This document shows positions 1-64,000 of a stretch of DNA of 64,000 nucleotides, piece by piece; position 1 is the first letter of the stretch, and the number at the start of each line of letters is the position of its first letter. Source of the DNA: Paeniglutamicibacter quisquiliarum (lineage in GTDB: Bacteria > Actinomycetota > Actinomycetes > Actinomycetales > Micrococcaceae). Position numbers and translations under genes: made by a program. The stretch spans positions 124,001-188,000 of the forward strand of contig NZ_JAHRED010000006.1 in the NCBI RefSeq assembly GCF_019084045.1, written 5' to 3'. Under the pieces are notes generated by a model that saw only the letters and a program-made list of their open reading frames with translations, did no database searches and was not told the origin of the DNA.

Positions 1-406
1 TGCTGTTGCCATGCCTGCGTCCAATCACACCAGGATGCCGACGATGAACCGGATATCTTGGTGCTCGGAGTCGCGCGGTCTGGGATTCGCCGATCGCGTC
101 TACGAGGTGGGCGGCCAACCCTGGAACCGGTTCCAGATGGCTTCGCCTGACGGGAACTGCATCCGCGGCGGGGAAGGGGACTGGCCCGAACGCGAACCTT
201 GGCGTCGCGAGGACCATGCCGGAAGAGCTGCCTGGTGGATGGCACACCTGGCCGGAGCGGGCGCCGTCCCGAAGGGGGCTGCCGCCGGGCGGCCGACGAC
301 CCAAAATATGTCAGTGATTTGAGTCACCGGAAGCGGTTAGGAATTGCGGTCTGACCTGCCCCTTCCGACCACTTTTGTGTGGTCGGTCACAAAGTGCCAT
401 CCCGAT
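1..406. other. No gene recognised at left edge
   Basis: I find no convincing coding region here. The open frames (for example 11-322 on the plus strand) encode Trp/Arg/Gly-rich sequences with no family signature. The right part leads into the promoter of the first tRNA-Thr gene. Confidence 0.5.
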
Positions 407-435
407 TTCACAGCGTCGAAAAATGCTGGTAGAGT
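407..435 (+). promoter_or_regulatory. Promoter of first tRNA-Thr gene
   Basis: A -35 hexamer TTCACA (407-412) is followed after exactly 17 bp by a -10 hexamer TAGAGT (430-435). This places transcription start near 442, just ahead of the mature tRNA 5' end at 447. The same TAGAGT box precedes the second tRNA-Thr copy. Confidence 0.7.
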
Positions 436-446
436 TCTTACTCGTT

Positions 447-518
447 GCCCCCCTAGCTCAGTGGTAGAGCGCGTTCTTGGTAAGAACGAGGTCACCGGAT
501 CGATTCCGGTGGGGGGCT
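447..518 (+). tRNA. tRNA-Thr (anticodon GGT), copy 1
   Basis: A full 72-nt cloverleaf is visible: acceptor stem GCCCCCC pairing with GGGGGGC, D arm, anticodon stem CGTTC/GAACG around the loop TTGGTAA (anticodon GGT), and a T arm ACCGG/CCGGT around ATCGATT. CCA is not encoded. The gene is identical to a second copy at 1906-1977. Confidence 0.95.
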
Positions 519-531
519 CTGAATGGAATGG

Positions 532-580
532 CCCGCGTCTTAGTCAGCTCGAAAGAGAATCGGACGCGGACGCGGGTTTT
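532..580 (+). terminator. Possible terminator after tRNA-Thr
   Basis: CCCGCGT (532-538) pairs with ACGCGGG (570-576), followed by TTTT. The loop is long (31 nt), and a shifted pairing CCGCGTC/GACGCGG competes, so this is a moderate call. It would separate tRNA-Thr from tRNA-Met. Confidence 0.45.
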
Positions 581-589
581 ACCATTCGT

Positions 590-663
590 GGCGGCTTAGC
601 TCAGCTGGTTAGAGCGCACGACTCATAATCGTGAGGTCCCGGGATCGAGTCCCGGAGCCGCTA
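590..663 (+). tRNA. tRNA-Met (anticodon CAT), elongator type
   Basis: The cloverleaf has acceptor GGCGGCT/AGCCGCT (terminal G-T wobble), a D arm GCTC/GAGC, an anticodon stem CACGA/TCGTG with loop CTCATAA, and a T arm CCGGG/CCCGG. It lacks the GGG/CCC anticodon-stem pairs of initiator tRNA, so it is an elongator. A tRNA-Ile2, whose CAT anticodon is modified to lysidine, cannot be excluded from sequence reading alone. Confidence 0.85.
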
Positions 664-670
664 CAGATTG

Positions 671-704
671 ATCCCCGTCTTCCTTGTGAGGGCGGGGATT
701 TTTT
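671..704 (+). terminator. Rho-independent terminator after tRNA-Met
   Basis: ATCCCCGTC (671-679) pairs with GGCGGGGAT (691-699, one G-T pair) and is followed by a run of T residues. It ends the tRNA-Met transcript. The 277 bases from here to the next gene at 982 contain nothing else I can support. Confidence 0.85.
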
Positions 705-981
705 GTGTCCCCGGGAGTAGGAATCCCGAGCTTGGCTTAGGGGCCCAATTAAGCGTGTCCGCCCCGGGTGAGCCAGGGGTGCCCGGTTGCCCCATCATGC
801 CGTGTTTAAGCAGGACCTGTCGGCCGAACCCGGAAATCCGTGGGGATCCGGGAGGTTGGACGGAGCGATCTGCGGAACCGGTGACGGGCGAAACCTGTAT
901 TCGGCCGTGAATCCGCTGGGAAAAGCACTTGGCAGGGCCCGGCTCGGCGGTCGGTGCGCCCCGATGCCATAGGGTGGTGCG

Positions 982-1680
982 GTGATTCCAATAGCAAACA
1001 TGCAGGCAACGCTTGCCGCGGTCGTGGTGAGGCCCCCATCAGCCAGTTTTCTGCCGGATTGGCTGAATCCCGATGTCTTCCTGCGCGACCCGGCGCTGGG
1101 CCCATGGGTCATCCTGCTCATTTGCGGCATCGTGTTTGCCGAGACCGGGCTGTTGGTCGGATTCTTCCTTCCCGGGGATTCCATGCTCTTTACTGCCGGG
1201 TTGTTGGTCGCCACAGGTGCCCTGGACGTCAGCCTGCCGCTGTTCACTGCGCTGATATTTGTTTCGGCCTTCGTCGGTGACCAGACCGGATACCTCATCG
1301 GGCGCAAGGCGGGGCCCCCGATCTTCAACAAGCCGGATTCACGCTTCTTTCGCCAGGAATACGTGGAGAAGGCCCACGCGTTCTTTGAGCGCTTCGGCGG
1401 GAGGGCCGTGGTGCTTGCCCGTTTCGTTCCCATCGTCAGGACGTTTGTTCCCGTCATCGCCGGGGTCGCGCACATGCAGTACCGGGTCTTCGTGTTCTAC
1501 AACCTGCTGGGTGCCCTGCTGTGGGGCGTGGGGGTGACACTGCTGGGCTTCTGGCTGGGCCAGTATGAGTGGGTCGGGAACAACATTGACCTGATCTTCA
1601 TCGCGATCGTGCTTCTGTCTGTCATACCGATCGGCATCGAAATATTCATGGCCGGACGTCGCAGGAAGACTGCCGGCTAG
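982..1680 (+). CDS. DedA family membrane protein (first copy)
   Basis: This 232-residue polytopic protein belongs to the DedA/SNARE-associated family, inner-membrane proteins implicated in lipid carrier (undecaprenyl phosphate or phospholipid) transport and in proton-motive-force homeostasis. Diagnostic features are E54 followed by GFFLPGDS (60-67) in the first re-entrant segment, and RAVVLARFVPIVRTFVPVIAG-like residues at 141-161 holding the family's conserved Arg and Pro positions. The start is GTG 982; ATG 1000 (residue 7) is an alternative. It has its own transcription unit between two tRNA loci. A second DedA protein lies 0.4 kb downstream on the opposite strand, and the two are divergent paralogues. 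The transported substrate is not predictable. Confidence 0.9.
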   Translation: MIPIANMQATLAAVVVRPPSASFLPDWLNPDVFLRDPALGPWVILLICGIVFAETGLLVGFFLPGDSMLFTAGLLVATGALDVSLPLFTALIFVSAFVGDQTGYLIGRKAGPPIFNKPDSRFFRQEYVEKAHAFFERFGGRAVVLARFVPIVRTFVPVIAGVAHMQYRVFVFYNLLGALLWGVGVTLLGFWLGQYEWVGNNIDLIFIAIVLLSVIPIGIEIFMAGRRRKTAG

Positions 1681-1888
1681 GGGCGGCCGCATCGGACGTG
1701 AAATCGGACCGGTACCTTGGCGAAGCGATCCGCGGTAGTGGATTCCGCTACCCGCCGGCGGTGAAATGAAGCTGGATCCGGTGTGACTCCTCCTGTCGCG
1801 CCGGAGTGAACCGGTCCGGGGGAGCGGCCAAGATGTGGCGTTGGTCATGTTGGCGGTTTTCGATGTGCAATTTGTGCCAGCTATTGGG

Positions 1889-1894
1889 TAGAGT
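1889..1894 (+). promoter_or_regulatory. -10 box of second tRNA-Thr gene
   Basis: TAGAGT sits 11 bases upstream of the mature tRNA, the same box and spacing as at copy 1. No good -35 hexamer is visible at 16-18 bp, so this promoter may be weaker or depend on something else. Confidence 0.5.
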
Positions 1895-1905
1895 ATTCTC
1901 TCGTT

Positions 1906-1977
1906 GCCCCCCTAGCTCAGTGGTAGAGCGCGTTCTTGGTAAGAACGAGGTCACCGGATCGATTCCGGTGGGGGGCT
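1906..1977 (+). tRNA. tRNA-Thr (anticodon GGT), copy 2
   Basis: All 72 bases are identical to the tRNA-Thr at 447-518, including CTCGTT immediately 5'. The sequences beyond the -10 box and after the discriminator base differ. The intervening segment with tRNA-Met and a DedA gene is not repeated, so only the tRNA itself is duplicated. Confidence 0.95.
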
Positions 1978-1982
1978 CGGAA

Positions 1983-2030
1983 AAAGAACCGCGGTTGGGC
2001 CCAGGAAACGGGCGCAACCGCGGTTCTTTG
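1983..2030. terminator. Strong terminator after second tRNA-Thr
   Basis: AAAGAACCGCGGTTG (1983-1997) is perfectly complementary to CAACCGCGGTTCTTT (2015-2029), a 15-bp stem with A/T ends on both sides. It can act in both directions: for the tRNA on the plus strand and for the converging DedA gene on the minus strand. Confidence 0.9.
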
Positions 2031-2045
2031 TTTGCCGCGAAGGCA

Positions 2046-2675
2046 CTACTTTCGCAGCGACGTGTTTCCGCTGACCCGGGAAACTATCCGGTCAATGAGG
2101 ATTCCCAGGCCGATGGCCACTGCCACAGCCACCACGATTCCCAAGAGATGGTGTTCCTCGAACCATCGTCCGGCAAGTACGCCGATCAAGACGGAATAGG
2201 TAGCCCACCCGAGGCTGGAAAAACACGTCAGGATGATGAAGGTCCGGTGAGGGAACCCCGTGGCACCGGCCACCAGATTGACCGCGACTCGGCCAATGGG
2301 AACAAAGCGGGCCACCAGGATCAGCGACACCGGGCGGAGCCGCAATTCATAGCCTGCCCAGGCAAAGGCATGTTGGAGCCGCTTTCGACGCATCCAGGAA
2401 AACCTGTCTGTGCCGATGCCCCGCCCCAGCAAGTAGGCCACATTGTCGCCGACGAAGGCACCAAGCCCGGCAACCACCCCCAAGATCCAGGGGTTCGGAT
2501 TCCCCTGCGTGGGCACCAAAGAGGCCAGGGCCACGACCAGCGATTCGCTGGGCACCGGTGGAAAGAACCCATCAATCGCGCAAAAGAGGAAAATCATCAG
2601 ATACGAAAGTGGGTTTCCGGCCGCGGCAAGGATAAAACCACTGAGTGCATCCAACGCGGTGGAAATATAGTCCAA
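2046..2675 (-). CDS. DedA family membrane protein (second copy)
   Basis: A 209-residue polytopic protein of the DedA family. The signature segments are DGFFPPVPSE (35-44), GDNVAYLLGR (76-85) and LILVARFVPIGRVAVNLVAG (118-137). It differs from the first copy in carrying PPVPSE where that one has LPGDS, so the two belong to different DedA subgroups. The start is TTG at 2675, supported by AGGAA a few bases upstream. It converges on the second tRNA-Thr with a shared bidirectional terminator. Confidence 0.88.
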   Translation of the reverse strand: MDYISTALDALSGFILAAAGNPLSYLMIFLFCAIDGFFPPVPSESLVVALASLVPTQGNPNPWILGVVAGLGAFVGDNVAYLLGRGIGTDRFSWMRRKRLQHAFAWAGYELRLRPVSLILVARFVPIGRVAVNLVAGATGFPHRTFIILTCFSSLGWATYSVLIGVLAGRWFEEHHLLGIVVAVAVAIGLGILIDRIVSRVSGNTSLRK

Positions 2676-2934
2676 GAGAGTTCCTGTTCATCCGATGTCC
2701 TGGGTCCCCAACGGGCGGATTTGAGCTTCCAGTTTCAAGGCTAACCACGTCCCACGGCATTTCCTACTTACGTACTCGCTGTGATCAATCCGACTCAATC
2801 CGGCGGTTCACATGGGTTGCCCGATAAGATGGACGAAGTGCGAAAGCCGCAATCATGTGTGCCCGGCCTTCTGGGCGGGTCTCGTTGGGGTCATTCGCTC
2901 GACGACCATGAACCTTCAGGAGAGGACGAAGCGC

Positions 2935-5106
2935 ATGCCGAAAGCGGACTTCAACCAAGAGTTCCCGACCCGTGCTTCATTGCGGCGCGCTCGCGAGGCC
3001 GAATTGGCCGCCCAGCAAAACACCAACGATGAAGCGAAGAAGGTTGTCGCAAAGCCGGGCGAAGCCGACGAATTCGATGCCGTTCCCGAAGGCAGCGAAG
3101 CCTCGACGGCGGCCGGCAAACGAGCCCCCGCCACGCCGGCAGCTCCGGTGAAGTCCCCAGGGGCGACGAGTGCGAAAACGGCGCCGACCGCCGCCTCGGT
3201 GACCGGAGAATCCGACAAGACTCAGGCCAAGCCGGGTCCGGCAGCGCAGGCAAGTACGAAACCGGCCGCCGCACCGGCCAAACCGGCACCGGCCAAGGCC
3301 GCTGCCACGCCTCTCGAGACTTCGTCGCGGACAGCGGCGAAGCCAGGAACCACACCGGTCCCACAGGCCGAAGTGAAAACACCGGCAACGACCAAGGCCC
3401 CCGCCGCACCCGTCGTGCCGGCCAAGCCCGCCGCGCCTGCCGCCGCAACGCCTGTTGCCGCCAAGCCCGCCGCGCCTGCCGCCGCAACGCCTGTTGCCGC
3501 CAAGCCCGCCGCGCCTGCCGCCGCAACGCCTGCTGCTGCCAAGCCCGCCGCCCCGGCTGTACAGACCCCGAAGTCCGCTGCGCCGGCACCCGCGGCAAAG
3601 CCTGGTGCTACTTCCGCAGCAGCGAAGCCTGCCGCGCCTGCTCCCGCACCGGCCGCGAAGCCTGCCGCACCTGCACCTACCTCGGGCGCGAAGCCTGCCG
3701 CGTCTGCACCTGCTTCCAAGCCTGCAGCGACTGCGCCATCACCGGCCGCCAATTCCGCTGCAACCGCCAAGACGGTGACCCCGGTCTCGAACGCGAAGCC
3801 GGAGGCAGCTCCGAAGCCTGCAACCGCGCCTGTCGCGAAGCCCTCTGGCGGAGCCGCGAAGCCGGCAGCCACGCCGGCCGCCAATCCCGCCGTTGCGGCG
3901 GCCAAGCCGATCGCCGCCCCTGCCCCGAAGCCGGCACCGGCAGTAGCGAAGCCGGCGGCAGCCAAGCAGGAATCTGCTCCTGCTCCCAAGCCGGCTGCGT
4001 CGGCCGTAAAGCCGGCGTCGTCCGTGGAGGCCAAGAAGCCGGCGGACGCCAAGCCCACCGCAACTGCGGCGGTGCCCACAACGGCACCGGCGGCAACCTC
4101 CGCCGATTCTGCGGCGGCCGAGGACCTCTCGACGCCTGAAGGCCGCCGTCAGGCCTTCCGGGAAATGATCCCGGCCGCCGGAACCCGCGACACCTTCCTG
4201 CGCCCCGAGGACGAAACGACATTCCGTGCGGAGCGCGGCTTCCGCGGCTTCCTCTCGCGCCTGGGCTTCAACATGGCACCCTCGGCCGAGGAAGTCGAGG
4301 AGCGCAATTGGCGCCGCACCGTGGGAACCCGACTGACCGAGTCAAAGACCATCTCCGTGGTCAACGGAAAGGGCGGGGCCAACAAGACCCCCACCGCCGT
4401 CTTGCTTTCCGCCGTCTTCGGCCGCAACACCGGTGACCCGGTGCTGGTCTGGGACAACAACGGAACCCGTGGAACCCTGGGATGGCGCACCGTCCAGGGT
4501 CCCCACACGGCCCATTCCATGGACCTGCTCTCGGCCGCACCCCGGCTCAAGGACGTCAAGGTCGGCGAACCCATCATCCACGACTACACGCATTACCAGC
4601 CGGAAGACTGCTACAGCGTGTTGCGCACCGATCCGACCCTGTTGGCCAGCGAGCAATTCGTCAACGCGGCGGACTTCGACGCACTGCATGGAATCGTCTC
4701 GAAGTTCTTCTCCCTGACCATCGTGGACTCGGGCAACGACGAGTCGGCCGAACGCTGGATGCGCATGATCGATCACACCGACCAGCTGGTCATCGCGAGC
4801 ACCACGGTGGAGGAACACGCCGAGGCGGGTGCCCTGCTGCTCGAGGCGCTGGCCAAGCGCGGCGGGCACTACGCGGACCTGGCCAAGAACGCAGTCGTGA
4901 TCGTGTCCCAGCACCAGCCGCACGGCAACAGCGAACAGCTTGATCGCATTGCCCACGGGTTCCGCCGACTGGCCCGCTCCGTCGTGACGGTTCCCTACGA
5001 CGCGGCGCTGGTCAAGGGTCAGATCCGCTTCGAGGGATTGCGTCCGGCAACACGCCGCGCCTGGCTCCATGCCACCGCCGCAGTGGCCGGGGCACTGCAC
5101 GACTGA
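2935..5106 (+). CDS. Ala/Pro/Lys-rich protein with MinD/ParA-like ATPase domain
   Basis: The start is ATG 2935, chosen because AGGAGAGG lies 9 bases upstream; upstream in-frame ATGs at 2812 and 2908 lack this. The 723-residue product has three parts: a charged N terminus (1-40), a long low-complexity Ala/Pro/Lys region (about 45-400) with three perfect 13-residue repeats, and a C-terminal P-loop domain from about 470 that resembles MinD/ParA. The deviant Walker A reads GKGGANKT, with K479 and K484; the glycine normally before the second lysine is replaced by asparagine. Later segments such as LTIVDSGNDESAERW fit a Walker B/switch region. Proteins of this build are known in actinobacteria, including ESX-associated ones, but no secretion genes lie nearby. 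The role is unknown; positioning or partitioning of a cell-envelope complex is an inference. Confidence 0.75.
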   Translation: MPKADFNQEFPTRASLRRAREAELAAQQNTNDEAKKVVAKPGEADEFDAVPEGSEASTAAGKRAPATPAAPVKSPGATSAKTAPTAASVTGESDKTQAKPGPAAQASTKPAAAPAKPAPAKAAATPLETSSRTAAKPGTTPVPQAEVKTPATTKAPAAPVVPAKPAAPAAATPVAAKPAAPAAATPVAAKPAAPAAATPAAAKPAAPAVQTPKSAAPAPAAKPGATSAAAKPAAPAPAPAAKPAAPAPTSGAKPAASAPASKPAATAPSPAANSAATAKTVTPVSNAKPEAAPKPATAPVAKPSGGAAKPAATPAANPAVAAAKPIAAPAPKPAPAVAKPAAAKQESAPAPKPAASAVKPASSVEAKKPADAKPTATAAVPTTAPAATSADSAAAEDLSTPEGRRQAFREMIPAAGTRDTFLRPEDETTFRAERGFRGFLSRLGFNMAPSAEEVEERNWRRTVGTRLTESKTISVVNGKGGANKTPTAVLLSAVFGRNTGDPVLVWDNNGTRGTLGWRTVQGPHTAHSMDLLSAAPRLKDVKVGEPIIHDYTHYQPEDCYSVLRTDPTLLASEQFVNAADFDALHGIVSKFFSLTIVDSGNDESAERWMRMIDHTDQLVIASTTVEEHAEAGALLLEALAKRGGHYADLAKNAVVIVSQHQPHGNSEQLDRIAHGFRRLARSVVTVPYDAALVKGQIRFEGLRPATRRAWLHATAAVAGALHD
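3421..3537 (+). repeat. Three tandem 39-bp repeats inside the ATPase gene
   Basis: Units begin at 3421, 3460 and 3499. The first two are identical and the third differs only in its last codons. Each encodes a 13-residue Ala/Pro/Lys unit starting AKPAAPAAATP. The repeat is in frame, so copy number can change protein length without a frameshift. Confidence 0.9.
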
Positions 5107-5107
5107 G

Positions 5108-6043
5108 TTGGAGAGCACTGCGCTGCTGTGCCGCGGCATCCGGTGGCCCGCGTCCCCCGGCAGCCCGCGCCTGGCGCTCGATGACGCCGAACACCGGGGA
5201 CAAGATGTGGCCCTGGAACCGGCCACGCGGCTCGGCTTCACGGTGTTGCCCGGCCGCTGGTGCCTGGGCCACCAACTGATCCAGGACCGGAACCACCGCA
5301 CCCTGGTGCCGTGTCCACATGAGGCGCTGATCGCCCACGGCACCCAGTGCGCCGCGTGCGAGGCAGCCGACCAATCCCGGGCCATGCACGATTTCCACCG
5401 CTCCGGCCGTGCCGGCCCGGGCCTGCGCGACTATCTTGGCCAGCCCCACTGGCTCTACGTGGCGACCTTCGCACAGGGGACCACCAAGGTCGGCACCGCC
5501 GCTGACCCCAGCAAGTGGCGGCGCCTGGCCGAACAGGGGGCGATCAGTGCCCGCTATGTCGCCTGGTGCCCAGACGGGGCCAGCGTGCGGAACCTCGAAG
5601 ACCTGGTGACCGGCCAGCTGGGGTTCACCCAGCAGGTGCGGGCCAATTCCAAGGTGCGCGGGCTGCTGGAAAACCATGACACGACCGCAGGGCTCGATGC
5701 GCTGAACGCGGCCCGGGCAGCATCGGCGCGCTCGCTCATTGCCGGGCTCGGTCCGGGAATCCTGGCGGGCTCACATGCCGTGGAGGAAACCTGGAGCGCC
5801 CCGGAACAGGGAAGGGTGCTGTTGGAGGGATTCGACGCCCACAAGCTTCAGCCCTATCCCGGTTTTCTTGGCGAGGCGGCCCACGGCTTCGAGGTGGCGG
5901 CAGTCTCCGGGCAGGTCCTGGGCGTGAGGCTGGGCGGGCAACCCGAGATCTTCGTGGCCAATGCCGCGCTGCTCAAGGGCCGGAAGCTCGCTTTGGGCGA
6001 CTATGTGACCGATTCGCCGCCGGTCCAGGGCTCGCTGTTCTGA
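5108..6043 (+). CDS. DUF2797 family protein
   Basis: A cytoplasmic protein of about 311 residues matching the DUF2797 family. Recognisable segments are the paired metal-ligand candidates CLGHQ and CPHE/CAAC around residues 50-90, then LYVATFAQGTTKVGTA, the family's core motif. Homologues are widespread in actinobacteria but have no established biochemical function; the Cys/His spacing suggests zinc. TTG 5108 is preferred because family members start about there and the preceding gene ends at 5106; ATG 5069 would overlap that gene by 38 bases. It is likely co-transcribed with the ATPase gene. The C terminus is well aligned; only the start is uncertain. Confidence 0.75.
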   Translation: MESTALLCRGIRWPASPGSPRLALDDAEHRGQDVALEPATRLGFTVLPGRWCLGHQLIQDRNHRTLVPCPHEALIAHGTQCAACEAADQSRAMHDFHRSGRAGPGLRDYLGQPHWLYVATFAQGTTKVGTAADPSKWRRLAEQGAISARYVAWCPDGASVRNLEDLVTGQLGFTQQVRANSKVRGLLENHDTTAGLDALNAARAASARSLIAGLGPGILAGSHAVEETWSAPEQGRVLLEGFDAHKLQPYPGFLGEAAHGFEVAAVSGQVLGVRLGGQPEIFVANAALLKGRKLALGDYVTDSPPVQGSLF

Positions 6044-6074
6044 ATCGATTTGCCTGCTGAATTAGGATTGGGTC

Positions 6075-6359
6075 ATGACCAATACGCCCTGGGAAGCTTC
6101 GTCCGGACTCTACAAGAAACTGACCTTCGGTTCGATGGCGGTTTCCGGCACGGGCATCGTCCTGGCCTTCATCGGCGCCAACACCCACAACCGACCGCTG
6201 ATGTACACCGCACTGGGAATCATCGGCATCGGGCTGGTGGCCCACGTCATCGGGCTGGTGGTGCGTGCCCGCGACGCCAGGGCCTGGCGCGTCTCCCAGG
6301 GCCTGGTTCCGGCCAGGCAGCCCCGGCGCGGGAAAAACGCGCCCCGCGACACCCCCTAG
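6075..6359 (+). CDS. Small two-span membrane protein
   Basis: The 94-residue product has two hydrophobic segments (about 17-35 and 42-64) separated by a short NTHNRPLM turn, followed by an Arg-rich C-terminal tail that is likely cytoplasmic. ATG 6075 is preceded by AGGAT. I do not recognise a functional family. It sits between the DUF2797 gene and the dehydratase pair, all on one strand with short gaps. Confidence 0.7.
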   Translation: MTNTPWEASSGLYKKLTFGSMAVSGTGIVLAFIGANTHNRPLMYTALGIIGIGLVAHVIGLVVRARDARAWRVSQGLVPARQPRRGKNAPRDTP

Positions 6360-6442
6360 CATTCCCCGGCGGGCACCCGACGGCGGGTCCCGCGACCTTG
6401 CCCCAACGCCTCAACTCGTCCCACACAGGAGCGGTACAACAG

Positions 6443-6892
6443 ATGAGCATCAATCCCGAACTGGCGGGCCGGATCTACCCGGCCCAGGACCCCTACATGG
6501 TGGGCCGCGAAAAGATCCGCGAATTCGCGGCAGCGGTCAAGGCCACCCACCGGGCACACTACGACCTGGACGCCGCGGCGGAACTCGGCCACCGGGACCT
6601 GCTGGCCCCGCCGACCTTCGCCATCATCGTGGCACAACAGGCAGATGCCCAGCTCATCGCCGACCCGGCCAGCGGCATCGACTTCTCCCGCGTGGTCCAC
6701 GCCGACCAGCGCTTCACCCACCACCGGCCCATCGTTGCCGGGGACGAGCTGGTCGCCGAACTTCACGTTGACACCGTTCGCCCCATGGGCGGCGGGGCCA
6801 TGATCACCACCCGCTCCGAAATCAGCACGGTGGCCGGCGAATTGGTCGCCACCACCGTTTCCTCGCTCCTGGTACGCGGAGAGGACCAGTAA
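6443..6892 (+). CDS. HadA-like FAS1 dehydratase-type hot-dog protein (UPF0336)
   Basis: A 149-residue single hot-dog-fold protein of the MaoC-like N-terminal dehydratase (UPF0336) family. The start MSINPELAGRIYP and the segment YMVGREKIREFAAAV are typical. In mycobacteria, HadA of this type pairs with HadB to form a (3R)-hydroxyacyl-ACP dehydratase, with HadA shaping the acyl channel and HadB supplying the catalytic dyad. Here the next gene is the HadB-type partner, with stop and start overlapping by one base, which supports the heterodimer. ATG 6443 follows AGGAG 11 bases earlier. Micrococcaceae lack mycolates, so the acyl substrate is unknown. Confidence 0.8.
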   Translation: MSINPELAGRIYPAQDPYMVGREKIREFAAAVKATHRAHYDLDAAAELGHRDLLAPPTFAIIVAQQADAQLIADPASGIDFSRVVHADQRFTHHRPIVAGDELVAELHVDTVRPMGGGAMITTRSEISTVAGELVATTVSSLLVRGEDQ

Positions 6893-7332
6893 TGATCGAC
6901 TTTGACACCCTTGAAAAGGGCCAGCCCATCGGCACCGCCACCATCCGCGTGAACCGCGCCGACCTGGTGCGCTACGCCGGGGCCTCCGGGGACTTCAACC
7001 CCATCCACTGGAACGAGCGCTTTGCCACCGAGGTCGGGCTGCCCGGCGTCATCGCCCACGGCATGTTCACCATGGGATCGGCCGTGCAGCTGGTCTCCGA
7101 CTGGGCGGGAAACCCCGGGGCGGTCATCGACTACCAGACGCGCTTCACCAAGCCGGTCCCGGTTGCCGACCCGGCCGGGTCCAACCCCTCCGATTTCGAG
7201 GGCACCGCGATCGAGATCAGCGGCACCATCGGTGCGCTGGATGCCGAGGCCCGCACCGCACGGGTGGACCTGACGGTCAGCGTCGAGGGAACCAAGGTCC
7301 TGGTCAAGGCCCAGGCCGTGGTGCAACTCTGA
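6892..7332 (+). CDS. MaoC-family dehydratase, HadB-like
   Basis: The 146-residue product carries the hydratase-2 motif with D34 and H39 in GDFNPIHWN, plus VIAHGMFTMG (53-62). It should hydrate or dehydrate 2-enoyl/3-hydroxyacyl thioesters. It starts at the last base of the upstream HadA-like stop (TAATG), the tight coupling expected for a heterodimer. Its TGA stop overlaps the proposed CTG start of the MFS gene. The dehydratase pair next to murB is a conserved actinobacterial neighbourhood. Confidence 0.88.
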   Translation: MIDFDTLEKGQPIGTATIRVNRADLVRYAGASGDFNPIHWNERFATEVGLPGVIAHGMFTMGSAVQLVSDWAGNPGAVIDYQTRFTKPVPVADPAGSNPSDFEGTAIEISGTIGALDAEARTARVDLTVSVEGTKVLVKAQAVVQL

Positions 7333-8591
7333 AAAAGGACCCCGGGCCCGCTGCGCGCCCGCGCGGCGCCGGCGGCAGCAGGCGCCCGAACCCCGAGGCG
7401 CTGCCCTGGCGCAACGGCGTCGTCGCGCTGTATTTTGCCTCCGGGCTGATCCTCTCCACCCTGGTCTCTCGCCTGCCCTCGGTGCGCGACGCCCTGGGGC
7501 TGAGCCACGGCGAGGTCGGCCTGCTGCTGCTGTGCATGACCGCCGGCTCCTTCGCCTCGGTCTCGGTCTCCGGGTTCCTGGTCATGCGCCTGGGTTCCAA
7601 ACGCACCCTGGTGCTGGCCTCGACGCTGACCAGCGCCTCGATGGCCGTGGTGGGCCTGGCGGCCGCCGGTTTCCACTCGCTGGCGGCCACCGGCGTGGCG
7701 CTGGGGCTGATGGGGGCGGGAAACGCCGCCTGGAATGTCTCCTCCAACGTCCAGGGCGCCGCGATGGAACGGGCCCTGGGCAAGCCGATCATGCCGGTGC
7801 TGCACGGCTTCTTCTCCGTGGGCACCGTGGCCGGCGCCGGCCTCGGGGCGCTCGGCGCGGCGCTGGCGCTGTCCATCTCCTGGCACTTCGCCGCGGTGTC
7901 CGCGGCCGTGCTGGTGCTGATCTTCACCGGAACCCGCGTGTTCCGCGCCGACCCGTCCAACACCGGGGCCGGGGGATCGAACAGGTCGCTGCTCGCCGCG
8001 GCCTGGCGCGAACCCCGGACCGTGCTGCTGGGCATCCTAGTGCTGGGCATGGCCCTGGCCGAGGGCGCGGCGGGGGACTGGGTCGCCCTGGCCCTGGCCG
8101 ACGGCTACGGCGCCATCAACTCCGTGGGCGCCATCGGCTACGGCATCTTCGTCGCCGCCATGACCGTGGCACGCCTGGGCGGCGGCGCGATCCTGGAGCG
8201 CTTCGGCCGCGTGGTGGTCCTGCGCGCCTCCGCGGTGAGCACCCTGGCCGGGCTGCTGCTCTTCGTCCACGGCCCGAACCTGGCCACCGCCTTCGCCGCC
8301 CTGGCACTCTGGGGCCTCGGGGTGGCGATGACCTTCCCGGTGGCCATGAGCGCGGCGTCCGACGACCCGATGCGCGCCGCCGCCCGCGTCTCGGTGGTCT
8401 CCACCATCGGCTACGGCGCCTTCCTGGGCGGACCTCCCCTGCTCGGGCTGCTGGCCGACGCGGTGGGCCTGCTCAATGCGCTGGGGTTCGTCGGCATCCT
8501 GGTCGTCCTCTCCTTCTTCCTGTCCCCGGCGGCAGCCCCGGTGCACCGCGCACCCCGCCGCACCCCCGCCACCGAGAATCCCGAAAGCTAA
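7329..8591 (+). CDS. MFS transporter with probable CTG start
   Basis: A 12-span major facilitator protein of about 420 residues, in the group that includes YbjJ-like putative exporters. No ATG, GTG or TTG occurs in frame between the dehydratase stop and GTG 7482. That GTG would remove the first transmembrane helix, whose coding potential is clear upstream (ALPWRNGVVALYFASGLIL, then SRLPSVRDALG). The only sensible upstream start is CTG 7329, which overlaps the dehydratase stop as CTGA, mimicking the common ATGA coupling. The motif LVMRLGSKRTLV lies between helices 2 and 3. The substrate is unknown. If the start is really GTG 7482, the protein would be 369 residues and lack helix 1. Confidence 0.75.
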   Translation: MKKDPGPAARPRGAGGSRRPNPEALPWRNGVVALYFASGLILSTLVSRLPSVRDALGLSHGEVGLLLLCMTAGSFASVSVSGFLVMRLGSKRTLVLASTLTSASMAVVGLAAAGFHSLAATGVALGLMGAGNAAWNVSSNVQGAAMERALGKPIMPVLHGFFSVGTVAGAGLGALGAALALSISWHFAAVSAAVLVLIFTGTRVFRADPSNTGAGGSNRSLLAAAWREPRTVLLGILVLGMALAEGAAGDWVALALADGYGAINSVGAIGYGIFVAAMTVARLGGGAILERFGRVVVLRASAVSTLAGLLLFVHGPNLATAFAALALWGLGVAMTFPVAMSAASDDPMRAAARVSVVSTIGYGAFLGGPPLLGLLADAVGLLNALGFVGILVVLSFFLSPAAAPVHRAPRRTPATENPES

Positions 8592-8604
8592 GGCACACCA
8601 CACC

Positions 8605-9681
8605 GTGAACACGCACATGCTCGCCCCCCTGACCACCACCGGCGTCGGCGGCCCCGCCGCCACCTTCGTGCGGGCCGGCACGCGCGAGCAGATCGTTGCC
8701 GCGGTGGAGGCCGCCCGCGACGCGGGACAGGAGCTGCTGATCCTGGCCGGGGGCTCCAACCTGGTCATCGACGACGCCGGGTACCCCGGCACGGTGCTGC
8801 AGATCGCCACGCGGGGCGTGGAGATCGGCGGGGAGCTGGACGACGGGCGCGTGCGCGTCGAGATCGCCGCCGGCCATCCGTGGGACGACGCCGTGGCGCA
8901 GACCCTGGCCGCGGGGCTGTCGGGGCTCGAGGCGCTCTCGGGGATTCCCGGTTCCGCAGGGGCCACCCCGGTGCAAAACGTCGGCGCCTACGGTTCCGAG
9001 GTGGCACACACCCTGCTCCGGGCCACGGTCTACGAGCGCTCCACCGGGCGGACCCTGGACCTCGCGAACGCGGAACTGGGATTCGGCTACCGCGACTCGC
9101 TGCTCAAGCGCGGCACCGTGAACGGGTCGCCCGCCTTCGTGGTGCTCTCCGTGGCCTTCGCCCTGGAAAGGCGCCCGGAGTCGGCCCCGATCCGCTACGC
9201 CGAGCTGGCCCGGTCCCTGGGCGTGGAAGCCGGGGAACGTGCCGACGCGGCCGCGGTGCGCACCAAGGTGCTGGCACTGCGCGCCTCCAAGGGCATGGTG
9301 CTGGATCCGGCCGACCGCGACACCTACTCCACCGGGTCGTTCTTCACCAACCCCGTCGTCCCGGCCGCCGTGCTCGACACGCTGCCGGCCGGCGCCCCCG
9401 CCTTCCCGGTTGACACCCCGGGGCTGGTCAAGCTCTCCGCTGCCTGGCTCATCGACCAGGCCGGCTTCGCCAAGGGCTTCGGGCTGCCCGGCACGCCGGG
9501 GGAGGCCGTCGCCGGCGGCCGCGCCGCGCTGTCCACCAAGCACACGCTGGCCATCACCAACCGCGGGGACGCGTCCAGCGCCGACATCCTGGCCATTGCC
9601 CGCGCCGTGCGGGCGGGGGTCAGCGAGCGCTTCGGCATCGAGCTGCACAACGAACCGCTCTTGATCGGCTGCGCCCTGTAG
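8605..9681 (+). CDS. murB: UDP-N-acetylmuramate dehydrogenase
   Basis: MurB reduces UDP-GlcNAc-enolpyruvate to UDP-MurNAc with NADPH and FAD, the second committed step of peptidoglycan synthesis in the cytoplasm. The 358-residue product shows the FAD-binding LAGGSNLVI (48-56) and GIPGSAGATPVQNVGAYG (113-130), the YRDSLLK loop (162-168), the proton-donor Ser245 in GSFFTNP, and Glu350 in the C-terminal HNEPLLIG. It is a type I MurB. GTG 8605 is used; ATG 8617 is an alternative. It follows the MFS gene by 13 bases in the same operon. Confidence 0.96.
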   Translation: MNTHMLAPLTTTGVGGPAATFVRAGTREQIVAAVEAARDAGQELLILAGGSNLVIDDAGYPGTVLQIATRGVEIGGELDDGRVRVEIAAGHPWDDAVAQTLAAGLSGLEALSGIPGSAGATPVQNVGAYGSEVAHTLLRATVYERSTGRTLDLANAELGFGYRDSLLKRGTVNGSPAFVVLSVAFALERRPESAPIRYAELARSLGVEAGERADAAAVRTKVLALRASKGMVLDPADRDTYSTGSFFTNPVVPAAVLDTLPAGAPAFPVDTPGLVKLSAAWLIDQAGFAKGFGLPGTPGEAVAGGRAALSTKHTLAITNRGDASSADILAIARAVRAGVSERFGIELHNEPLLIGCAL

Positions 9682-9687
9682 GGAATC

Positions 9688-10836
9688 GTGGGGTGCACCA
9701 TGGCAACCGATCCGCAGCACCCCACCGGCAGACAGGCAGCGGCAGTGGCGCGCCTGCGCCTGGCCGCCCAGGGCCTGCTGCCCGGTACCCCGGCCGCGAC
9801 CCTGCCCGAACCGGCCGCCACGCCCGCCGACGTCGTCGGCGCGCTGGGCATGATGCAGGCCCAGGACCTCGCCCAGGCCTGCTGGGCCGTTGGCGTCCGG
9901 CTGCCCGGCGCCGGGCTCGGCACGATCCATGCGGCGCTGGCCGACGGGTCGGTCATCCGGTGCTGGGGAGCCCGCGGCACGCTGATGTTCATCACACCCC
10001 GGGCGCACCGGGCGCTGCTGGCGGTGACCGCCCCGCGGATGCACGCCAAGATGGCCGCCATCCGCGCGCAGGAAGGGATCACCGAGGCCGAAATCGGGAA
10101 ACTTGCCGATGTCGCGGCCGGGCGCTGCGGAAGCCACGGCGCCACGCGCGCCGAATTGCTCCGGGCCTTCGCGGATGCCGGATCGAGCACCGAGGGGCAG
10201 CGCGGCTACCACCTGATCGTGGCGGTGAGCCTGCGCGGGGTCATTGTCCAGGGGCCCATGGAACCGGGAAGCGGGACCCGGCAACTGTTCATGGCAGCGG
10301 ACTCCTGGCTCCCGGCCGGCGGGTCGCCGCCCGCAGCGAGCGACGCCCTGGCGCGGCTGGTGCGCGGCTACTTCGAATCCCACGGCCCGGCGACGGTTGC
10401 CGATTGCGCCTGGTGGCTCGGCCTGCCGCTGACTCCCGTGCGTGCCGCGGTTTCGGGGCTGGGCGCCGTGCTGGAGGGCCTGGAACTGGCCGGAACCACC
10501 TACCACCTCGCCCGGGAGCACCGGGAACGCTGGGACCATCCGCCCGGGGCCCGCAGCGTGCTCGCGCTGCCGGGCTTCGACGAGTTCCTGTTGGGCTACC
10601 GGGACCGCTCGGCAACCCTGGACGCGGACCACGCGCAGGTGGTGACCCCGGGGAAGAACGGGATCTTCCTGCGCACCGTGGTTGCCGGCGGCCGGACGAT
10701 CGGGACCTGGGAGCCGGGCGCAGGCGGAACGGCCCCCGCGGGCCGCTTCGTCCCCTTCGACGGGGAACCCGGCCCCGCCCGCGCCCGGGCGATCGCCGAC
10801 CGCATGGCGTCGTATCGGCGCTTTCGCCTCACGTAG
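9688..10836 (+). CDS. Winged-helix protein of the AlkZ/YcaQ (HTH_42) family
   Basis: The 382-residue product matches the HTH_42 (formerly DUF1006) family, which includes the interstrand-crosslink DNA glycosylases AlkZ and YcaQ/AlkX. The catalytic motif of AlkZ is Q-x-Q; here MMQAQD places glutamines at 57 and 59, the AlkZ rather than the QxD type. ARGTLMFITPRAHRALL is also typical. It starts six bases after murB; GTG 9688 is used, and ATG 9700 is an alternative. It may be a DNA repair enzyme, but members of this family are diverse, and some are named only as DNA-binding proteins. Confidence 0.75.
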   Translation: MGCTMATDPQHPTGRQAAAVARLRLAAQGLLPGTPAATLPEPAATPADVVGALGMMQAQDLAQACWAVGVRLPGAGLGTIHAALADGSVIRCWGARGTLMFITPRAHRALLAVTAPRMHAKMAAIRAQEGITEAEIGKLADVAAGRCGSHGATRAELLRAFADAGSSTEGQRGYHLIVAVSLRGVIVQGPMEPGSGTRQLFMAADSWLPAGGSPPAASDALARLVRGYFESHGPATVADCAWWLGLPLTPVRAAVSGLGAVLEGLELAGTTYHLAREHRERWDHPPGARSVLALPGFDEFLLGYRDRSATLDADHAQVVTPGKNGIFLRTVVAGGRTIGTWEPGAGGTAPAGRFVPFDGEPGPARARAIADRMASYRRFRLT

Positions 10837-10859
10837 CCGGTTCTCCCGGGACATGGAAA

Positions 10860-10901
10860 ACGGCCGCCGGCCACCTGCTGTGCAGGTCGGCCGGCGGCCG
10901 T
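10860..10901. terminator. GC-rich hairpin between converging genes
   Basis: ACGGCCGCCGGCC (10860-10872) pairs perfectly with GGCCGGCGGCCGT (10889-10901), and the inner ACCTG/CAGGT extends the stem. There is no T tract. It lies between the winged-helix gene and asd, which converge, so it is a likely bidirectional terminator. Confidence 0.6.
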
Positions 10902-10950
10902 CGGGACAGCCCCCGCCCGCCGCTTGCGGCGCGCAGGGGGAGAGTCGATG

Positions 10951-12069
10951 CTAGAGGCGGCCCTGCGCGATGGCCAGCATGCGGCGCAGCGGCTCGGCGG
11001 CGCCCCAGAGCAGCTGGTCGCCCACGGTGAAGGCGGAAATGTAGTTCGGGCCCATTTCGAGCTTGCGGATGCGGCCCACCGGGATGTCCAGGGTGCCGGA
11101 GGCGGCGACCGGGGTCAGCGCCTCGACGGTGGCCTCCTTGGTGTTGGGCACGACCTTGGCCCACTCGTTGTCGTTGGCCAGCAGCTTCTCGATCTCTGCC
11201 ACCGACAGGTCCTCGGTGAGCTTGAGGGTCAGCGCCTGGGAGTGCGAGCGCATGGCGCCGATGCGCACGCACAGCCCGTCCACGACGACCTTGTTGGCTT
11301 CGGTGTTGCCCAGGATCTTGTTGGTCTCGACCCCGGCCTTCCACTCCTCCTTGGACTGGCCGTTGCCCAGGTCCGCGTCGATCCACGGGATCAGCGAGCC
11401 GGCCAGCGGCACGCCGAACTGGGTGGCGTCCAGGCCGCCGCGCTGTGCGGCGAGGACCTTGCGGTCGATCTCCAGGATCGCGGAGGCCGGGTCGTCCAGC
11501 TCGGAGGCGACATGCTCGTTGATGTGGCCGAACTGGGTCAGCAGCTCGCGCATGTGGCGGGCGCCGCCGCCGGAGGCCGCCTGGTAGGTCATCGAGGTGC
11601 CCCATTCGACCAGGCCGTTCTTGAACAGCCCGCCCAGGCCCATGAGCATGCAGGAAACGGTGCAGTTGCCGCCCACGAAGTCCTTGGTGCCGTTGCCCAG
11701 GGACTTGTCGATGACGTTGCGGTTGATCGGGTCCAGCACGATCACCGAGTCGTCGTTCATGCGCAGCGTGGAGGCCGCGTCGATCCACAGTCCGTCCCAG
11801 CCGCGCTTGCGCAACTCGCCGTGCACCGCGGAGGTGTAGTCGCCGCCCTGGGCGGTGACGATGATCGGCAGCTTGGCCAGGGTGTCGAGGTCGTACGCAT
11901 CCTGCAAGGCGGGTGCGCCCTCGGCGAAGGCCGGGGCGGAGCCGCCTGCGTTGGAGGTGGAAAAGAACACGGGGTCGAGGTTCGCGAAGTCGCCTTCGTC
12001 CTGCATGCGTTGCATCAGGACGGAGCCGACCATGCCGCGGTAACCGACAAAGCCAACGGAAGAAGTCAT
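10951..12069 (-). CDS. asd: Aspartate-semialdehyde dehydrogenase, E. coli type
   Basis: Asd reduces aspartyl-phosphate to aspartate semialdehyde with NADPH, the branch point to lysine, diaminopimelate, threonine and methionine. The 372-residue protein has the NADP-binding [13 protein letters not shown] (6-18), the catalytic Cys136 in GGNCTVS, and the downstream segments [16 protein letters not shown] and [13 protein letters not shown]. These are strikingly like the gammaproteobacterial enzyme and unlike the shorter Gram-positive/actinobacterial asd usually next to lysC. It stands alone here, without an aspartokinase gene. ATG 12069 is used. Confidence 0.93.
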
Positions 12070-12152
12070 GGTTCCAGCTTAAGGGGTGTCGGGCCCGCGC
12101 GTGGATTCGGTTACGCGCAAAGGCCGAACCGTGCGGTGCCCAACGCCAAACG

Positions 12153-12182
12153 CCCCTCCGCCGACCAGGGTCGGCCAAGGGG
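12153..12182 (-). terminator. Probable terminator of the thyA-folA operon
   Basis: On the minus strand, CCCCT-x2-GCCGACC and GGTCGGC-x2-AGGGG form a stem with a 2-nt loop and symmetric internal bulge, followed by CGTTTGG. It lies 45 bases after the small membrane protein stop and upstream of asd. Confidence 0.5.
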
Positions 12183-12227
12183 TGCCGCAGCCGTGCCCGG
12201 ACCGTGGGGTCCGGTGGCGCGAATGTG

Positions 12228-12461
12228 TTATTTGCCGCCGCCGGCCAGCAGGGCCCGGCGCATGCCCACCAGCTTCAGCGAGCCGAAGGCAAAGACCTGG
12301 GTGAAGACCAGCAGCAGCACCAGGCCCATGACTTTTGACCCGGTCAGCACCAGGAAGAATCCCAGCCCGGCGAAAATCAGGGCGAACAGCGGAAAGAGCA
12401 TGTACCCGAGCACGAAGAGCGCCTCCGGGTTGGTCTTCAGCGCCTTGAGGGCTTCCTTCAT
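12228..12461 (-). CDS. Small two-span membrane protein downstream of folA
   Basis: The 77-residue product begins [20 protein letters not shown] and has two hydrophobic helices (about 14-37 and 40-62) and a basic end. Its ATG overlaps the folA stop as ATGA, so translation is coupled to folA and it is the last gene of thyA-folA-orf. I do not recognise a family; the conserved head and helices suggest a real product rather than noise. Confidence 0.75.
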   Translation of the reverse strand: MKEALKALKTNPEALFVLGYMLFPLFALIFAGLGFFLVLTGSKVMGLVLLLVFTQVFAFGSLKLVGMRRALLAGGGK

Positions 12462-13030
12462 GACTTCTTCTCCCACGCCTCGACGCGGTACTGGGTGCCG
12501 TTGGCGGCGGTCAGCCAACCGGTGTCCGGCTCCGAGAGCAGCTTGGTCCAGGCGGATCCCAGGGCAGGGGCCTTGGTGTCGCCCTTCGGGCTGGCGTTGA
12601 TGACGGTCTTGACGGCCAGGTGGGCACCGCCGGCGAGGGCGGCGTAGATCTCGCCGCCGCCGATGACCCAGATTTCCTCTGAACCCTCTGCGGCCCGGGC
12701 GGCCTTCAGCGCCTCGTCGGTCGAACCGACGGGCACCGCGCCGGCGGTGCGCAGCGCGGCGTGGCGCGATGCGTCGCGGGTGATCACGATGTTGGTGCGT
12801 CCGGGCAGCGGGCGGAACTTCTCCGGGAAGGATTCCCAGGTCTTGCGTCCCATGATCACCGGGTGGCCGATGGTGGTGCGCTTGAAGTGCGCCAGGTCCT
12901 CGGGCAGGGACCACGGCATGGTGCCGTCTGCCCCGATGATGCCGTCCGAGGCCTCGGCCCAGATCATGCCGATGCGTTCGGGGGCGGTGGTTTCGGCGCG
13001 GTGTCCGGCGCTCTGGTTCGGGTTGCTCAT
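12458..13030 (-). CDS. folA: Dihydrofolate reductase
   Basis: DHFR reduces dihydrofolate to tetrahydrofolate with NADPH and regenerates the folate oxidised by ThyA, encoded just upstream. The 190-residue protein has the substrate motif [16 protein letters not shown] with W40 and the acidic D45, the NADPH motifs [15 protein letters not shown] and [11 protein letters not shown], and an N-terminal extension of about 19 residues. The ATG overlaps the thyA stop as ATGA, and the stop overlaps the next start the same way, so all three genes are translationally coupled. Confidence 0.96.
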
Positions 13031-13830
13031 ACGGCGATGGGGGCCTTAATCGTCGGGTGGTGTTGGTAGTCCTCGATCACGAAGTCGTCGAGTCCGTAGT
13101 CGAAGATGGAATCGGGGGTGCGCGTGATGCGCAGGCGCGGATAGGGGTACGGCTCGCGCGTCAGTTGCTCGGTGACCTGTGCGACGTGGTTGTCGTAGAT
13201 GTGGGTGTCCCCGCCGGTCCAGACGAACTCGCCGCGCTCCAGGCCGAGCTGGTCGGCCATCATGCAGGTCAGCAGCGCATAGGAGGCGATGTTGAACGGG
13301 ACGCCGAGGAACATGTCGGCGCTGCGCTGGTAGAGCTGGCAGGAGAGCTTGCCGTCGGCCACGTAGAACTGGAAGAACGCGTGGCAGGGCGGCAGCGCCA
13401 TGTTCTCGATTTCGGCGACGTTCCACGCCGAGACGATGTGCCGGCGGGAGTCGGGGTTCGCGCGCAGCGAGTCCATGACCTGGGAGATCTGGTCGATGTG
13501 GCGGCCGTCGGCGGTGGGCCAGGAGCGCCACTGCACCCCGTAGACCGGCCCAAGCTCGCCGTTTTCGTCGGCCCATTCGTCCCAGATCTTCACGCCGTTT
13601 TCGCGCAGGTAGGAGGTGTTGGAGTCCCCGCGCAGGAACCACAGCAGCTCCACGGCCACAGACTTGAAGTGGACGCGCTTGGTGGTGATCAGCGGGAAGG
13701 AATCGGCGAGGTCAAAACGCATCTGGCGGCCAAAGACGCTGGAGGTTCCGGTGCCGGTGCGGTCGCCCTTGGCGGTGCCGTGGGCGAGTACGTCGCGGAG
13801 CAGGTCCTCGTATGGGGTTGGAATCGTCAC
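13027..13830 (-). CDS. thyA: Thymidylate synthase (ThyA type)
   Basis: ThyA methylates dUMP to dTMP using methylene-tetrahydrofolate and yields dihydrofolate. The 267-residue product is close to the E. coli length. It shows the catalytic Cys149 in [12 protein letters not shown], the dUMP-binding [20 protein letters not shown], and the N-terminal DRTGTGT loop. It is first in the thyA-folA operon, which pairs dihydrofolate production with its reduction. ATG 13830 is used. The 250 bases between here and the next minus-strand gene hold no recognised gene. Confidence 0.97.
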
Positions 13831-14081
13831 CGCATCAGTCTAGCCGTGCACGTGTCGATCGGCCCGGGGTGACCTGCCCAAAGTTCCCAAATGCGCTCAT
13901 GGTCACTCCGCGGGCAGGTTGGATCCAGGCCACAGGCAGGGATCCCGGTTCTGGCGCTGGCCCGCCGCCGCGCGCGGGCGACACAGGGGAATGGGGCACC
14001 GTCGTGGGCGCGCGATTCGCGCCACTGCAGGCCGGACGGTCCGGGGCGGCACCGACGGGTTCCCCCACGACCGGACCCGCC

Positions 14082-14405
14082 TCAGGCCAGCAGGTCGTTG
14101 TATTCCGGGTAGCGCCGCAGGTAGTCCTGCACGTAGGTGCATTCGGGGACGATCTTCAGCCCGCGCTCGCGCATCTGTTCCAGCACCAGCGTGACCAGGG
14201 CCCGGGCAAAGCCGCGGCGGCCGTATTCCTCGTTGATGATGGTGTGCTGCAGCGTCGCGACCTCTCCGTCGACCCGGTACCCGAGGAACCCCACATAGGT
14301 GGCGCCGTGCCAGAGCCCATAGCGGCCCCGGTCCGCATCGTGGTCCAACCGCAGTCCCTGGTGCACAATCTTTTCCTGGGTGGTGCCGTGATCCTGTTGG
14401 GCCAT
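14082..14405 (-). CDS. YjdJ-type small GNAT N-acetyltransferase
   Basis: The 107-residue product is a minimal GCN5-related acetyltransferase of the YjdJ group. EEYGRRGFARALV matches the acetyl-CoA pyrophosphate loop, and the end LKIVPECTYVQDYLRRYPEY is the family's highly typical C terminus. The substrate is unknown; such proteins often act on small metabolites or protein N termini. It stands alone, converging on nothing, with the next gene 86 bases away. Confidence 0.85.
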   Translation of the reverse strand: MAQQDHGTTQEKIVHQGLRLDHDADRGRYGLWHGATYVGFLGYRVDGEVATLQHTIINEEYGRRGFARALVTLVLEQMRERGLKIVPECTYVQDYLRRYPEYNDLLA

Positions 14406-14491
14406 GATGCGCTCCTTAGCAAAGCCGGAAAACCATACCGGGCGCCGTGCCGCGGGGCGCCTACTTATGAGACTACCGCGAAGGGTGCGCC

Positions 14492-15457
14492 CTAGTCCTC
14501 AAACGCGTCGTAAACTTCCACCGAGACAAGTTTTCCCTTGCCAGATACCGGTTGGTGGACCACGATGACGGCGCCGGGTCGCAGGTACGGGTCTTCCGCG
14601 GGAAGGAACGGCACCAGCGCGCCATTCATCCGCGCACGCAATTCGGTGAGCACCAGCGGCAGCACCGGGCGGTGCGTGCACAGCGCCTGGGACCGCCGCT
14701 TGTCCAGCAGCTTGGCCACGGTGCGCTGCGCCTTTTCCGGGCGGCGCGTGGCCGCATGCTCGGTGACGGAACCGAGGAGCTTGATGGTGAGGCGGTGCTG
14801 GTTCAGGTAGGGCGCCACCGTCTGCACGCAGCGCGTCCAGGGGCTGGAGGCAACCTTGGCCGGACGCCAGGAATCCAGCAGCCGGGCCACGGCCAGCGCC
14901 TGCCGCTGGCCCGTGGCGGCCAGCGGGCGCTTGCCTTCCTCGCGGGTCCAGTTTGACCGGGGCTTCGCCTTGGCATGGCGCACCACCACAAAGGGGTGCG
15001 TCGCCAGCAACCCGTCCCGGTGTGCGGCAACCAGGGCCTCAAGGGGCTCCAGGTCCCCCGGATTGGTGATCCACGCCCGCGCGGTCTTGGGTGTGACCCA
15101 GCGGACCGCGTCGGTTTCCTTCCCGTCGGGGACCGGCGGGGTGCCCGGGGCCCTGGCCGCCCAGTAGTAGACGACCTTGGGGCCCGAGCCCACCGGGTAG
15201 GTCATGGCCGGCAGCGGGATGCCCAGCTGGACATCCAGGCCGACCTCCTCGAAGACCTCCCGGGTGGCGCACTCGGGCATGGTCTCCCCGTCATCGAGCT
15301 TGCCCTTGGGCCAGGACCAGTCGTCATAGCGGTCGCGGTGGATCATCAGGACCTCGAGCCCGGCGCCGTTGTCGCGCCAGACCAGGGCCCCGGCGGCACG
15401 CACCGCAAATTTTCCCTCGCGAATGGCGGCGGAGTCGCTTGAACGCACGAAATGCAC
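14492..15457 (-). CDS. Nudix hydrolase fused to a histidine phosphatase (MutT1 type)
   Basis: About 321 residues. The N-terminal Nudix domain contains the box G-x5-E-x7-REVFEEVG around residues 55-80, and the C-terminal SixA-like phosphatase domain contains VVVRHAKAK with a second histidine in a CTHRPVLP loop. In mycobacteria, MutT1 of this architecture sanitises 8-oxo-dGTP and cleaves diadenosine polyphosphates, and its gene neighbours ppk1 as here. GTG 15457 lies 4 bases after the ppk1 stop; GTG 15448 is an alternative. An upstream in-frame ATG would overlap ppk1 heavily and adds non-homologous sequence. Confidence 0.88.
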   Translation of the reverse strand: MHFVRSSDSAAIREGKFAVRAAGALVWRDNGAGLEVLMIHRDRYDDWSWPKGKLDDGETMPECATREVFEEVGLDVQLGIPLPAMTYPVGSGPKVVYYWAARAPGTPPVPDGKETDAVRWVTPKTARAWITNPGDLEPLEALVAAHRDGLLATHPFVVVRHAKAKPRSNWTREEGKRPLAATGQRQALAVARLLDSWRPAKVASSPWTRCVQTVAPYLNQHRLTIKLLGSVTEHAATRRPEKAQRTVAKLLDKRRSQALCTHRPVLPLVLTELRARMNGALVPFLPAEDPYLRPGAVIVVHQPVSGKGKLVSVEVYDAFED

Positions 15458-15461
15458 GCCG

Positions 15462-17675
15462 CTAGCGCCTGACCACGGTGCGCTGGCGGGCACGGGAATC
15501 AATGAGCCACGACTGGATGTCGGCCAGCGGATTGCCGTCCTCGTCCTTGTGGTGCCGGGTCCAGTCGCCGTCGGCGTCCAGGTGCCAGCTGGCGGTGCGC
15601 GGATCCATGTAGCGGTCAAGCAGCGCCACGAGGTCGTTGATGTCCTCGCGGCTGCTCAGCGACACCAGCGCCTCGACCCGGCGGTCCAGGTTGCGGTGCA
15701 TCATGTCGGCCGAGCCGATGTAGACGACCGGTTCCCCGGCGTTGGAGAACATGAACACGCGGCTGTGCTCCAGGAAGCGGCCCAGGATCGAGCGCACCCG
15801 GATGTTTTCGCTCAAGCCCGGGACGCCCGGGCGCAGCGCGCAGATGCCGCGGACGATCACGTCGACGGCCACCCCGGCCTGCGAGGCGCGGTAGAGTGCG
15901 TCGATGACAGCCTCGTCGACCATCGAGTTCACCTTGATCACCACGCGCGCGGCCAGCCCGGCCTTGCGGTTGGCGATCTCCGCCTCGATCTTGTCGATCA
16001 GCCCCGAACGCAGCGAACGCGGGGCGACCAGCAGGCGCCGGAACGTGGAGCGCGGGGCGTAGCCCGAGAGCTGGTTGAACAGCCGCGAGAGGTCCTCGCC
16101 CACCGCGTCGTCCGACGTCAGCAGGCCCAGGTCCTCGTAGTAGCGGGCGGTGCGCGGGTGGTAGTTGCCGGTGCCGATGTGGCAGTAGCGGCGCAGCTTG
16201 TCGCCCTCGCGGCGGATCACCAGGGACAGCTTGGAATGGGTCTTCAGTCCCACGATCCCGTACACCACGTGCACGCCGGCCTGTTCGAGCTTCCGGGCCC
16301 AGGTGATGTTTGCCTGCTCGTCGAACCTGGCCTTGATTTCCACCAGGGCCAGCACCTGCTTGCCGGCCTCGGCCGCGTCGATGAGCGCATCCACGATGGG
16401 GGAGTCGCCACTGGTGCGGTAGAGGGTCTGCTTGATGGCCATGACCTTGGGGTCCGCGGCCGCCTGCTCCAGGAACGCCTGCACGGAGGTGGAGAAGGAG
16501 TCGTAGGGGTGGTGCAGCAGGATGTCGCGGCGGCGCATCGCCGCAAACACGTTGGCTGCCTTGGAGGTCTCGGACTCGTTGAGGAAGCGCGAGGTGTGGG
16601 CAAGCTGCTTGGGGTAGTGCAGGTCGGACCTGTCGATCCCGGCGATCACGCCCAGGCCGCGCAGATCCAGCGGGGCCGGCAGCGCAAAGACCTCGTCCTC
16701 CTCGATGCCCAGCTCGCGCACCAGCAGGGCGCGGATGTTCGGGGAAATGTCGTCCACGACCTCCAGGCGCACCGGGGGCCCGAAGCGGCGGCGCAGCAGC
16801 TCCTTCTCCAGGGCCTGGAGCAGGTTCTCCGCGTCGTCCTCCTCGACCTCGAGGTCCTCGTTGCGGGTGACGCGGAAGAAGTGGTGCTCGACGATGTCCA
16901 TGCCCGGGAACAGGTGCTCCAGGTGCACCGCGATGACCTCCTCGAGCGTGATGAAGCGCGCGACCCTGCCCGCGGAGTTCCCGGCGCGCGGGCCGTCCAC
17001 GGAGATCAGCCGCGCCATCACGTCGGGCACCTTCAGCCGGGCAAAGAGCTCCTTGCCGCTCACCGGGTTGCGGACCACCACCGCCAGGTTCAGCGAGAGC
17101 CCGGAAATGTAGGGGAAGGGGTGGGCCGGGTCCACGGCCAGCGGGGTGAGGATCGGGAAGACCTGGTCGATGAACCAGCGGCGCAGTTCCTCGCGCGCCC
17201 GTTCGTCGAGCTCGTTCCAGCCCACCAGCAGGATCTGTTCCTTTTCAAGGGCGGGGCGGACCTGCTGCGCGAAGACCTCGGCGTGGCGCAGCTGCAGCGC
17301 GTGCGCGTCGGCCAGCAGCATCTCCAGCTGGTCGATCGGGCTCAGCCCGGTGGCGGAGGGCACCGCGAGTCCGGTGGCGATGCGCCGCTTGAGGCCGGCG
17401 ACCCGCACCATGAAGAACTCGTCGAGGTTCGAGGAGAAGATCGAGAGGAAGTTGACCCGCTCCAGCAGTGCCAGCTCCGGGTCCTCGGCCAGCTCCAGCA
17501 CGCGGGCGTTGAAGTGCAGCCAGCTCAGCTCCCGGTCCAGGAACCTGTCGTCGGCGAAGTCGCCGTCGGGCAACGGCGAGGGCTCGAAGTCGGGCAGCTC
17601 GATCCGGTCCTGCGTGGCCCGGGCCGCCGGAACATCGGTGATGCCCAATGCGGAGGTGACTGGGTACGGATCCAT
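15462..17675 (-). CDS. ppk1: Polyphosphate kinase 1
   Basis: PPK1 makes long-chain polyphosphate from ATP gamma-phosphate and can run in reverse. The 737-residue product is a typical full-length PPK1: [16 protein letters not shown] (48-63) in the N domain, the [15 protein letters not shown] segment (185-199), and the catalytic His480 in [10 protein letters not shown] followed by [13 protein letters not shown]. Start ATG 17675 is supported by AGGGG eight bases upstream. It is co-directional with and immediately upstream of the Nudix/phosphatase gene, an actinobacterial pairing linking polyphosphate and nucleotide metabolism. Confidence 0.97.
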
Positions 17676-17758
17676 GGCTGTTGCCCCTAGCGTGGATGAG
17701 GTGGAGATGCCGAGCGCCCGCGGCAAGGCCGGAAGGGCGCGCGGCATTGCGTCGATAA

Positions 17759-18736
17759 CTACCTTACCGAAACCGGTGCGTACATGACGTCGACATCCCA
17801 CTTGGTGAAGCCCAGTTTCCGGTAGAGCGAGACCGCGGCGGTGTTGTCGGCATCCACGTAGAGCATCAGCGCGTCCAGGCCCAGGGAGTTGAGGTAGTCG
17901 ATGCCGGCCAGGGTGAGCACCTTGCCCAGCCCGGTGCCCTGCGCCTCGGGGACCACTCCGACCACGTAGATCTCGCCGATGGCCTGGTGTTCCCCGGTGG
18001 TGGGGGAGGACACCGCGGGGTGCACCTTGGTCCAGTGGAAGCCCCGGATCCTGCCCGCTTCGTCGACCGCCAGCAGGAAGCCTGCGGGGTCGAACCAGTC
18101 CTCCTCCATGCGGGCGGCCAAATCCTCGAGGGTCAGTGCGCCCTGTTCGGGGTGGTGCGCGAAGGCCGCGGCGTTCGCGGCAACCCAGCCGGGGCCGTCG
18201 GTGGCCGGGTCGAAGGCGCGGATGGAGATGCCCGCGGGCACGATCGGTGCCGGGACCTCGGTGCCGGCGACCATGCGCATGCGCCACAATTCGCGCATCG
18301 GGGCGAAGCCGAAGCGCTCGGCCAGCTTGGCCGCCGCCTCGTGGTTCCCGTGGGCCCAGGCCCGCAGCCCGCCCAGCTCGGTCTTCTCCGCCAGTGCCCC
18401 GAGCAGCCCGCCGGCGATGCCCGAATCCCGGAACGCGGGGTGCACCACCATCTCCAGGGTTCCCGGCGCGTCGGGAGTCCCGAGGACCGCGACGGCCGCG
18501 CCCACCAATTCACTCGAGGACGTGTCGGTCCCCTCGTCCAGGTAGGCGTAGGCACCCAGCAGGGCACCGGATCCCGGGGCGGTGCGCAGATCGAGAAGGG
18601 TCTGTTCGCTCAGCGGCGGGTTGCCGTCGGCTTCCTCTCCGGCGGCCACCAGCAGGTGCAGTGCGGAGAGCACGCCGGGCGCCGGGGCCCCGGCAAGCAT
18701 TTCGATGGTGACTTCGGGATTCGTCGCAGCGTTCAT
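17759..18736 (-). CDS. mshD: Mycothiol synthase
   Basis: MshD acetylates the cysteinyl amine of Cys-GlcN-Ins to finish mycothiol, the actinobacterial low-molecular-weight thiol. The 325-residue protein has two tandem GNAT domains, the family hallmark: an N-terminal degenerate one ([17 protein letters not shown]) and an active C-terminal one ([20 protein letters not shown]). The end [21 protein letters not shown] is typical. It is adjacent to a GlnR-like regulator as in mycobacteria. Its presence supports placement in Actinobacteria. Confidence 0.95.
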
Positions 18737-18761
18737 ATCCCTAAGATAGCCGCAGCGGCGC

Positions 18762-19460
18762 CTAGCCGTCGACGCTCTCGGCGTTTTCGTGGCGTTGCGA
18801 GGCGAAACGGTATCCCACGTTGCGCACCGTGCCGATGAGCTGTTCGTGGTCGGTGCCCAGCTTGGCGCGCAAGCGGCGGACGTGGACGTCGACCGTCCGC
18901 GTGCCTCCGTAGTAGTCGTAGCCCCAGACCTCGTGCAGCAGCTGCTCGCGGGTGAAGACCCGGCCGGGGTGCTGGGCCAGGTACTTGAGCAGCTCGAATT
19001 CCTTGTAGGTCAGGTTCAGCGGGGAACCGTGGACCTTGGCGGTGTAGCTGGCCTCGTCGATCAGCACGCCCGCGGCGCGGATCGGTGCACCCGTGGATCC
19101 CTCGTCCGGGGCCGACCGGGCCAGGGCCAGGCGCAGCCGCGCCTCGACCTCGGCGGGGCCTGCGGTGTCGAGAATGACGTCGTCGACCTGCCAGGACGCG
19201 GAGATCGCCGCCATCCCGCCCTCGGTGAGCACCAGCAGCAGCGGGCAGGCGATGCCGGTGGTGCGCAGCAACTGGCACAGCGTGCGGGAGGCGGCCAGGT
19301 CCTTGCGGCCGTCGACCAGCACCACCTCGGATCCCTCGGTGGCCAGCAGCGCGGCCCCCTGGGCGGGCATGACGCGGACCTGGTGGGAGAGCAGTCCCAG
19401 TGAGGGAAGGATGTCGGCCGAGGGCCCCGGGGCGTTGGTCAATAGCGCGATGACGGCCAT
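18762..19460 (-). CDS. GlnR-like orphan response regulator (OmpR/PhoB type)
   Basis: The 232-residue product has a receiver-like domain (1-115) and a C-terminal winged helix (about 130-220) with the OmpR/PhoB pattern [18 protein letters not shown] and [15 protein letters not shown]. The receiver keeps a DGRKD aspartate but lacks the classic DD acidic pair near the N terminus, as in GlnR, the phosphorylation-independent nitrogen regulator of actinobacteria. The mshD neighbourhood also matches mycobacterial glnR. No histidine kinase gene is adjacent. ATG 19460 is used. A role in nitrogen control is inferred from family and synteny, not from target sites here. Confidence 0.85.
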
Positions 19461-19659
19461 CGATGCCTTCCCTCCCAGGTGCTTGGGTTGCCGATTCCGC
19501 GGGCCGGGCCACACGTGCGGCGCAACCCCCGGTGAATCGGTGTTTACACAATGAAGTATAGATTGCCGTGCGTTTCCATTACGTTTCCGAGCCCGCAACA
19601 CGCGCCGGGCCCGGTGCCCCCGGGCGGGGTGCCGGGCCGGATAGGGCAGGATGTAACCT

Positions 19660-20397
19660 GTGAGATTCAAAGTTTTGGCCACAGGAACGATTGCCCTTGC
19701 CCTGGTCGTCGGGGCCAGCCAGCTGCCCGGCGGGACGCCCTGGCCGGTGCTTGGGGTCACCCTGGTGCTGCTTGCCGCCTTCGCCGTCGGCTGGCCGCGG
19801 CTGATGAAGGTGCCCTCGCCCAACCCGGTGTCCCTGGTGATCTTGGTGGTCGGTGCGGGGGCAACATTGCTGGGCCTCTTCGCGCCGTCGGGACCCGGGC
19901 TGGGCTGGGTGGCGCCGTGCCTGGCCACCGGCGTCATCCTGATGTTCCTCACCCAGCTGGTGCGCGGCACCGACGCACAAAAGCGCCTGGAGTCCGCCGC
20001 CACGGGAATCACCGGCATGGTCGTTGCCGCCTTCGGCTCGGGCTGGGCGGTGCTGGGGACCGAACCGGCCGGGCCGGCCCTTTCCCTGATGGCGGGGATC
20101 GGCATCCTGGGGGCGGCGGTCCCCGGGGTGCTGCGGCTGCCGGACCGCGTCGTCTTCCCGCTGGGCTTCGTGCTGGCGGTGCTGCTCGGCGGTGCGGCCA
20201 GCCTGTTGCACCCGGGTGTCAGCCTGGTTCCGGCGTTGGTGCTGGGCGCGGCCTGCGGCCTGGTCGTCGTCGGCTCGCGGGCCATGCTGGTTTCCGTGGG
20301 CGGGCCCAAGGGGCCGGCCCAGATGGCGGCCGCGGCGCTGACCCCGCTGCTGGTCTGCGGATCGGTGACCTGGTACATCCTGCTGCTGCTGGTCTAG
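19660..20397 (+). CDS. Polytopic membrane protein of unknown function
   Basis: A 245-residue hydrophobic protein with about eight predicted spans and few polar loops. The GTG start at 19660 follows AGGAT at about 10 bases. It is transcribed divergently from the GlnR-like gene, so the two may share regulatory DNA in 19461-19659. I do not recognise a functional family, and the sequence offers no catalytic motif. Confidence 0.75.
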
Positions 20398-20477
20398 TGG
20401 CCAGGGCCCGGTGGGGCGCGCCGCGGCCGACGTCACGAAAGGCCCGGGGGTCCCGCCAAACCGGTTAGGATGGTGGC

Positions 20478-20594
20478 ATGAACGAATACCTTGGACTCGA
20501 AATCTTCTTCCTCTCGCTGCTGACCCTGGCGGGCCTGGGCATGGCCGGCTTCGCCGGACTCGTCGTTGCGCGCCTTTTCAAGGGCCAGAAGTAA
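20478..20594 (+). CDS. 38-residue single-span membrane peptide
   Basis: ATG 20478 is preceded by TTAGGATGG. The product starts MNEYLGLEIFFLSLLTL, has one hydrophobic helix (about 8-32) with small residues, and ends in a basic VARLFKGQK tail. The frame has good GC-rich codon bias and the gene fits exactly in the gap before the nitrobindin-like gene 29 bases away, suggesting co-transcription. Function unknown. Confidence 0.65.
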   Translation: MNEYLGLEIFFLSLLTLAGLGMAGFAGLVVARLFKGQK

Positions 20595-20623
20595 AGAACA
20601 AACAGCACTAGGAAGCACACGCG

Positions 20624-21223
20624 ATGGCAATCGAGATTCCCACCGACCTGACCCCGGAACTGGTGCCGCTCTCGTGGCTGATCGGGACCTGGGAAGGGAC
20701 CGGACGGCTTGGCGAAGGCGAAGCCGACGACGAATTTTTCTTCCAGCGCGTGAGCTTCACCCAGAACGGGCTGCCGTTCCTGGAATACCGGTCCGAAACC
20801 TGGATCACCGACGAGCAGGGCACCACGTTGCGTCCGCTCACCGTTGAATCCGGGTTCTGGTCCCTCGAACGCCCCATGCTGGACGGCGATCTCGGCCCGG
20901 GAATGACGCCCGGGGACATTGTTCCCGCCCTGCGTTCGGCCCAAGACGTTGAAGACTTGCGCACGGACGAGGGCGGGTTCAAGATCCAGGCCAACATCGC
21001 GCACCCCGGGGCGATCAGCGAACTTTACTACGGCGTCATCAAGGGCCCGCAAATCCAGCTGGCCACCGACTTGGTGATGCGCGGCACCCACGCCAAGGAC
21101 TACGCGTCGGCCACCCGGATCTACGGCCTGGTCAACGGCGATCTGTACTGGCGGTGGGACGTATCCACCGGCGGCAACGACCTCAAGGCACACGCCTCGG
21201 CCGCCCTCAAGAAGCAGGGATGA
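20624..21223 (+). CDS. Nitrobindin-like heme-binding beta-barrel protein
   Basis: The 199-residue product belongs to the FABP/THAP4-like (UPF0678) family. SWLIGTWEGTGRL (residues 17-29) is the family opening, and beta-strand segments follow (FLEYRSETW, GFWSLERPM, ELYYGVI). Mycobacterial relatives bind ferric heme and isomerise peroxynitrite to nitrate. The C-terminal heme-ligand histidine cannot be assigned with certainty by eye, so enzymatic activity is unproven. Its ATG 20624 is well placed; the stop overlaps the next start as ATGA. Confidence 0.85.
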   Translation: MAIEIPTDLTPELVPLSWLIGTWEGTGRLGEGEADDEFFFQRVSFTQNGLPFLEYRSETWITDEQGTTLRPLTVESGFWSLERPMLDGDLGPGMTPGDIVPALRSAQDVEDLRTDEGGFKIQANIAHPGAISELYYGVIKGPQIQLATDLVMRGTHAKDYASATRIYGLVNGDLYWRWDVSTGGNDLKAHASAALKKQG

Positions 21224-22296
21224 CCATGGCGATTTCGCCGTTACTCTCCAGGCCCGGCGCCGTCGGCGCGTCCGGGATCGATGAGGGCGTCGCCGCCCAC
21301 TACGGGGAACCGAACCAGGAGCAGCGCAGGCTGCTCTCCGGCGCGGCCGTGGCAGACATGTCCCACTTCGGCGTGGTCACGCTCTCCGGCGAGGACCGGC
21401 TCTCCTGGCTCAACACCCTCTCCAGCCAGGCTCTGACCGGGCTGGCCGAGGGGCAAAGCACCCAGACGCTGCTGCTGACGGTGCAGGGCCGCATTGAATT
21501 CGACATCCGCGTGCTGGCCGGCGCCGACAAGCTCTGGCTGATCGTCGAGCCGGGACAGGCCGAGCCGCTGGCCGCATTCCTGACCCGCATGCGCTTCATG
21601 TTGCGCGTGGAAATCACCGACGTCTCGGCGGAATTTGCCGTCGTGGGCGCCTGCGCACCGCAGCCGGCACTCGCGGAGAACCCGGTCTGGGTCGACCCGT
21701 GGCCCGGCGTCACCACCGGCGGCTATGCCTACTCGGAGCCGGAACACCCGGGGAACGAGCGTCCCTGGTACCTGTACATCGTGCCGGCGGCGGAACTCGA
21801 GCGGGCGGTCGCGGACCTGCCGCTGGCCGGGATGCTCGCCGTGGAGGCGCTGCGCATCGCCGCCTGGCGTCCGCGCTTCGGCTTCGAGACCGATGAGAAG
21901 GCCATCCCGCACGAACTGGATTTGATCCGCACCGCGGTCCACCTGGACAAGGGCTGCTACAAGGGCCAGGAAACCGTGGCCCGCGTGCACAACGTCGGGC
22001 GCCCGCCGCGCCGCCTGGTGTTCCTGCAGCTGGACGGCTCGATGCACACCCTGCCCGCCCTCGGCTCCCCGGTGATGGTGGGGGAGAAGGCCGTCGGCTC
22101 GCTGACCTCGGTGGCAACGCACTTCGAGGCGGGGCCCGTCGGGTTGGCGCTCGTCAAGCGCAACATCGACACCGAGCTCGAGCTGGAGGTCGTGGACGGC
22201 GAGGAGCGCTACGCCGCGAAGCAGGAGATCATCGTGACTCCCGAGGCCGGGCAGATCGCCGGCCGCTTCACCGGCTTCATCCGTCCGCCGCGCTAG
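21220..22296 (+). CDS. YgfZ/GcvT-like folate-binding protein
   Basis: The 358-residue product is a YgfZ-type protein: a GcvT-like fold that binds tetrahydrofolate and supports iron-sulfur cluster assembly or repair. The signature K-G-C-Y-x-G-Q-E is at 244-251 with Cys246, followed by TVARVHNVGRPPR. The start ATG 21220 overlaps the upstream stop (ATGA), so translation is coupled to the nitrobindin-like gene; both products bear on oxidative or nitrosative damage. Same-order homologues occur near mshD in mycobacteria. Confidence 0.92.
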   Translation: MTMAISPLLSRPGAVGASGIDEGVAAHYGEPNQEQRRLLSGAAVADMSHFGVVTLSGEDRLSWLNTLSSQALTGLAEGQSTQTLLLTVQGRIEFDIRVLAGADKLWLIVEPGQAEPLAAFLTRMRFMLRVEITDVSAEFAVVGACAPQPALAENPVWVDPWPGVTTGGYAYSEPEHPGNERPWYLYIVPAAELERAVADLPLAGMLAVEALRIAAWRPRFGFETDEKAIPHELDLIRTAVHLDKGCYKGQETVARVHNVGRPPRRLVFLQLDGSMHTLPALGSPVMVGEKAVGSLTSVATHFEAGPVGLALVKRNIDTELELEVVDGEERYAAKQEIIVTPEAGQIAGRFTGFIRPPR

Positions 22297-22380
22297 AAAA
22301 CGCTGGAACGGGCCCAGCCATCCGTGTCTTCCACGGGTCTGTGCAACACGTTGCGGCACGGCGGGACCAGTAATACACCT

Positions 22381-22416
22381 AAAACGCCCGGCCGGGGTTT
22401 CCCGGTCGGGCGTTTT
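22381..22416 (+). terminator. Rho-independent terminator after ygfZ-like gene
   Basis: AAAACGCCCGGCCGGG (22381-22396) pairs with CCCGGTCGGGCGTTTT (one G-T pair) around a short loop. The T run on the 3' side makes this a strong stop for the 20478-22296 unit. Confidence 0.88.
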
Positions 22417-22545
22417 GCGTGGACGGGCAGGCAGGAAGGCCCGGTGCGGTCCTTATTTCGTTGAGCCGGTGGTCAACGGGACAGCCCGTCGTGCGTTCAT
22501 GCCGGGCTTTCCAACCGTTCACTTGAACCTTGTACGGTCACCCGC

Positions 22546-24153
22546 ATGTCTTCTTTCAAGTTCGGGCGCGTTCTCGCCCTCGCCGCCGCGGCCGGCGCGC
22601 TGTCCCTTTCCCTCGCCCCCGCTGCCCTTGCCGTCCCCGCGGAAACACACAAAGTCGAGCAGGACGGCGCAAAAACCGCTTCCCCCGGGAAGGGGCAGGG
22701 CACGGGCGCCGGGCGGTGCCACGCACCGGGCCTGCCGCCTGTCCCGTACCGGGAAGGCACCGTGGCCTACTTCCAGGACGCCCATGAGTGCAGCCCGCGC
22801 GAGCACGCCCTGGGCTACCGTGGCGGCATTGCCCGCCTTGCCACCGTCCTGGACGGCATCGAGGCCGCCAACGAGAATCCTGCGACCATCTTCGGCGGCG
22901 ACATGGCCGGAGGCAGCCTGTTCGGCGGCGTCTACAAGGGGTTCCCGTTCGTGGAGGCGTTCAACGACCTGGGCGTGGACGCTGCCACCTTCGGCCAGCA
23001 TGACTTCGACTTCGGTCTCGAGACAGCGCTGGACCTGGTGAAGGCCTCGGAATTCCCGTGGATTGCATCCAACCTCGCCTACAAGGACGGCAGCGAGTTC
23101 CTTCCCGGCGCCGTGGCCGGAGCCGTGGAAGCCGGTGAGCTGACGGTCGGCGTCATTGGCCTCACCGGCTCGTTGCAGAACAGCTCCGCCAATGCCGATC
23201 TCGACCAGCGGCCCTACCTCGAATCCACCCAGGCCGGGGTGAAGCTGCTGCAGGAGCAGGACGTCGATGTCATCGTCGTCTCCGGCCAGATCGACCGGGC
23301 AGAAGGGCTCGAGCTCATGGACCGGGTCCCGGAAGTCCAGGTGCTCATGCGTGAGGAGAACAGCGGCTCGTCCCCGGCCGAGGCGATCGAGCTGGGCGAC
23401 GGGCGCCTGATGGTCACCGGCATGGGCGACTACGGCGTGGTCGCCGAGATCGACATCGCCAAGGACCTCTGCGGCAACATCACCACGGGCGCCGTCCTGC
23501 ACGACGTCGACGAATCGGTGGCCGAGGAACCTGCTTGGGCGGCAAGGGCCGCCTTCTACGAGCAGGACATGGAAGAGCGCCTCGACGCGACGATCGGGAC
23601 GGCGACCGGCGACTTTGGCCGCCGTGCCGCGGGCGAGCTGGCCGCCGATGCCTTCCGCGACTACTTCACGGCCGACCTCGGCTGGGCGAACGGCGGCGGT
23701 ATCCGCGCCGAGATCGACGGCGGCGATCTCTCGCTGCGCGACCTGCACACCGTTTTCCCCTTCGGAAACCGCGCGATGCTCATCGAGGTCACCGGTGAAC
23801 AGCTGATCGAGGGCCTGAACCAGGGTGTCGACTCCAGTCCCGAAGGCTACGGGGGCTTCCCGCGGGTTTCCGGCTTCACCTTCACCTACTCGGAATTCGC
23901 CCCCGCAGGCCAGCGCATCACCGACGTTGTCCTTCAGGACGGCACGCCTGTCGATCCGGGCGCCACTTACTCCCTGGCCATCACCAACTACGTGGCAACC
24001 AACGGCGGTGACGGCGTGAGCGCGTTCCTGAACGCCCCGATCGTGGTGTCGGCAGACGAGGGCACCGCGGATGTCAGCGCCCTGACCGCGTATGTCGAGA
24101 AGCTCGGCACCATTACGCCCAACGAAATCCCGAGGGCCACGATCCTGCCGTAG
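22546..24153 (+). CDS. Secreted 5'-nucleotidase-like protein with degenerate metal site
   Basis: The 535-residue product has a Sec signal peptide (1-29, cleavage after ALA), an N-terminal metallophosphatase-like domain and an intact C-terminal 5'-nucleotidase domain (WANGGGIRAEI, RDLHTVFPFGNR, GGFPRVSGFTF). Of the metal ligands, D78-x-H80, D119 and H152 remain. The usual N of GNHEFD is Q151, the SH of the next motif is SG (246-247), and the GHTH motif is absent (MREEN around 268-272). It is probably catalytically altered or inactive while keeping the substrate-binding half. Relatives with all ligands hydrolyse extracellular nucleotides (UshA type). Strong terminator-like structures flank it. 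Confidence 0.85.
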   Translation: MSSFKFGRVLALAAAAGALSLSLAPAALAVPAETHKVEQDGAKTASPGKGQGTGAGRCHAPGLPPVPYREGTVAYFQDAHECSPREHALGYRGGIARLATVLDGIEAANENPATIFGGDMAGGSLFGGVYKGFPFVEAFNDLGVDAATFGQHDFDFGLETALDLVKASEFPWIASNLAYKDGSEFLPGAVAGAVEAGELTVGVIGLTGSLQNSSANADLDQRPYLESTQAGVKLLQEQDVDVIVVSGQIDRAEGLELMDRVPEVQVLMREENSGSSPAEAIELGDGRLMVTGMGDYGVVAEIDIAKDLCGNITTGAVLHDVDESVAEEPAWAARAAFYEQDMEERLDATIGTATGDFGRRAAGELAADAFRDYFTADLGWANGGGIRAEIDGGDLSLRDLHTVFPFGNRAMLIEVTGEQLIEGLNQGVDSSPEGYGGFPRVSGFTFTYSEFAPAGQRITDVVLQDGTPVDPGATYSLAITNYVATNGGDGVSAFLNAPIVVSADEGTADVSALTAYVEKLGTITPNEIPRATILP

Positions 24154-24171
24154 CGCCGCATCGGAAAACAC

Positions 24172-24217
24172 CAAGGGGCCGGGATTTCGCGCACGCGCGA
24201 TTGCCCCGGCACCTTTT
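24172..24217 (+). terminator. Terminator after nucleotidase-like gene
   Basis: AAGGGGCCGGG pairs with CCCGGCACCTT (one mismatch), and an inner CGCGCACGCGCG lies in the loop. TTTTT follows. It also lies near the end of the converging GNAT gene. Confidence 0.7.
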
Positions 24218-24246
24218 TCTACCCCGCGCCCCTGTGCAGTCCCGGC

Positions 24247-24975
24247 TCAGGCCCCGTGGTGCAGCTTCAGGCTCAGCAGCGACCCGACCAGCTCGAAGCC
24301 CAGCGAGGTGGCCAGGGCGCTGGCGGCGTCCTGGCCTTCCTTGATGCGCGCCTGCGGGATCAATCCCTCGCCCAGCGCGTCGTCGACCGCCAGCGCCGCG
24401 GCGTAGCGGCCCAGGCCGTGGCCGCGCAGGTGCGGGTGCGTGAGCACCGTGGTGTCGGCCAGCAGCCCGCCCGGCGCCCAGTAGCCGGCGCCCGCCACGG
24501 GCTCGGAGCGGGTGTCGGAGAACAGCACGAAGCACTGGTCCCAGTCGGGGAGCTCGGTGCTCGCGGCGTCGTCGTGAGGGGATCCCTCGCGCAGCTCCGC
24601 CAGGTCCTCCAGGTCGGTGGAGACGGTGATGTTCTCCGAGTCCACGATCTCGAAGGGCGAATCGAGGTAGGTCAGCGCGTCGACGCCCAGCGAGCGGACC
24701 GAGGGGGCCAGCCCGGAGGCGTGCAGCAGCCCCAGCAACGCCCGGTCGTCGACGAAGTGCTGCTCGGAGGCGCCGCGCAGCAGCGGCAGGAAGTCCTCCG
24801 GGGCGCGCACCACCCGGTGGTCGCCCAGGTGCAGCACCTCCACGCGTCCGGTGTCGATCGAGGGGACGAAGAGGCCCACGGGCGCGCGGTCCGGCTGCAG
24901 CGCGGAGTCGGGCACGCCGAACTCGCGGGCCCAGGAAAGCGCGATGATGGCACGGGTGCCGAATTCAAGATTCAC
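24247..24975 (-). CDS. GNAT family N-acetyltransferase
   Basis: The 242-residue product has an unassigned N-terminal half and a C-terminal GNAT domain. TTVLTHPHLRGHGLGRYAAA is the acetyl-CoA loop, and ARIKEGQDAASALATSLGFE is the usual sugar/amine acetyltransferase ending. The acceptor is unknown. It converges on the nucleotidase-like gene across a 94-bp gap with a terminator, and is co-directional with pfkA 79 bases upstream. Confidence 0.85.
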   Translation of the reverse strand: MNLEFGTRAIIALSWAREFGVPDSALQPDRAPVGLFVPSIDTGRVEVLHLGDHRVVRAPEDFLPLLRGASEQHFVDDRALLGLLHASGLAPSVRSLGVDALTYLDSPFEIVDSENITVSTDLEDLAELREGSPHDDAASTELPDWDQCFVLFSDTRSEPVAGAGYWAPGGLLADTTVLTHPHLRGHGLGRYAAALAVDDALGEGLIPQARIKEGQDAASALATSLGFELVGSLLSLKLHHGA

Positions 24976-25053
24976 GGTTTCGAGCCTAGTGCAGGAGCGG
25001 GCCGCCGGAGGGTCCCCGTGGCGCGCAAAACGCCCGGGCGCCGGCGGCGGGAC

Positions 25054-26088
25054 TCAGCCGAAGAGGATCCGTGCCTCGTCGTAGCGGTCCTGCGGGACCC
25101 GCTTGAGGTTGTTCAGCGCCGCCTGGAACGGCACCCGGTTGATCTTGGTGCCGCGCAGCGAGACCATCGACCCCCAGGCCTCGTCGGACACCGAATCCAC
25201 CGCCGCCATGCCCAGGCGCGTGGCCAGCACGCGGTCAAAGGCGCTGGGCACCCCGCCGCGCTGGATGTGCCCGAGCACCGTGGCCCGGGTCTCGATGCCG
25301 GTGGCGTCCTCGATGAAGGGGGCCAGCTGCTCGCCGATGCCGCCCAGGCGCGGGCGGCCGAAGGCGTCAAGCCCGCGCTCGGAGAACGCCCCCTCGGCGC
25401 CCTCGGGCACGAAGCCCTCTGCCACCACCACCAGCGGCGCGCGCCCGCGGTCGTGGGCCTCGCGCACCCAGGCGTAGATCTGTTCCATGGTGGTTGACTG
25501 CTCGGGGATCAGGATTGCGTGCGCGCCGGTGGCCAGGCCCGCGTGCAGCGCCAGCCAGCCCACGTGCCTGCCCATGACCTCGGCGATCATGCAGCGGTGG
25601 TGGGATTCGCCGGTGGTGCGCAGCCGGTCGATGGCCTCCACGGCGATCTGGTTGGCGGTGTCGAAGCCGAAGGTGAAGTCGGTGGCGTCCAAGTCGTTGT
25701 CGATGGTCTTGGGCACGCCGACGATCTTCAGCCCGGCGTCGGTCAGCCGCTTGGCCCCGGCCAGGGTGCCCTCGCCGCCGATGGCGATCAACGCGTCCAC
25801 GCCGAGGCGCTGCAGCGTCGCGGCGATGTTCGCCGCCCCGCCGTTCTCGCCGTCGAAGGCGTTGGTGCGCGAGGTGCCCAGGATGGTGCCGCCCTGCTTG
25901 GAGATGCCGCGGACCGCGGTGCGGGGGAGTTCGACGAAGTCCCCGTCCTTGACCCCGCGCCAGCCGTCGCGGAATCCCACGAACTCGTGGTCGTAGCTCT
26001 TGATGCCGTTCAGGACGGCCCCGCGGATGACGGCGTTCAATCCGGGGCAGTCCCCGCCACTGGTCATGATCCCGATGCGCATGCTCAC
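25054..26088 (-). CDS. pfkA: 6-phosphofructokinase
   Basis: PfkA phosphorylates fructose-6-phosphate in glycolysis. The 344-residue protein has the nucleotide motif TSGGDCPGLNAV (9-20), GGEGT (104-108) and the catalytic PKTIDND (126-132). The glycine at the 104-type position favours ATP, while the lysine before TIDND is the residue seen in pyrophosphate enzymes; this hybrid pattern occurs in ATP-dependent actinobacterial PFKs. GTG 26088 is used; ATG 26082 is an in-frame alternative. It is the first gene of its strand run, with 247 bases and no recognised gene before the PspC-type gene. Confidence 0.94.
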   Translation of the reverse strand: MSMRIGIMTSGGDCPGLNAVIRGAVLNGIKSYDHEFVGFRDGWRGVKDGDFVELPRTAVRGISKQGGTILGTSRTNAFDGENGGAANIAATLQRLGVDALIAIGGEGTLAGAKRLTDAGLKIVGVPKTIDNDLDATDFTFGFDTANQIAVEAIDRLRTTGESHHRCMIAEVMGRHVGWLALHAGLATGAHAILIPEQSTTMEQIYAWVREAHDRGRAPLVVVAEGFVPEGAEGAFSERGLDAFGRPRLGGIGEQLAPFIEDATGIETRATVLGHIQRGGVPSAFDRVLATRLGMAAVDSVSDEAWGSMVSLRGTKINRVPFQAALNNLKRVPQDRYDEARILFG

Positions 26089-26335
26089 TCAATTCCTTCG
26101 CTGCTCGATCACCGCGGCAGCGCGTTGCGGTGCCGGGGCGGTGGTGTGGTGATGGAGCGCGACGCTGGGCTCGCCAGCCACCAGTCTAGCCACCAGGCAC
26201 CTGTGATCGCCAACACCAAGCCAAAGTGCTACGCCGGGGCGAGCCCTTCCGGCCCACGCAGCGCCGCCCGCCGTCCCCGCACCTGGTGGCGCGGGGGACG
26301 GCGGGCGGCCGGGTGGTGCGCGGTGCGGGCGTGCC

Positions 26336-26599
26336 CTAGCTGACCTTGCGGATCAGCTTCTGCAGCACGATGGTGTCGTCCTGCGCCGGAAGCAGCAGCC
26401 AGGCGACGAGGTAGGCCCCGATGCCCAGGACCGGCAGCAGGAAGCTGAGCAGCAGCCCGATGCGGACCAGGGTGACGTCCCAGCCGAACTTCTCGGAGAT
26501 GCCCCCGGCTATGCCGGCGACCATCCGCTTGGGGCCGCGGCGGAAGGGGATCGAGCGAAGGGAATTGAAAAAGGTGTCCATGGTGTCAAAGTCTTTCAT
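26336..26599 (-). CDS. Short PspC-domain protein
   Basis: An 87-residue product dominated by a PspC domain: KRMVAGIAGGISEKFGWD, then the membrane segment LVRIGLLLSFLLPVLGIGAYLVAWLLLP. ATG 26599 is used; ATG 26581 (MDTFF) is an alternative. It is the last gene of a minus-strand set of three that ends with PspC-type proteins next to a PspC-containing kinase. PspC domains sense or transmit envelope stress. This gene's role beyond that is inferred. Confidence 0.8.
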   Translation of the reverse strand: MKDFDTMDTFFNSLRSIPFRRGPKRMVAGIAGGISEKFGWDVTLVRIGLLLSFLLPVLGIGAYLVAWLLLPAQDDTIVLQKLIRKVS

Positions 26600-26646
26600 G
26601 CCGGGGCGGGAATTTGCTGTGAACTGCGGGTGCGGTGCTGCCCGAT

Positions 26647-26874
26647 TCACTCGGTGCGGCGCGCGGCCAGGATGCCGGCGACGATCAGGATCACCCCTGC
26701 ACCGCCGAGAAGGGAGATGAAGAGCAGCGGCGCGCTGATCTGGAAGTTCAGCAGCAGGCCCGCGAGCAGGGCGATGCCGATGGCCAGCAGGATCAGGCCG
26801 AAGACCAGGGTCCCGGTGGGGAACTGCCCGGCCGGCTCGCCCGCGGAGTGCTGTTGTTCGGTGTGCTGGCTCAT
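26647..26874 (-). CDS. Small two-span membrane protein of the PspC locus
   Basis: A 75-residue protein with two hydrophobic helices (about 22-43 and 48-69) and polar ends (N-terminal SQHTEQQHSAGE, C-terminal ARRTE). Its ATG overlaps the stop of the LiaF-like gene as ATGA, so it is co-translated with that gene. No family is recognised; membership in the stress operon suggests an accessory membrane subunit. Confidence 0.75.
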   Translation of the reverse strand: MSQHTEQQHSAGEPAGQFPTGTLVFGLILLAIGIALLAGLLLNFQISAPLLFISLLGGAGVILIVAGILAARRTE

Positions 26875-28397
26875 GGTGCAACCTCGGCCTTCTCTACGTT
26901 GATTTGGATGCTGCTGAATGCCCCGTCGATCTCCAGGCGCAGTTCGGGGCCGCCCCTGTCGGCATTGAGCACGGTTTCGCCATCGCGGATTCCGGTGTTG
27001 GCCCCGTTGACCTGCATCGAGCCGAAGGCGCCCTGCGAATCGATGACCACCGGGATGTTGTCCGGGACAGTCAACTCCATGGAGGAGAAGACGTTGTCGA
27101 GCTTCACGGTGGTGTCGGAGGTGATGGTCGAGTAGGAGCGCAGGTCAAGCTCCCCGGAGTTGAAGACGTTGGTGGTGCCGTCGCCGTCGGTGCTGGTGAT
27201 TCCCATGAATCCGTTCATGGGTCCGGAATCGCGCAGCGATCCGCCGCCCCAGAGCAGGGAGAAGATCAGCGCGACGATCCCGAAGCCGACAAGTGCCCCT
27301 CCGGTGCGCTGGTTCAGCGCCGCACCGATGAGTCCCAAGGCTATGACGATCAGTGCGACGGCGAACCCCACCGCGACTGCGTCGGCCGGAAGCTCGAGCA
27401 GCCCCAGGTGGGACAGGCCGGTGACCAAGGCGAACAGGAGCACCGCGAGCCCCAGCACAATGGTTGCCGCATAGCCCGGCAGCGCCTTGTGGCGCACCGG
27501 CTTCGGCGATTTGCCGGGCCACGGGGCGGCCGAACCCGGGAGCGGGGCGGTCGGCGGCGGGCCGAATCCGGCGGCAGGCGGCTGGTTGCCGGGGCCCGTC
27601 GCGCGACCCGGGAAGGCGGGGGCCTCGGGTGATAGCAGTGGCATGGTGTGCTCCTGGGGGTTGGGACCGGTTCCCGGCCGGGTGCCGGGCAGCGGCGTGG
27701 TCGGTGCCCCGGTCCCCGCCGGGTCGGCGGCCTCCGCGGGCTTGTTCGTTGATGCGGGATCGTCGGGATCGCCGGAATTGCCCGGTTCATCTGCATTTCC
27801 GGCCGCGCCCCGGGGTTCGGGACCCTCGTGCACGGTGCCCGGAAGAATGACCGTGTTTGCCGAGACCACCGGCGTTGGGCCGGCGGTGCCCGGGGCCGGG
27901 GAATGGGCCGCGGTGGACGGCGGCGTGGCGGACTGGAAGTCGGCGGGACCTGCCGGTGTCGGGGTCCGGAGCGGCTGCGTCCCCCCGGCGAAGCTTCCGC
28001 GCCGGGAAAAGACCAGGAAGGCGATGCCCGCGATCACCAGCAGCGTCCAGAAGCCGCCGTCCCACCATCCGAAGAGTGCGGGGGAGCTCACGGCGCCGAC
28101 GACGGTGAAGACCACTGCCCCGCTCATGCCGCTGCTCCAGCGCCCCGCGATTGCCTCCTGCACGTGGATCTTGCCGTCGGGACCGGGCATCAATGCCCAG
28201 CCGACGCCGTAGACCAGCAACCCCAGGCCGGCGACAAAGCACAGCGCCACAAAGGCGCCGCGCACCAGTATGGGGGAGATGCCGAAGCGCTGCGCCACCC
28301 CGGAGGCGACGCCGCCGACCCAGTGGTCCTCGCCGCGTTGCAGCCCCAGTTCCCTCACCCAGCGGAAAAACCCGTGTTCCATTGATGCTTCTCTCAT
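26871..28397 (-). CDS. PspC-LiaF-like membrane stress protein
   Basis: The 508-residue product has an N-terminal PspC domain (WVGGVASGVAQRFGISPILVRG, 25-47), two or more helices, a long Pro/Ala/Gly-rich disordered segment (about 140-305) and more helices. It ends with a soluble domain resembling the C-terminal LiaF/YvqF domain (TTVKLDNVFSSMELTVPDN; GAFSSIQINVEKAEVAP). LiaF proteins restrain LiaRS-type kinases. It is transcribed divergently from the PspC-histidine kinase gene 126 bases away, forming a LiaFSR-like module. ATG 28382 (MEHGFF) is an alternative start. Confidence 0.85.
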   Translation of the reverse strand: MREASMEHGFFRWVRELGLQRGEDHWVGGVASGVAQRFGISPILVRGAFVALCFVAGLGLLVYGVGWALMPGPDGKIHVQEAIAGRWSSGMSGAVVFTVVGAVSSPALFGWWDGGFWTLLVIAGIAFLVFSRRGSFAGGTQPLRTPTPAGPADFQSATPPSTAAHSPAPGTAGPTPVVSANTVILPGTVHEGPEPRGAAGNADEPGNSGDPDDPASTNKPAEAADPAGTGAPTTPLPGTRPGTGPNPQEHTMPLLSPEAPAFPGRATGPGNQPPAAGFGPPPTAPLPGSAAPWPGKSPKPVRHKALPGYAATIVLGLAVLLFALVTGLSHLGLLELPADAVAVGFAVALIVIALGLIGAALNQRTGGALVGFGIVALIFSLLWGGGSLRDSGPMNGFMGITSTDGDGTTNVFNSGELDLRSYSTITSDTTVKLDNVFSSMELTVPDNIPVVIDSQGAFGSMQVNGANTGIRDGETVLNADRGGPELRLEIDGAFSSIQINVEKAEVAP

Positions 28398-28523
28398 GCC
28401 TCAATCCTCGTGCCTGCCCGGGTGCCGCCGCTATGGGGGTCGCCCCTGATTGAACCCTGAGGCCAACCCCGGGATCCACGCCCGCGGGCCCCAACCGGCC
28501 CGCGGGCGTGCTTGGATGGATAC

Positions 28524-29795
28524 ATGAGCCAAACACCTCTCCGTCCCGCGCTGCTGCGCGGGGAGACCCGCATCATTGCCGGGGTGTGTTCAGGTGTTGC
28601 CGCCCATCTGGGACTGAAGGCATCCTGGGTGCGCATCGGCTTCGTGCTTGCGGCCCTGCTCGCCGGCGCCGGGGTGGTGCTCTACGCCTGGTTGTGGATC
28701 TTTGTGCCAAGCGCGGGGGATGCGCAACGCGACGCCGCCCGCGGCACCGGAACCCGCCGCTTCACCCTGGCCGAGGGGCTGGCCCCGAAGTCGGCCGAGG
28801 CGGAGGACCCGCTGGGTGCCGCCCGCCAGGCCTCGTTGCGCCAGGTCGTCATCGGGATCGCGCTGCTGCTGGTGGCGGGGCTCGCCGGAGCGCAGCTGCT
28901 GGGCGTCTCCATCCGCTGGGACCTGGTGTGGCCGGTGCTCGTGGTCATCGCCGGTGCCGTGCTGGCCTGGATGCAGCTGGACGAGGGCGGGCGCGCCGGG
29001 TTGCGCAGGAGCACCGGGGCGCTGGGCGCCGCCGGGATCACCCGCCTGCTGGTGGGCGTCGGGCTGGTGGTGGCCGGGGTGCTGCTGCTCTTCAGCGGGG
29101 CAGTGGGCGTGGGCTCGCTGCTGTCCGGGCTCGCCGTGGCGGTGGCGGTCATCGCCGGCCTGCTGCTGGTGCTGCTGCCCTGGGCGCTGCGCTTCTGGCG
29201 CGACTTCGTCTCCGAGCGCACCAACCGCGTGCGCGCGGCGGAGCGCGCCGACATCGCCGCGCACCTGCACGACTCGGTGCTCCAGACCCTGGCCCTGATC
29301 CAGAAGCGCGCCGCGGACCCCGCCAAGGTCCTCACCCTGGCCCGCGCCCAGGAACGCGAACTGCGCTCCTGGCTCTACGACGAGCACGAGCGCAGCGCGG
29401 ACGGCATCGCCGCGGCGATCCGCGCCGCCGCCGGGGAGATCGAGGAACTCTACCTGGTGTCCATCGACATGGTCGGCGTCGGGGAACGCACCGGGCTGCC
29501 GCAGCACGACGCGCTCCTGCAGGCCACGCGGGAGGCCATGGCCAACGCCGCCAAGCACGCCGGCGGCACCATCTCGGTATACGTGGAGGCGGGCCAGCAG
29601 CGCATCGAGGTGTTCGTGCGCGACCGCGGCGACGGCTTCGATCCCGACGCGGTGTCGGCGGACCGGCACGGCGTGCGCGAATCGATCATCGGGCGCATGG
29701 AACGCAACGGCGGCCACGCCACCATCAAGAGCAATGAGGAGGGCACCGAGGTGCACCTGTCCATGGATGTAGACGACGGAGAAGACAATGACTGA
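28524..29795 (+). CDS. PspC-domain sensor histidine kinase
   Basis: A 423-residue kinase with an N-terminal PspC domain (ETRIIAGVCSGVAAHLGLKASWVR), five or more membrane spans, and a HisKA_3-type dimerisation helix with the phospho-acceptor H249 in AAHLHDSVLQTL. A GHKL ATPase domain with N-box ATREAMANAAKHA follows. It should phosphorylate the LuxR-type regulator encoded next, with which it overlaps by 8 bases. ATG 28524 is preferred over ATG 28512 because GGATGG lies about 8 bases upstream. It probably senses envelope stress, together with the divergent PspC/LiaF-like protein. Confidence 0.9.
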   Translation: MSQTPLRPALLRGETRIIAGVCSGVAAHLGLKASWVRIGFVLAALLAGAGVVLYAWLWIFVPSAGDAQRDAARGTGTRRFTLAEGLAPKSAEAEDPLGAARQASLRQVVIGIALLLVAGLAGAQLLGVSIRWDLVWPVLVVIAGAVLAWMQLDEGGRAGLRRSTGALGAAGITRLLVGVGLVVAGVLLLFSGAVGVGSLLSGLAVAVAVIAGLLLVLLPWALRFWRDFVSERTNRVRAAERADIAAHLHDSVLQTLALIQKRAADPAKVLTLARAQERELRSWLYDEHERSADGIAAAIRAAAGEIEELYLVSIDMVGVGERTGLPQHDALLQATREAMANAAKHAGGTISVYVEAGQQRIEVFVRDRGDGFDPDAVSADRHGVRESIIGRMERNGGHATIKSNEEGTEVHLSMDVDDGEDND

Positions 29796-30462
29796 GCCAA
29801 CCCAGGACCCCGCGATCGCCCCGGTGCGCGTGGTGGTGGTCGATGACCACGGGATCTTCCGCTCCGGGCTCAAAGCCGACCTCGACGCGCGCGTGGAAGT
29901 TGTCGGCGAGGCCGCAACGGTCGAGGACGCCGTCGCGGTGGTGCACCGGGAAATGCCGGCCGTCGTGCTGCTCGACGTGCACCTGCCGGGCGGGCGCGGG
30001 GGCGGCGGCGCGGAGGTGCTCGCCGGCTGCGTGGATGTATTTCCGCAGGTGAAGTTCCTGGCCCTGAGCGTCTCCGACGCCGCGGAGGACGTGGTCACGG
30101 TGATCCGTGCCGGGGCCCGCGGGTACGTCACCAAGTCGATCTCGGGTGCGGAAATCTCCGATGCGGTGCTGCGGGTGGCGGGCGGCGACGCGGTGTTCTC
30201 CCCGCGGCTGGCCGGCTTCGTGCTCGACGCCTTCGGCACGCAGGCGGCGATCAGCGCCGACGAGGAACTGGATCTGCTCAGTGCCCGCGAACTGGAGGTG
30301 ATGCGCCTGATCGCGCGCGGCTACAGCTACAAGGAGGTCGCCAAGGACCTGTTCATCTCGGTCAAGACCGTGGAAACCCACGTTTCCTCGGTGCTGCGCA
30401 AGCTCCAGCTCTCCAACCGGCATGAACTCACCCGCTGGGCCGTGGACCGCCGGATCCTCTAG
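29788..30462 (+). CDS. LuxR/NarL-type response regulator of the PspC module
   Basis: The 224-residue product has a receiver domain with the acidic pair D19/D20 and phosphoacceptor D63 (VVLLDVHLPGG), and K125-like YVTKS near residue 115. A NarL-type helix-turn-helix occupies about 158-215 (SARELEVMRLIARGYSYKEVA; KTVETHVSSVLRKL). Its ATG overlaps the kinase gene, so stoichiometric coexpression is expected. Likely targets are the divergent PspC-type genes; this is inference from arrangement. Confidence 0.92.
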   Translation: MTEPTQDPAIAPVRVVVVDDHGIFRSGLKADLDARVEVVGEAATVEDAVAVVHREMPAVVLLDVHLPGGRGGGGAEVLAGCVDVFPQVKFLALSVSDAAEDVVTVIRAGARGYVTKSISGAEISDAVLRVAGGDAVFSPRLAGFVLDAFGTQAAISADEELDLLSARELEVMRLIARGYSYKEVAKDLFISVKTVETHVSSVLRKLQLSNRHELTRWAVDRRIL

Positions 30463-30502
30463 CCCCGGGCACCCGCAGGGCACCTCGTGCGGGCAGCCAA
30501 AA

Positions 30503-30545
30503 GGCCGGTGGCCGGGCCCTGGAATCCAGGACCCGGCCACCGGCC
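30503..30545. terminator. GC-rich hairpin between regulator and aspC
   Basis: GGCCGGTGGCCGGG (30503-30516) pairs perfectly with CCCGGCCACCGGCC (30532-30545); the inner CCTGG/CCAGG extends it. It lies between converging genes and probably ends both transcripts, though there is no T tract. Confidence 0.65.
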
Positions 30546-30586
30546 GTCGAATATCTGCCGGAAGATCCGGCCAGGCCTTCCGGCCC

Positions 30587-31786
30587 CTACTTGGCCTCGC
30601 CCAGCAGGGTGGCCAGGCGGCCCACGCCCTCGGCCAGGTCGGCATCGCCCAGCGCGTAGGACATGCGGATGTAGCCCGACGGGCCAAACGCCTCGCCCGG
30701 GACCACCGCCACCTCCACCTGTTCCAGGATCAGCGCGGCCAGCTCGGCGCTGGTGTTGGGCACGACTCCGCGGATTTCGCGGCCCAGCAGCCCTCGCACA
30801 TCCGAGTACGCGTAGAACGCGCCCTCGGGGACCGGGCAGTTCACGCCGTCGATGGCGTTCAGCGCGGAGACCATGGCCTTGCGGCGGCGGTCAAAGGCGG
30901 TACGCATCTCGGCCACGGCATCCAGCGGGCCGGACACGGCGGCCAGCGCGGCGATCTGCGAGACGTTCGAGACGTTGGAGGTCGCGTGCGACTGCAGGTT
31001 CGTGGCTGCCTTGATGACGTCCAGGGGCCCTGCCATCCACCCCACGCGCCAGCCCGTCATGGCGTAGGTCTTGGCCACGCCGTTGAGGATGATGACCTTG
31101 TCGCCCAGCTCCGGGGCGGCGGTGGCGATCGAGGTGAACACCGCATCGTCGTAGGTCAGGTGTTCGTAGATCTCGTCGGTGATGACCCAGAGGTCCTTGG
31201 ACGCGGCCCAGCGGCCGATCTCGGCGACCTGTTCCGGGGAGTACACGGCCCCGGTCGGGTTCGACGGGGAGACGAAGAGCAGCACCTTGGTCTTCTCGGT
31301 GAGCGCTGCCTCAAGCTGGTCGATGGTGACCTTGTAGCCCTGCTCGGGGCCGGCGAACACCTCGACGGGGACACCGCCGGCCAAGCGGATCGCCTCGGGG
31401 TAGGTGGTCCAGTAGGGGGCGGGCACGATGACCTCGTCTCCCGGATCCAGCAGGGTGGCAAACGCGTTGTACACGGCCTGCTTGCCGCCGTTGGTGACCA
31501 TGACCTGGGAGGCATCGATCCGGTAGCCCGAGTCGCGCATGGTCTTTTCCGCGATGGCCGCGCGCAGTTCCGGCAGCCCGGCCGCGGGGGAGTAGCGGTG
31601 GTACTTGGGGTTGCGGGCCGCGGCTACCGCGGCCTCAACGATGTAGTCGGGGGTGGGGAAATCCGGTTCGCCGGCGCCAAAGCCGATGACGGGACGTCCC
31701 GCCGCCTTCAAGGCCTTGGCCTTGCCGTCTACGGCCAGTGTGGCGGATTCTGCGATGGACCCGATACGTCGGGAAATGCGTGCCAT
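30587..31786 (-). CDS. aspC: Aspartate aminotransferase (PLP, class I)
   Basis: The 399-residue enzyme transfers the amino group between aspartate and 2-oxoglutarate, linking the TCA cycle and amino-acid synthesis. Motifs include N176 in SPSNPTG, D204-x2-Y207 near the PLP ring, the Schiff-base Lys239 in [15 protein letters not shown], and the C-terminal Arg for carboxylate binding in [11 protein letters not shown] 31786 with AGGAAG upstream on the minus strand is the start; longer in-frame starts add non-homologous sequence. It is close to secE-nusG, a common actinobacterial order. Confidence 0.93.
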
Positions 31787-31965
31787 GTCGTCGCTTCCTG
31801 GAAGGGAGTTGTGGGTGAACGTATGAGCCAAGCTTAGTGGGCGCAGTGGTGGGAGCACGATTTTTTGGGGACGCGCCGGGCGAGTGTGAAGCGTCGCGTC
31901 GCGGCGCCCATGTCGGGCAAGGGTTAAAGCCGACGAACTTGCCGGTGCGGCGGGTCGTTCACGGG

Positions 31966-32544
31966 CTACAGGCCGGGCTCGCGGCCGTAGCGCTTCCGAT
32001 GCAGTTCGCTGGCCAAATCGGCCGCGGGGTCCGCCTCCTGCTGCCGGTGGCGCACCTGGTGCCACTGGACGTAGGCCGCCGCCCCCAGGAAGAGCGCCGG
32101 GGTTGCCACGAAGGGCAGGAAGAGGACCCCGGTGTAGGAGATCAACCCGAGCTGCGCGCCGGCAACCAGCACCAGCAGTCCGGTTCCCACCCACGTCAGC
32201 AGGTTCACCCCCAGGCGCATCGCCCAAAGAACCAACCCGATGCCGAGGTACCAGGACAGCGGAAGGGGCGATCGCATGGTGAGGATGCCTATGGCGATTG
32301 CCAACAGCAATTGCAGCAACAGGTGCCCGGAGAGATCCCGGCGGTTGCGCAGGGACGCCCAGGCGCCGAGGGCAATGAACAGTGGGACTGCCGCCAGCAG
32401 CAGCTGCGGCAGGAATCCTGCGGCAGGCGAATAGCGTGAGGTGGTGCGCAGGATGGCATCGAGCACGGAGCCGCCTGCAAAGACCAATAGGATCAGGGCG
32501 CCGGCATGGTCCGGGCCGGCATTCCGGGGTGTCGGGGGGAGCAT
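31966..32544 (-). CDS. Polytopic membrane protein, function unknown
   Basis: The 192-residue product has five or six hydrophobic spans and a basic, charged C-terminal tail ([12 protein letters not shown]...[12 protein letters not shown]). I do not recognise a family. It lies between aspC and tRNA-Trp, transcribed in the same direction as aspC. Confidence 0.65.
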
Positions 32545-32715
32545 GAACCCAACCTAGCAGTCACGATTCGGTGCCAAATTGCGCATGAAGCCGGGCCCGG
32601 AGTGCCCGGTTCGACAATCGGCACATTCTTTGCGTAGACTTGTTCCTCGGTGTTGGAAAACATCTGGAGCACCAAGTCCGCAATGGATTTGATGGTCCGC
32701 GAGCATTATGCTCGA

Positions 32716-32788
32716 AGGGTAGTGGCGCAATTGGTAGCGCAGCGGTCTCCAAAACCGCAGGTTGCAGGTTCGAGTCCTGTCTGCCCTG
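32716..32788 (+). tRNA. tRNA-Trp (anticodon CCA)
   Basis: Acceptor AGGGTAG/CTGCCCT (one T-G pair), D arm GCGC/GCGC, anticodon stem GCGGT/ACCGC with loop CTCCAAA (anticodon CCA), and T arm with TTCGAGT loop are all present. It precedes secE, as in many actinobacteria. Confidence 0.95.
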
Positions 32789-32829
32789 CGCAGTGGCAAT
32801 CATCTACGGTTGCTCGGCGAATATTCACG

Positions 32830-32876
32830 TCACGGTGTGTTGTGGTCGATACGGCTGCGGCACACCGTGATTGTTT
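32830..32876 (+). terminator. Hairpin between tRNA-Trp and secE
   Basis: TCACGGTGTG (32830-32839) pairs with CACACCGTGA (32861-32870), followed by TTGTTT. The 21-nt loop and short T run suggest a weak terminator or processing site, so read-through into secE is possible. Confidence 0.5.
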
Positions 32877-32905
32877 CAAGTGGGATAATCTGAAACGAGG
32901 AATCG

Positions 32906-33172
32906 GTGACCGAAACGACTGCGAGCGATTCGCACGGCGCTGGGCACAACAAGAAGCCGTCGAAAGCCGGTTTCTTCGCGGGCATGGCCCTCTTCTTCCG
33001 CCAGATGATTTCCGAGCTGAAGAAGGTCGTCACCCCGACCCGCAGTGAGCTGGTCAACTACACCTTGGTAGTCATCGCCTTTGTGGTGTTGATGATGCTG
33101 ATCATTTCCGCCCTGGATTTCGTGTTCGGAAACGGATCAATTCTCATCTTCACCAATTCGCCCGAACAGTAA
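32906..33172 (+). CDS. secE: Preprotein translocase subunit SecE
   Basis: SecE is the essential small clamp of the SecYEG channel. The 88-residue product has a polar N terminus, the conserved amphipathic FFRQMISELKKVVTPTRSEL (30-49), and one transmembrane helix (about 50-73). GTG 32906 follows AGGAA. nusG is 57 bases downstream, the standard secE-nusG pair. Confidence 0.96.
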   Translation: MTETTASDSHGAGHNKKPSKAGFFAGMALFFRQMISELKKVVTPTRSELVNYTLVVIAFVVLMMLIISALDFVFGNGSILIFTNSPEQ

Positions 33173-33229
33173 CACGGGACCATTCGCCCCACACTTCTGG
33201 TGAACCAGTAACAGAAAGCAGGAACCGCA

Positions 33230-34027
33230 GTGTCCGAGCAGGAACTCGAACCGCAGGCCACCGAAGAATTCGAAGGCCAGGCAGTAGAGGCTGATACCGA
33301 TCAGGTGTCGGCCGATTCCGTCGTTTCCGAGGACGCCGAGCAGGCTCCCGAGGTTTCCGAGGACGCCGAGCAGGCTCCCGAGGATGCCGAGCAGGATGCC
33401 GCAGCCGAGGAAGCACCGGCCGTGGATCCCATTGAAGAATTCCGCACCAAGCTTCGCCGCCAGCCCGGCGACTGGTACGTCATCCACTCGTACGCCGGTT
33501 ACGAAAACCGCGTCAAGGTGAACCTCGAGACCCGTATCCAGACCCTGGGGATGGAGGATTTCATTTATGAAATCCAGGTCCCGATGGAAGAGGTCGTCGA
33601 GATCAAGAACACCACGCGCAAGATCGTGCGCCGCGTTCGGATCCCCGGCTACGTCTTGGTCCGCATGGAATTGACCGACGCCTCCTGGGGTGCGGTTCGC
33701 CACACTCCCGGTGTCACCGGCTTCGTCGGCAACGCCCACGATCCCGTGCCGCTGCGTCTTGAGGAAGTCTTCTCGATGCTCGAGCACACCATCGTCACCG
33801 AAGAAGAGGGCGAGCACACGAAGGCCGGCCGCGCCCCGATCACCGAGGTCCACGTCGACTTCGAGGTCGGCGAATCGGTCATCGTCAATGATGGCCCGTT
33901 CGAGACGTTGCCGGCAACGATCAGCGAGATCAAGCTGGAGTCCTCCACCTTGGTCGTCCTGGTCTCGATCTTCGAGCGCGAGACCCCCGTGACCCTGTCG
34001 TTCAGCCAGGTCACCAAGATCCAGTAA
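33230..34027 (+). CDS. nusG: Transcription elongation factor NusG
   Basis: NusG binds RNA polymerase and links it to Rho or the ribosome. The 265-residue protein has a long acidic N-terminal extension (1-66) with the decapeptide [10 protein letters not shown] repeated at 32-41 and 42-51. The NGN domain starts at [15 protein letters not shown], and a C-terminal KOW domain ([25 protein letters not shown]) follows. The acidic extension is typical of actinobacteria, but the perfect repeat is not something I recall from the family. GTG 33230 is used. Confidence 0.97.
33323..33382 (+). repeat. Two perfect 30-bp tandem repeats in nusG
   Basis: The unit beginning GTTTCCGAGGACGCC occurs twice without mismatch (33323-33352 and 33353-33382), in frame, encoding [10 protein letters not shown] twice. 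A partial third unit (EDAEQ) follows. Perfect DNA identity points to recent duplication. Confidence 0.9.
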
Positions 34028-34041
34028 CATTAAAGACTTCG

Positions 34042-34075
34042 TGCCTTCCCGGTTTGCTTTACCGGGAAATCGGCA
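34042..34075 (+). promoter_or_regulatory. Hairpin in the nusG-rplK gap
   Basis: TTCCCGGT (34046-34053) pairs with ACCGGGAA (34061-34068), and outer TGCC/GGCA extend it with a bulge. There is no T tract, so it is not a standard terminator. The position, 84 bases before rplK, would fit an RNA control or processing element. Confidence 0.4.
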
Positions 34076-34159
34076 TGACTCGGCCGCCGCGCCACGGCGG
34101 TCAACCCCCCGAGGCACGCTCCTGTGCATCGGGGCAACGCAAAAGAAGAAGGACCCGAC

Positions 34160-34591
34160 ATGGCCCCCAAGAAAAAGGTCACCGGACTCATCAAGCTGCA
34201 GATCCAGGCAGGCGCCGCCAACCCGGCACCTCCGATCGGCCCGGCGCTTGGTCAGCACGGCGTCAACATCATGGAATTCTGCAAGGCGTACAACGCCGCC
34301 ACCGAGTCGCAGCGCGGCAACGTGGTTCCGGTTGAAATTACTGTCTACGAAGACCGTTCCTTCACCTTCATCACCAAGACCCCGCCGGCAGCTGAGCTCA
34401 TCAAGAAGGCCGCAGGCGTGCCCAAGGGTTCCGCTACCCCGCACACCGTCAAGGTTGCCAAGCTGACCCAGGCACAGGTTGAGGAAATCGCCACCGTGAA
34501 GATGGAAGACCTCAACGCCAACGACATCAAGGCTGCTGCCCTGATCATCGCCGGCACCGCCCGCTCGATGGGCATCACCGTAGAAGGCTAA
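34160..34591 (+). CDS. rplK: 50S ribosomal protein L11
   Basis: The 143-residue product has the N-terminal [20 protein letters not shown] and [20 protein letters not shown], and the C-terminal 23S-binding domain ([15 protein letters not shown]). L11 forms the GTPase-associated centre with L10/L12. ATG 34160 is the homologous start; a longer in-frame ATG at 34124 adds 12 unrelated residues. It is the first gene of the rplK-rplA pair. Confidence 0.97.
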
Positions 34592-34653
34592 TTCCGCCTT
34601 CCACACCCGCGCGCCTGGAATTCCGGGAACGCACCCCCAAAACAACCAAGTCG

Positions 34654-34689
34654 ATGCGGAACCAGCCGGATGAATCCGGCGCACCGCAT
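34654..34689 (+). promoter_or_regulatory. Bipartite hairpin between rplK and rplA
   Basis: ATGCGG and CCGCAT form an outer stem; GCCGGAT (34665-34671) and ATCCGGC (34674-34680) an inner stem. Asymmetric internal-loop bases AACCA/GCA sit between them. A helix with an asymmetric internal loop ahead of rplA resembles, in outline, L1-binding sites used for autoregulation; this is inference only. Confidence 0.4.
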
Positions 34690-34751
34690 TGCAAGTGGCA
34701 GGGTCGCGCGCGACCCATACATGACCACGACTGCATAAGGAGAAAAAGCAG

Positions 34752-35459
34752 ATGGCAAAGCGCAGTAAAGCATTCGTAGCCGCCGCGGCGAAGATCGAAG
34801 AAGACAAGTTCTACGCTCCGGCCGAGGCAGTTGCCCTCGCCAAGGAGATCGCCTTCTCGAAGGCAGACGAGACCGTTGAGGTTGCTTTCCGCTTGGGCGT
34901 TGACCCTCGCAAGGCTGACCAGATGGTTCGCGGCACCGTGATCCTTCCCCACGGCACCGGCAAGACCGCCCGTGTCCTCGTGTTCGCAAACGGCGACAAG
35001 GCAGAAGCTGCAATTGCAGCCGGCGCCGACTTCGTTGGCTCGGACGACCTGATCGCCAAGATCGCCGGCGGCTGGACCGACTTCGACGCAGCGGTTGCAA
35101 CCCCTGACCTCATGGGCAAGGTCGGCCGCTTGGGTAAGGTCTTGGGTCCCCGTAACCTGATGCCGAACCCGAAGACCGGTACCGTGACCATGGATGTCGC
35201 CAAGGCCGTCAACGAGATCAAGGGTGGCAAGATCGACTTCCGCGTCGACAAGCACTCGAACCTGCACTTCATCATCGGCAAGGTTTCCTTCGATGCGCAG
35301 AAGCTTGCAGAAAACTACGCAGCAGCACTGGACGAGGTTCTTCGTTTGAAGCCTTCCTCTTCCAAGGGCCGCTACATCACCAAGGCCACCGTGGCCACCT
35401 CCTTCGGCCCGGGCGTCCCGGTCGATGCGAACGTGACCCGCGTGCTTTCCGAGGCCTAA
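34752..35459 (+). CDS. rplA: 50S ribosomal protein L1
   Basis: The 235-residue protein has the L1 core: [19 protein letters not shown], then [26 protein letters not shown] and VTRVLS at the end. L1 binds 23S rRNA at the E-site stalk and is the usual autorepressor of its operon. ATG 34752 follows AAGGAG. A terminator begins 17 bases after its stop. Confidence 0.98.
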
Positions 35460-35476
35460 TAGCGCCTCTGCGTTCC

Positions 35477-35516
35477 GGACCCGGCACCATCCCCACGGGG
35501 GATTGGTGCCGGGTCC
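35477..35516 (+). terminator. Terminator after rplA
   Basis: GGACCCGGCACCA (35477-35489) pairs perfectly with TGGTGCCGGGTCC (35504-35516), followed by GGTCGTTTAA. It should end the secE-nusG-rplK-rplA transcript. Confidence 0.7.
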
Positions 35517-35532
35517 GGTCGTTTAACCGATG

Positions 35533-35571
35533 CACCAGGACGAATCGGGCCGGCCCCGATTCGTCCTGGTG
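35533..35571. repeat. 17-bp perfect inverted repeat between rplA and rplJ
   Basis: CACCAGGACGAATCGGG (35533-35549) and its exact complement CCCGATTCGTCCTGGTG (35555-35571) are separated by only 5 bases. No T run follows on either side. It lies 16 bases after the rplA terminator. The purpose is unclear: second terminator, RNA-stabilising hairpin or protein site are all possible. Confidence 0.75.
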
Positions 35572-35850
35572 ATGGCGGCTCGAAGCCACCTCGAATGACT
35601 GACCCGGTGCCCGCGTCCGACTTCGGGTCGTGCAGACCACAAACGCCCGGCCGGGCACCGTGCCTCAAGCTCCAGGGTCGAGGCGCGGCAATCCCCATCA
35701 CAGCCCTCCGGATGCAGCACGGTGGTTCTGCCTGAGGAGCCGGGCTGTGGAGCAGTGAAGAGGTCTTGGCACGACGCCCGACTGCGGGCAGTGCGTGGCG
35801 GAATCTCGGGCCGACTCGGCGCGAATTCGCTTAATCGCCAAAATTGTGAG

Positions 35851-35878
35851 TTGTGGGATGCCACATTCCTGATATGGT
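35851..35878 (+). promoter_or_regulatory. Putative promoter of the structured intergenic RNA
   Basis: TTGTGG (35851-35856) and TATGGT (35873-35878) are separated by 16 bp. The -10 fits the TANNNT pattern. A transcript would begin near 35885 and run straight into the series of hairpins. Confidence 0.5.
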
Positions 35879-35881
35879 TAA

Positions 35882-36124
35882 GGGGTCGCGATCTGATCGC
35901 GGCCAGGTGACTACGTCACCACGCGCTCCATGGCGGAGACCCCAAGCCCCGCCCGAGCGTGTTACCGCAGCAATGCGTTCCCCCAAGTTGCATTGCTGCA
36001 TAGACGGGCCCCTCCCTTCCGCTATCCCCCAAGTTGCGGAACCTGAGGGGCCTGTCGTCTGTCCACGGCAGGTTCGCCCCTCGGGGAAGTTGCCTACAAC
36101 ACCTGGCTCCGATTTGGAGCCAGG
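35882..36124 (+). ncRNA. Structured RNA with paired C-rich loops (6C-like candidate)
   Basis: In order: CGCGAT/ATCGCG (35887-35901); GGTGAC/GTCACC (35906-35920), perhaps enclosed by GGGGTC/GACCCC (35882/35938); hairpin GCAGCAATGC/GCATTGCTGC (35967-35999); a 12-bp stem 36003-36014/36045-36056 containing TTCCGC/GCGGAA; and CCTGGCTCC/GGAGCCAGG (36102-36124). The two central hairpins expose 13-nt loops GTTCCCCCAAGTT and TATCCCCCAAGTT, nearly identical and C-rich. Two adjacent stem-loops with C runs describe the actinobacterial 6C RNA (reported with six or more Cs; here five). No coding frame is plausible. The 3' end is unknown; it could be separate or part of the rplJ leader. Confidence 0.5.
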
Positions 36125-36143
36125 GGCGCCACGCTGTTAGGCT
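36114..36143 (+). promoter_or_regulatory. Putative rplJ promoter
   Basis: TTGGAG (36114-36119) and TAGGCT (36138-36143) are 18 bp apart. A start near 36150 would leave a leader of about 210 nt before rplJ. The -35 element overlaps the last hairpin of the candidate ncRNA. Confidence 0.45.
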
Positions 36144-36265
36144 TGGTGATACCGAAGACCGTCGGTCGAGGATTGCTGTTCACGCCGCAAGACTCCGAAA
36201 GTCCCACAAAGGACGACCTGCGCAGGTGAACGAAGTGAATCTCCCGCATTTATTTGCGTGCTTTC

Positions 36266-36296
36266 CGCCCCGTGCATCTGCATGGGGCGTTTTTTA
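36266..36296 (+). terminator. Attenuator in the rplJ leader
   Basis: CGCCCCGTGCA (36266-36276) pairs with TGCATGGGGCG (36279-36289), with one G-T pair and a 2-nt loop, followed by TTTTTT. It ends 64 bases before rplJ, so it lies within the leader rather than after a gene. This is the layout of L10-leader attenuation, in which excess L10(L12) shifts the upstream fold to allow termination. The bases 36150-36265 would hold the sensing fold, which I have not resolved. Confidence 0.75.
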
Positions 36297-36359
36297 TGTC
36301 AGTATTCCTGGCCGGGCTGGATCGACTGGTTATCAGATCTATACCCCGGAAGGAGTGTT

Positions 36360-36914
36360 ATGGCAACGCCGACTAAGGTTTCCGCAGTAGAGGAAATCAC
36401 CGCCGACTTCAAGGAGTCGACCGCCGCTGTCCTGACCGAATACCGTGGGCTTACTGTTGCGCAGCTCAAGCAGCTTCGCCGTTCACTTGGTGCAGATACC
36501 AAGTACGCGGTTGTGAAGAACACCTTGACTGGTATCGCAGCAAAGGAAGCCGGCATCGAAGCATTCGAAGGCCAGCTTGCTGGTCCGACTGCTATCGCCT
36601 TTATTAAGGGCGACGCAGTTGCTGCCGCTAAGAGCCTCACGGATTTCGCTAAGGAAAACAAGCAGCTCATCATCAAGACCGGTTACTTCGAGGGCAAGGC
36701 CCTTGACGCAGCCGAGGTTGCCGCACTGGCAGCACTTGAATCGCGTGAGTTCCAGCTGGCACGTGTTGCCGGTGTGCTGCAGGCTCCGGCTTCCGCCGCA
36801 GTCCGCACCATCGAAGCACTGCGCGTCAAGCTCGAAGAAGCAAACGGTGGCGCTGCTGAAGCACCTGCCGAGGCCGAGGCACCTGTTGCCGAAGCCGCCA
36901 CCGAAGAAGCCTAA
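36360..36914 (+). CDS. rplJ: 50S ribosomal protein L10
   Basis: The 184-residue protein has the N-terminal rRNA/L11 contact region ([35 protein letters not shown]) and a C-terminal helix that carries the L7/L12 dimers, ending in an Ala/Glu-rich tail. ATG 36360 is preceded by GGAAGGAG. rplL follows after 68 bases. Its leader carries an intrinsic terminator. Confidence 0.97.
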
Positions 36915-36982
36915 GCTTTCTTCAACCCCTCACTCAAGTAACTTGCGGCACTTATGTGCCGCCGACGGAAAGGCTGCCCATC

Positions 36983-37354
36983 ATGGCTAAGCTGTCCACC
37001 GAAGAGCTCTTGGAAGCCTTCAAGGAAATGACCATCATCGAGCTCTCCGAGTTCGTAAAGACCTTCGAGGAGACCTTCGAGGTCTCCGCAGCTGCTGTTG
37101 CAGTTGCCGGCCCGGCCGCTGGTGCCGCTGAAGCCGAAGAGCAGACTGAATTCGACGTTATCCTCGAAGCAGCCGGCGACAAGAAGATCGCAGTGATCAA
37201 GGAAGTTCGCGCCCTGACTTCGCTGGGTCTGAAGGAAGCCAAGGAGGTCGTTGACTCGGCTCCGAAGGCTGTCCTGGAAGGCGCCACCAAGGAAGCTGCA
37301 GAAAAGGCAAAGGAAGCCCTCGAGGCTGCCGGCGCAACCGTTACTGTCAAGTAA
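36983..37354 (+). CDS. rplL: 50S ribosomal protein L7/L12
   Basis: The 123-residue stalk protein has the N-terminal dimerisation helix ([21 protein letters not shown]), an Ala-rich hinge, and the factor-binding C-terminal domain ([28 protein letters not shown] compressed in this reading). ATG 36983 is used; the in-frame ATG at 36956 adds nine non-homologous residues. It ends the rplJL transcript before a strong terminator. Confidence 0.97.
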
Positions 37355-37369
37355 CTCTTCGCTCCCTAA

Positions 37370-37416
37370 CCGCTGGCCCGCAGAACCATTTTGGTTCTGC
37401 GGGCCAGCGGTCTTTT
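37370..37416 (+). terminator. Strong terminator after rplL
   Basis: CCGCTGGCCCGCAGAACCA (37370-37388) pairs perfectly over 19 bp with the sequence at 37392-37410, with a 3-nt loop, and is followed by TCTTTTAA. It separates rplJL from the acyltransferase and from rpoBC. Confidence 0.95.
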
Positions 37417-37559
37417 AACGCTGATTGCACTTGAAAAAGACTTGTGGTTTTGCCGTGTTTTGGGTGACACTTACCACTTGCCTCCGCGGCACTAATGTTT
37501 TTTGATATCGTAGATAACAGATAGGTAACGAACTTGGCGCAAATGTAGGGAGAGCAGCG

Positions 37560-38753
37560 ATGTCGAGCAACGGAACGGCGCTCATCGACGCCCCGGCAAC
37601 GGCGATCCCGAAGCAGGGGGCCGAAACCACCGCCTCAAGTGCTCGAAGGCCACCCCGACTGGCCCTGCTCGACGGCCTGCGATTCGTCGCAGCTGCCCTC
37701 GTGGTCCTTTTCCACTACACGGCCTGGCACCACGGATTCTGGGGCACCGCCGCGGCCAAGGACGCTTGGCCCGTCCTCTCAAAGCTCACCGTTTATGGCA
37801 ACATGGGCGTTCAGCTGTTTTTCATCATCAGCGGTTTCGTCATCCTGCTGTCCGCCTACGGGAAGAGCGCCGGGCGGTTTGTCGGATCGCGGGTAGGCCG
37901 GTTGTACCCGGCCTACTGGTTCGCGGTGTTGACGACTGGATTCCTGGTCATCGTCATGTGGCCCCAACTGGGATCCGGGCTAGGCGCCAAGGAACTCGTA
38001 GCGAACCTCACCATGTTCCATCCGCTCATGGAACTGCGGCACATCGACGGGGTCTACTGGACGCTGTGGGTCGAGATGCGTTTCTACCTGCTCATTCTCG
38101 CGCTGATTGTCTTGCGGCTGCTTACCATCCGGGGCATGACCATCCTCGCCGTCATCTGGCCAGTGCTGGGCCTGGCAGCAGACCTCATGGACCGTGAGGT
38201 GGCGGTCGAGAACCTCATGAGTGAATACGCCCCTCTCTTTTGCGGCGGGATCATGTTGTTCATGATCTACCGTTTCGGGCACAGCATCTTGCGCTGGTCG
38301 GTGCTGGCGCTAAACGTCGGAATTGCCGCCTATTTCACCGGAGTCAAGGGTCCCGCCGAGGCCCTGGAACTGGTGGGCTATGTGGTCCCGGCCTGGCACT
38401 ACTGGGCCATCATGGTAGGTCTTTTTGCCGCGGTAGCCCTGCTGTCGCTCACGCGCCTGGGCAACGTGCAGTGGAGATTCCTGGGGATCCTTGGGGCACT
38501 GACCTACCCGGTTTACCTCCTGCACCAGATCTGGGGCTGGTGGATGATCGACCATTTCACGCCGTTGCTGGGGCAGTACGCCACCCTGCCGCTGGTCATG
38601 GGGATCGTGTTCTTGGCAGCCTTCATGGTCAATCGCTTCATCGAACGGCCCTTGGCCAAACCCCTGGCGGCGGCCACCACCAGGGGTTTGGGCTACCTGG
38701 GCACCCGTCTTGCCCTCAGGAAGAAGGCTGGGGCACCGGCTCGCGGTCGCTGA
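37560..38753 (+). CDS. Acyltransferase 3 family membrane protein (OafA/YrhL type)
   Basis: A 397-residue protein with about ten membrane spans and the acyltransferase-3 signature: ALLDGLRFVAAALVVLFHYT with His52, GVQLFFIISGFVILL (83-97), and RVGRLYPAYW (111-120). Members O-acetylate or acylate surface sugars such as peptidoglycan, O-antigen or glycolipids. Its own promoter lies in the 143 bases after the rplL terminator. Its 3' end overlaps the converging ybaK-type gene by 38 bases. The acceptor is unknown. Confidence 0.9.
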   Translation: MSSNGTALIDAPATAIPKQGAETTASSARRPPRLALLDGLRFVAAALVVLFHYTAWHHGFWGTAAAKDAWPVLSKLTVYGNMGVQLFFIISGFVILLSAYGKSAGRFVGSRVGRLYPAYWFAVLTTGFLVIVMWPQLGSGLGAKELVANLTMFHPLMELRHIDGVYWTLWVEMRFYLLILALIVLRLLTIRGMTILAVIWPVLGLAADLMDREVAVENLMSEYAPLFCGGIMLFMIYRFGHSILRWSVLALNVGIAAYFTGVKGPAEALELVGYVVPAWHYWAIMVGLFAAVALLSLTRLGNVQWRFLGILGALTYPVYLLHQIWGWWMIDHFTPLLGQYATLPLVMGIVFLAAFMVNRFIERPLAKPLAAATTRGLGYLGTRLALRKKAGAPARGR

Positions 38754-39219
38754 TGTCCGCGACCGTCGCCCCCAGGGCGGCGATCAACGCCGTTGAATCC
38801 ACGAAGGCCGAATGCCCGTGGGCCCCGGCCCCGATGCAGATGCGACCCGGCTCGACTCCCACGTCGGCGTAGACAGGCCACGGCGTACTCGAACCCAGCG
38901 GGGTGATCGTGCCGCGCTCATATCCCGTCGCCGCAAAGGCAACGTCGGAGTGAGGCATTGACAACTTGTTCACGCCCAGCAGGGAGCGCAACTTCGGCCA
39001 GGAAATGACCCTGTCTCCGGGAATCAGGGCGAAAAAGAACGATCCGTCCTTGTGCTTGACTACCAGCGACTTGATGATCTCCCGCGGTTCGACGCCCAAG
39101 AGCGCCGCGGCCTCCGCCAGGCTTCGGGCTGGGGGGCGGGAAACGACCTCGACGTCCAGCCCGCGTCTGGCCGCGTCCTGGCGCATGCGTTCCACGCCTG
39201 CGGGCAACGGATCGGCCAA
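38716..39219 (-). CDS. YbaK/EbsC-type aminoacyl-tRNA deacylase
   Basis: The 167-residue product is a single YbaK/ProX editing domain: EIIKSLVVKHKDGSFFFALIPG carries the conserved substrate-binding lysine, and TPLGSSTPWPVYADVGV the family glycine-rich turn. Relatives hydrolyse mischarged aminoacyl-tRNAs (for example Cys- or Ala-tRNA-Pro). It lies 4 bases after the thiolase stop, so they are one operon. Its 3' end overlaps the acyltransferase gene. Confidence 0.88.
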   Translation of the reverse strand: MADPLPAGVERMRQDAARRGLDVEVVSRPPARSLAEAAALLGVEPREIIKSLVVKHKDGSFFFALIPGDRVISWPKLRSLLGVNKLSMPHSDVAFAATGYERGTITPLGSSTPWPVYADVGVEPGRICIGAGAHGHSAFVDSTALIAALGATVADISDREPVPQPSS

Positions 39220-39223
39220 GGCC

Positions 39224-40417
39224 CTAGGCCTCGCGACTCAGTAGCAGGGCGTCGCCCTGGCCGCCGCCACCACATAGGCTGACCGCCGTCTTGCCCGAGC
39301 CGCGGCGCTTGAGCTCCAGGGCGGCGGTCAGGGCCAGGCGCGCACCAGAGGCGCCGATCGGGTGCCCCAGCGCAATGGCGCCTCCGTGGATGTTCGTCTT
39401 TTCCAGCGGGTAGCCAAGGTCTTTCAGGGACTGGCAAGCCACGGCCCCGAATGCCTCGTTGATCTCGATGAAGTCGAGGTCCGAGGTCTGCCATCCCTGG
39501 TTCTTCAGGGCCGCGGCAATCGAATTTGACGGCTGCGAATGCAGCGAATTGTCCGGGCCGGCGACCTGTCCGGCCGCTCCGATGGTCGCCAGGATCTCAA
39601 GGTTGTGGGACTGGGCGTATTCGCGTGAGGTGACGATGACGGCGGCAGCTCCGTCGGACAGGGGAGAGGAGTTTCCCGCGGTAATGGTGCCGTCCTTGGC
39701 GAACGCCGGGCGCAACCCCGCCAGGGTCTCGAGCGTCGTGTTCGGGCGGATTCCCTCGTCCGTGTCGATCAGCAAGGCGTCGCCCTTGCGCTGCGGAATA
39801 CTGAGCGGAACGATTTCCTCCGCAAAGACGCCCGATTCGATGGCGGCCGCGGCGCGTTGGTGCGAGGCCGCCGCCACCTCGTCCTGCTGGGTGCGGGTCA
39901 GCCCCAGGACCGCGTTCTTCGTTTCGGTGCTCACACCCATGGAATTGCCGTCAAAGGCGTCTGTCAGCCCATCGTTGGCGACCGAGTCGATGGCCGAGAT
40001 GTTTCCGTAGGTCCAGCCCTGGCGGGAACCGGGCAGCAGATGCGGGGTTTGCGTCATGGATTCTTGTCCGCCGGCAACCACGACGTCGGCATCGCCGACG
40101 CGAATCAGCCTGGCGGCATCCGTGATGGCGGCCAGGCCGGAGAGACAGACCTTGTTCAAGGTGGTGGCATTGACGTCCCAGCCGATCCCGGCCGCTATGG
40201 CACTCTGGCGCGCGGGGTTCTGGCCGCAGCCGGCCTGCACCACGTGGCCCATGATCACTGCCTCCACGTCGCCGGATGGGACCCCGGATCGTTCAAGCGC
40301 GCCACGGATGGCGGCGGCACCCAGATCGACGGCGCTCAGGCCGGCAAGTTGGCCGTTGAGCCGGCCGAAGGGCGTGCGGGCGCCGGCGACCAGCACTGCG
40401 TCTCGTGGTGAGGACAT
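39224..40417 (-). CDS. Acetyl-CoA C-acetyltransferase (thiolase)
   Basis: The 397-residue enzyme condenses two acetyl-CoA or cleaves acetoacetyl-CoA. The active-site residues are the nucleophile Cys in NKVCLSGLAAI (about 90), His in NIHGGAIALGHPIGASGAR, and the second Cys in SLCGGGGQGDA. GQESMTQTPHLLPGSR is typical. The function in degradation versus ketone/polyhydroxyalkanoate or isoprenoid pathways cannot be told from sequence. It is divergent from rpoB, about 300 bases away. Confidence 0.93.
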   Translation of the reverse strand: MSSPRDAVLVAGARTPFGRLNGQLAGLSAVDLGAAAIRGALERSGVPSGDVEAVIMGHVVQAGCGQNPARQSAIAAGIGWDVNATTLNKVCLSGLAAITDAARLIRVGDADVVVAGGQESMTQTPHLLPGSRQGWTYGNISAIDSVANDGLTDAFDGNSMGVSTETKNAVLGLTRTQQDEVAAASHQRAAAAIESGVFAEEIVPLSIPQRKGDALLIDTDEGIRPNTTLETLAGLRPAFAKDGTITAGNSSPLSDGAAAVIVTSREYAQSHNLEILATIGAAGQVAGPDNSLHSQPSNSIAAALKNQGWQTSDLDFIEINEAFGAVACQSLKDLGYPLEKTNIHGGAIALGHPIGASGARLALTAALELKRRGSGKTAVSLCGGGGQGDALLLSREA

Positions 40418-40565
40418 GATCGAACTCTCGCTTTCAGGGGTAACCGGGAATCAGTACTTACCTCTAGGCTAGCGCGCTGTGGTTTGCGCCACATGGTTTC
40501 CAGCTAACCGTGATGGATCTCTCAGCCCAATCCCGGGCTGGGGTGCCGGGTTGCAAGCGGACCGC

Positions 40566-40594
40566 TGGACATGGTAGGTCGCATCGTGTAACGT
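40566..40594 (+). promoter_or_regulatory. Probable rpoBC promoter
   Basis: TGGACA (40566-40571) and TAACGT (40589-40594) are 17 bp apart, each one or two mismatches from consensus. A start near 40601 gives a leader of about 125 nt. TTGCAA/TAGGTC (40551/40575, 18 bp) is a possible second promoter. Bases 40418-40725 hold no other feature I can support. Confidence 0.6.
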
Positions 40595-40725
40595 GGAACT
40601 TTGCGTCTTCTCTTTTCATCTCCGGCCTTCATATAGCGGTGGGCCTGCTCAGCGGTGCTGTGATCAGTGAAACTCTTCACAGAGAGACGACGCCGGAAAC
40701 CTGACGGTCTGTGGAAGGATCCATC

Positions 40726-43700
40726 TTGGTCGCCTCGAGCACCTCTAACAACCAAACCGCTAGTTCGGCCCGCAGCGCGGAATATGCTGGCCGACTTTCT
40801 TTTGCAAAGATTCACGAACCACTTGACGTCCCAAACCTGCTGGCGCTGCAGACCGAGAGCTTCGACTGGCTCATCGGCAACGAGCGCTGGAAGAACCGTC
40901 TGGCATACGCCCAGACCATTGGTGACACCAGTGTCGCCAGCATCTCCGGCCTGGCCGAGATCTTCGAAGAGATCTCCCCGATTGAAGACTTCCAGGAGAC
41001 CATGTCCCTGAGCTTCTCGGAGCCGGAATTCGCTGACCCGAAGTACACCATGGCCGAGTGCAAGGACCGCGACGCAACCTACGCGGCTCCGCTGTACGTC
41101 AAGGCCGAGTTCATGAACAACAACACGGGCGAAATCAAGCAGCAGACCGTGTTCATGGGCGACTTCCCGCTGATGACCGACAAGGGCACCTTCATCATCA
41201 ACGGCACCGAGCGTGTCGTGGTGTCCCAGCTCGTTCGTTCCCCGGGCGCCTACTTCGAGCGCACCCCGGACAAGACCAGCGACAAGGACATCTTCACCGC
41301 GAAGATCATCCCGTCGCGCGGTGCCTGGTTCGAACTGGAAATCGACAAGCGCGACCAGGTCGGCGTCCGCCTTGACCGCAAGCGCAAGCAGTCGGTCACG
41401 GTTCTTCTCAAGGCCCTTGGCTGGACCGAAGGCCGCATCCTCGAGGAGTTCGGGCAGTACGACTCGATCCGTGCCACCCTCGAGAAGGACACCACCGATA
41501 CCCAGGAAGAAGCACTCCTGGATATCTACCGCAAGCTTCGCCCGGGCGAACCGCCGACGGTCGATGCTGCACAGGCGTTGCTGAAGAACCTCTACTTCGA
41601 GGCGAAGCGCTACGACCTGGCCAAGGTTGGTCGTTACAAGATCAACCGCAAGCTCGGTGTTGACACCCCGCTGAACAGCCCCGACGCCTCGGTCCTGAAC
41701 ATCGACGACATCGTCGCGATGATCAAGTTCCTGGTGGCGCTGCACGCCGGCGAGAAGACCACCCCGGGCATCCGCGACGGCAAGCCCGTCGACCTGACCG
41801 TGAGCATCGATGACATCGACCACTTCGGCAACCGTCGCATCCGCGCCGTTGGCGAATTGATCGAGAACCAGGTCCGCACGGGCCTCTCCCGCATGGAGCG
41901 CGTCGTTCGCGAACGCATGACCACGCAGGACGTCGAGGCAATCACCCCGCAGACGCTGATCAACATCCGCCCGGTTGTTGCAGCGATCAAGGAGTTCTTC
42001 GGAACCTCCCAGCTCTCGCAGTTCATGGACCAGAACAACCCGCTGGCCGGTCTGACGCACAAGCGTCGTCTTTCCGCGCTGGGCCCGGGCGGTTTGTCCC
42101 GTGACCGTGCAGGCATGGAAGTTCGAGACGTCCACCCGTCCCACTACGGACGCATGTGCCCGATTGAAACCCCTGAAGGCCCGAACATTGGCCTGATCGG
42201 TTCGTTGGCGACCTACGGCCGCATCAACGCCTTCGGCTTCATCGAAACCCCGTACCGCCAGGTCGTCGACGGCCGGGTCACCGGCCAGATCGACTACCTG
42301 ACCGCCGACGACGAGCTCGAGTGCTTCATTGCGCAGGCCAACGCGCCGCTGAGCGAAGACGGTCACTTCATCGAAGAGGGCGTCCTGGTCCGCGAAAAGG
42401 GTGGTGGCGGCGAGCCGGTCATCGCCGAACCGCACGAGATCGAATACATGGACGTTTCCCCGCGCCAGATGGTGTCGGTGGCAACCGCCCTGATTCCGTT
42501 CCTCGAGCACGACGATGCCAACCGCGCACTGATGGGCGCCAACATGCAGCGCCAGGCCGTGCCGCTGCTGGCCTCCGAGTCCCCGCTCGTGGGCACCGGC
42601 ATGGAGAAGTTCGCTGCAGTGGATGCCGGCGATTCCGTCGTTGCCTCCACCGGCGGCGTCGTCTCCGAGGTCTCGGCCGACCTGGTCACCGTCATGAACG
42701 ACGACGGCACCGAGACGGCCTACCCGATCATGAAGTTTGCCCGCTCCAACCAGGGCAACGCCTACAACCAGCGCGTGATGGTTTCCGAGGGCGACCGGGT
42801 TGACTACAACTCGATCATTGCCGACGGCCCGTCCACCGACAAGGGCGAGCTCGCCCTGGGCAAGAACCTCCTCGTGGCGTTCATGTCCTGGGAAGGCCAC
42901 AACTTCGAGGATGCAATCATCCTTTCCCAGCGCATGGTCTCCGACGATGTGCTGACCTCGATCCACATCGAGGAGCACGAAGTTGATGCCCGCGACACCA
43001 AGCTCGGTGCCGAGGAAATCACCCGCGACATCCCGAACGTCTCCGAAGAGATCCTTGCCCAGCTCGACGAGCGCGGCATCATCCACATCGGTGCAGAGGT
43101 TGAAGCAGGCGACATCCTCGTTGGCCGTGTCACGCCCAAGGGCGAGACCGAGCTGACCCCGGAAGAGCGCCTGCTGCGCGCCATCTTCGGTGAGAAGTCC
43201 CGCGAAGTGCGCGACACCTCCCTGAAGGTGCCGCACGGCGAGTCCGGCGTGGTCATCGGCGTTCGCATCTTCGATCGCGACAACGACGACGACCTGCCCC
43301 CGGGCGTCAACCAGCTGGTCCGCGTTTACGTGGCCCAGAAGCGCAAGATCACCAACGGTGACAAGCTCGCTGGCCGCCACGGCAACAAGGGCGTCATCTC
43401 CAAGATCCTGCCGATCGAGGACATGCCGTTCCTGGAAGACGGAACCGCCGTCGACATCGTCCTGAACCCGCTGGGTGTTCCGGGCCGAATGAACGTCGGA
43501 CAGGTCCTGGAAATCCACCTGGCCTGGGCCGCGAAGCAGGGCTGGAAGATCGAGGGCGAGCCGGAGTGGGTCAAGAACCTGCCAGCGCTCCCGCGTGAAA
43601 TGGGATCCACCAAGGTTGCCAGCCCCGTCTTCGATGGTGCTTCGGAGGACGAAATCCGCGGACTGCTCGACCACACGGCAGTGACCCGTGACGGCGTGCG

Positions 43701-44232
43701 CCTGATCGGCAACTCCGGCAAGGCCCGTCTGTTCGACGGCCGCTCCGGCGAGCCGTTCCCGGACCCGGTGTCCGTTGGCTACATGTACATCTTGAAGCTC
43801 CACCACCTGGTGGACGACAAGATCCACGCCCGCTCCACCGGCCCGTACTCCATGATCACGCAGCAGCCGCTGGGTGGTAAGGCACAGTTCGGTGGCCAGC
43901 GCTTTGGTGAGATGGAAGTGTGGGCCCTGGAGGCCTACGGTGCCGCATACACCTTGCAGGAACTGCTCACGATCAAGTCCGATGACATCCACGGTCGCGT
44001 GAAGGTCTACGAGGCGATCGTCAAGGGCGAGAACATCCCGGAGCCTGGCGTTCCGGAATCGTTCAAGGTCCTGATCAAGGAAATGCAGTCGTTGTGCTTG
44101 AACGTCGAGGTCCTCGGAACCGACGGCAACACCATCGAAATGCGAGACTCGGACGAAGAAGTCTTCCGGGCTGCGGAAGAACTCGGCATCGACCTTTCCC
44201 GGTCGGAACCGAACTCCGTCGAAGAGGTCTAG
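40726..44232 (+). CDS. rpoB: RNA polymerase beta subunit
   Basis: Beta is the larger half of the polymerase active-site cleft and the rifampicin target. The 1168-residue protein includes the rifampicin pocket (around 426-452: [20 protein letters not shown], then LSALGPGG), with the wild-type D, H and S positions present, so no common rifampicin-resistance change is seen. The later [17 protein letters not shown] and [12 protein letters not shown] are invariant. TTG 40726 (LVASSTSNN) is preferred over GTG 40711 because GAAGGA sits 7 bases upstream and Arthrobacter homologues begin there. Confidence 0.97.
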
Positions 44233-44419
44233 TTCCAACCCCGTGTCCATGGGTCGGGGGAGCGCTGGGGGTCCAAGGGCCCGCATCGCTCCCCAGCCCG
44301 GGAACACGGCACCGAACTGGACATCTTCCAGACCCAACGGTGAGCGCGGATCCGCACCGGATCCGCGAACACCTCACCAAATTAGACTTCAGAGAACTTA
44401 GAAGAGAGATAAGGACCAT

Positions 44420-48313
<3,894 letters not shown>

Positions 48314-48321
48314 GGCGTAGT

Positions 48322-48430
48322 TCTTCTCCCCGGCCGTGCCGGGGAGAAGAGCACGTAACAAGGCCGGCCCGTGCCGCGCTTCCCTTTCCTCGCAAGAGGT
48401 GCGGGGGAGTGCGGCACGGGCCGGCCTTTT
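48322..48430 (+). terminator. Tandem terminators after rpoC
   Basis: First, TCTTCTCCCCGGC (48322-48334) pairs with GCCGGGGAGAAGA (48338-48350), without a T run. Second, AGGCCGGCCCGTGCCGC (48361-48377) pairs perfectly over 17 bp with 48411-48427 and is followed by TTTT. The second is the stronger candidate. Confidence 0.8.
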
Positions 48431-48746
48431 AGTGCCCGAAATGCGGCATTGCCGTACACGTGCCCCGTCATGGGAACCCGGGCGGCGTCCGGCAGCAGTG
48501 TCCATGGACCATGGTTGGGGAGCGGCGATTCCGAGACTGGGTGAAATTACATCTAGTACAAATCTGTGGCCGGTGGACCCACTTTGCCTGCCGGGAGCTC
48601 CGGGGAAGGTGCGGGGCTCCGGGTCTTGCCTTGAATGCGCGCAACTGAGCGAGGACAAGTGTCTTGAACCCCAAACCAGTCGCACCTGCAACTAGTGGAT
48701 AAGTGCCCAATAGATTCCCGCAGTGGTTGCCCGCTGCCAGTTCCAG
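48431..48746. other. No gene recognised between rpoC and the HNH gene
   Basis: These 316 bases include short open frames on both strands with no family signature. I see nothing besides the end of the converging HNH gene nearby. Confidence 0.5.
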
Positions 48747-50525
48747 TTAACGGATGGGGACACTTTGGGGATGGAAAATCCAATTTCGTCTGAGTCGTTG
48801 CTCGGGATCCCTGGCCTTGCTCTGCAGGACGTGGGGGATCGCGTCCACAAGGATGATCTTGAAGTGCCCGGCATGGAAGGACGCGTGGCATACCGGGCAG
48901 AGCAGTGCACCATTCGAAAGATTTGTCTTGCCGCCGAGGTACCACGGATCGATGTGGTTGGCCTCGCAGCGGTGCGCGGCCATGGTGCAGCCGGGGTTGA
49001 TGCATCCACGGTCCCTCAGTGCCAGGGCGCGCCGTTGCGCCCGGCTGAAGAAGCGTTGGGTCCGTCCCAGGTCCAGAGGTTGGGACTCAGTGCCCAACAC
49101 CGCGGGAATCGCGTTGGCGACGGAGGCGAGTCTGCGAGCGTAACCGGCGGAAACCAGGTGCCCGTGGGTGGTGATGCCTGGATCATTGAGTTTTCCGACC
49201 AGTGACTCCCACGAAATTGTCACGATCATTTCGATGTTGGGCTTTGCGGGGAGGCCCGGTTCCGTCTCCCCATCCCGGTTGATGGCGAACCGCATGCTGT
49301 CGAGAAAGGCCTGAAGCAAATTTCTGGCCTTGTGTCGTTCTCGGGCTTCCGCCAGTGTCTCCCCTGGGAGGACTTCGATGTCGGCCCCCTGGGCGCCGGT
49401 CATGGTCGGCTGGCCGAGATCGGTGAATCCCGCCCGGGGGCGTTGGTCAATGGGGGTTTCTGGATCAATGGCCCAGGATGGGATGGTTTCCGCATCGGGG
49501 GAGAGCGAGGTGCTGGGCAGGCCGGGAAGCGCTGGCTGTCCTTCACCGTCTTGCGTTGCAGTTGGCCCGGCATCGTCAGGGGATTGGGTGCCCGTGCCGA
49601 AGGCGGAATGCGGGTTGGCCAGCTGGTCGGCCAGCGTCGAGAGCAATTCGTGCCCCTCGACGCCGGTGCAAAGCTCCCAAATGAATCCACGTGCCCTCTT
49701 GCCCTGGAAGCGCAGGCCGAAATTGGTTTCCATCAGTGCCTCGCTGCGTTCGAGTGCGGTTGCATCGAGCTGCGCGGAGAGGTGCTTAAGCAGTTGATCC
49801 GTGCCCGTCTGGTTTCGGGCCACGAGGGACTCGGCCAGCTCCGACTCGATTCGACCGAGGGCTTCGTCGGGGTTGGCCTGGGCATCGATGCCGGGTTGGA
49901 GCGAGCGCAGCCGGCGGGCGGCGCCTGCGACTCGATGGGGGTCCGCCGTTCCGTCGTTGAAAACCTTACCCAGATGCTCGAAGCGGGGAGCAATGGCGGC
50001 GCCGTTGAACCCGCTGCGGGGAAGGAGCAGGTCGCGGCTGATGAGCCGCTGCCTGGCCTGGCTGTAGGAGAGGTTCAACCGGTCCTTCAGGAAACCGACG
50101 GCATCCCGGCAGGGCATCTTGCTGCCGGGTCGGTGGTATTCGTCAGCGGGCAGGGCTGTTGCCCCTCCGACGAAGTCCTCCAGATGGCTGTGCAATTCAT
50201 GCAGTTCCTCCAGTGGCTTCTCGCACAAGGTGTGGGCGTCGGTCTCCTCGATCTTGCCCGCGGCAACGATTTGTGCGCGGCCCGTGGTTCGGCCAAGATC
50301 CTCAGCCAGGAGGGCCAGCAGGAGCGCCCGAACCGCTGAATTCCCGACGTCGTCCGCGATGTCGTCGATGAGTCGCTTGACGAGCGGATTGAGCATGGCC
50401 AGCAGGCGCAACTTGTCGTCCGCGGATAGTTCGAACGTGGTGTCGTCCGAGGTGTCCGCGGACGCGAGCCCGGCCGGCAGCAATGCGGCCAGCCCGGCAG
50501 TGGTGAGCGCCGCCAGTGATTCCAT
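48747..50525 (-). CDS. DUF222 / HNH endonuclease protein (13E12 repeat type)
   Basis: The 592-residue product has an N-terminal DUF222 domain with the typical SYSQARQRLISRD helix, a variable middle rich in Pro/Ser/Thr, and a C-terminal HNH nuclease fold at about 508-551: CINPGCTMAAHRCEANHIDPW, then LCPVCHASFH, with four cysteines for zinc. Members are extremely common in actinobacteria, often in several copies, and some may be mobile-element derived; function is not established. ATG 50525 has a GGTGGAG site seven bases upstream; TTG 50585 adds 20 residues. Confidence 0.85.
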   Translation of the reverse strand: MESLAALTTAGLAALLPAGLASADTSDDTTFELSADDKLRLLAMLNPLVKRLIDDIADDVGNSAVRALLLALLAEDLGRTTGRAQIVAAGKIEETDAHTLCEKPLEELHELHSHLEDFVGGATALPADEYHRPGSKMPCRDAVGFLKDRLNLSYSQARQRLISRDLLLPRSGFNGAAIAPRFEHLGKVFNDGTADPHRVAGAARRLRSLQPGIDAQANPDEALGRIESELAESLVARNQTGTDQLLKHLSAQLDATALERSEALMETNFGLRFQGKRARGFIWELCTGVEGHELLSTLADQLANPHSAFGTGTQSPDDAGPTATQDGEGQPALPGLPSTSLSPDAETIPSWAIDPETPIDQRPRAGFTDLGQPTMTGAQGADIEVLPGETLAEARERHKARNLLQAFLDSMRFAINRDGETEPGLPAKPNIEMIVTISWESLVGKLNDPGITTHGHLVSAGYARRLASVANAIPAVLGTESQPLDLGRTQRFFSRAQRRALALRDRGCINPGCTMAAHRCEANHIDPWYLGGKTNLSNGALLCPVCHASFHAGHFKIILVDAIPHVLQSKARDPEQRLRRNWIFHPQSVPIR

Positions 50526-51031
50526 GTCTCCACCATGGGCCCTTTCCTGGCCCGCCGTGACTGGGCTTGGCAAATATGTGGACAACCTTGGCTAAAAGTG
50601 CGGCGTCACCCCGGTGGCCGACTGGTGAATATTCTCGGCATCAACCGGAGACGCCTGGGCGGGATTAAGTGACGTGCACTGCATCCATGTCATGCCTGTG
50701 CGCCGGGTTGTCGGCGGAATTCCCGCGATTCGCGGCAAATCCCGCGTTTCCGTGAGGCCGCGCGGAGAGACGCGGCCAAAATGCTTGGCATGCCTCGAGA
50801 GTCTCGGTGTCATGGCTGGCCGGATGTGCGTGCTAAGCTAGAGGTAATTGTTTTTCATGTGTGGCAAATGGACACGGTCCGGGTTGCGGGTAGGTTGCGC
50901 AACAGATGCCACACTTTCGCACGCCTAAGGTCAATTCCGAAGTCGCTGTGATGAAACGACTATAAACGCAGCGTCTCCAAGCAGTTTGATTGTGGGCGTC
51001 GCCGCAGAACAAGAAACCGGAGGACACGAAA
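50526..51031. other. Upstream region of the str operon
   Basis: No gene is visible. The plus-strand side carries rpsL upstream DNA; TAAGCT (50834) and TATAAA (50961) are possible -10 boxes, but neither has a convincing -35 at 16-18 bp. The minus-strand side must hold the HNH gene promoter. Confidence 0.4.
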
Positions 51032-51406
51032 GTGCCTACTATTCAGCAGCTGGTCCGCAAGGGCCGCTCGCCGAAGGTCAAAAAGACCAAGGCCCCAGCC
51101 CTCAAGGGCAACCCGATGCGTCGTGGCGTATGCACCCGTGTGTACACCACGACCCCGAAGAAGCCGAACTCCGCACTTCGTAAGGTCGCACGCGTGCGCC
51201 TTGCAGGTGGCGTTGAAGTGACCGCTTACATCCCTGGTGTTGGTCACAACCTTCAGGAACACTCCATCGTGCTCGTTCGCGGTGGTCGTGTGAAGGACCT
51301 TCCGGGTGTGCGCTACAAGATCGTACGTGGTGCCCTCGATACCCAGGGTGTGAAGAACCGTAAGCAAGCTCGTTCTCGCTACGGTGCCAAGAAGGAAGGT
51401 AAGTAA
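51032..51406 (+). CDS. rpsL: 30S ribosomal protein S12
   Basis: The 124-residue decoding-centre protein has [12 protein letters not shown] with Lys43 and [12 protein letters not shown] with Lys88; both lysines are wild type, so no classical streptomycin-resistance substitution is present. GTG 51032 has GGAGG nine bases upstream; a longer in-frame ATG at 50990 adds unrelated residues. Its stop overlaps the rpsG start by one base (TAATG). Confidence 0.98.
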
Positions 51407-51876
51407 TGCCTCGTAAGGGCCCGGCGCCAGCGCGCCCCCTCGTCTCGGATCCGGTTTACGGTTCCCCGCTTGTTACCCAGCTGATCAACAAGGTCTTGGT
51501 TGATGGTAAGAAGTCCACTGCAGAGCGTATCGTTTACGGTGCACTCGAAGGTGCCTTGGCCAAGAACGGTACCGACCCGGTCGTGACCCTGAAGAAGGCC
51601 ATGGATAACATCCGCCCGGCCCTCGAAGTTCGCTCCCGCCGTGTCGGTGGCGCAACCTACCAGGTTCCCGTCGAGGTCAAGCCCGGACGCTCCACCGCGC
51701 TGGCTCTTCGCTGGCTCGTTGGCTACTCCAAGGCTCGCCGCGAGAAGACGATGATCGAACGTCTCATGAACGAGATCCTCGACGCCTCGAATGGTCTTGG
51801 TGCCGCTGTCAAGCGTCGCGAAGACACCCACAAGATGGCAGAGTCCAACAAGGCATTCGCCCACTACCGCTGGTAA
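51406..51876 (+). CDS. rpsG: 30S ribosomal protein S7
   Basis: The 156-residue product has [20 protein letters not shown] at the start, [20 protein letters not shown], and [19 protein letters not shown], all typical of S7. It nucleates the 30S head. fusA follows after 81 bases. Confidence 0.98.
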
Positions 51877-51957
51877 AAAGCGTTTAGTCCAGTTGGCGGG
51901 ATTGATCGCAGATCAGTTCCGCCAACATTTCGGACTTAACCTACAAAGGGAGACATC

Positions 51958-54072
51958 GTGGCACAGGACGTGCTTACCGACCTAAACAAGGTCCGCAATA
52001 TCGGTATCATGGCTCACATTGATGCCGGTAAGACCACTACTACGGAACGCATCCTGTTCTACACGGGTGTGAACCACAAGCTCGGCGAAACGCACGATGG
52101 TGCCTCGACGACTGACTGGATGGAGCAGGAGAAGGAGCGCGGCATTACTATCACGTCTGCCGCCGTGACCTGCTTCTGGAACAAAAACCAGATCAACATC
52201 ATTGACACCCCGGGCCACGTTGACTTCACCGTTGAGGTTGAGCGCTCGCTGCGCGTCCTCGATGGCGCCGTTGCCGTGTTCGATGGCAAGGAAGGCGTGG
52301 AGCCGCAGTCCGAGACTGTTTGGCGCCAGGCCGACAAGTACAACGTGCCGCGTATCTGCTTCGTCAACAAGATGGACAAGCTTGGTGCCGACTTCTACTT
52401 CACCGTAGACACCATCATCAAGCGTCTTGGCGCCAAGCCGCTGGTCATGCAGCTGCCGATCGGCTCCGAGTCAGAGTTCACCGGCGTTGTCGACCTGATG
52501 ACGATGAAGGCTTTCGTTTGGGAAGGCGACTCCAAGGGTGACGTCACCATGGGTGCCGCCTACGAGACCCGCGAAATTCCGGCCGACTTGCTGGAAAAGG
52601 CCCAGGAATACCGCGCCAAGCTGGTTGAGGATGTCGCTGAGGCATCCGACGAGCTCATGGAGAAGTTCCTCGAAGGCGAAGAGATCAGCATTGCTGAACT
52701 CAAGGCCGGCATCCGCAAGATGGTTGTCAACTCGGAGATCTACCCGGTCTTCTGTGGTTCCGCCTTCAAGAACCGCGGCGTTCAGCCGATGCTTGATGCC
52801 GTTATCGACTTCCTGCCGAATCCGATGGATGTTGGCGCGACGATCGGTCACGATCCGAGGAACGAAGAGATCGAGCTCAAGCGCGAGCCGAATGAAACCG
52901 ATCCCTTCTCGGCACTTGCCTTCAAGATCGCAACCCACCCGTTCTTCGGCCAGTTGAACTTCATCCGCGTGTACTCCGGCAAGGCAACTCCGGGTACCCA
53001 GCTGCTGAACTCGACCAAGCAGAAGAAGGAACGCATTGGCAAGCTCTTCCAGATGCACGCCAACAAGGAAATGCCGGTAGACGAGGTCCACGCAGGCCAC
53101 ATCTACGCAGTCATTGGCCTCAAGGACACCACCACCGGTGATACCTTGTGCGATCCGGCACACCCGATCGTTCTTGAGTCGATGTCCTTCCCCGATCCCG
53201 TGATCTTCGTTGCCATTGAGCCGAAGACCAAGGGTGACCAGGAGAAGCTCTCGACTGCGATCCAGAAGCTTTCGGCCGAGGACCCGACGTTCACCGTCTC
53301 CCTCAACGAAGACACTGGCCAGACCGAAATCGGCGGCATGGGCGAGCTCCACCTGGACATCCTGGTGGACCGCATGCGCCGCGAATTCCGCGTCGAAGCC
53401 AACGTCGGCAAGCCGCAGGTTGCTTACCGCGAAACCATCAAGAAGGCTGTGGAGAAGGTTGACTTCACCCACAAGAAGCAGACCGGTGGTTCCGGCCAGT
53501 TCGCAAAGGTCCAGGTCTCGTTCGAGCCCCTGGAAGTTGTTGAAGGTGTCATCTACGAGTTCAAGAACGGCGTAACCGGCGGCCGTATTCCTCGCGAATA
53601 CATCCCTTCGGTCGACGCAGGTATCCAGGACGCCATGCAGTTCGGCATCCTGGCCGGCTACCCGATGGTGGGCGTCAAGGCGACCCTCCTCGACGGTGCC
53701 TACCACGACGTTGACTCCTCGGAAATGGCATTCAAGATCGCCGGCTCCCAGGTGTTCAAGGAAGGCGCACGCCGCGCCCAGCCGATCATCCTCGAGCCGG
53801 TCATGGATGTCGAAGTCCGTACTCCCGAGGAGTACATGGGCGACGTCATCGGTGACTTGAACTCCCGCCGTGGCTCCATCGCCTCGATGGAAGACGCAGC
53901 AGGCGTCAAGGTCATTCGCGCGACGGTTCCGCTGTCTGAAATGTTCGGTTACATTGGTGACCTGCGTTCCAAGACCCAGGGCCGTGCCGTGTACTCGATG
54001 ACCTTCTCCAGCTACTCCGAGGTCCCGAAGGCTGTTGCCGACGAGATCATCCAGAAGAACCGCGGCGAGTAA
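51958..54072 (+). CDS. fusA: Elongation factor G
   Basis: The 704-residue translocase GTPase has the P loop [15 protein letters not shown], switch [33 protein letters not shown] (guanine recognition), and the later [13 protein letters not shown] region in domain IV. GTG 51958 follows AAAGGGAG. It lies between rpsG and tuf as in the str operon. Confidence 0.98.
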
Positions 54073-54128
54073 TCGTCTAGGACCAACATTGGCCGTGAGC
54101 CCGGTTCCCGGGTGAGTGGCCGCACGAT

Positions 54129-54160
54129 GGGGCCGGATCAGAGAAATCCAATCCGGCCCC
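54129..54160 (+). terminator. Hairpin in the fusA-tuf gap
   Basis: GGGGCCGGAT (54129-54138) pairs perfectly with ATCCGGCCCC (54151-54160), loop 12 nt, no T tract. It may partly end fusA transcripts, so that tuf depends on its own promoter. Confidence 0.5.
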
Positions 54161-54209
54161 GTCAGGCCAACTAACGGATCCACAGTAGGATCCCGCAGCT
54201 AACCACAAT

Positions 54210-54239
54210 TTAAACATTTCACTAAGCCCCCAGTAGACT
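54210..54239 (+). promoter_or_regulatory. Putative tuf promoter
   Basis: TAGACT (54234-54239) matches TANNNT; the best -35 is TTAAAC (54210-54215), 18 bp upstream, which is weak. Independent tuf transcription is common in bacteria, and the hairpin just upstream supports it. Confidence 0.4.
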
Positions 54240-54306
54240 TGCATAAGTTCGCCCGCGATCCGAGTGGGCGAGGTACGTCTTCTGTAAACGTTTCTAGGAG
54301 GAACCT

Positions 54307-55497
54307 GTGGCAAAGGCAAAGTTCGAGCGGACCAAGCCGCACGTCAACATCGGCACCATTGGTCACGTTGACCACGGTAAGACCACGTTGACGGCCGCCA
54401 TTTCGAAGGTGCTTGCTGACAAGTACCCGGATTTGAACGAGCAGCGCGACTTCTCGCAGATTGACTCTGCACCGGAAGAGCGCCAGCGCGGCATTACCAT
54501 CAACATTTCTCACGTCGAGTACCAGACCGAGAAGCGCCACTACGCGCACGTTGACGCCCCGGGTCACGCTGACTACATCAAGAACATGATCACCGGTGCT
54601 GCACAGATGGACGGTGCAATCCTCGTGGTTGCCGCCACTGACGGCCCGATGGCTCAGACCCGCGAGCACGTTCTGCTCGCCCGCCAGGTTGGCGTTCCCT
54701 ACCTGCTGGTCGCACTGAACAAGTCCGACATGGTTGACGACGAAGAGCTCCTGGACCTCGTGGAAATGGAAGTTCGCGAACTTCTCTCCTCGCAGGGCTT
54801 CGACGGCGACGAGGCACCTGTTGTGCGCGTTTCCGGTCTGAAGGCACTCGAAGGCGACCCGGTTTGGGTCAAGGCCGTTGAGGACCTGATGGAAGCTGTC
54901 GACAACCACGTGCCGGACCCGGTTCGTGACCGCGACAAGCCGTTCCTGATGCCGGTTGAAGACGTCTTCACCATCACCGGTCGTGGCACCGTTGTTACGG
55001 GCCGCGCCGAGCGTGGAACCCTCGCCATCAACTCCGAGGTCGAGATCGTCGGCATCCGCCCGGTCCAGAAGACCACGGTTACCGGTATCGAGATGTTCCA
55101 CAAGCAGCTCGACGAGGCATGGGCCGGCGAGAACTGTGGTCTGCTGCTTCGCGGCATCAAGCGCGAAGACGTAGAGCGTGGCCAGGTCATCGTGAAGCCG
55201 GGTTCCATCACCCCGCACACCGAGTTCGAGGCCAACGTCTACATCCTCTCCAAGGATGAAGGCGGACGTCACAACCCGTTCTACTCGAACTACCGCCCGC
55301 AGTTCTACTTCCGCACCACGGACGTCACCGGCGTTATCACCCTGCCGGAAGGCACGGAAATGGTTATGCCCGGCGACAACACCGAAATGTCTGTCGTGCT
55401 GATCCAGCCGATCGCCATGGAAGAGGGCCTCGGCTTCGCAATTCGCGAAGGCGGCCGCACCGTTGGTTCGGGACGCGTTACCAAGATCACCGCGTAA
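54307..55497 (+). CDS. tuf: Elongation factor Tu
   Basis: The 396-residue GTPase carries aminoacyl-tRNA to the ribosome. Motifs: [11 protein letters not shown] (P loop, 17-27), [21 protein letters not shown] (switch II), NKSDMVDD (guanine), and the C-terminal [13 protein letters not shown] 54307 follows AGGAGG. It is followed by a strong terminator, so the str transcript ends here. Confidence 0.98.
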
Positions 55498-55533
55498 GTT
55501 TACTTCGCAGATCTTGACCTAACGGTCTAGAAG

Positions 55534-55576
55534 AGACCCCCGCAGCACTGTTTCGACAGTGCGGCGGGGGTCTTTT
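55534..55576 (+). terminator. Strong terminator after tuf
   Basis: AGACCCCCGC and GCACTGT pair with ACAGTGC and GCGGGGGTCT (short internal asymmetry), with a TTCG tetraloop and TTTT. This is a textbook intrinsic terminator. Confidence 0.95.
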
Positions 55577-55711
55577 CATGTGCCCGTGGACATGTGGAAA
55601 ACTGCCCGGACATTTATATCCATCAGATAGTTTGAATGCGCTACGCTGTAAGACGCATGCCGAGCCGGATCGCCGGGGGCGCAAACTCATAGGTGAAGGC
55701 AGGAAACCGAG

Positions 55712-58700
55712 ATGGATTGGTTCATCGGGGTCGTCGTGGCGGTGCTCATGTTCTTCGCGGGGCTCTTCCTGGGGAAGCGCCTTTCGGCCACGAAGGAGGC
55801 GGCCCGCCGACCCGCCGCGGTGAAGTCGCCGGATCGTACGGAGCTGGCGGAGGCCTGGCAACTCGGCTTCGACGCGGCCACGCGGGCCACCCATCCCTCG
55901 GACGCCCCGGCCGACTTGCCGCTCCCGGAGGCGAATGCACCGGTAGCGCCCGGAGCGGAACGCCGCCCTGCACCGGCCGGCGCGCAACCGTTCTCCCCGG
56001 GCGGCCCCGTCTCACAGGTTCCTCCCGAATCCGCGCCGACGATGCGGCCCGCGGCGCCTCCATACGTCCCACCGGTGCCGGTCGACCCGCGGGTGCGGGC
56101 ACTGCGCAACATCAACATCACGCTGTATGTCGCCGCGCTCCTGCTGGTGGCCTCGGCATCGCTGTTCATCTCCCTTGCCCTGCCTGCGCAGGCCAAGGTC
56201 GTGGGCCTGGGCATCGTGGCCCTCGGATTCTACGTCGCGGGACTGGTGATGCATGCGCAAAGCGAGCGACTTCGCCCGGCGGCCGCGGCCTTCACCGCTA
56301 CCGGGCTGGCGCTGATCCCGATGACCGGGCTGGCACACTACCTGCTGCTCTCCGAAACCCCCGGTGCAAGCTGGTTCGCCACCTCCATGGTGGGCACCGC
56401 GGCCTTCGTCTATGCCGCGGGACGGCTGCAGTCCAAGGTCGTCGCCGGGCTCGCCACGACCTTCCTGGTCTCCACCGCCTATTCCGGAGGCGCGGTGCTC
56501 AACCGCGGGCTGATCTACTACTTCCTCTTCAGCATGCTGCTGGCCACCGCCATCACGCTGGTGGGCTTCCTGCGGCCGCGCTGGATAGCGAACATCTACC
56601 TGCAGTCCTTCACGATTGCCCACCGGTACCTGGTTCCCGCGACGGTGCTGGCGGCAGTGCTGTCGACGGCGGTGCTTGAGGCCATGGACTACGCCTGGAT
56701 TTTTGCGGCGGCTGCCGTGTACTACGCGGTGGCGCTCTTCTCCTCCCCTGCCCGCGAGCGCTTCTGGCATTTGGCCGCGGCCCGTGCGGCGGGGATGGTC
56801 AGCATCGGCTCCTTCCTGCATGCTGCCGAGGTGTCCTCGACGGACATCTTCCGCATCATGGCAGCCCTGCTGTTGCTGCAGCTTGTGTTGCTGGCACACC
56901 GGGCCGGGCAGTATTCACGCAAGCTGCGGGTGCACCCGCGCCTGGTCAAGCGGGAAACCTGGGTGCTGGTCGCCCTTGCGGCGGTTTGCACCGTCCTGGG
57001 GGCCGAGGAATTCCTGCGCGATCCCGGAAGCACCGGCGCCGGGCAGCGGCTGGACCTGAACTGGGCGCTGGCACTGCTGGTGCTCTGCGGACTTGTTGTC
57101 GGGGCGAAACTGGGTGGAAACTTCCGCTGGATTTCGCTGGGAGCGGCCGCACTCTCATTCGCCGAACCCGGCGATGGAAGCCAGGGGCGCCAAGGCATCG
57201 TGATCGCCGCCGCCGTGATCGCCACCTGGCTGTTGGCGCGCGGAGCCACCGGCAGGGGGCGGCATCTGCTGCGTTGGGCGGCGCGGATCTCCTCCGTCGT
57301 TGCGGCCGGGGCGCTGTTCGCCTTCGCCGCGGCGGGGTGGGTGCTGTTGCCAAGGCATTCCGGGGTCCTGGGGACCGGCTCCGGTTCCGGCGACTCGGCG
57401 GCGCTGGGTAGTGCCATCGAAGTGGCAAGCCTGGTCGGTGCCACGTTGGCGCTGATCCTTCAGGTGGGCTGGTCCGCCGCCGCGCTGCGCAGGAGCGGAC
57501 CGGTCGGTGCGGTGTCAGGGCCCGCGGGGACGGCCCGTTTCCACGAGGCGGGTGAATCGCTCATCTTTGCCGGGGGAGTTGCATGCGCTTCGGGCACGCT
57601 CTGGTTGCTGGCGGCGTATATGCGCTGGGGTGCTCCACTGATCCATGCGGACGTGGACAGGAGCGTCGTTGGTTGGAGCACGCTGTTGTGGCTGGGCTAC
57701 CAGTGGGACCTGATCCTGATGTGGTTGCTGGTTGTCGCGGGGCTTGTCGGCGCCACCTTGGTCCTGGGCCATGTGCGCTCGGCGGCACCGGTTGCCGCGG
57801 ACAACGCCAAGGGCAAGCCCGCCAGCGGGTCCTCGCCGCGAGCGGAATTGGGCCCTGCCACCCTCGTTCACCTGGGCGGATTGGTCGCCCTGGCCGCCGG
57901 CCTGGCAATCGCTTTGGACAGGCACCCGTCGTGGATGGTGGAACTTGTTGCGCTGCTGGGACTGGGGTATGCGGGAATCCGCATCCTGGCGGGCACCGAG
58001 ACCCGCGTACGTGTCGGCTATGCGGTTCTGGCCCAGGTGCTGTTCTCCGGCACGGCCTGGCATGTGGCGGATCGTTTCCACATGGACGGGCACGGGCAGT
58101 ACGCGCTCCTGGCCTTCACCATTGCCTTGGCGCAAACCGTGCGCGCGCTGCTGGGCCGGCGCGCCGCCGCGGCGGGGCTGGGCGACCCACGCACCGTCCT
58201 GAGCGTTGCTGCGCTGGCGCTGCTGCTGTTGATCCCGGCCGCCTACCTGGCTGACCGGTCCGGCGGACTTGACCAGGCCAGCCTGCTTATCCAGTGCCTG
58301 TGCCTGTCGGTCTTCGCCGGAGTGCTCGTGAAGACCCAGGCCGCACGCGCTGCGTCCTTCCGCTATGCGTCCATTCCCGCTGCACTCGGGTTCCTCGGCC
58401 TGGTGCTGACTCCTGCCCTCGACGGGGACCTGCGGACCGGCGGCTGGCTGCCCATCCCGTTGTGGGGCGAGGAAGCGGCGAGCACCATGCTGGTGCTGCT
58501 GCTGGTTGGGATCCTGGTGGCGGAACTTCGCGGCGTGGGCGGGGCCGGGTACCGCTGGGTGCGGGCAACGGTGGGGGTGATGTACTGGGTCCCGCTGATC
58601 GGAATGCACGGGAGCTCCGAACCCGGATGGCAGGTCATCGCAGGCCTGCTCGGGGCTGCAGGTGTCACCATCTTCGCTGCCACCTGGGGCGTCCCGTTGC

Positions 58701-59764
58701 TCTTGCTCGGCACTGCGGTGCTGGTGCTGCTGGCCTCGCTGCGCGGCGTCGAGCTCATCCACGCCCTGGCCGGGGAACCGGGGAGCGAACCGCTTGACAG
58801 CATGATCGGGCTGGGCGCGACCTCTGTCATCCTGTTGATCATGGCGGTCTTCGGCGGGCGATTTGGCGCGGAGCCGGTGGGCTTCGCGTTGGTGGCCAGA
58901 CGGAGAACGGGCTGGGGGCCGGCCCACGCACGGGTGCTCTTTACCGCTTCACTGGCGGCACTGGGCCTGGGCGGATTGCTGGGCCAGGTCGATGGCGTGG
59001 ATCGGTACGTCTATGCCGGGGGATTGATGCTGATGATTGCGGTCTTCGCGGCCGCGGCCCTGGAGGTGCCGGCGCGATGGAAGGAAACCGGATACGAGGT
59101 CGCTGCCTTGGCCGGTGCCGCAGTCATCCACCGTTGTTGGTGGGTCGGCGTGGACGGGACAGGCGCCTTCGCCGCCTTCTACTACTGGATCATTGTGCTG
59201 GCGCTCCTGGCTGTCTACGAGTTTTCGCGCAAACGCGAGCGGAACGCGACAGTTGTCCTGGGCGCCTCCGCAGCGCTGCTGTCGATGGCGGGTCTGGGGA
59301 CAATTGTTTCCTCCAGCGTGGCCCAGCAGCTGGTGGTCTTGCTGAGCTTCACCGTATTGCTCGTCTTTGGCTTGCTGACCACCCGCAAGATCTTTACCAT
59401 CTGGGGAGCCGTCGGGGTCGCGGTTGCAGTGCTGTGGTTCCTGCGCGGATTCACTTTCCTCCTGTTGCTGCTCATCGCCGCGGGCCTGATTGCCCTGGCC
59501 TTGTGGAAGCTGGGGAAGATGAACAAGGGTGCGCAAAACCAAACCGCCCCGGGCCACGGGTATCCGCCGGCAGGTGGCGTTGAACCAACAGTCGATGGCA
59601 CCAACGCCCCCCACCGGACTGCCGAAATCCCCGGAGGACGGACAGGACCTGGACGCGAGGCGCCGAAGGAGACCCGAGTCCAGGAACCGGGAGCCCAACA
59701 GCAGCCAAGCGGCATGCCGTGGATGCGGCCGCGCGGCCAGGACACCGGCGATGAATCACGCTGA
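55712..59764 (+). CDS. Very large polytopic membrane protein, unknown function
   Basis: A 1350-residue protein. It starts with one N-terminal helix (MDWFIGVVVAVLMFFAGLFLG), then a Pro/Ala-rich segment (about 30-130), then some 30 or more hydrophobic helices arranged in pairs to about residue 1255, and finally a Pro/Gly/Thr-rich, probably cytoplasmic tail. No catalytic motif is obvious. The build recalls large DUF2339-like or permease-annotated proteins, but I cannot assign one. It lies between tuf and the S10 operon, a position usually free of such genes. ATG 55712 is used. Confidence 0.85.
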   Translation: MDWFIGVVVAVLMFFAGLFLGKRLSATKEAARRPAAVKSPDRTELAEAWQLGFDAATRATHPSDAPADLPLPEANAPVAPGAERRPAPAGAQPFSPGGPVSQVPPESAPTMRPAAPPYVPPVPVDPRVRALRNINITLYVAALLLVASASLFISLALPAQAKVVGLGIVALGFYVAGLVMHAQSERLRPAAAAFTATGLALIPMTGLAHYLLLSETPGASWFATSMVGTAAFVYAAGRLQSKVVAGLATTFLVSTAYSGGAVLNRGLIYYFLFSMLLATAITLVGFLRPRWIANIYLQSFTIAHRYLVPATVLAAVLSTAVLEAMDYAWIFAAAAVYYAVALFSSPARERFWHLAAARAAGMVSIGSFLHAAEVSSTDIFRIMAALLLLQLVLLAHRAGQYSRKLRVHPRLVKRETWVLVALAAVCTVLGAEEFLRDPGSTGAGQRLDLNWALALLVLCGLVVGAKLGGNFRWISLGAAALSFAEPGDGSQGRQGIVIAAAVIATWLLARGATGRGRHLLRWAARISSVVAAGALFAFAAAGWVLLPRHSGVLGTGSGSGDSAALGSAIEVASLVGATLALILQVGWSAAALRRSGPVGAVSGPAGTARFHEAGESLIFAGGVACASGTLWLLAAYMRWGAPLIHADVDRSVVGWSTLLWLGYQWDLILMWLLVVAGLVGATLVLGHVRSAAPVAADNAKGKPASGSSPRAELGPATLVHLGGLVALAAGLAIALDRHPSWMVELVALLGLGYAGIRILAGTETRVRVGYAVLAQVLFSGTAWHVADRFHMDGHGQYALLAFTIALAQTVRALLGRRAAAAGLGDPRTVLSVAALALLLLIPAAYLADRSGGLDQASLLIQCLCLSVFAGVLVKTQAARAASFRYASIPAALGFLGLVLTPALDGDLRTGGWLPIPLWGEEAASTMLVLLLVGILVAELRGVGGAGYRWVRATVGVMYWVPLIGMHGSSEPGWQVIAGLLGAAGVTIFAATWGVPLLLLGTAVLVLLASLRGVELIHALAGEPGSEPLDSMIGLGATSVILLIMAVFGGRFGAEPVGFALVARRRTGWGPAHARVLFTASLAALGLGGLLGQVDGVDRYVYAGGLMLMIAVFAAAALEVPARWKETGYEVAALAGAAVIHRCWWVGVDGTGAFAAFYYWIIVLALLAVYEFSRKRERNATVVLGASAALLSMAGLGTIVSSSVAQQLVVLLSFTVLLVFGLLTTRKIFTIWGAVGVAVAVLWFLRGFTFLLLLLIAAGLIALALWKLGKMNKGAQNQTAPGHGYPPAGGVEPTVDGTNAPHRTAEIPGGRTGPGREAPKETRVQEPGAQQQPSGMPWMRPRGQDTGDESR

Positions 59765-59810
59765 CCCCGCAAGTGGTGACCGGTGCCCGGTCGGGCGCTA
59801 GGCTGGCAGC

Positions 59811-59939
59811 ATGAAGTTCTTGATAGTCGTGCTCATCGTGGTGGTAGTCGTCGTGGTCGTCATGCGCGTGCGCAAGCAGTTCTCCAGTGAGATCGCGCGG
59901 GCGAAGGACATCCGGCGGGCCAACGGCGACGAACACTAG
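59811..59939 (+). CDS. 42-residue single-span membrane peptide
   Basis: ATG 59811 begins MKFLIVVLIVVVVVVVV, an extreme valine-rich helix, followed by a basic, charged segment (RVRKQFSSEIARAKDIRR) ending NGDEH. It starts 46 bases after the giant membrane protein and is probably co-transcribed. Function unknown. The strong N-terminal helix and clean stop suggest a real peptide. Confidence 0.55.
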   Translation: MKFLIVVLIVVVVVVVVMRVRKQFSSEIARAKDIRRANGDEH

Positions 59940-60483
59940 CCGAGGCGGAACGGGCGCAGTGAGCTTGTTCACGCGCCGATGCCCGGGTCGGGAAACCGAT
60001 GCGGATGCTCCGACCGGAATTCCGGCGATTTTCCCTCCTCCGGCACCGCGTGAAGTTCCGTTCCGGACGCCTTCGCGCCCGGCGGCCTCCGGCGGGGGAG
60101 AAAGCAGATTTGGTGTTTCGGCCCGAAACCTGACACACTAGACAAGTTGTTCATGAGTATTTCCATGCTCTGTGTCTGCTGATCGGGAAACCGACACCGG
60201 GGCACGGGGTTTCAACCGAGATTGTGTCTCACCCGGGATAATGCCCGGGGCTGGGGAGCAATACAACCGAATTTTTGGAAACATTAACAATGTCCCCCAC
60301 GTATCCATCGGATTCGTATCGCTTTCAAACGCGACACGCCCGAGCGCGGGGGTCGGGCTTCGGCGGATTGAGGAACCCGGATTTATCCGGATTCAGTTCG
60401 ATGCGAGGCGTGCCGGTCCACTATTGGACCCGTAGGGCACAGTAACTGTACAGAGAGTGCTAATTAGAAAGAGGCATCACGCC
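59940..60483. other. Upstream region of the S10 operon
   Basis: No gene is visible in these 544 bases. There is a GATAAT box (60236-60241) without a matching -35, a short CCGGAT/ATCCGG hairpin near 60379-60392, and TTGGAC (about 60424) with no good -10 at 17 bp. The S10 promoter must lie here, but I cannot place it. Confidence 0.4.
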
Positions 60484-60792
60484 ATGGCGGGACAAAAAAT
60501 CCGCATCCGGCTGAAGTCGTATGACCACGAGGTCATTGACGTTTCTGCCCGGAAGATCGTTGAGACGGTGACGCGCGCTGGCGCAACCGTAGTCGGCCCA
60601 GTGCCGCTGCCAACGGAAAAGAACGTGTACTGCGTTATCCGTTCGCCCCACAAGTACAAAGACAGCCGTGAGCACTTTGAAATGCGCACGCACAAGCGTC
60701 TGATCGACATCATCGATCCGACCCCGAAGGCCGTAGATTCGCTGATGCGTCTTGACCTGCCGGCGGATGTCAACATCGAAATCAAGCTCTAG
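60484..60792 (+). CDS. rpsJ: 30S ribosomal protein S10
   Basis: The 102-residue product has [17 protein letters not shown] and [29 protein letters not shown], invariant in S10. The ATG at 60484 (MAGQK) is the homologous start; an upstream in-frame start at 60457 adds nine unrelated residues. It is the first gene of the S10 ribosomal operon. Confidence 0.98.
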
Positions 60793-60811
60793 GGGAGGTG
60801 GCGAGAAAACT

Positions 60812-61462
60812 ATGACCGCAACCCGTAATGTCAAGGGACTGTTGGGCACGAAGCTCGGCATGACCCAGGTTTGGGACGAGAACAACAACCTCATCCCGGT
60901 AACCGTCGTACAGGCCGACAGCAATGTCGTCACTCAGCTGCGTAACGCCGAGCGCGATGGCTATGTAGCGGTTCAGATCGGCTACGGCCAGATCGACCCG
61001 CGCAAGGTCACCAAGCCGCTGGCAGGCCACTTCGAGGCAGCAGGGGTCACCCCGCGCCGCCACGTCGTTGAACTGCGCACTGCCGACGCCGATTCCTACG
61101 CCGCAGGCCAGGAACTCACCGTCGAAATCTTCGCCGCTGGCCAGAAGGTCGACGTCGTCGGAACTTCCAAGGGTAAGGGCTTCGCCGGCGTCATGAAGCG
61201 CCACGGCTTCCACGGTGCTCCGGCATCGCACGGTGCTCACAAGAACCACCGTAAGCCGGGCTCCATCGGCGGCGCTTCGACCCCGGGCCGCGTGTTCCAG
61301 GGCCAGAAGATGGCCGGTCGCATGGGCGCCGAGCGCGTCACCACGCAGAACCTCACCGTTCACGCAGTGGATGCCGAGAAGAACCTCCTGCTGATCAAGG
61401 GTGCCGTTCCCGGCGCCCGCGGCCGCGTCGTTCTCGTGCGCACCGCTGTGAAGGGAGCATAA
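60812..61462 (+). CDS. rplC: 50S ribosomal protein L3
   Basis: The 216-residue protein has [16 protein letters not shown] near the start and the peptidyl-transferase-side loop with [22 protein letters not shown] 60812 follows GGGGAGG; an upstream in-frame ATG at 60752 overlaps rpsJ. Confidence 0.98.
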
Positions 61463-61466
61463 CTAA

Positions 61467-62069
61467 ATGTCTAACGCACTCACCGTCGAGTTCCCTTCGG
61501 AGATCTTTGACGTTCAGACCAACGTTCCGCTGCTGCACCAGGTCGTCGTGGCCCAGCTGGCAGCTGCTCGCCAGGGTACGCACAAGACCAAGAACCGCGC
61601 CGAAGTTTCCGGTGCCGGTCGCAAGCCGTTCAAGCAGAAGGGCACCGGCCGCGCCCGTCAGGGTTCAATCCGTGCTCCTCACATGACCGGCGGTGGCGTT
61701 GTCCACGGTCCGACTCCTCGCGATTACAGCCAGCGCACCCCCAAGAAGATGAAGGCTGCTGCATTGCGCGGCGCCCTGTCTGACCGCGCTCGCAACAACC
61801 GCATTCACGTCATTGAAGCCCTGGTTGAAGGCACCACGCCGAACACCAAGGCCGCACTGGCCACCCTGCGCGCTCTGTCCGAGCGCAAGAACCTGCTCGT
61901 AGTCATCGAGCGCGCCAACGATGTTGCGGCCCTTTCGGTCCGTAACCTCCCCGAGGTCCACGTCCTGTACGTAGACCAGCTCAACACTTACGATGTGCTG
62001 GTTTCCGACGACGTTGTCTTCACCAAGGCCGCTTTTGATGCCCTGGTCCAGAAGGAGGAAGCCAAATGA
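61467..62069 (+). CDS. rplD: 50S ribosomal protein L4
   Basis: The 200-residue product has [41 protein letters not shown] and [16 protein letters not shown], typical of L4 and its tunnel extension. It starts 4 bases after rplC; the stop overlaps rplW as ATGA. Confidence 0.98.
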
Positions 62070-62368
62070 GCACCTTCTCTAAGGCTCCGCACGATGTGGT
62101 CATCGCACCCGTCGTTTCGGAAAAGAGCTACGGTCTGATCGACGAAGGCAAGTACACCTTCCTGGTTGACCCGCGTTCAAACAAGTCGGAAATCAAGAAC
62201 GCCGTGGAAGCCATCTTCTCGGTCAAGGTTGACTCCGTAAACACCCTCAATCGTGCCGGCAAGCGCAAGCGCACCAAGTTCGGATGGGGGACGCGCAAGG
62301 CTACCAAGCGTGCGATCGTCTCCCTGAAGGAAGGCTCGATTGACATCTTCGGCGGTCCGCTTTCCTAA
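62066..62368 (+). CDS. rplW: 50S ribosomal protein L23
   Basis: A 100-residue L23 with the conserved [17 protein letters not shown] and [21 protein letters not shown]. It binds near the tunnel exit, where signal-recognition particle and trigger factor dock. It overlaps rplD (ATGA). Confidence 0.97.
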
Positions 62369-62398
62369 GCGGAGACCACTTTAACGAGGAATTAAACT

Positions 62399-63238
<840 letters not shown>

Positions 63239-63250
63239 GAGCCTGGAAAC

Positions 63251-63532
63251 ATGCCACGCAGCCTGAAGAAAGGCCCCTTCGTCGATCAGCACCTTTTTGT
63301 TAAGGTCGCTGCTGAGAACGAAAAGGGCACCAAGAACGTCATTAAGACGTGGTCCCGCCGTTCGATGATCATCCCCGACATGCTCGGGCACACGATCGCC
63401 GTACACGACGGACGTAAGCACATCCCCGTGTTTGTCACCGAGTCGATGGTCGGGCACAAGCTCGGCGAGTTCAGCCCGACCCGGACGTTCCGCAGCCACG
63501 TGAAGGACGACAAGAAGGGCAAGCGCCGCTAA
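63251..63532 (+). CDS. rpsS: 30S ribosomal protein S19
   Basis: The 93-residue protein has [34 protein letters not shown] and the ending [20 protein letters not shown]. It lies in the 30S head and contacts the A-site tRNA. Confidence 0.98.
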
Positions 63533-63589
63533 CCCGCAAGGGTTTAGCGAGTGCTTAGCACTTCTTCGAGAGACGAGAGAAGGAAAGCA

Positions 63590-63955
63590 ATGGAAGCCAA
63601 GGCAATTGCGCGCCATATCCGCGTGACGCCTATGAAGGCCCGGCGCGTCGTCAACCTTGTTCGTGGCAAGCAGACGAACGAAGCACTGGCGATCCTGAAG
63701 TTTGCCCCGCAGGCAGCTTCAGAGCCAGTGTTCAAGGTTGTAGCATCGGCAGTGGCTAACGCCCGTGCCGCCGCAGACCGCGAGGGTGTCGCGTTCAACG
63801 AAGACGAGCTGTTCATCAGCGAAGCGTTTGTTGACGAGGGTCCGACCATGAAGCGGTTCCAGCCGCGTGCTCAGGGTCGGGCATACCAAATCAAGAAGCG
63901 CACGAGCCACATCACTGTGGTCGTCGCAACCCCTAAGAAGGGTGGGGAAGAGTAA
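63590..63955 (+). CDS. rplV: 50S ribosomal protein L22
   Basis: The 121-residue product has [22 protein letters not shown] at the start and the tunnel-lining hairpin [26 protein letters not shown] 63590 (MEAKA) follows AGGAAAG; the in-frame ATG at 63551 adds 13 unrelated residues. Confidence 0.98.
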
Positions 63956-64000
63956 ATGGGACAGAAGGTTAACCCGCATGGGTTCCGACTCGGTATCACT
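63956..64000 (+). CDS. rpsC: 30S ribosomal protein S3, cut by the window end
   Basis: Only the first 15 codons (MGQKVNPHGFRLGIT) are present; this is the invariant S3 N terminus. The TAA of rplV is separated from this ATG by no bases. Confidence 0.95.
   Translation, partial: MGQKVNPHGFRLGIT

Follow-up and report, generated by a model that had tools for sequence, protein, structure and literature searches.

A three-loop RNA between rplA and rplJ of Paeniglutamicibacter, probably a divergent variant of the actinobacterial 6C RNA

The 6C RNA of actinobacteria (Rfam RF01066; B11 in mycobacteria and cgb_03605 in C. glutamicum) is defined by a pair of stem-loops that contain at least six cytosines apiece (PMC8388888), and its loops typically hold six of them (PMC4046766). 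For B11 of M. abscessus, each C-loop on its own is enough for repression of a reporter carrying the eccB4 5′-UTR, and the RNA pairs with a G-run at the eccB4 ribosome-binding site, as judged from compensatory mutations (PMC10470900). Reports disagree on the direction of this regulation: a review has B11/6C acting on panD and dnaB, and one of its figure legends calls the regulation positive (PMC8628891). The RNA analyzed here was not found in the accessible parts of the open-licence literature on 6C RNA, on small RNAs of actinobacteria or Micrococcaceae and on rplJ, which is no proof of its absence there, and no paper on small RNAs of Paeniglutamicibacter was found in the same body of literature. 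A search of Weinberg 2010 (PMC2864571) gave no terms for 6C, and the available text of PMC8388888 names both 6C RNA and rplJ (the latter in its reference list) with no link between them found.

In the window, which is the whole analyzed stretch of 64,000 nucleotides from Paeniglutamicibacter quisquiliarum, a computed fold places five consecutive hairpins between two genes that we take to be rplA and rplJ from their protein sequences, ahead of the L10 leader of the latter (Table 1). An earlier note made from the letters alone had proposed two adjacent hairpins with matching loops. Both are real, and their loops, GTTCCCCCAAGTT and TATCCCCCAAGTT, agree at 11 of 13 positions; the count, however, was incomplete, as a third loop with the motif CCCCAAG lies in the hairpin before them. 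The RNA likely extends over approximately 180 nt (about 35884 to 36064) and comprises the 5′ hairpins A and B followed by the three C-loop hairpins. Over these 181 nt the predicted folding energy is −98.1 kcal/mol compared to −60.4 kcal/mol in shuffled sequences (z = −8.88), and none of 200 shuffles folded as well. The sequence CCCCCAAGTTG occurs twice in the window, both times within the RNA, while 100 shuffles gave a mean of 0.06 and never reached two. In contrast, the 7-mer CCCCAAG is not enriched across the window (13 found, 14.1 expected), and what is unusual is its placement in the loops of adjacent hairpins rather than its frequency.

Table 1. Features of the rplA-rplJ region, in window coordinates
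Feature	Position	Strand	Basis
rplA, upstream neighbor	34752-35459	+	ORF; gene name presumed from the protein
Promoter-like pair of the RNA: TTGTGG, 16-nt spacer, extended −10 TGATATGGT (35870-35878)	35851-35878	+	conserved motif
5′ hairpin A (GGTCGCGAT...ATCGCGGCC)	35884-35904	+	fold
5′ hairpin B (GGTGAC...GTCACC)	35906-35920	+	fold
Hairpin 1, first C-loop (GACCCCAAGC)	35921-35962	+	fold and covariation
Loop motif 1, CCCCAAG	35940-35946	+	within hairpin 1; overlooked in the earlier note
Hairpin 2, second C-loop (GTTCCCCCAAGTT)	35967-35999	+	covariation
Loop motif 2, CCCCCAAG	35980-35987	+	within hairpin 2
Hairpin 3, third C-loop (TATCCCCCAAGTT), 12-bp outer stem	36003-36056	+	covariation
Loop motif 3, CCCCCAAG	36026-36033	+	within hairpin 3
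Promoter-like pair of rplJ, separate: TTTGGA and extended −10 TGTTAGGCT	36113-36143	+	conserved
L10 (rplJ) leader, with attenuator terminator at 36266-36289	36150-36304	+	terminator scan; neighbor, outside the RNA
rplJ, downstream neighbor	36360-36914	+	ATG at 36360 within ORF 36258-36914; name presumed from the protein

Flanking regions were fetched through rplA from 15 genomes of the genus Paeniglutamicibacter. All three loop motifs lie within the rplA flank at 10 of the 15 loci and a divergent copy was found at another (L025), while the remaining four had different DNA after rplA or ended early. In three of the genomes behind these four loci, G002 (L036), G006 (L037) and G010 (L029), the RNA is farther off or on another contig. 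Altogether it is present in 15 of 15 genus genomes, a tally made up of 12 genomes by search, G005, G012, and G011, the last counted through a separate record (L151) that is taken to be the same genome. Two genus genomes have a nitrate-reductase-alpha-like gene (identified by eye) 3′ of rplA (L014, L023), and in both the RNA is nonetheless located close to the L10 leader (L037, L151). An inverted repeat with 17-bp perfect arms, CACCAGGACGAATCGGG and CCCGATTCGTCCTGGTG, 5 nt apart, was also observed between rplA and the RNA (35533-35571).

Covariation among relatives, which the earlier note had proposed as a check on the structure, was strong. In a first alignment of 10 sequences, both-side changes occurred in 25 of 57 pairs; hairpin A had at least one such change in five of its nine pairs, and the six pairs of hairpin B were kept in 8 to 10 of the 10 rows with no both-side change. 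The main alignment contains 16 homologues (15 distinct) from three genera, aligned to model R1, which was built from the genus of the window. Here 38 of 42 pairs show a both-side change, distributed over hairpin 1 (helices 1 and 2, 12/13), hairpin 2 (helix 3, 9/11, with 98.2% of cells paired) and hairpin 3 (helices 4 and 5, 17/18). Such a change is seen in 96 cells (19.5 in shuffles), and the share of paired cells reaches 96.4%, compared with 38.6-43.4% when the structure is slid along the alignment. The alignment was fitted to R1 and is hence biased towards the structure; considering these controls and the many different pair types, a covariation artefact is unlikely. The loops are near invariant, with CCCC(C)AAG in nearly all rows and slight departures in L025 and L100. 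Covariation also rules out chance hairpins. A frame of 95 amino acids (35853-36140) spans the RNA, and the paired changes and indels look unlike those of a coding sequence. Of the further flanking hairpins reported by the earlier note, two after 36060 were not conserved among the six sequences compared, the second of them overlapping a conserved CGATTT(GG) in the promoter region of rplJ.

The promoter-like pair in front of the RNA, also pointed out in the earlier note, would put its start near 35884. Its extended −10 has a TGnTAnnnT counterpart ahead of the RNA in all 18 loci examined (two of which, L088 and L122, are probably from the same organism). A strict sigma-70 scan lists no promoter here. 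By a rough estimate such a motif is expected by chance in approximately 1 in 10 such stretches. Since so short a motif often matches by chance, the steady distance from hairpin 1 is the stronger sign of a promoter: it is −48 to −56 in 17 loci and −29 in L087, where the match may be a different site. The region before rplJ contains TGnTAnnnT in six of six sequences and CGATTTGG or a form with one change in five of them (shortened in L016). Given the conserved motif upstream of the RNA and a separate promoter-like pair of rplJ ahead of its leader, the RNA is most likely a transcript separate from rplJ. The terminator scan listed only the rplJ attenuator and not hairpin 3. A T run follows hairpin 3 in several relatives (L017, L019, L022 and L164) and is weak in the window, and this hairpin possibly doubles as the terminator stem. 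The L10 leader (RF00557) is the immediate downstream neighbor of the RNA and a distinct element; its match (36134-36304, 21.5 bits, below the cut-off of 44) begins after the RNA without overlap. An L10-leader motif lies 78-290 nt downstream of the RNA in all 18 loci. The attenuator in the window is strong (CGCCCCGTGCATCTGCATGGGGCG, then TTTTTT), and the L10 leader in L087, with 34.8 bits, is also under the RF00557 cut-off.

Compared to 6C RNA, the RNA of the window likewise has consecutive hairpins that expose C-run loops and comes from an actinobacterium, with covarying stems and a conserved C-rich loop. It differs in having three C-loops instead of two, with shorter runs (C4, C5 and C5, then AAG), in its two extra 5′ hairpins and in its score with the Rfam 6C model (28.4 bits, E = 0.16), which falls below the cut-off of 47. 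The likeness to 6C suggested by the earlier note is hence supported, while plain membership is not. The place differs as well: this RNA lies between rplA and rplJ, whereas the regular mycobacterial 6C gene is linked to Ms1 RNA (PMC9569102).

Matches to Rfam 6C above the cut-off were obtained in 5 of 39 genomes searched, none of them among the 15 genus genomes, and so no better 6C candidate was seen in the genus. Matches under the cut-off occur elsewhere in five of its genomes (G001, G004, G006, G007 and G012); three loci (L007, L009 and L010) were inspected as sequence, and L007, one of these 6C-model matches, reached 21.6 bits with R1. The copy in genus g11, which likewise lies between rplA and the L10 leader, reaches 49.6 bits with Rfam 6C, above the cut-off, and 40.3 bits with R1 (E = 3.6e-8 in 54,588 bases), aligned over its three hairpins. 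Three C-loops also occupy this place in two more genera, g37 and g44 (the latter Zafaria, going by its match to locus L122). Synteny, in the sense of the shared place and promoter motif, together with the R1 alignment, points to common descent of the window RNA with the recognized 6C member of g11. Because a copy at the same place both passes the 6C model and is found by R1, the RNA would be a divergent 6C orthologue that fails the formal test, and we read it as a lineage variant of actinobacterial 6C RNA. The earlier note had left the choice between a variant and a separate class; the former fits, and a wholly separate class is probably not the case given the g11 copy. A 6C RNA can drift below its family model and yet keep its position and loops, and 6C-type RNAs are therefore probably undercounted; here, a three-loop variant occupies a stable place beside ribosomal-protein genes.

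Other C-loop families were also considered. ErsA is a small RNA with a C-rich loop; its Rfam family (Pseudomon-1, RF01719), a Pseudomonas family by name, matches the g11 copy weakly (27.9 bits, cut-off 50). ANTAR-target RNAs consist of two stem-loops with hexanucleotide loops, and this family was rejected on loop size, the C-loops here having 8, 11 and 13 nt and the 5′ loops 3 nt in the fold.

Several searches addressed the distribution of the RNA. In a scan of named genomes, all 117 stretches were searched with R1 and ten gave strong loci, nine of them from the genus (L151, L161, L164, L172, L178, L180, L187, L189 and, assigned by its sequence, L217) and the tenth being L122 of Zafaria; the other 107 stretches scored at most 29.3 bits. 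Within a subset of 37 stretches, the best R1 scores (L201, L197 and L207) came from simple repeats. Model R2, applied to 394 genomes of the class, found only the copy of the window itself, under stricter filters and with few family members among the matches listed. R2 also hit the window at 48357-48506 (21.8 bits), which was judged to be a terminator-like chance match. The loop pattern CCCCAA/CCCCAAG/CCCCAAG matched in 22 of 396 genomes of the order, including two matches in the genome of the window (G000), namely the RNA and a second locus, L073. Matches outside this genome look like coding sequence or tandem repeats, judged by eye from the first 80 letters, unfolded. In a survey of 30 Micrococcaceae genera, the RNA was found at rplA-rplJ in three; in 20 of the 30 no L10-leader motif was detected, only the first ~700 nt having been read, and absence from other Micrococcaceae is a weak conclusion.

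The second locus of G000 (L073:1440-1720, minus strand; contig C30 near 18895) encodes an RNA in which a long stem encloses three CCCC(C)AAG loops. Its stems are unrelated to those of the rplA-rplJ RNA and its loops are the same, so that it seems to be the loop rather than the stem that is kept. This type occurs in five genus genomes (G000 and four relatives: L051, L052, L053 and L055), between one nitroreductase-like and one membrane-protein-like gene as judged by eye. Its pairs are mostly invariant, with both-side changes in 2 of 89, and the structure is less well tested than that of the rplA-rplJ RNA. L073 has no Rfam match up to E = 0.5. More than one C-loop RNA locus per genome is likewise reported for mycobacteria (PMC9569102); there, however, the additional copies resemble regular 6C in structure, whereas L073 has different stems and an enclosing stem. 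Having two RNAs that share their loops in one genome allows a clean test of whether the loop sequence alone defines a regulon. In addition, genus g6 (L006 and L043-L046) has a four-hairpin RNA with runs of C5-C6 by eye, elsewhere in the genome; L006 scores 46.3 bits with Rfam 6C, just below the cut-off, and neither rplA nor rplJ was recognized by eye in the flanks of L006 and L043.

With respect to function, we consider it fairly probable that the RNA is a free-standing 6C-variant small RNA whose C-loops act as antisense to G-run ribosome-binding sites. Beyond the structure, conservation, position, shared promoter motif and link to 6C computed here, we infer the transcription and termination of the RNA, its base-pairing, its targets and the direction of its regulation. 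An extended −10 promoter of its own would yield a small RNA of ~180 nt (near 35884 to 36064) ahead of the rplJL transcript, in which three hairpins would keep the CCCC(C)AAG loops single-stranded and open. Each loop would serve as an interchangeable antisense arm. It would pair in trans with ribosome-binding sites that contain a G-run, for example CUUGGGGG immediately ahead of AUG, on several mRNAs and so alter how these are translated, a block being the most likely effect.

The support for such antisense pairing from searches for targets was mixed. The pattern CTTGGGG-N(4-12)-ATG occurred 425 times in five genomes against 237 for a backwards control, with sites having two ATGs counted twice, and CTTGGGGGAA-N(1-10)-ATG occurred 26 times in 15 genomes against 2, with one site counted twice and near-identical genomes counted separately. 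The longer complement, AACTTGGGGG-N(3-12)-ATG, was not enriched (17 vs. 14 in the control). GGGGGAA-N(1-10)-ATG is common in itself (1270 vs. 268), and the share preceded by CTT (26/1270 vs. 2/268) does not differ significantly (Fisher p = 0.21); hence ordinary Shine-Dalgarno sequence may account for most of the excess of CTTGGGGGAA. Among 40 CTTGGGGG sites fetched in G000 and G001, 24 precede a frame of more than 60 codons, and on visual inspection a minority of these 24 resemble gene starts. Two candidate targets emerged: a putative secreted protein of 179 amino acids, with CTTGGGGG kept in five of five orthologues and the gene present in 5 of 15 genomes, and a 281-amino-acid protein with no Pfam match (three of three orthologues; 3 of 15 genomes). 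A further conserved case, a protein with a partial M10-peptidase match, is found in two genomes. Duplexes of the two candidates with loops 2 and 3 were predicted at −17.6 to −20.5 kcal/mol, the cost of opening structures being left out. Neither candidate gene is genus-wide, whereas the RNA is.

Other readings of the same data differ in what the loops would bind. CsrB and RsmZ have hairpins that bind CsrA, and by analogy each CCCCCAAG loop might bind one putative C-run-binding protein which the RNA titrates. This is consistent with the recurrence, within one genome, of the full motif of 7-8 nt, AAG included, in a pair of RNAs whose stems are unrelated, with CCCCCAA loops in the three-hairpin RNAs of three actinobacterial MAG records, with several loops per RNA (three here and four in g6) and with the lack of enrichment of the antisense complement AACTTGGGGG before ATG. 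Such a decoy is nevertheless unlikely, as the title of Mai et al. 2019 speaks of action independent of RNA chaperones, and B11 acts through direct pairing shown by compensatory mutations (PMC10470900). A broader form of the idea is likewise put forward as a rather improbable suggestion: actinobacteria might have a network of CCCCCAAG-loop RNAs, in which each genome encodes several whose stems are unrelated and which present two to four loop copies to a common partner, possibly a C-run-binding protein and not only mRNA. If true, 6C would represent a single branch within a wider, loop-defined class.

The position of the RNA could also suggest a cis-acting leader of the rplJL operon working together with the L10 leader, since an L10-leader motif follows on the same strand at every one of the 18 loci and the RNA stays near it even in the two genomes where other genes follow rplA. 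However, between the RNA and rplJ lies a conserved promoter-like pair belonging to rplJ (six sequences), which also has a leader and attenuator of its own, the spacer varies in length, hardly any pairing is predicted between the loops and the start of rplJ (−3.7 to −4.8 kcal/mol), and R1 matches an RNA with three C-loops in a different g37 genome (L039) that is placed between other genes as judged by eye, all of which makes a leader quite improbable. Convergence is just as hard to credit: a separate class would have to be 6C-like by chance and sit by coincidence where g11 has its 6C RNA. The sub-threshold Rfam score, the three CCCCAAG loops against the two hairpins modeled by Rfam and the failure of R2 to find anything beyond its own copy in 394 genomes of the taxonomic class all fit such a separate class, whereas position, orientation, TGnTAnnnT and the L10 leader are common to g11, where the R1 alignment spans the three hairpins. 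The free-standing antisense RNA of 6C descent is the reading we prefer.

A few additional C-loop candidates were observed in passing. A third RNA, with two CCCCCAAG loops, is present in genome G008 (L054:1498-1596, minus strand), and weak R1 matches were also seen at G010:C2:9330 and G007:C2:64520. The three-hairpin RNA of the MAG records (L116:7239-7363, plus strand; L156:4497-4625, minus strand; L176:5142-5270, plus strand) has no Rfam match up to E = 2. These records are labeled Ferrithrix thermotolerans, Actinobacteria bacterium and Actinomycetes bacterium, and the loops of their RNA are tight CCCCC loops, of which two out of three have a UU/AA closure.
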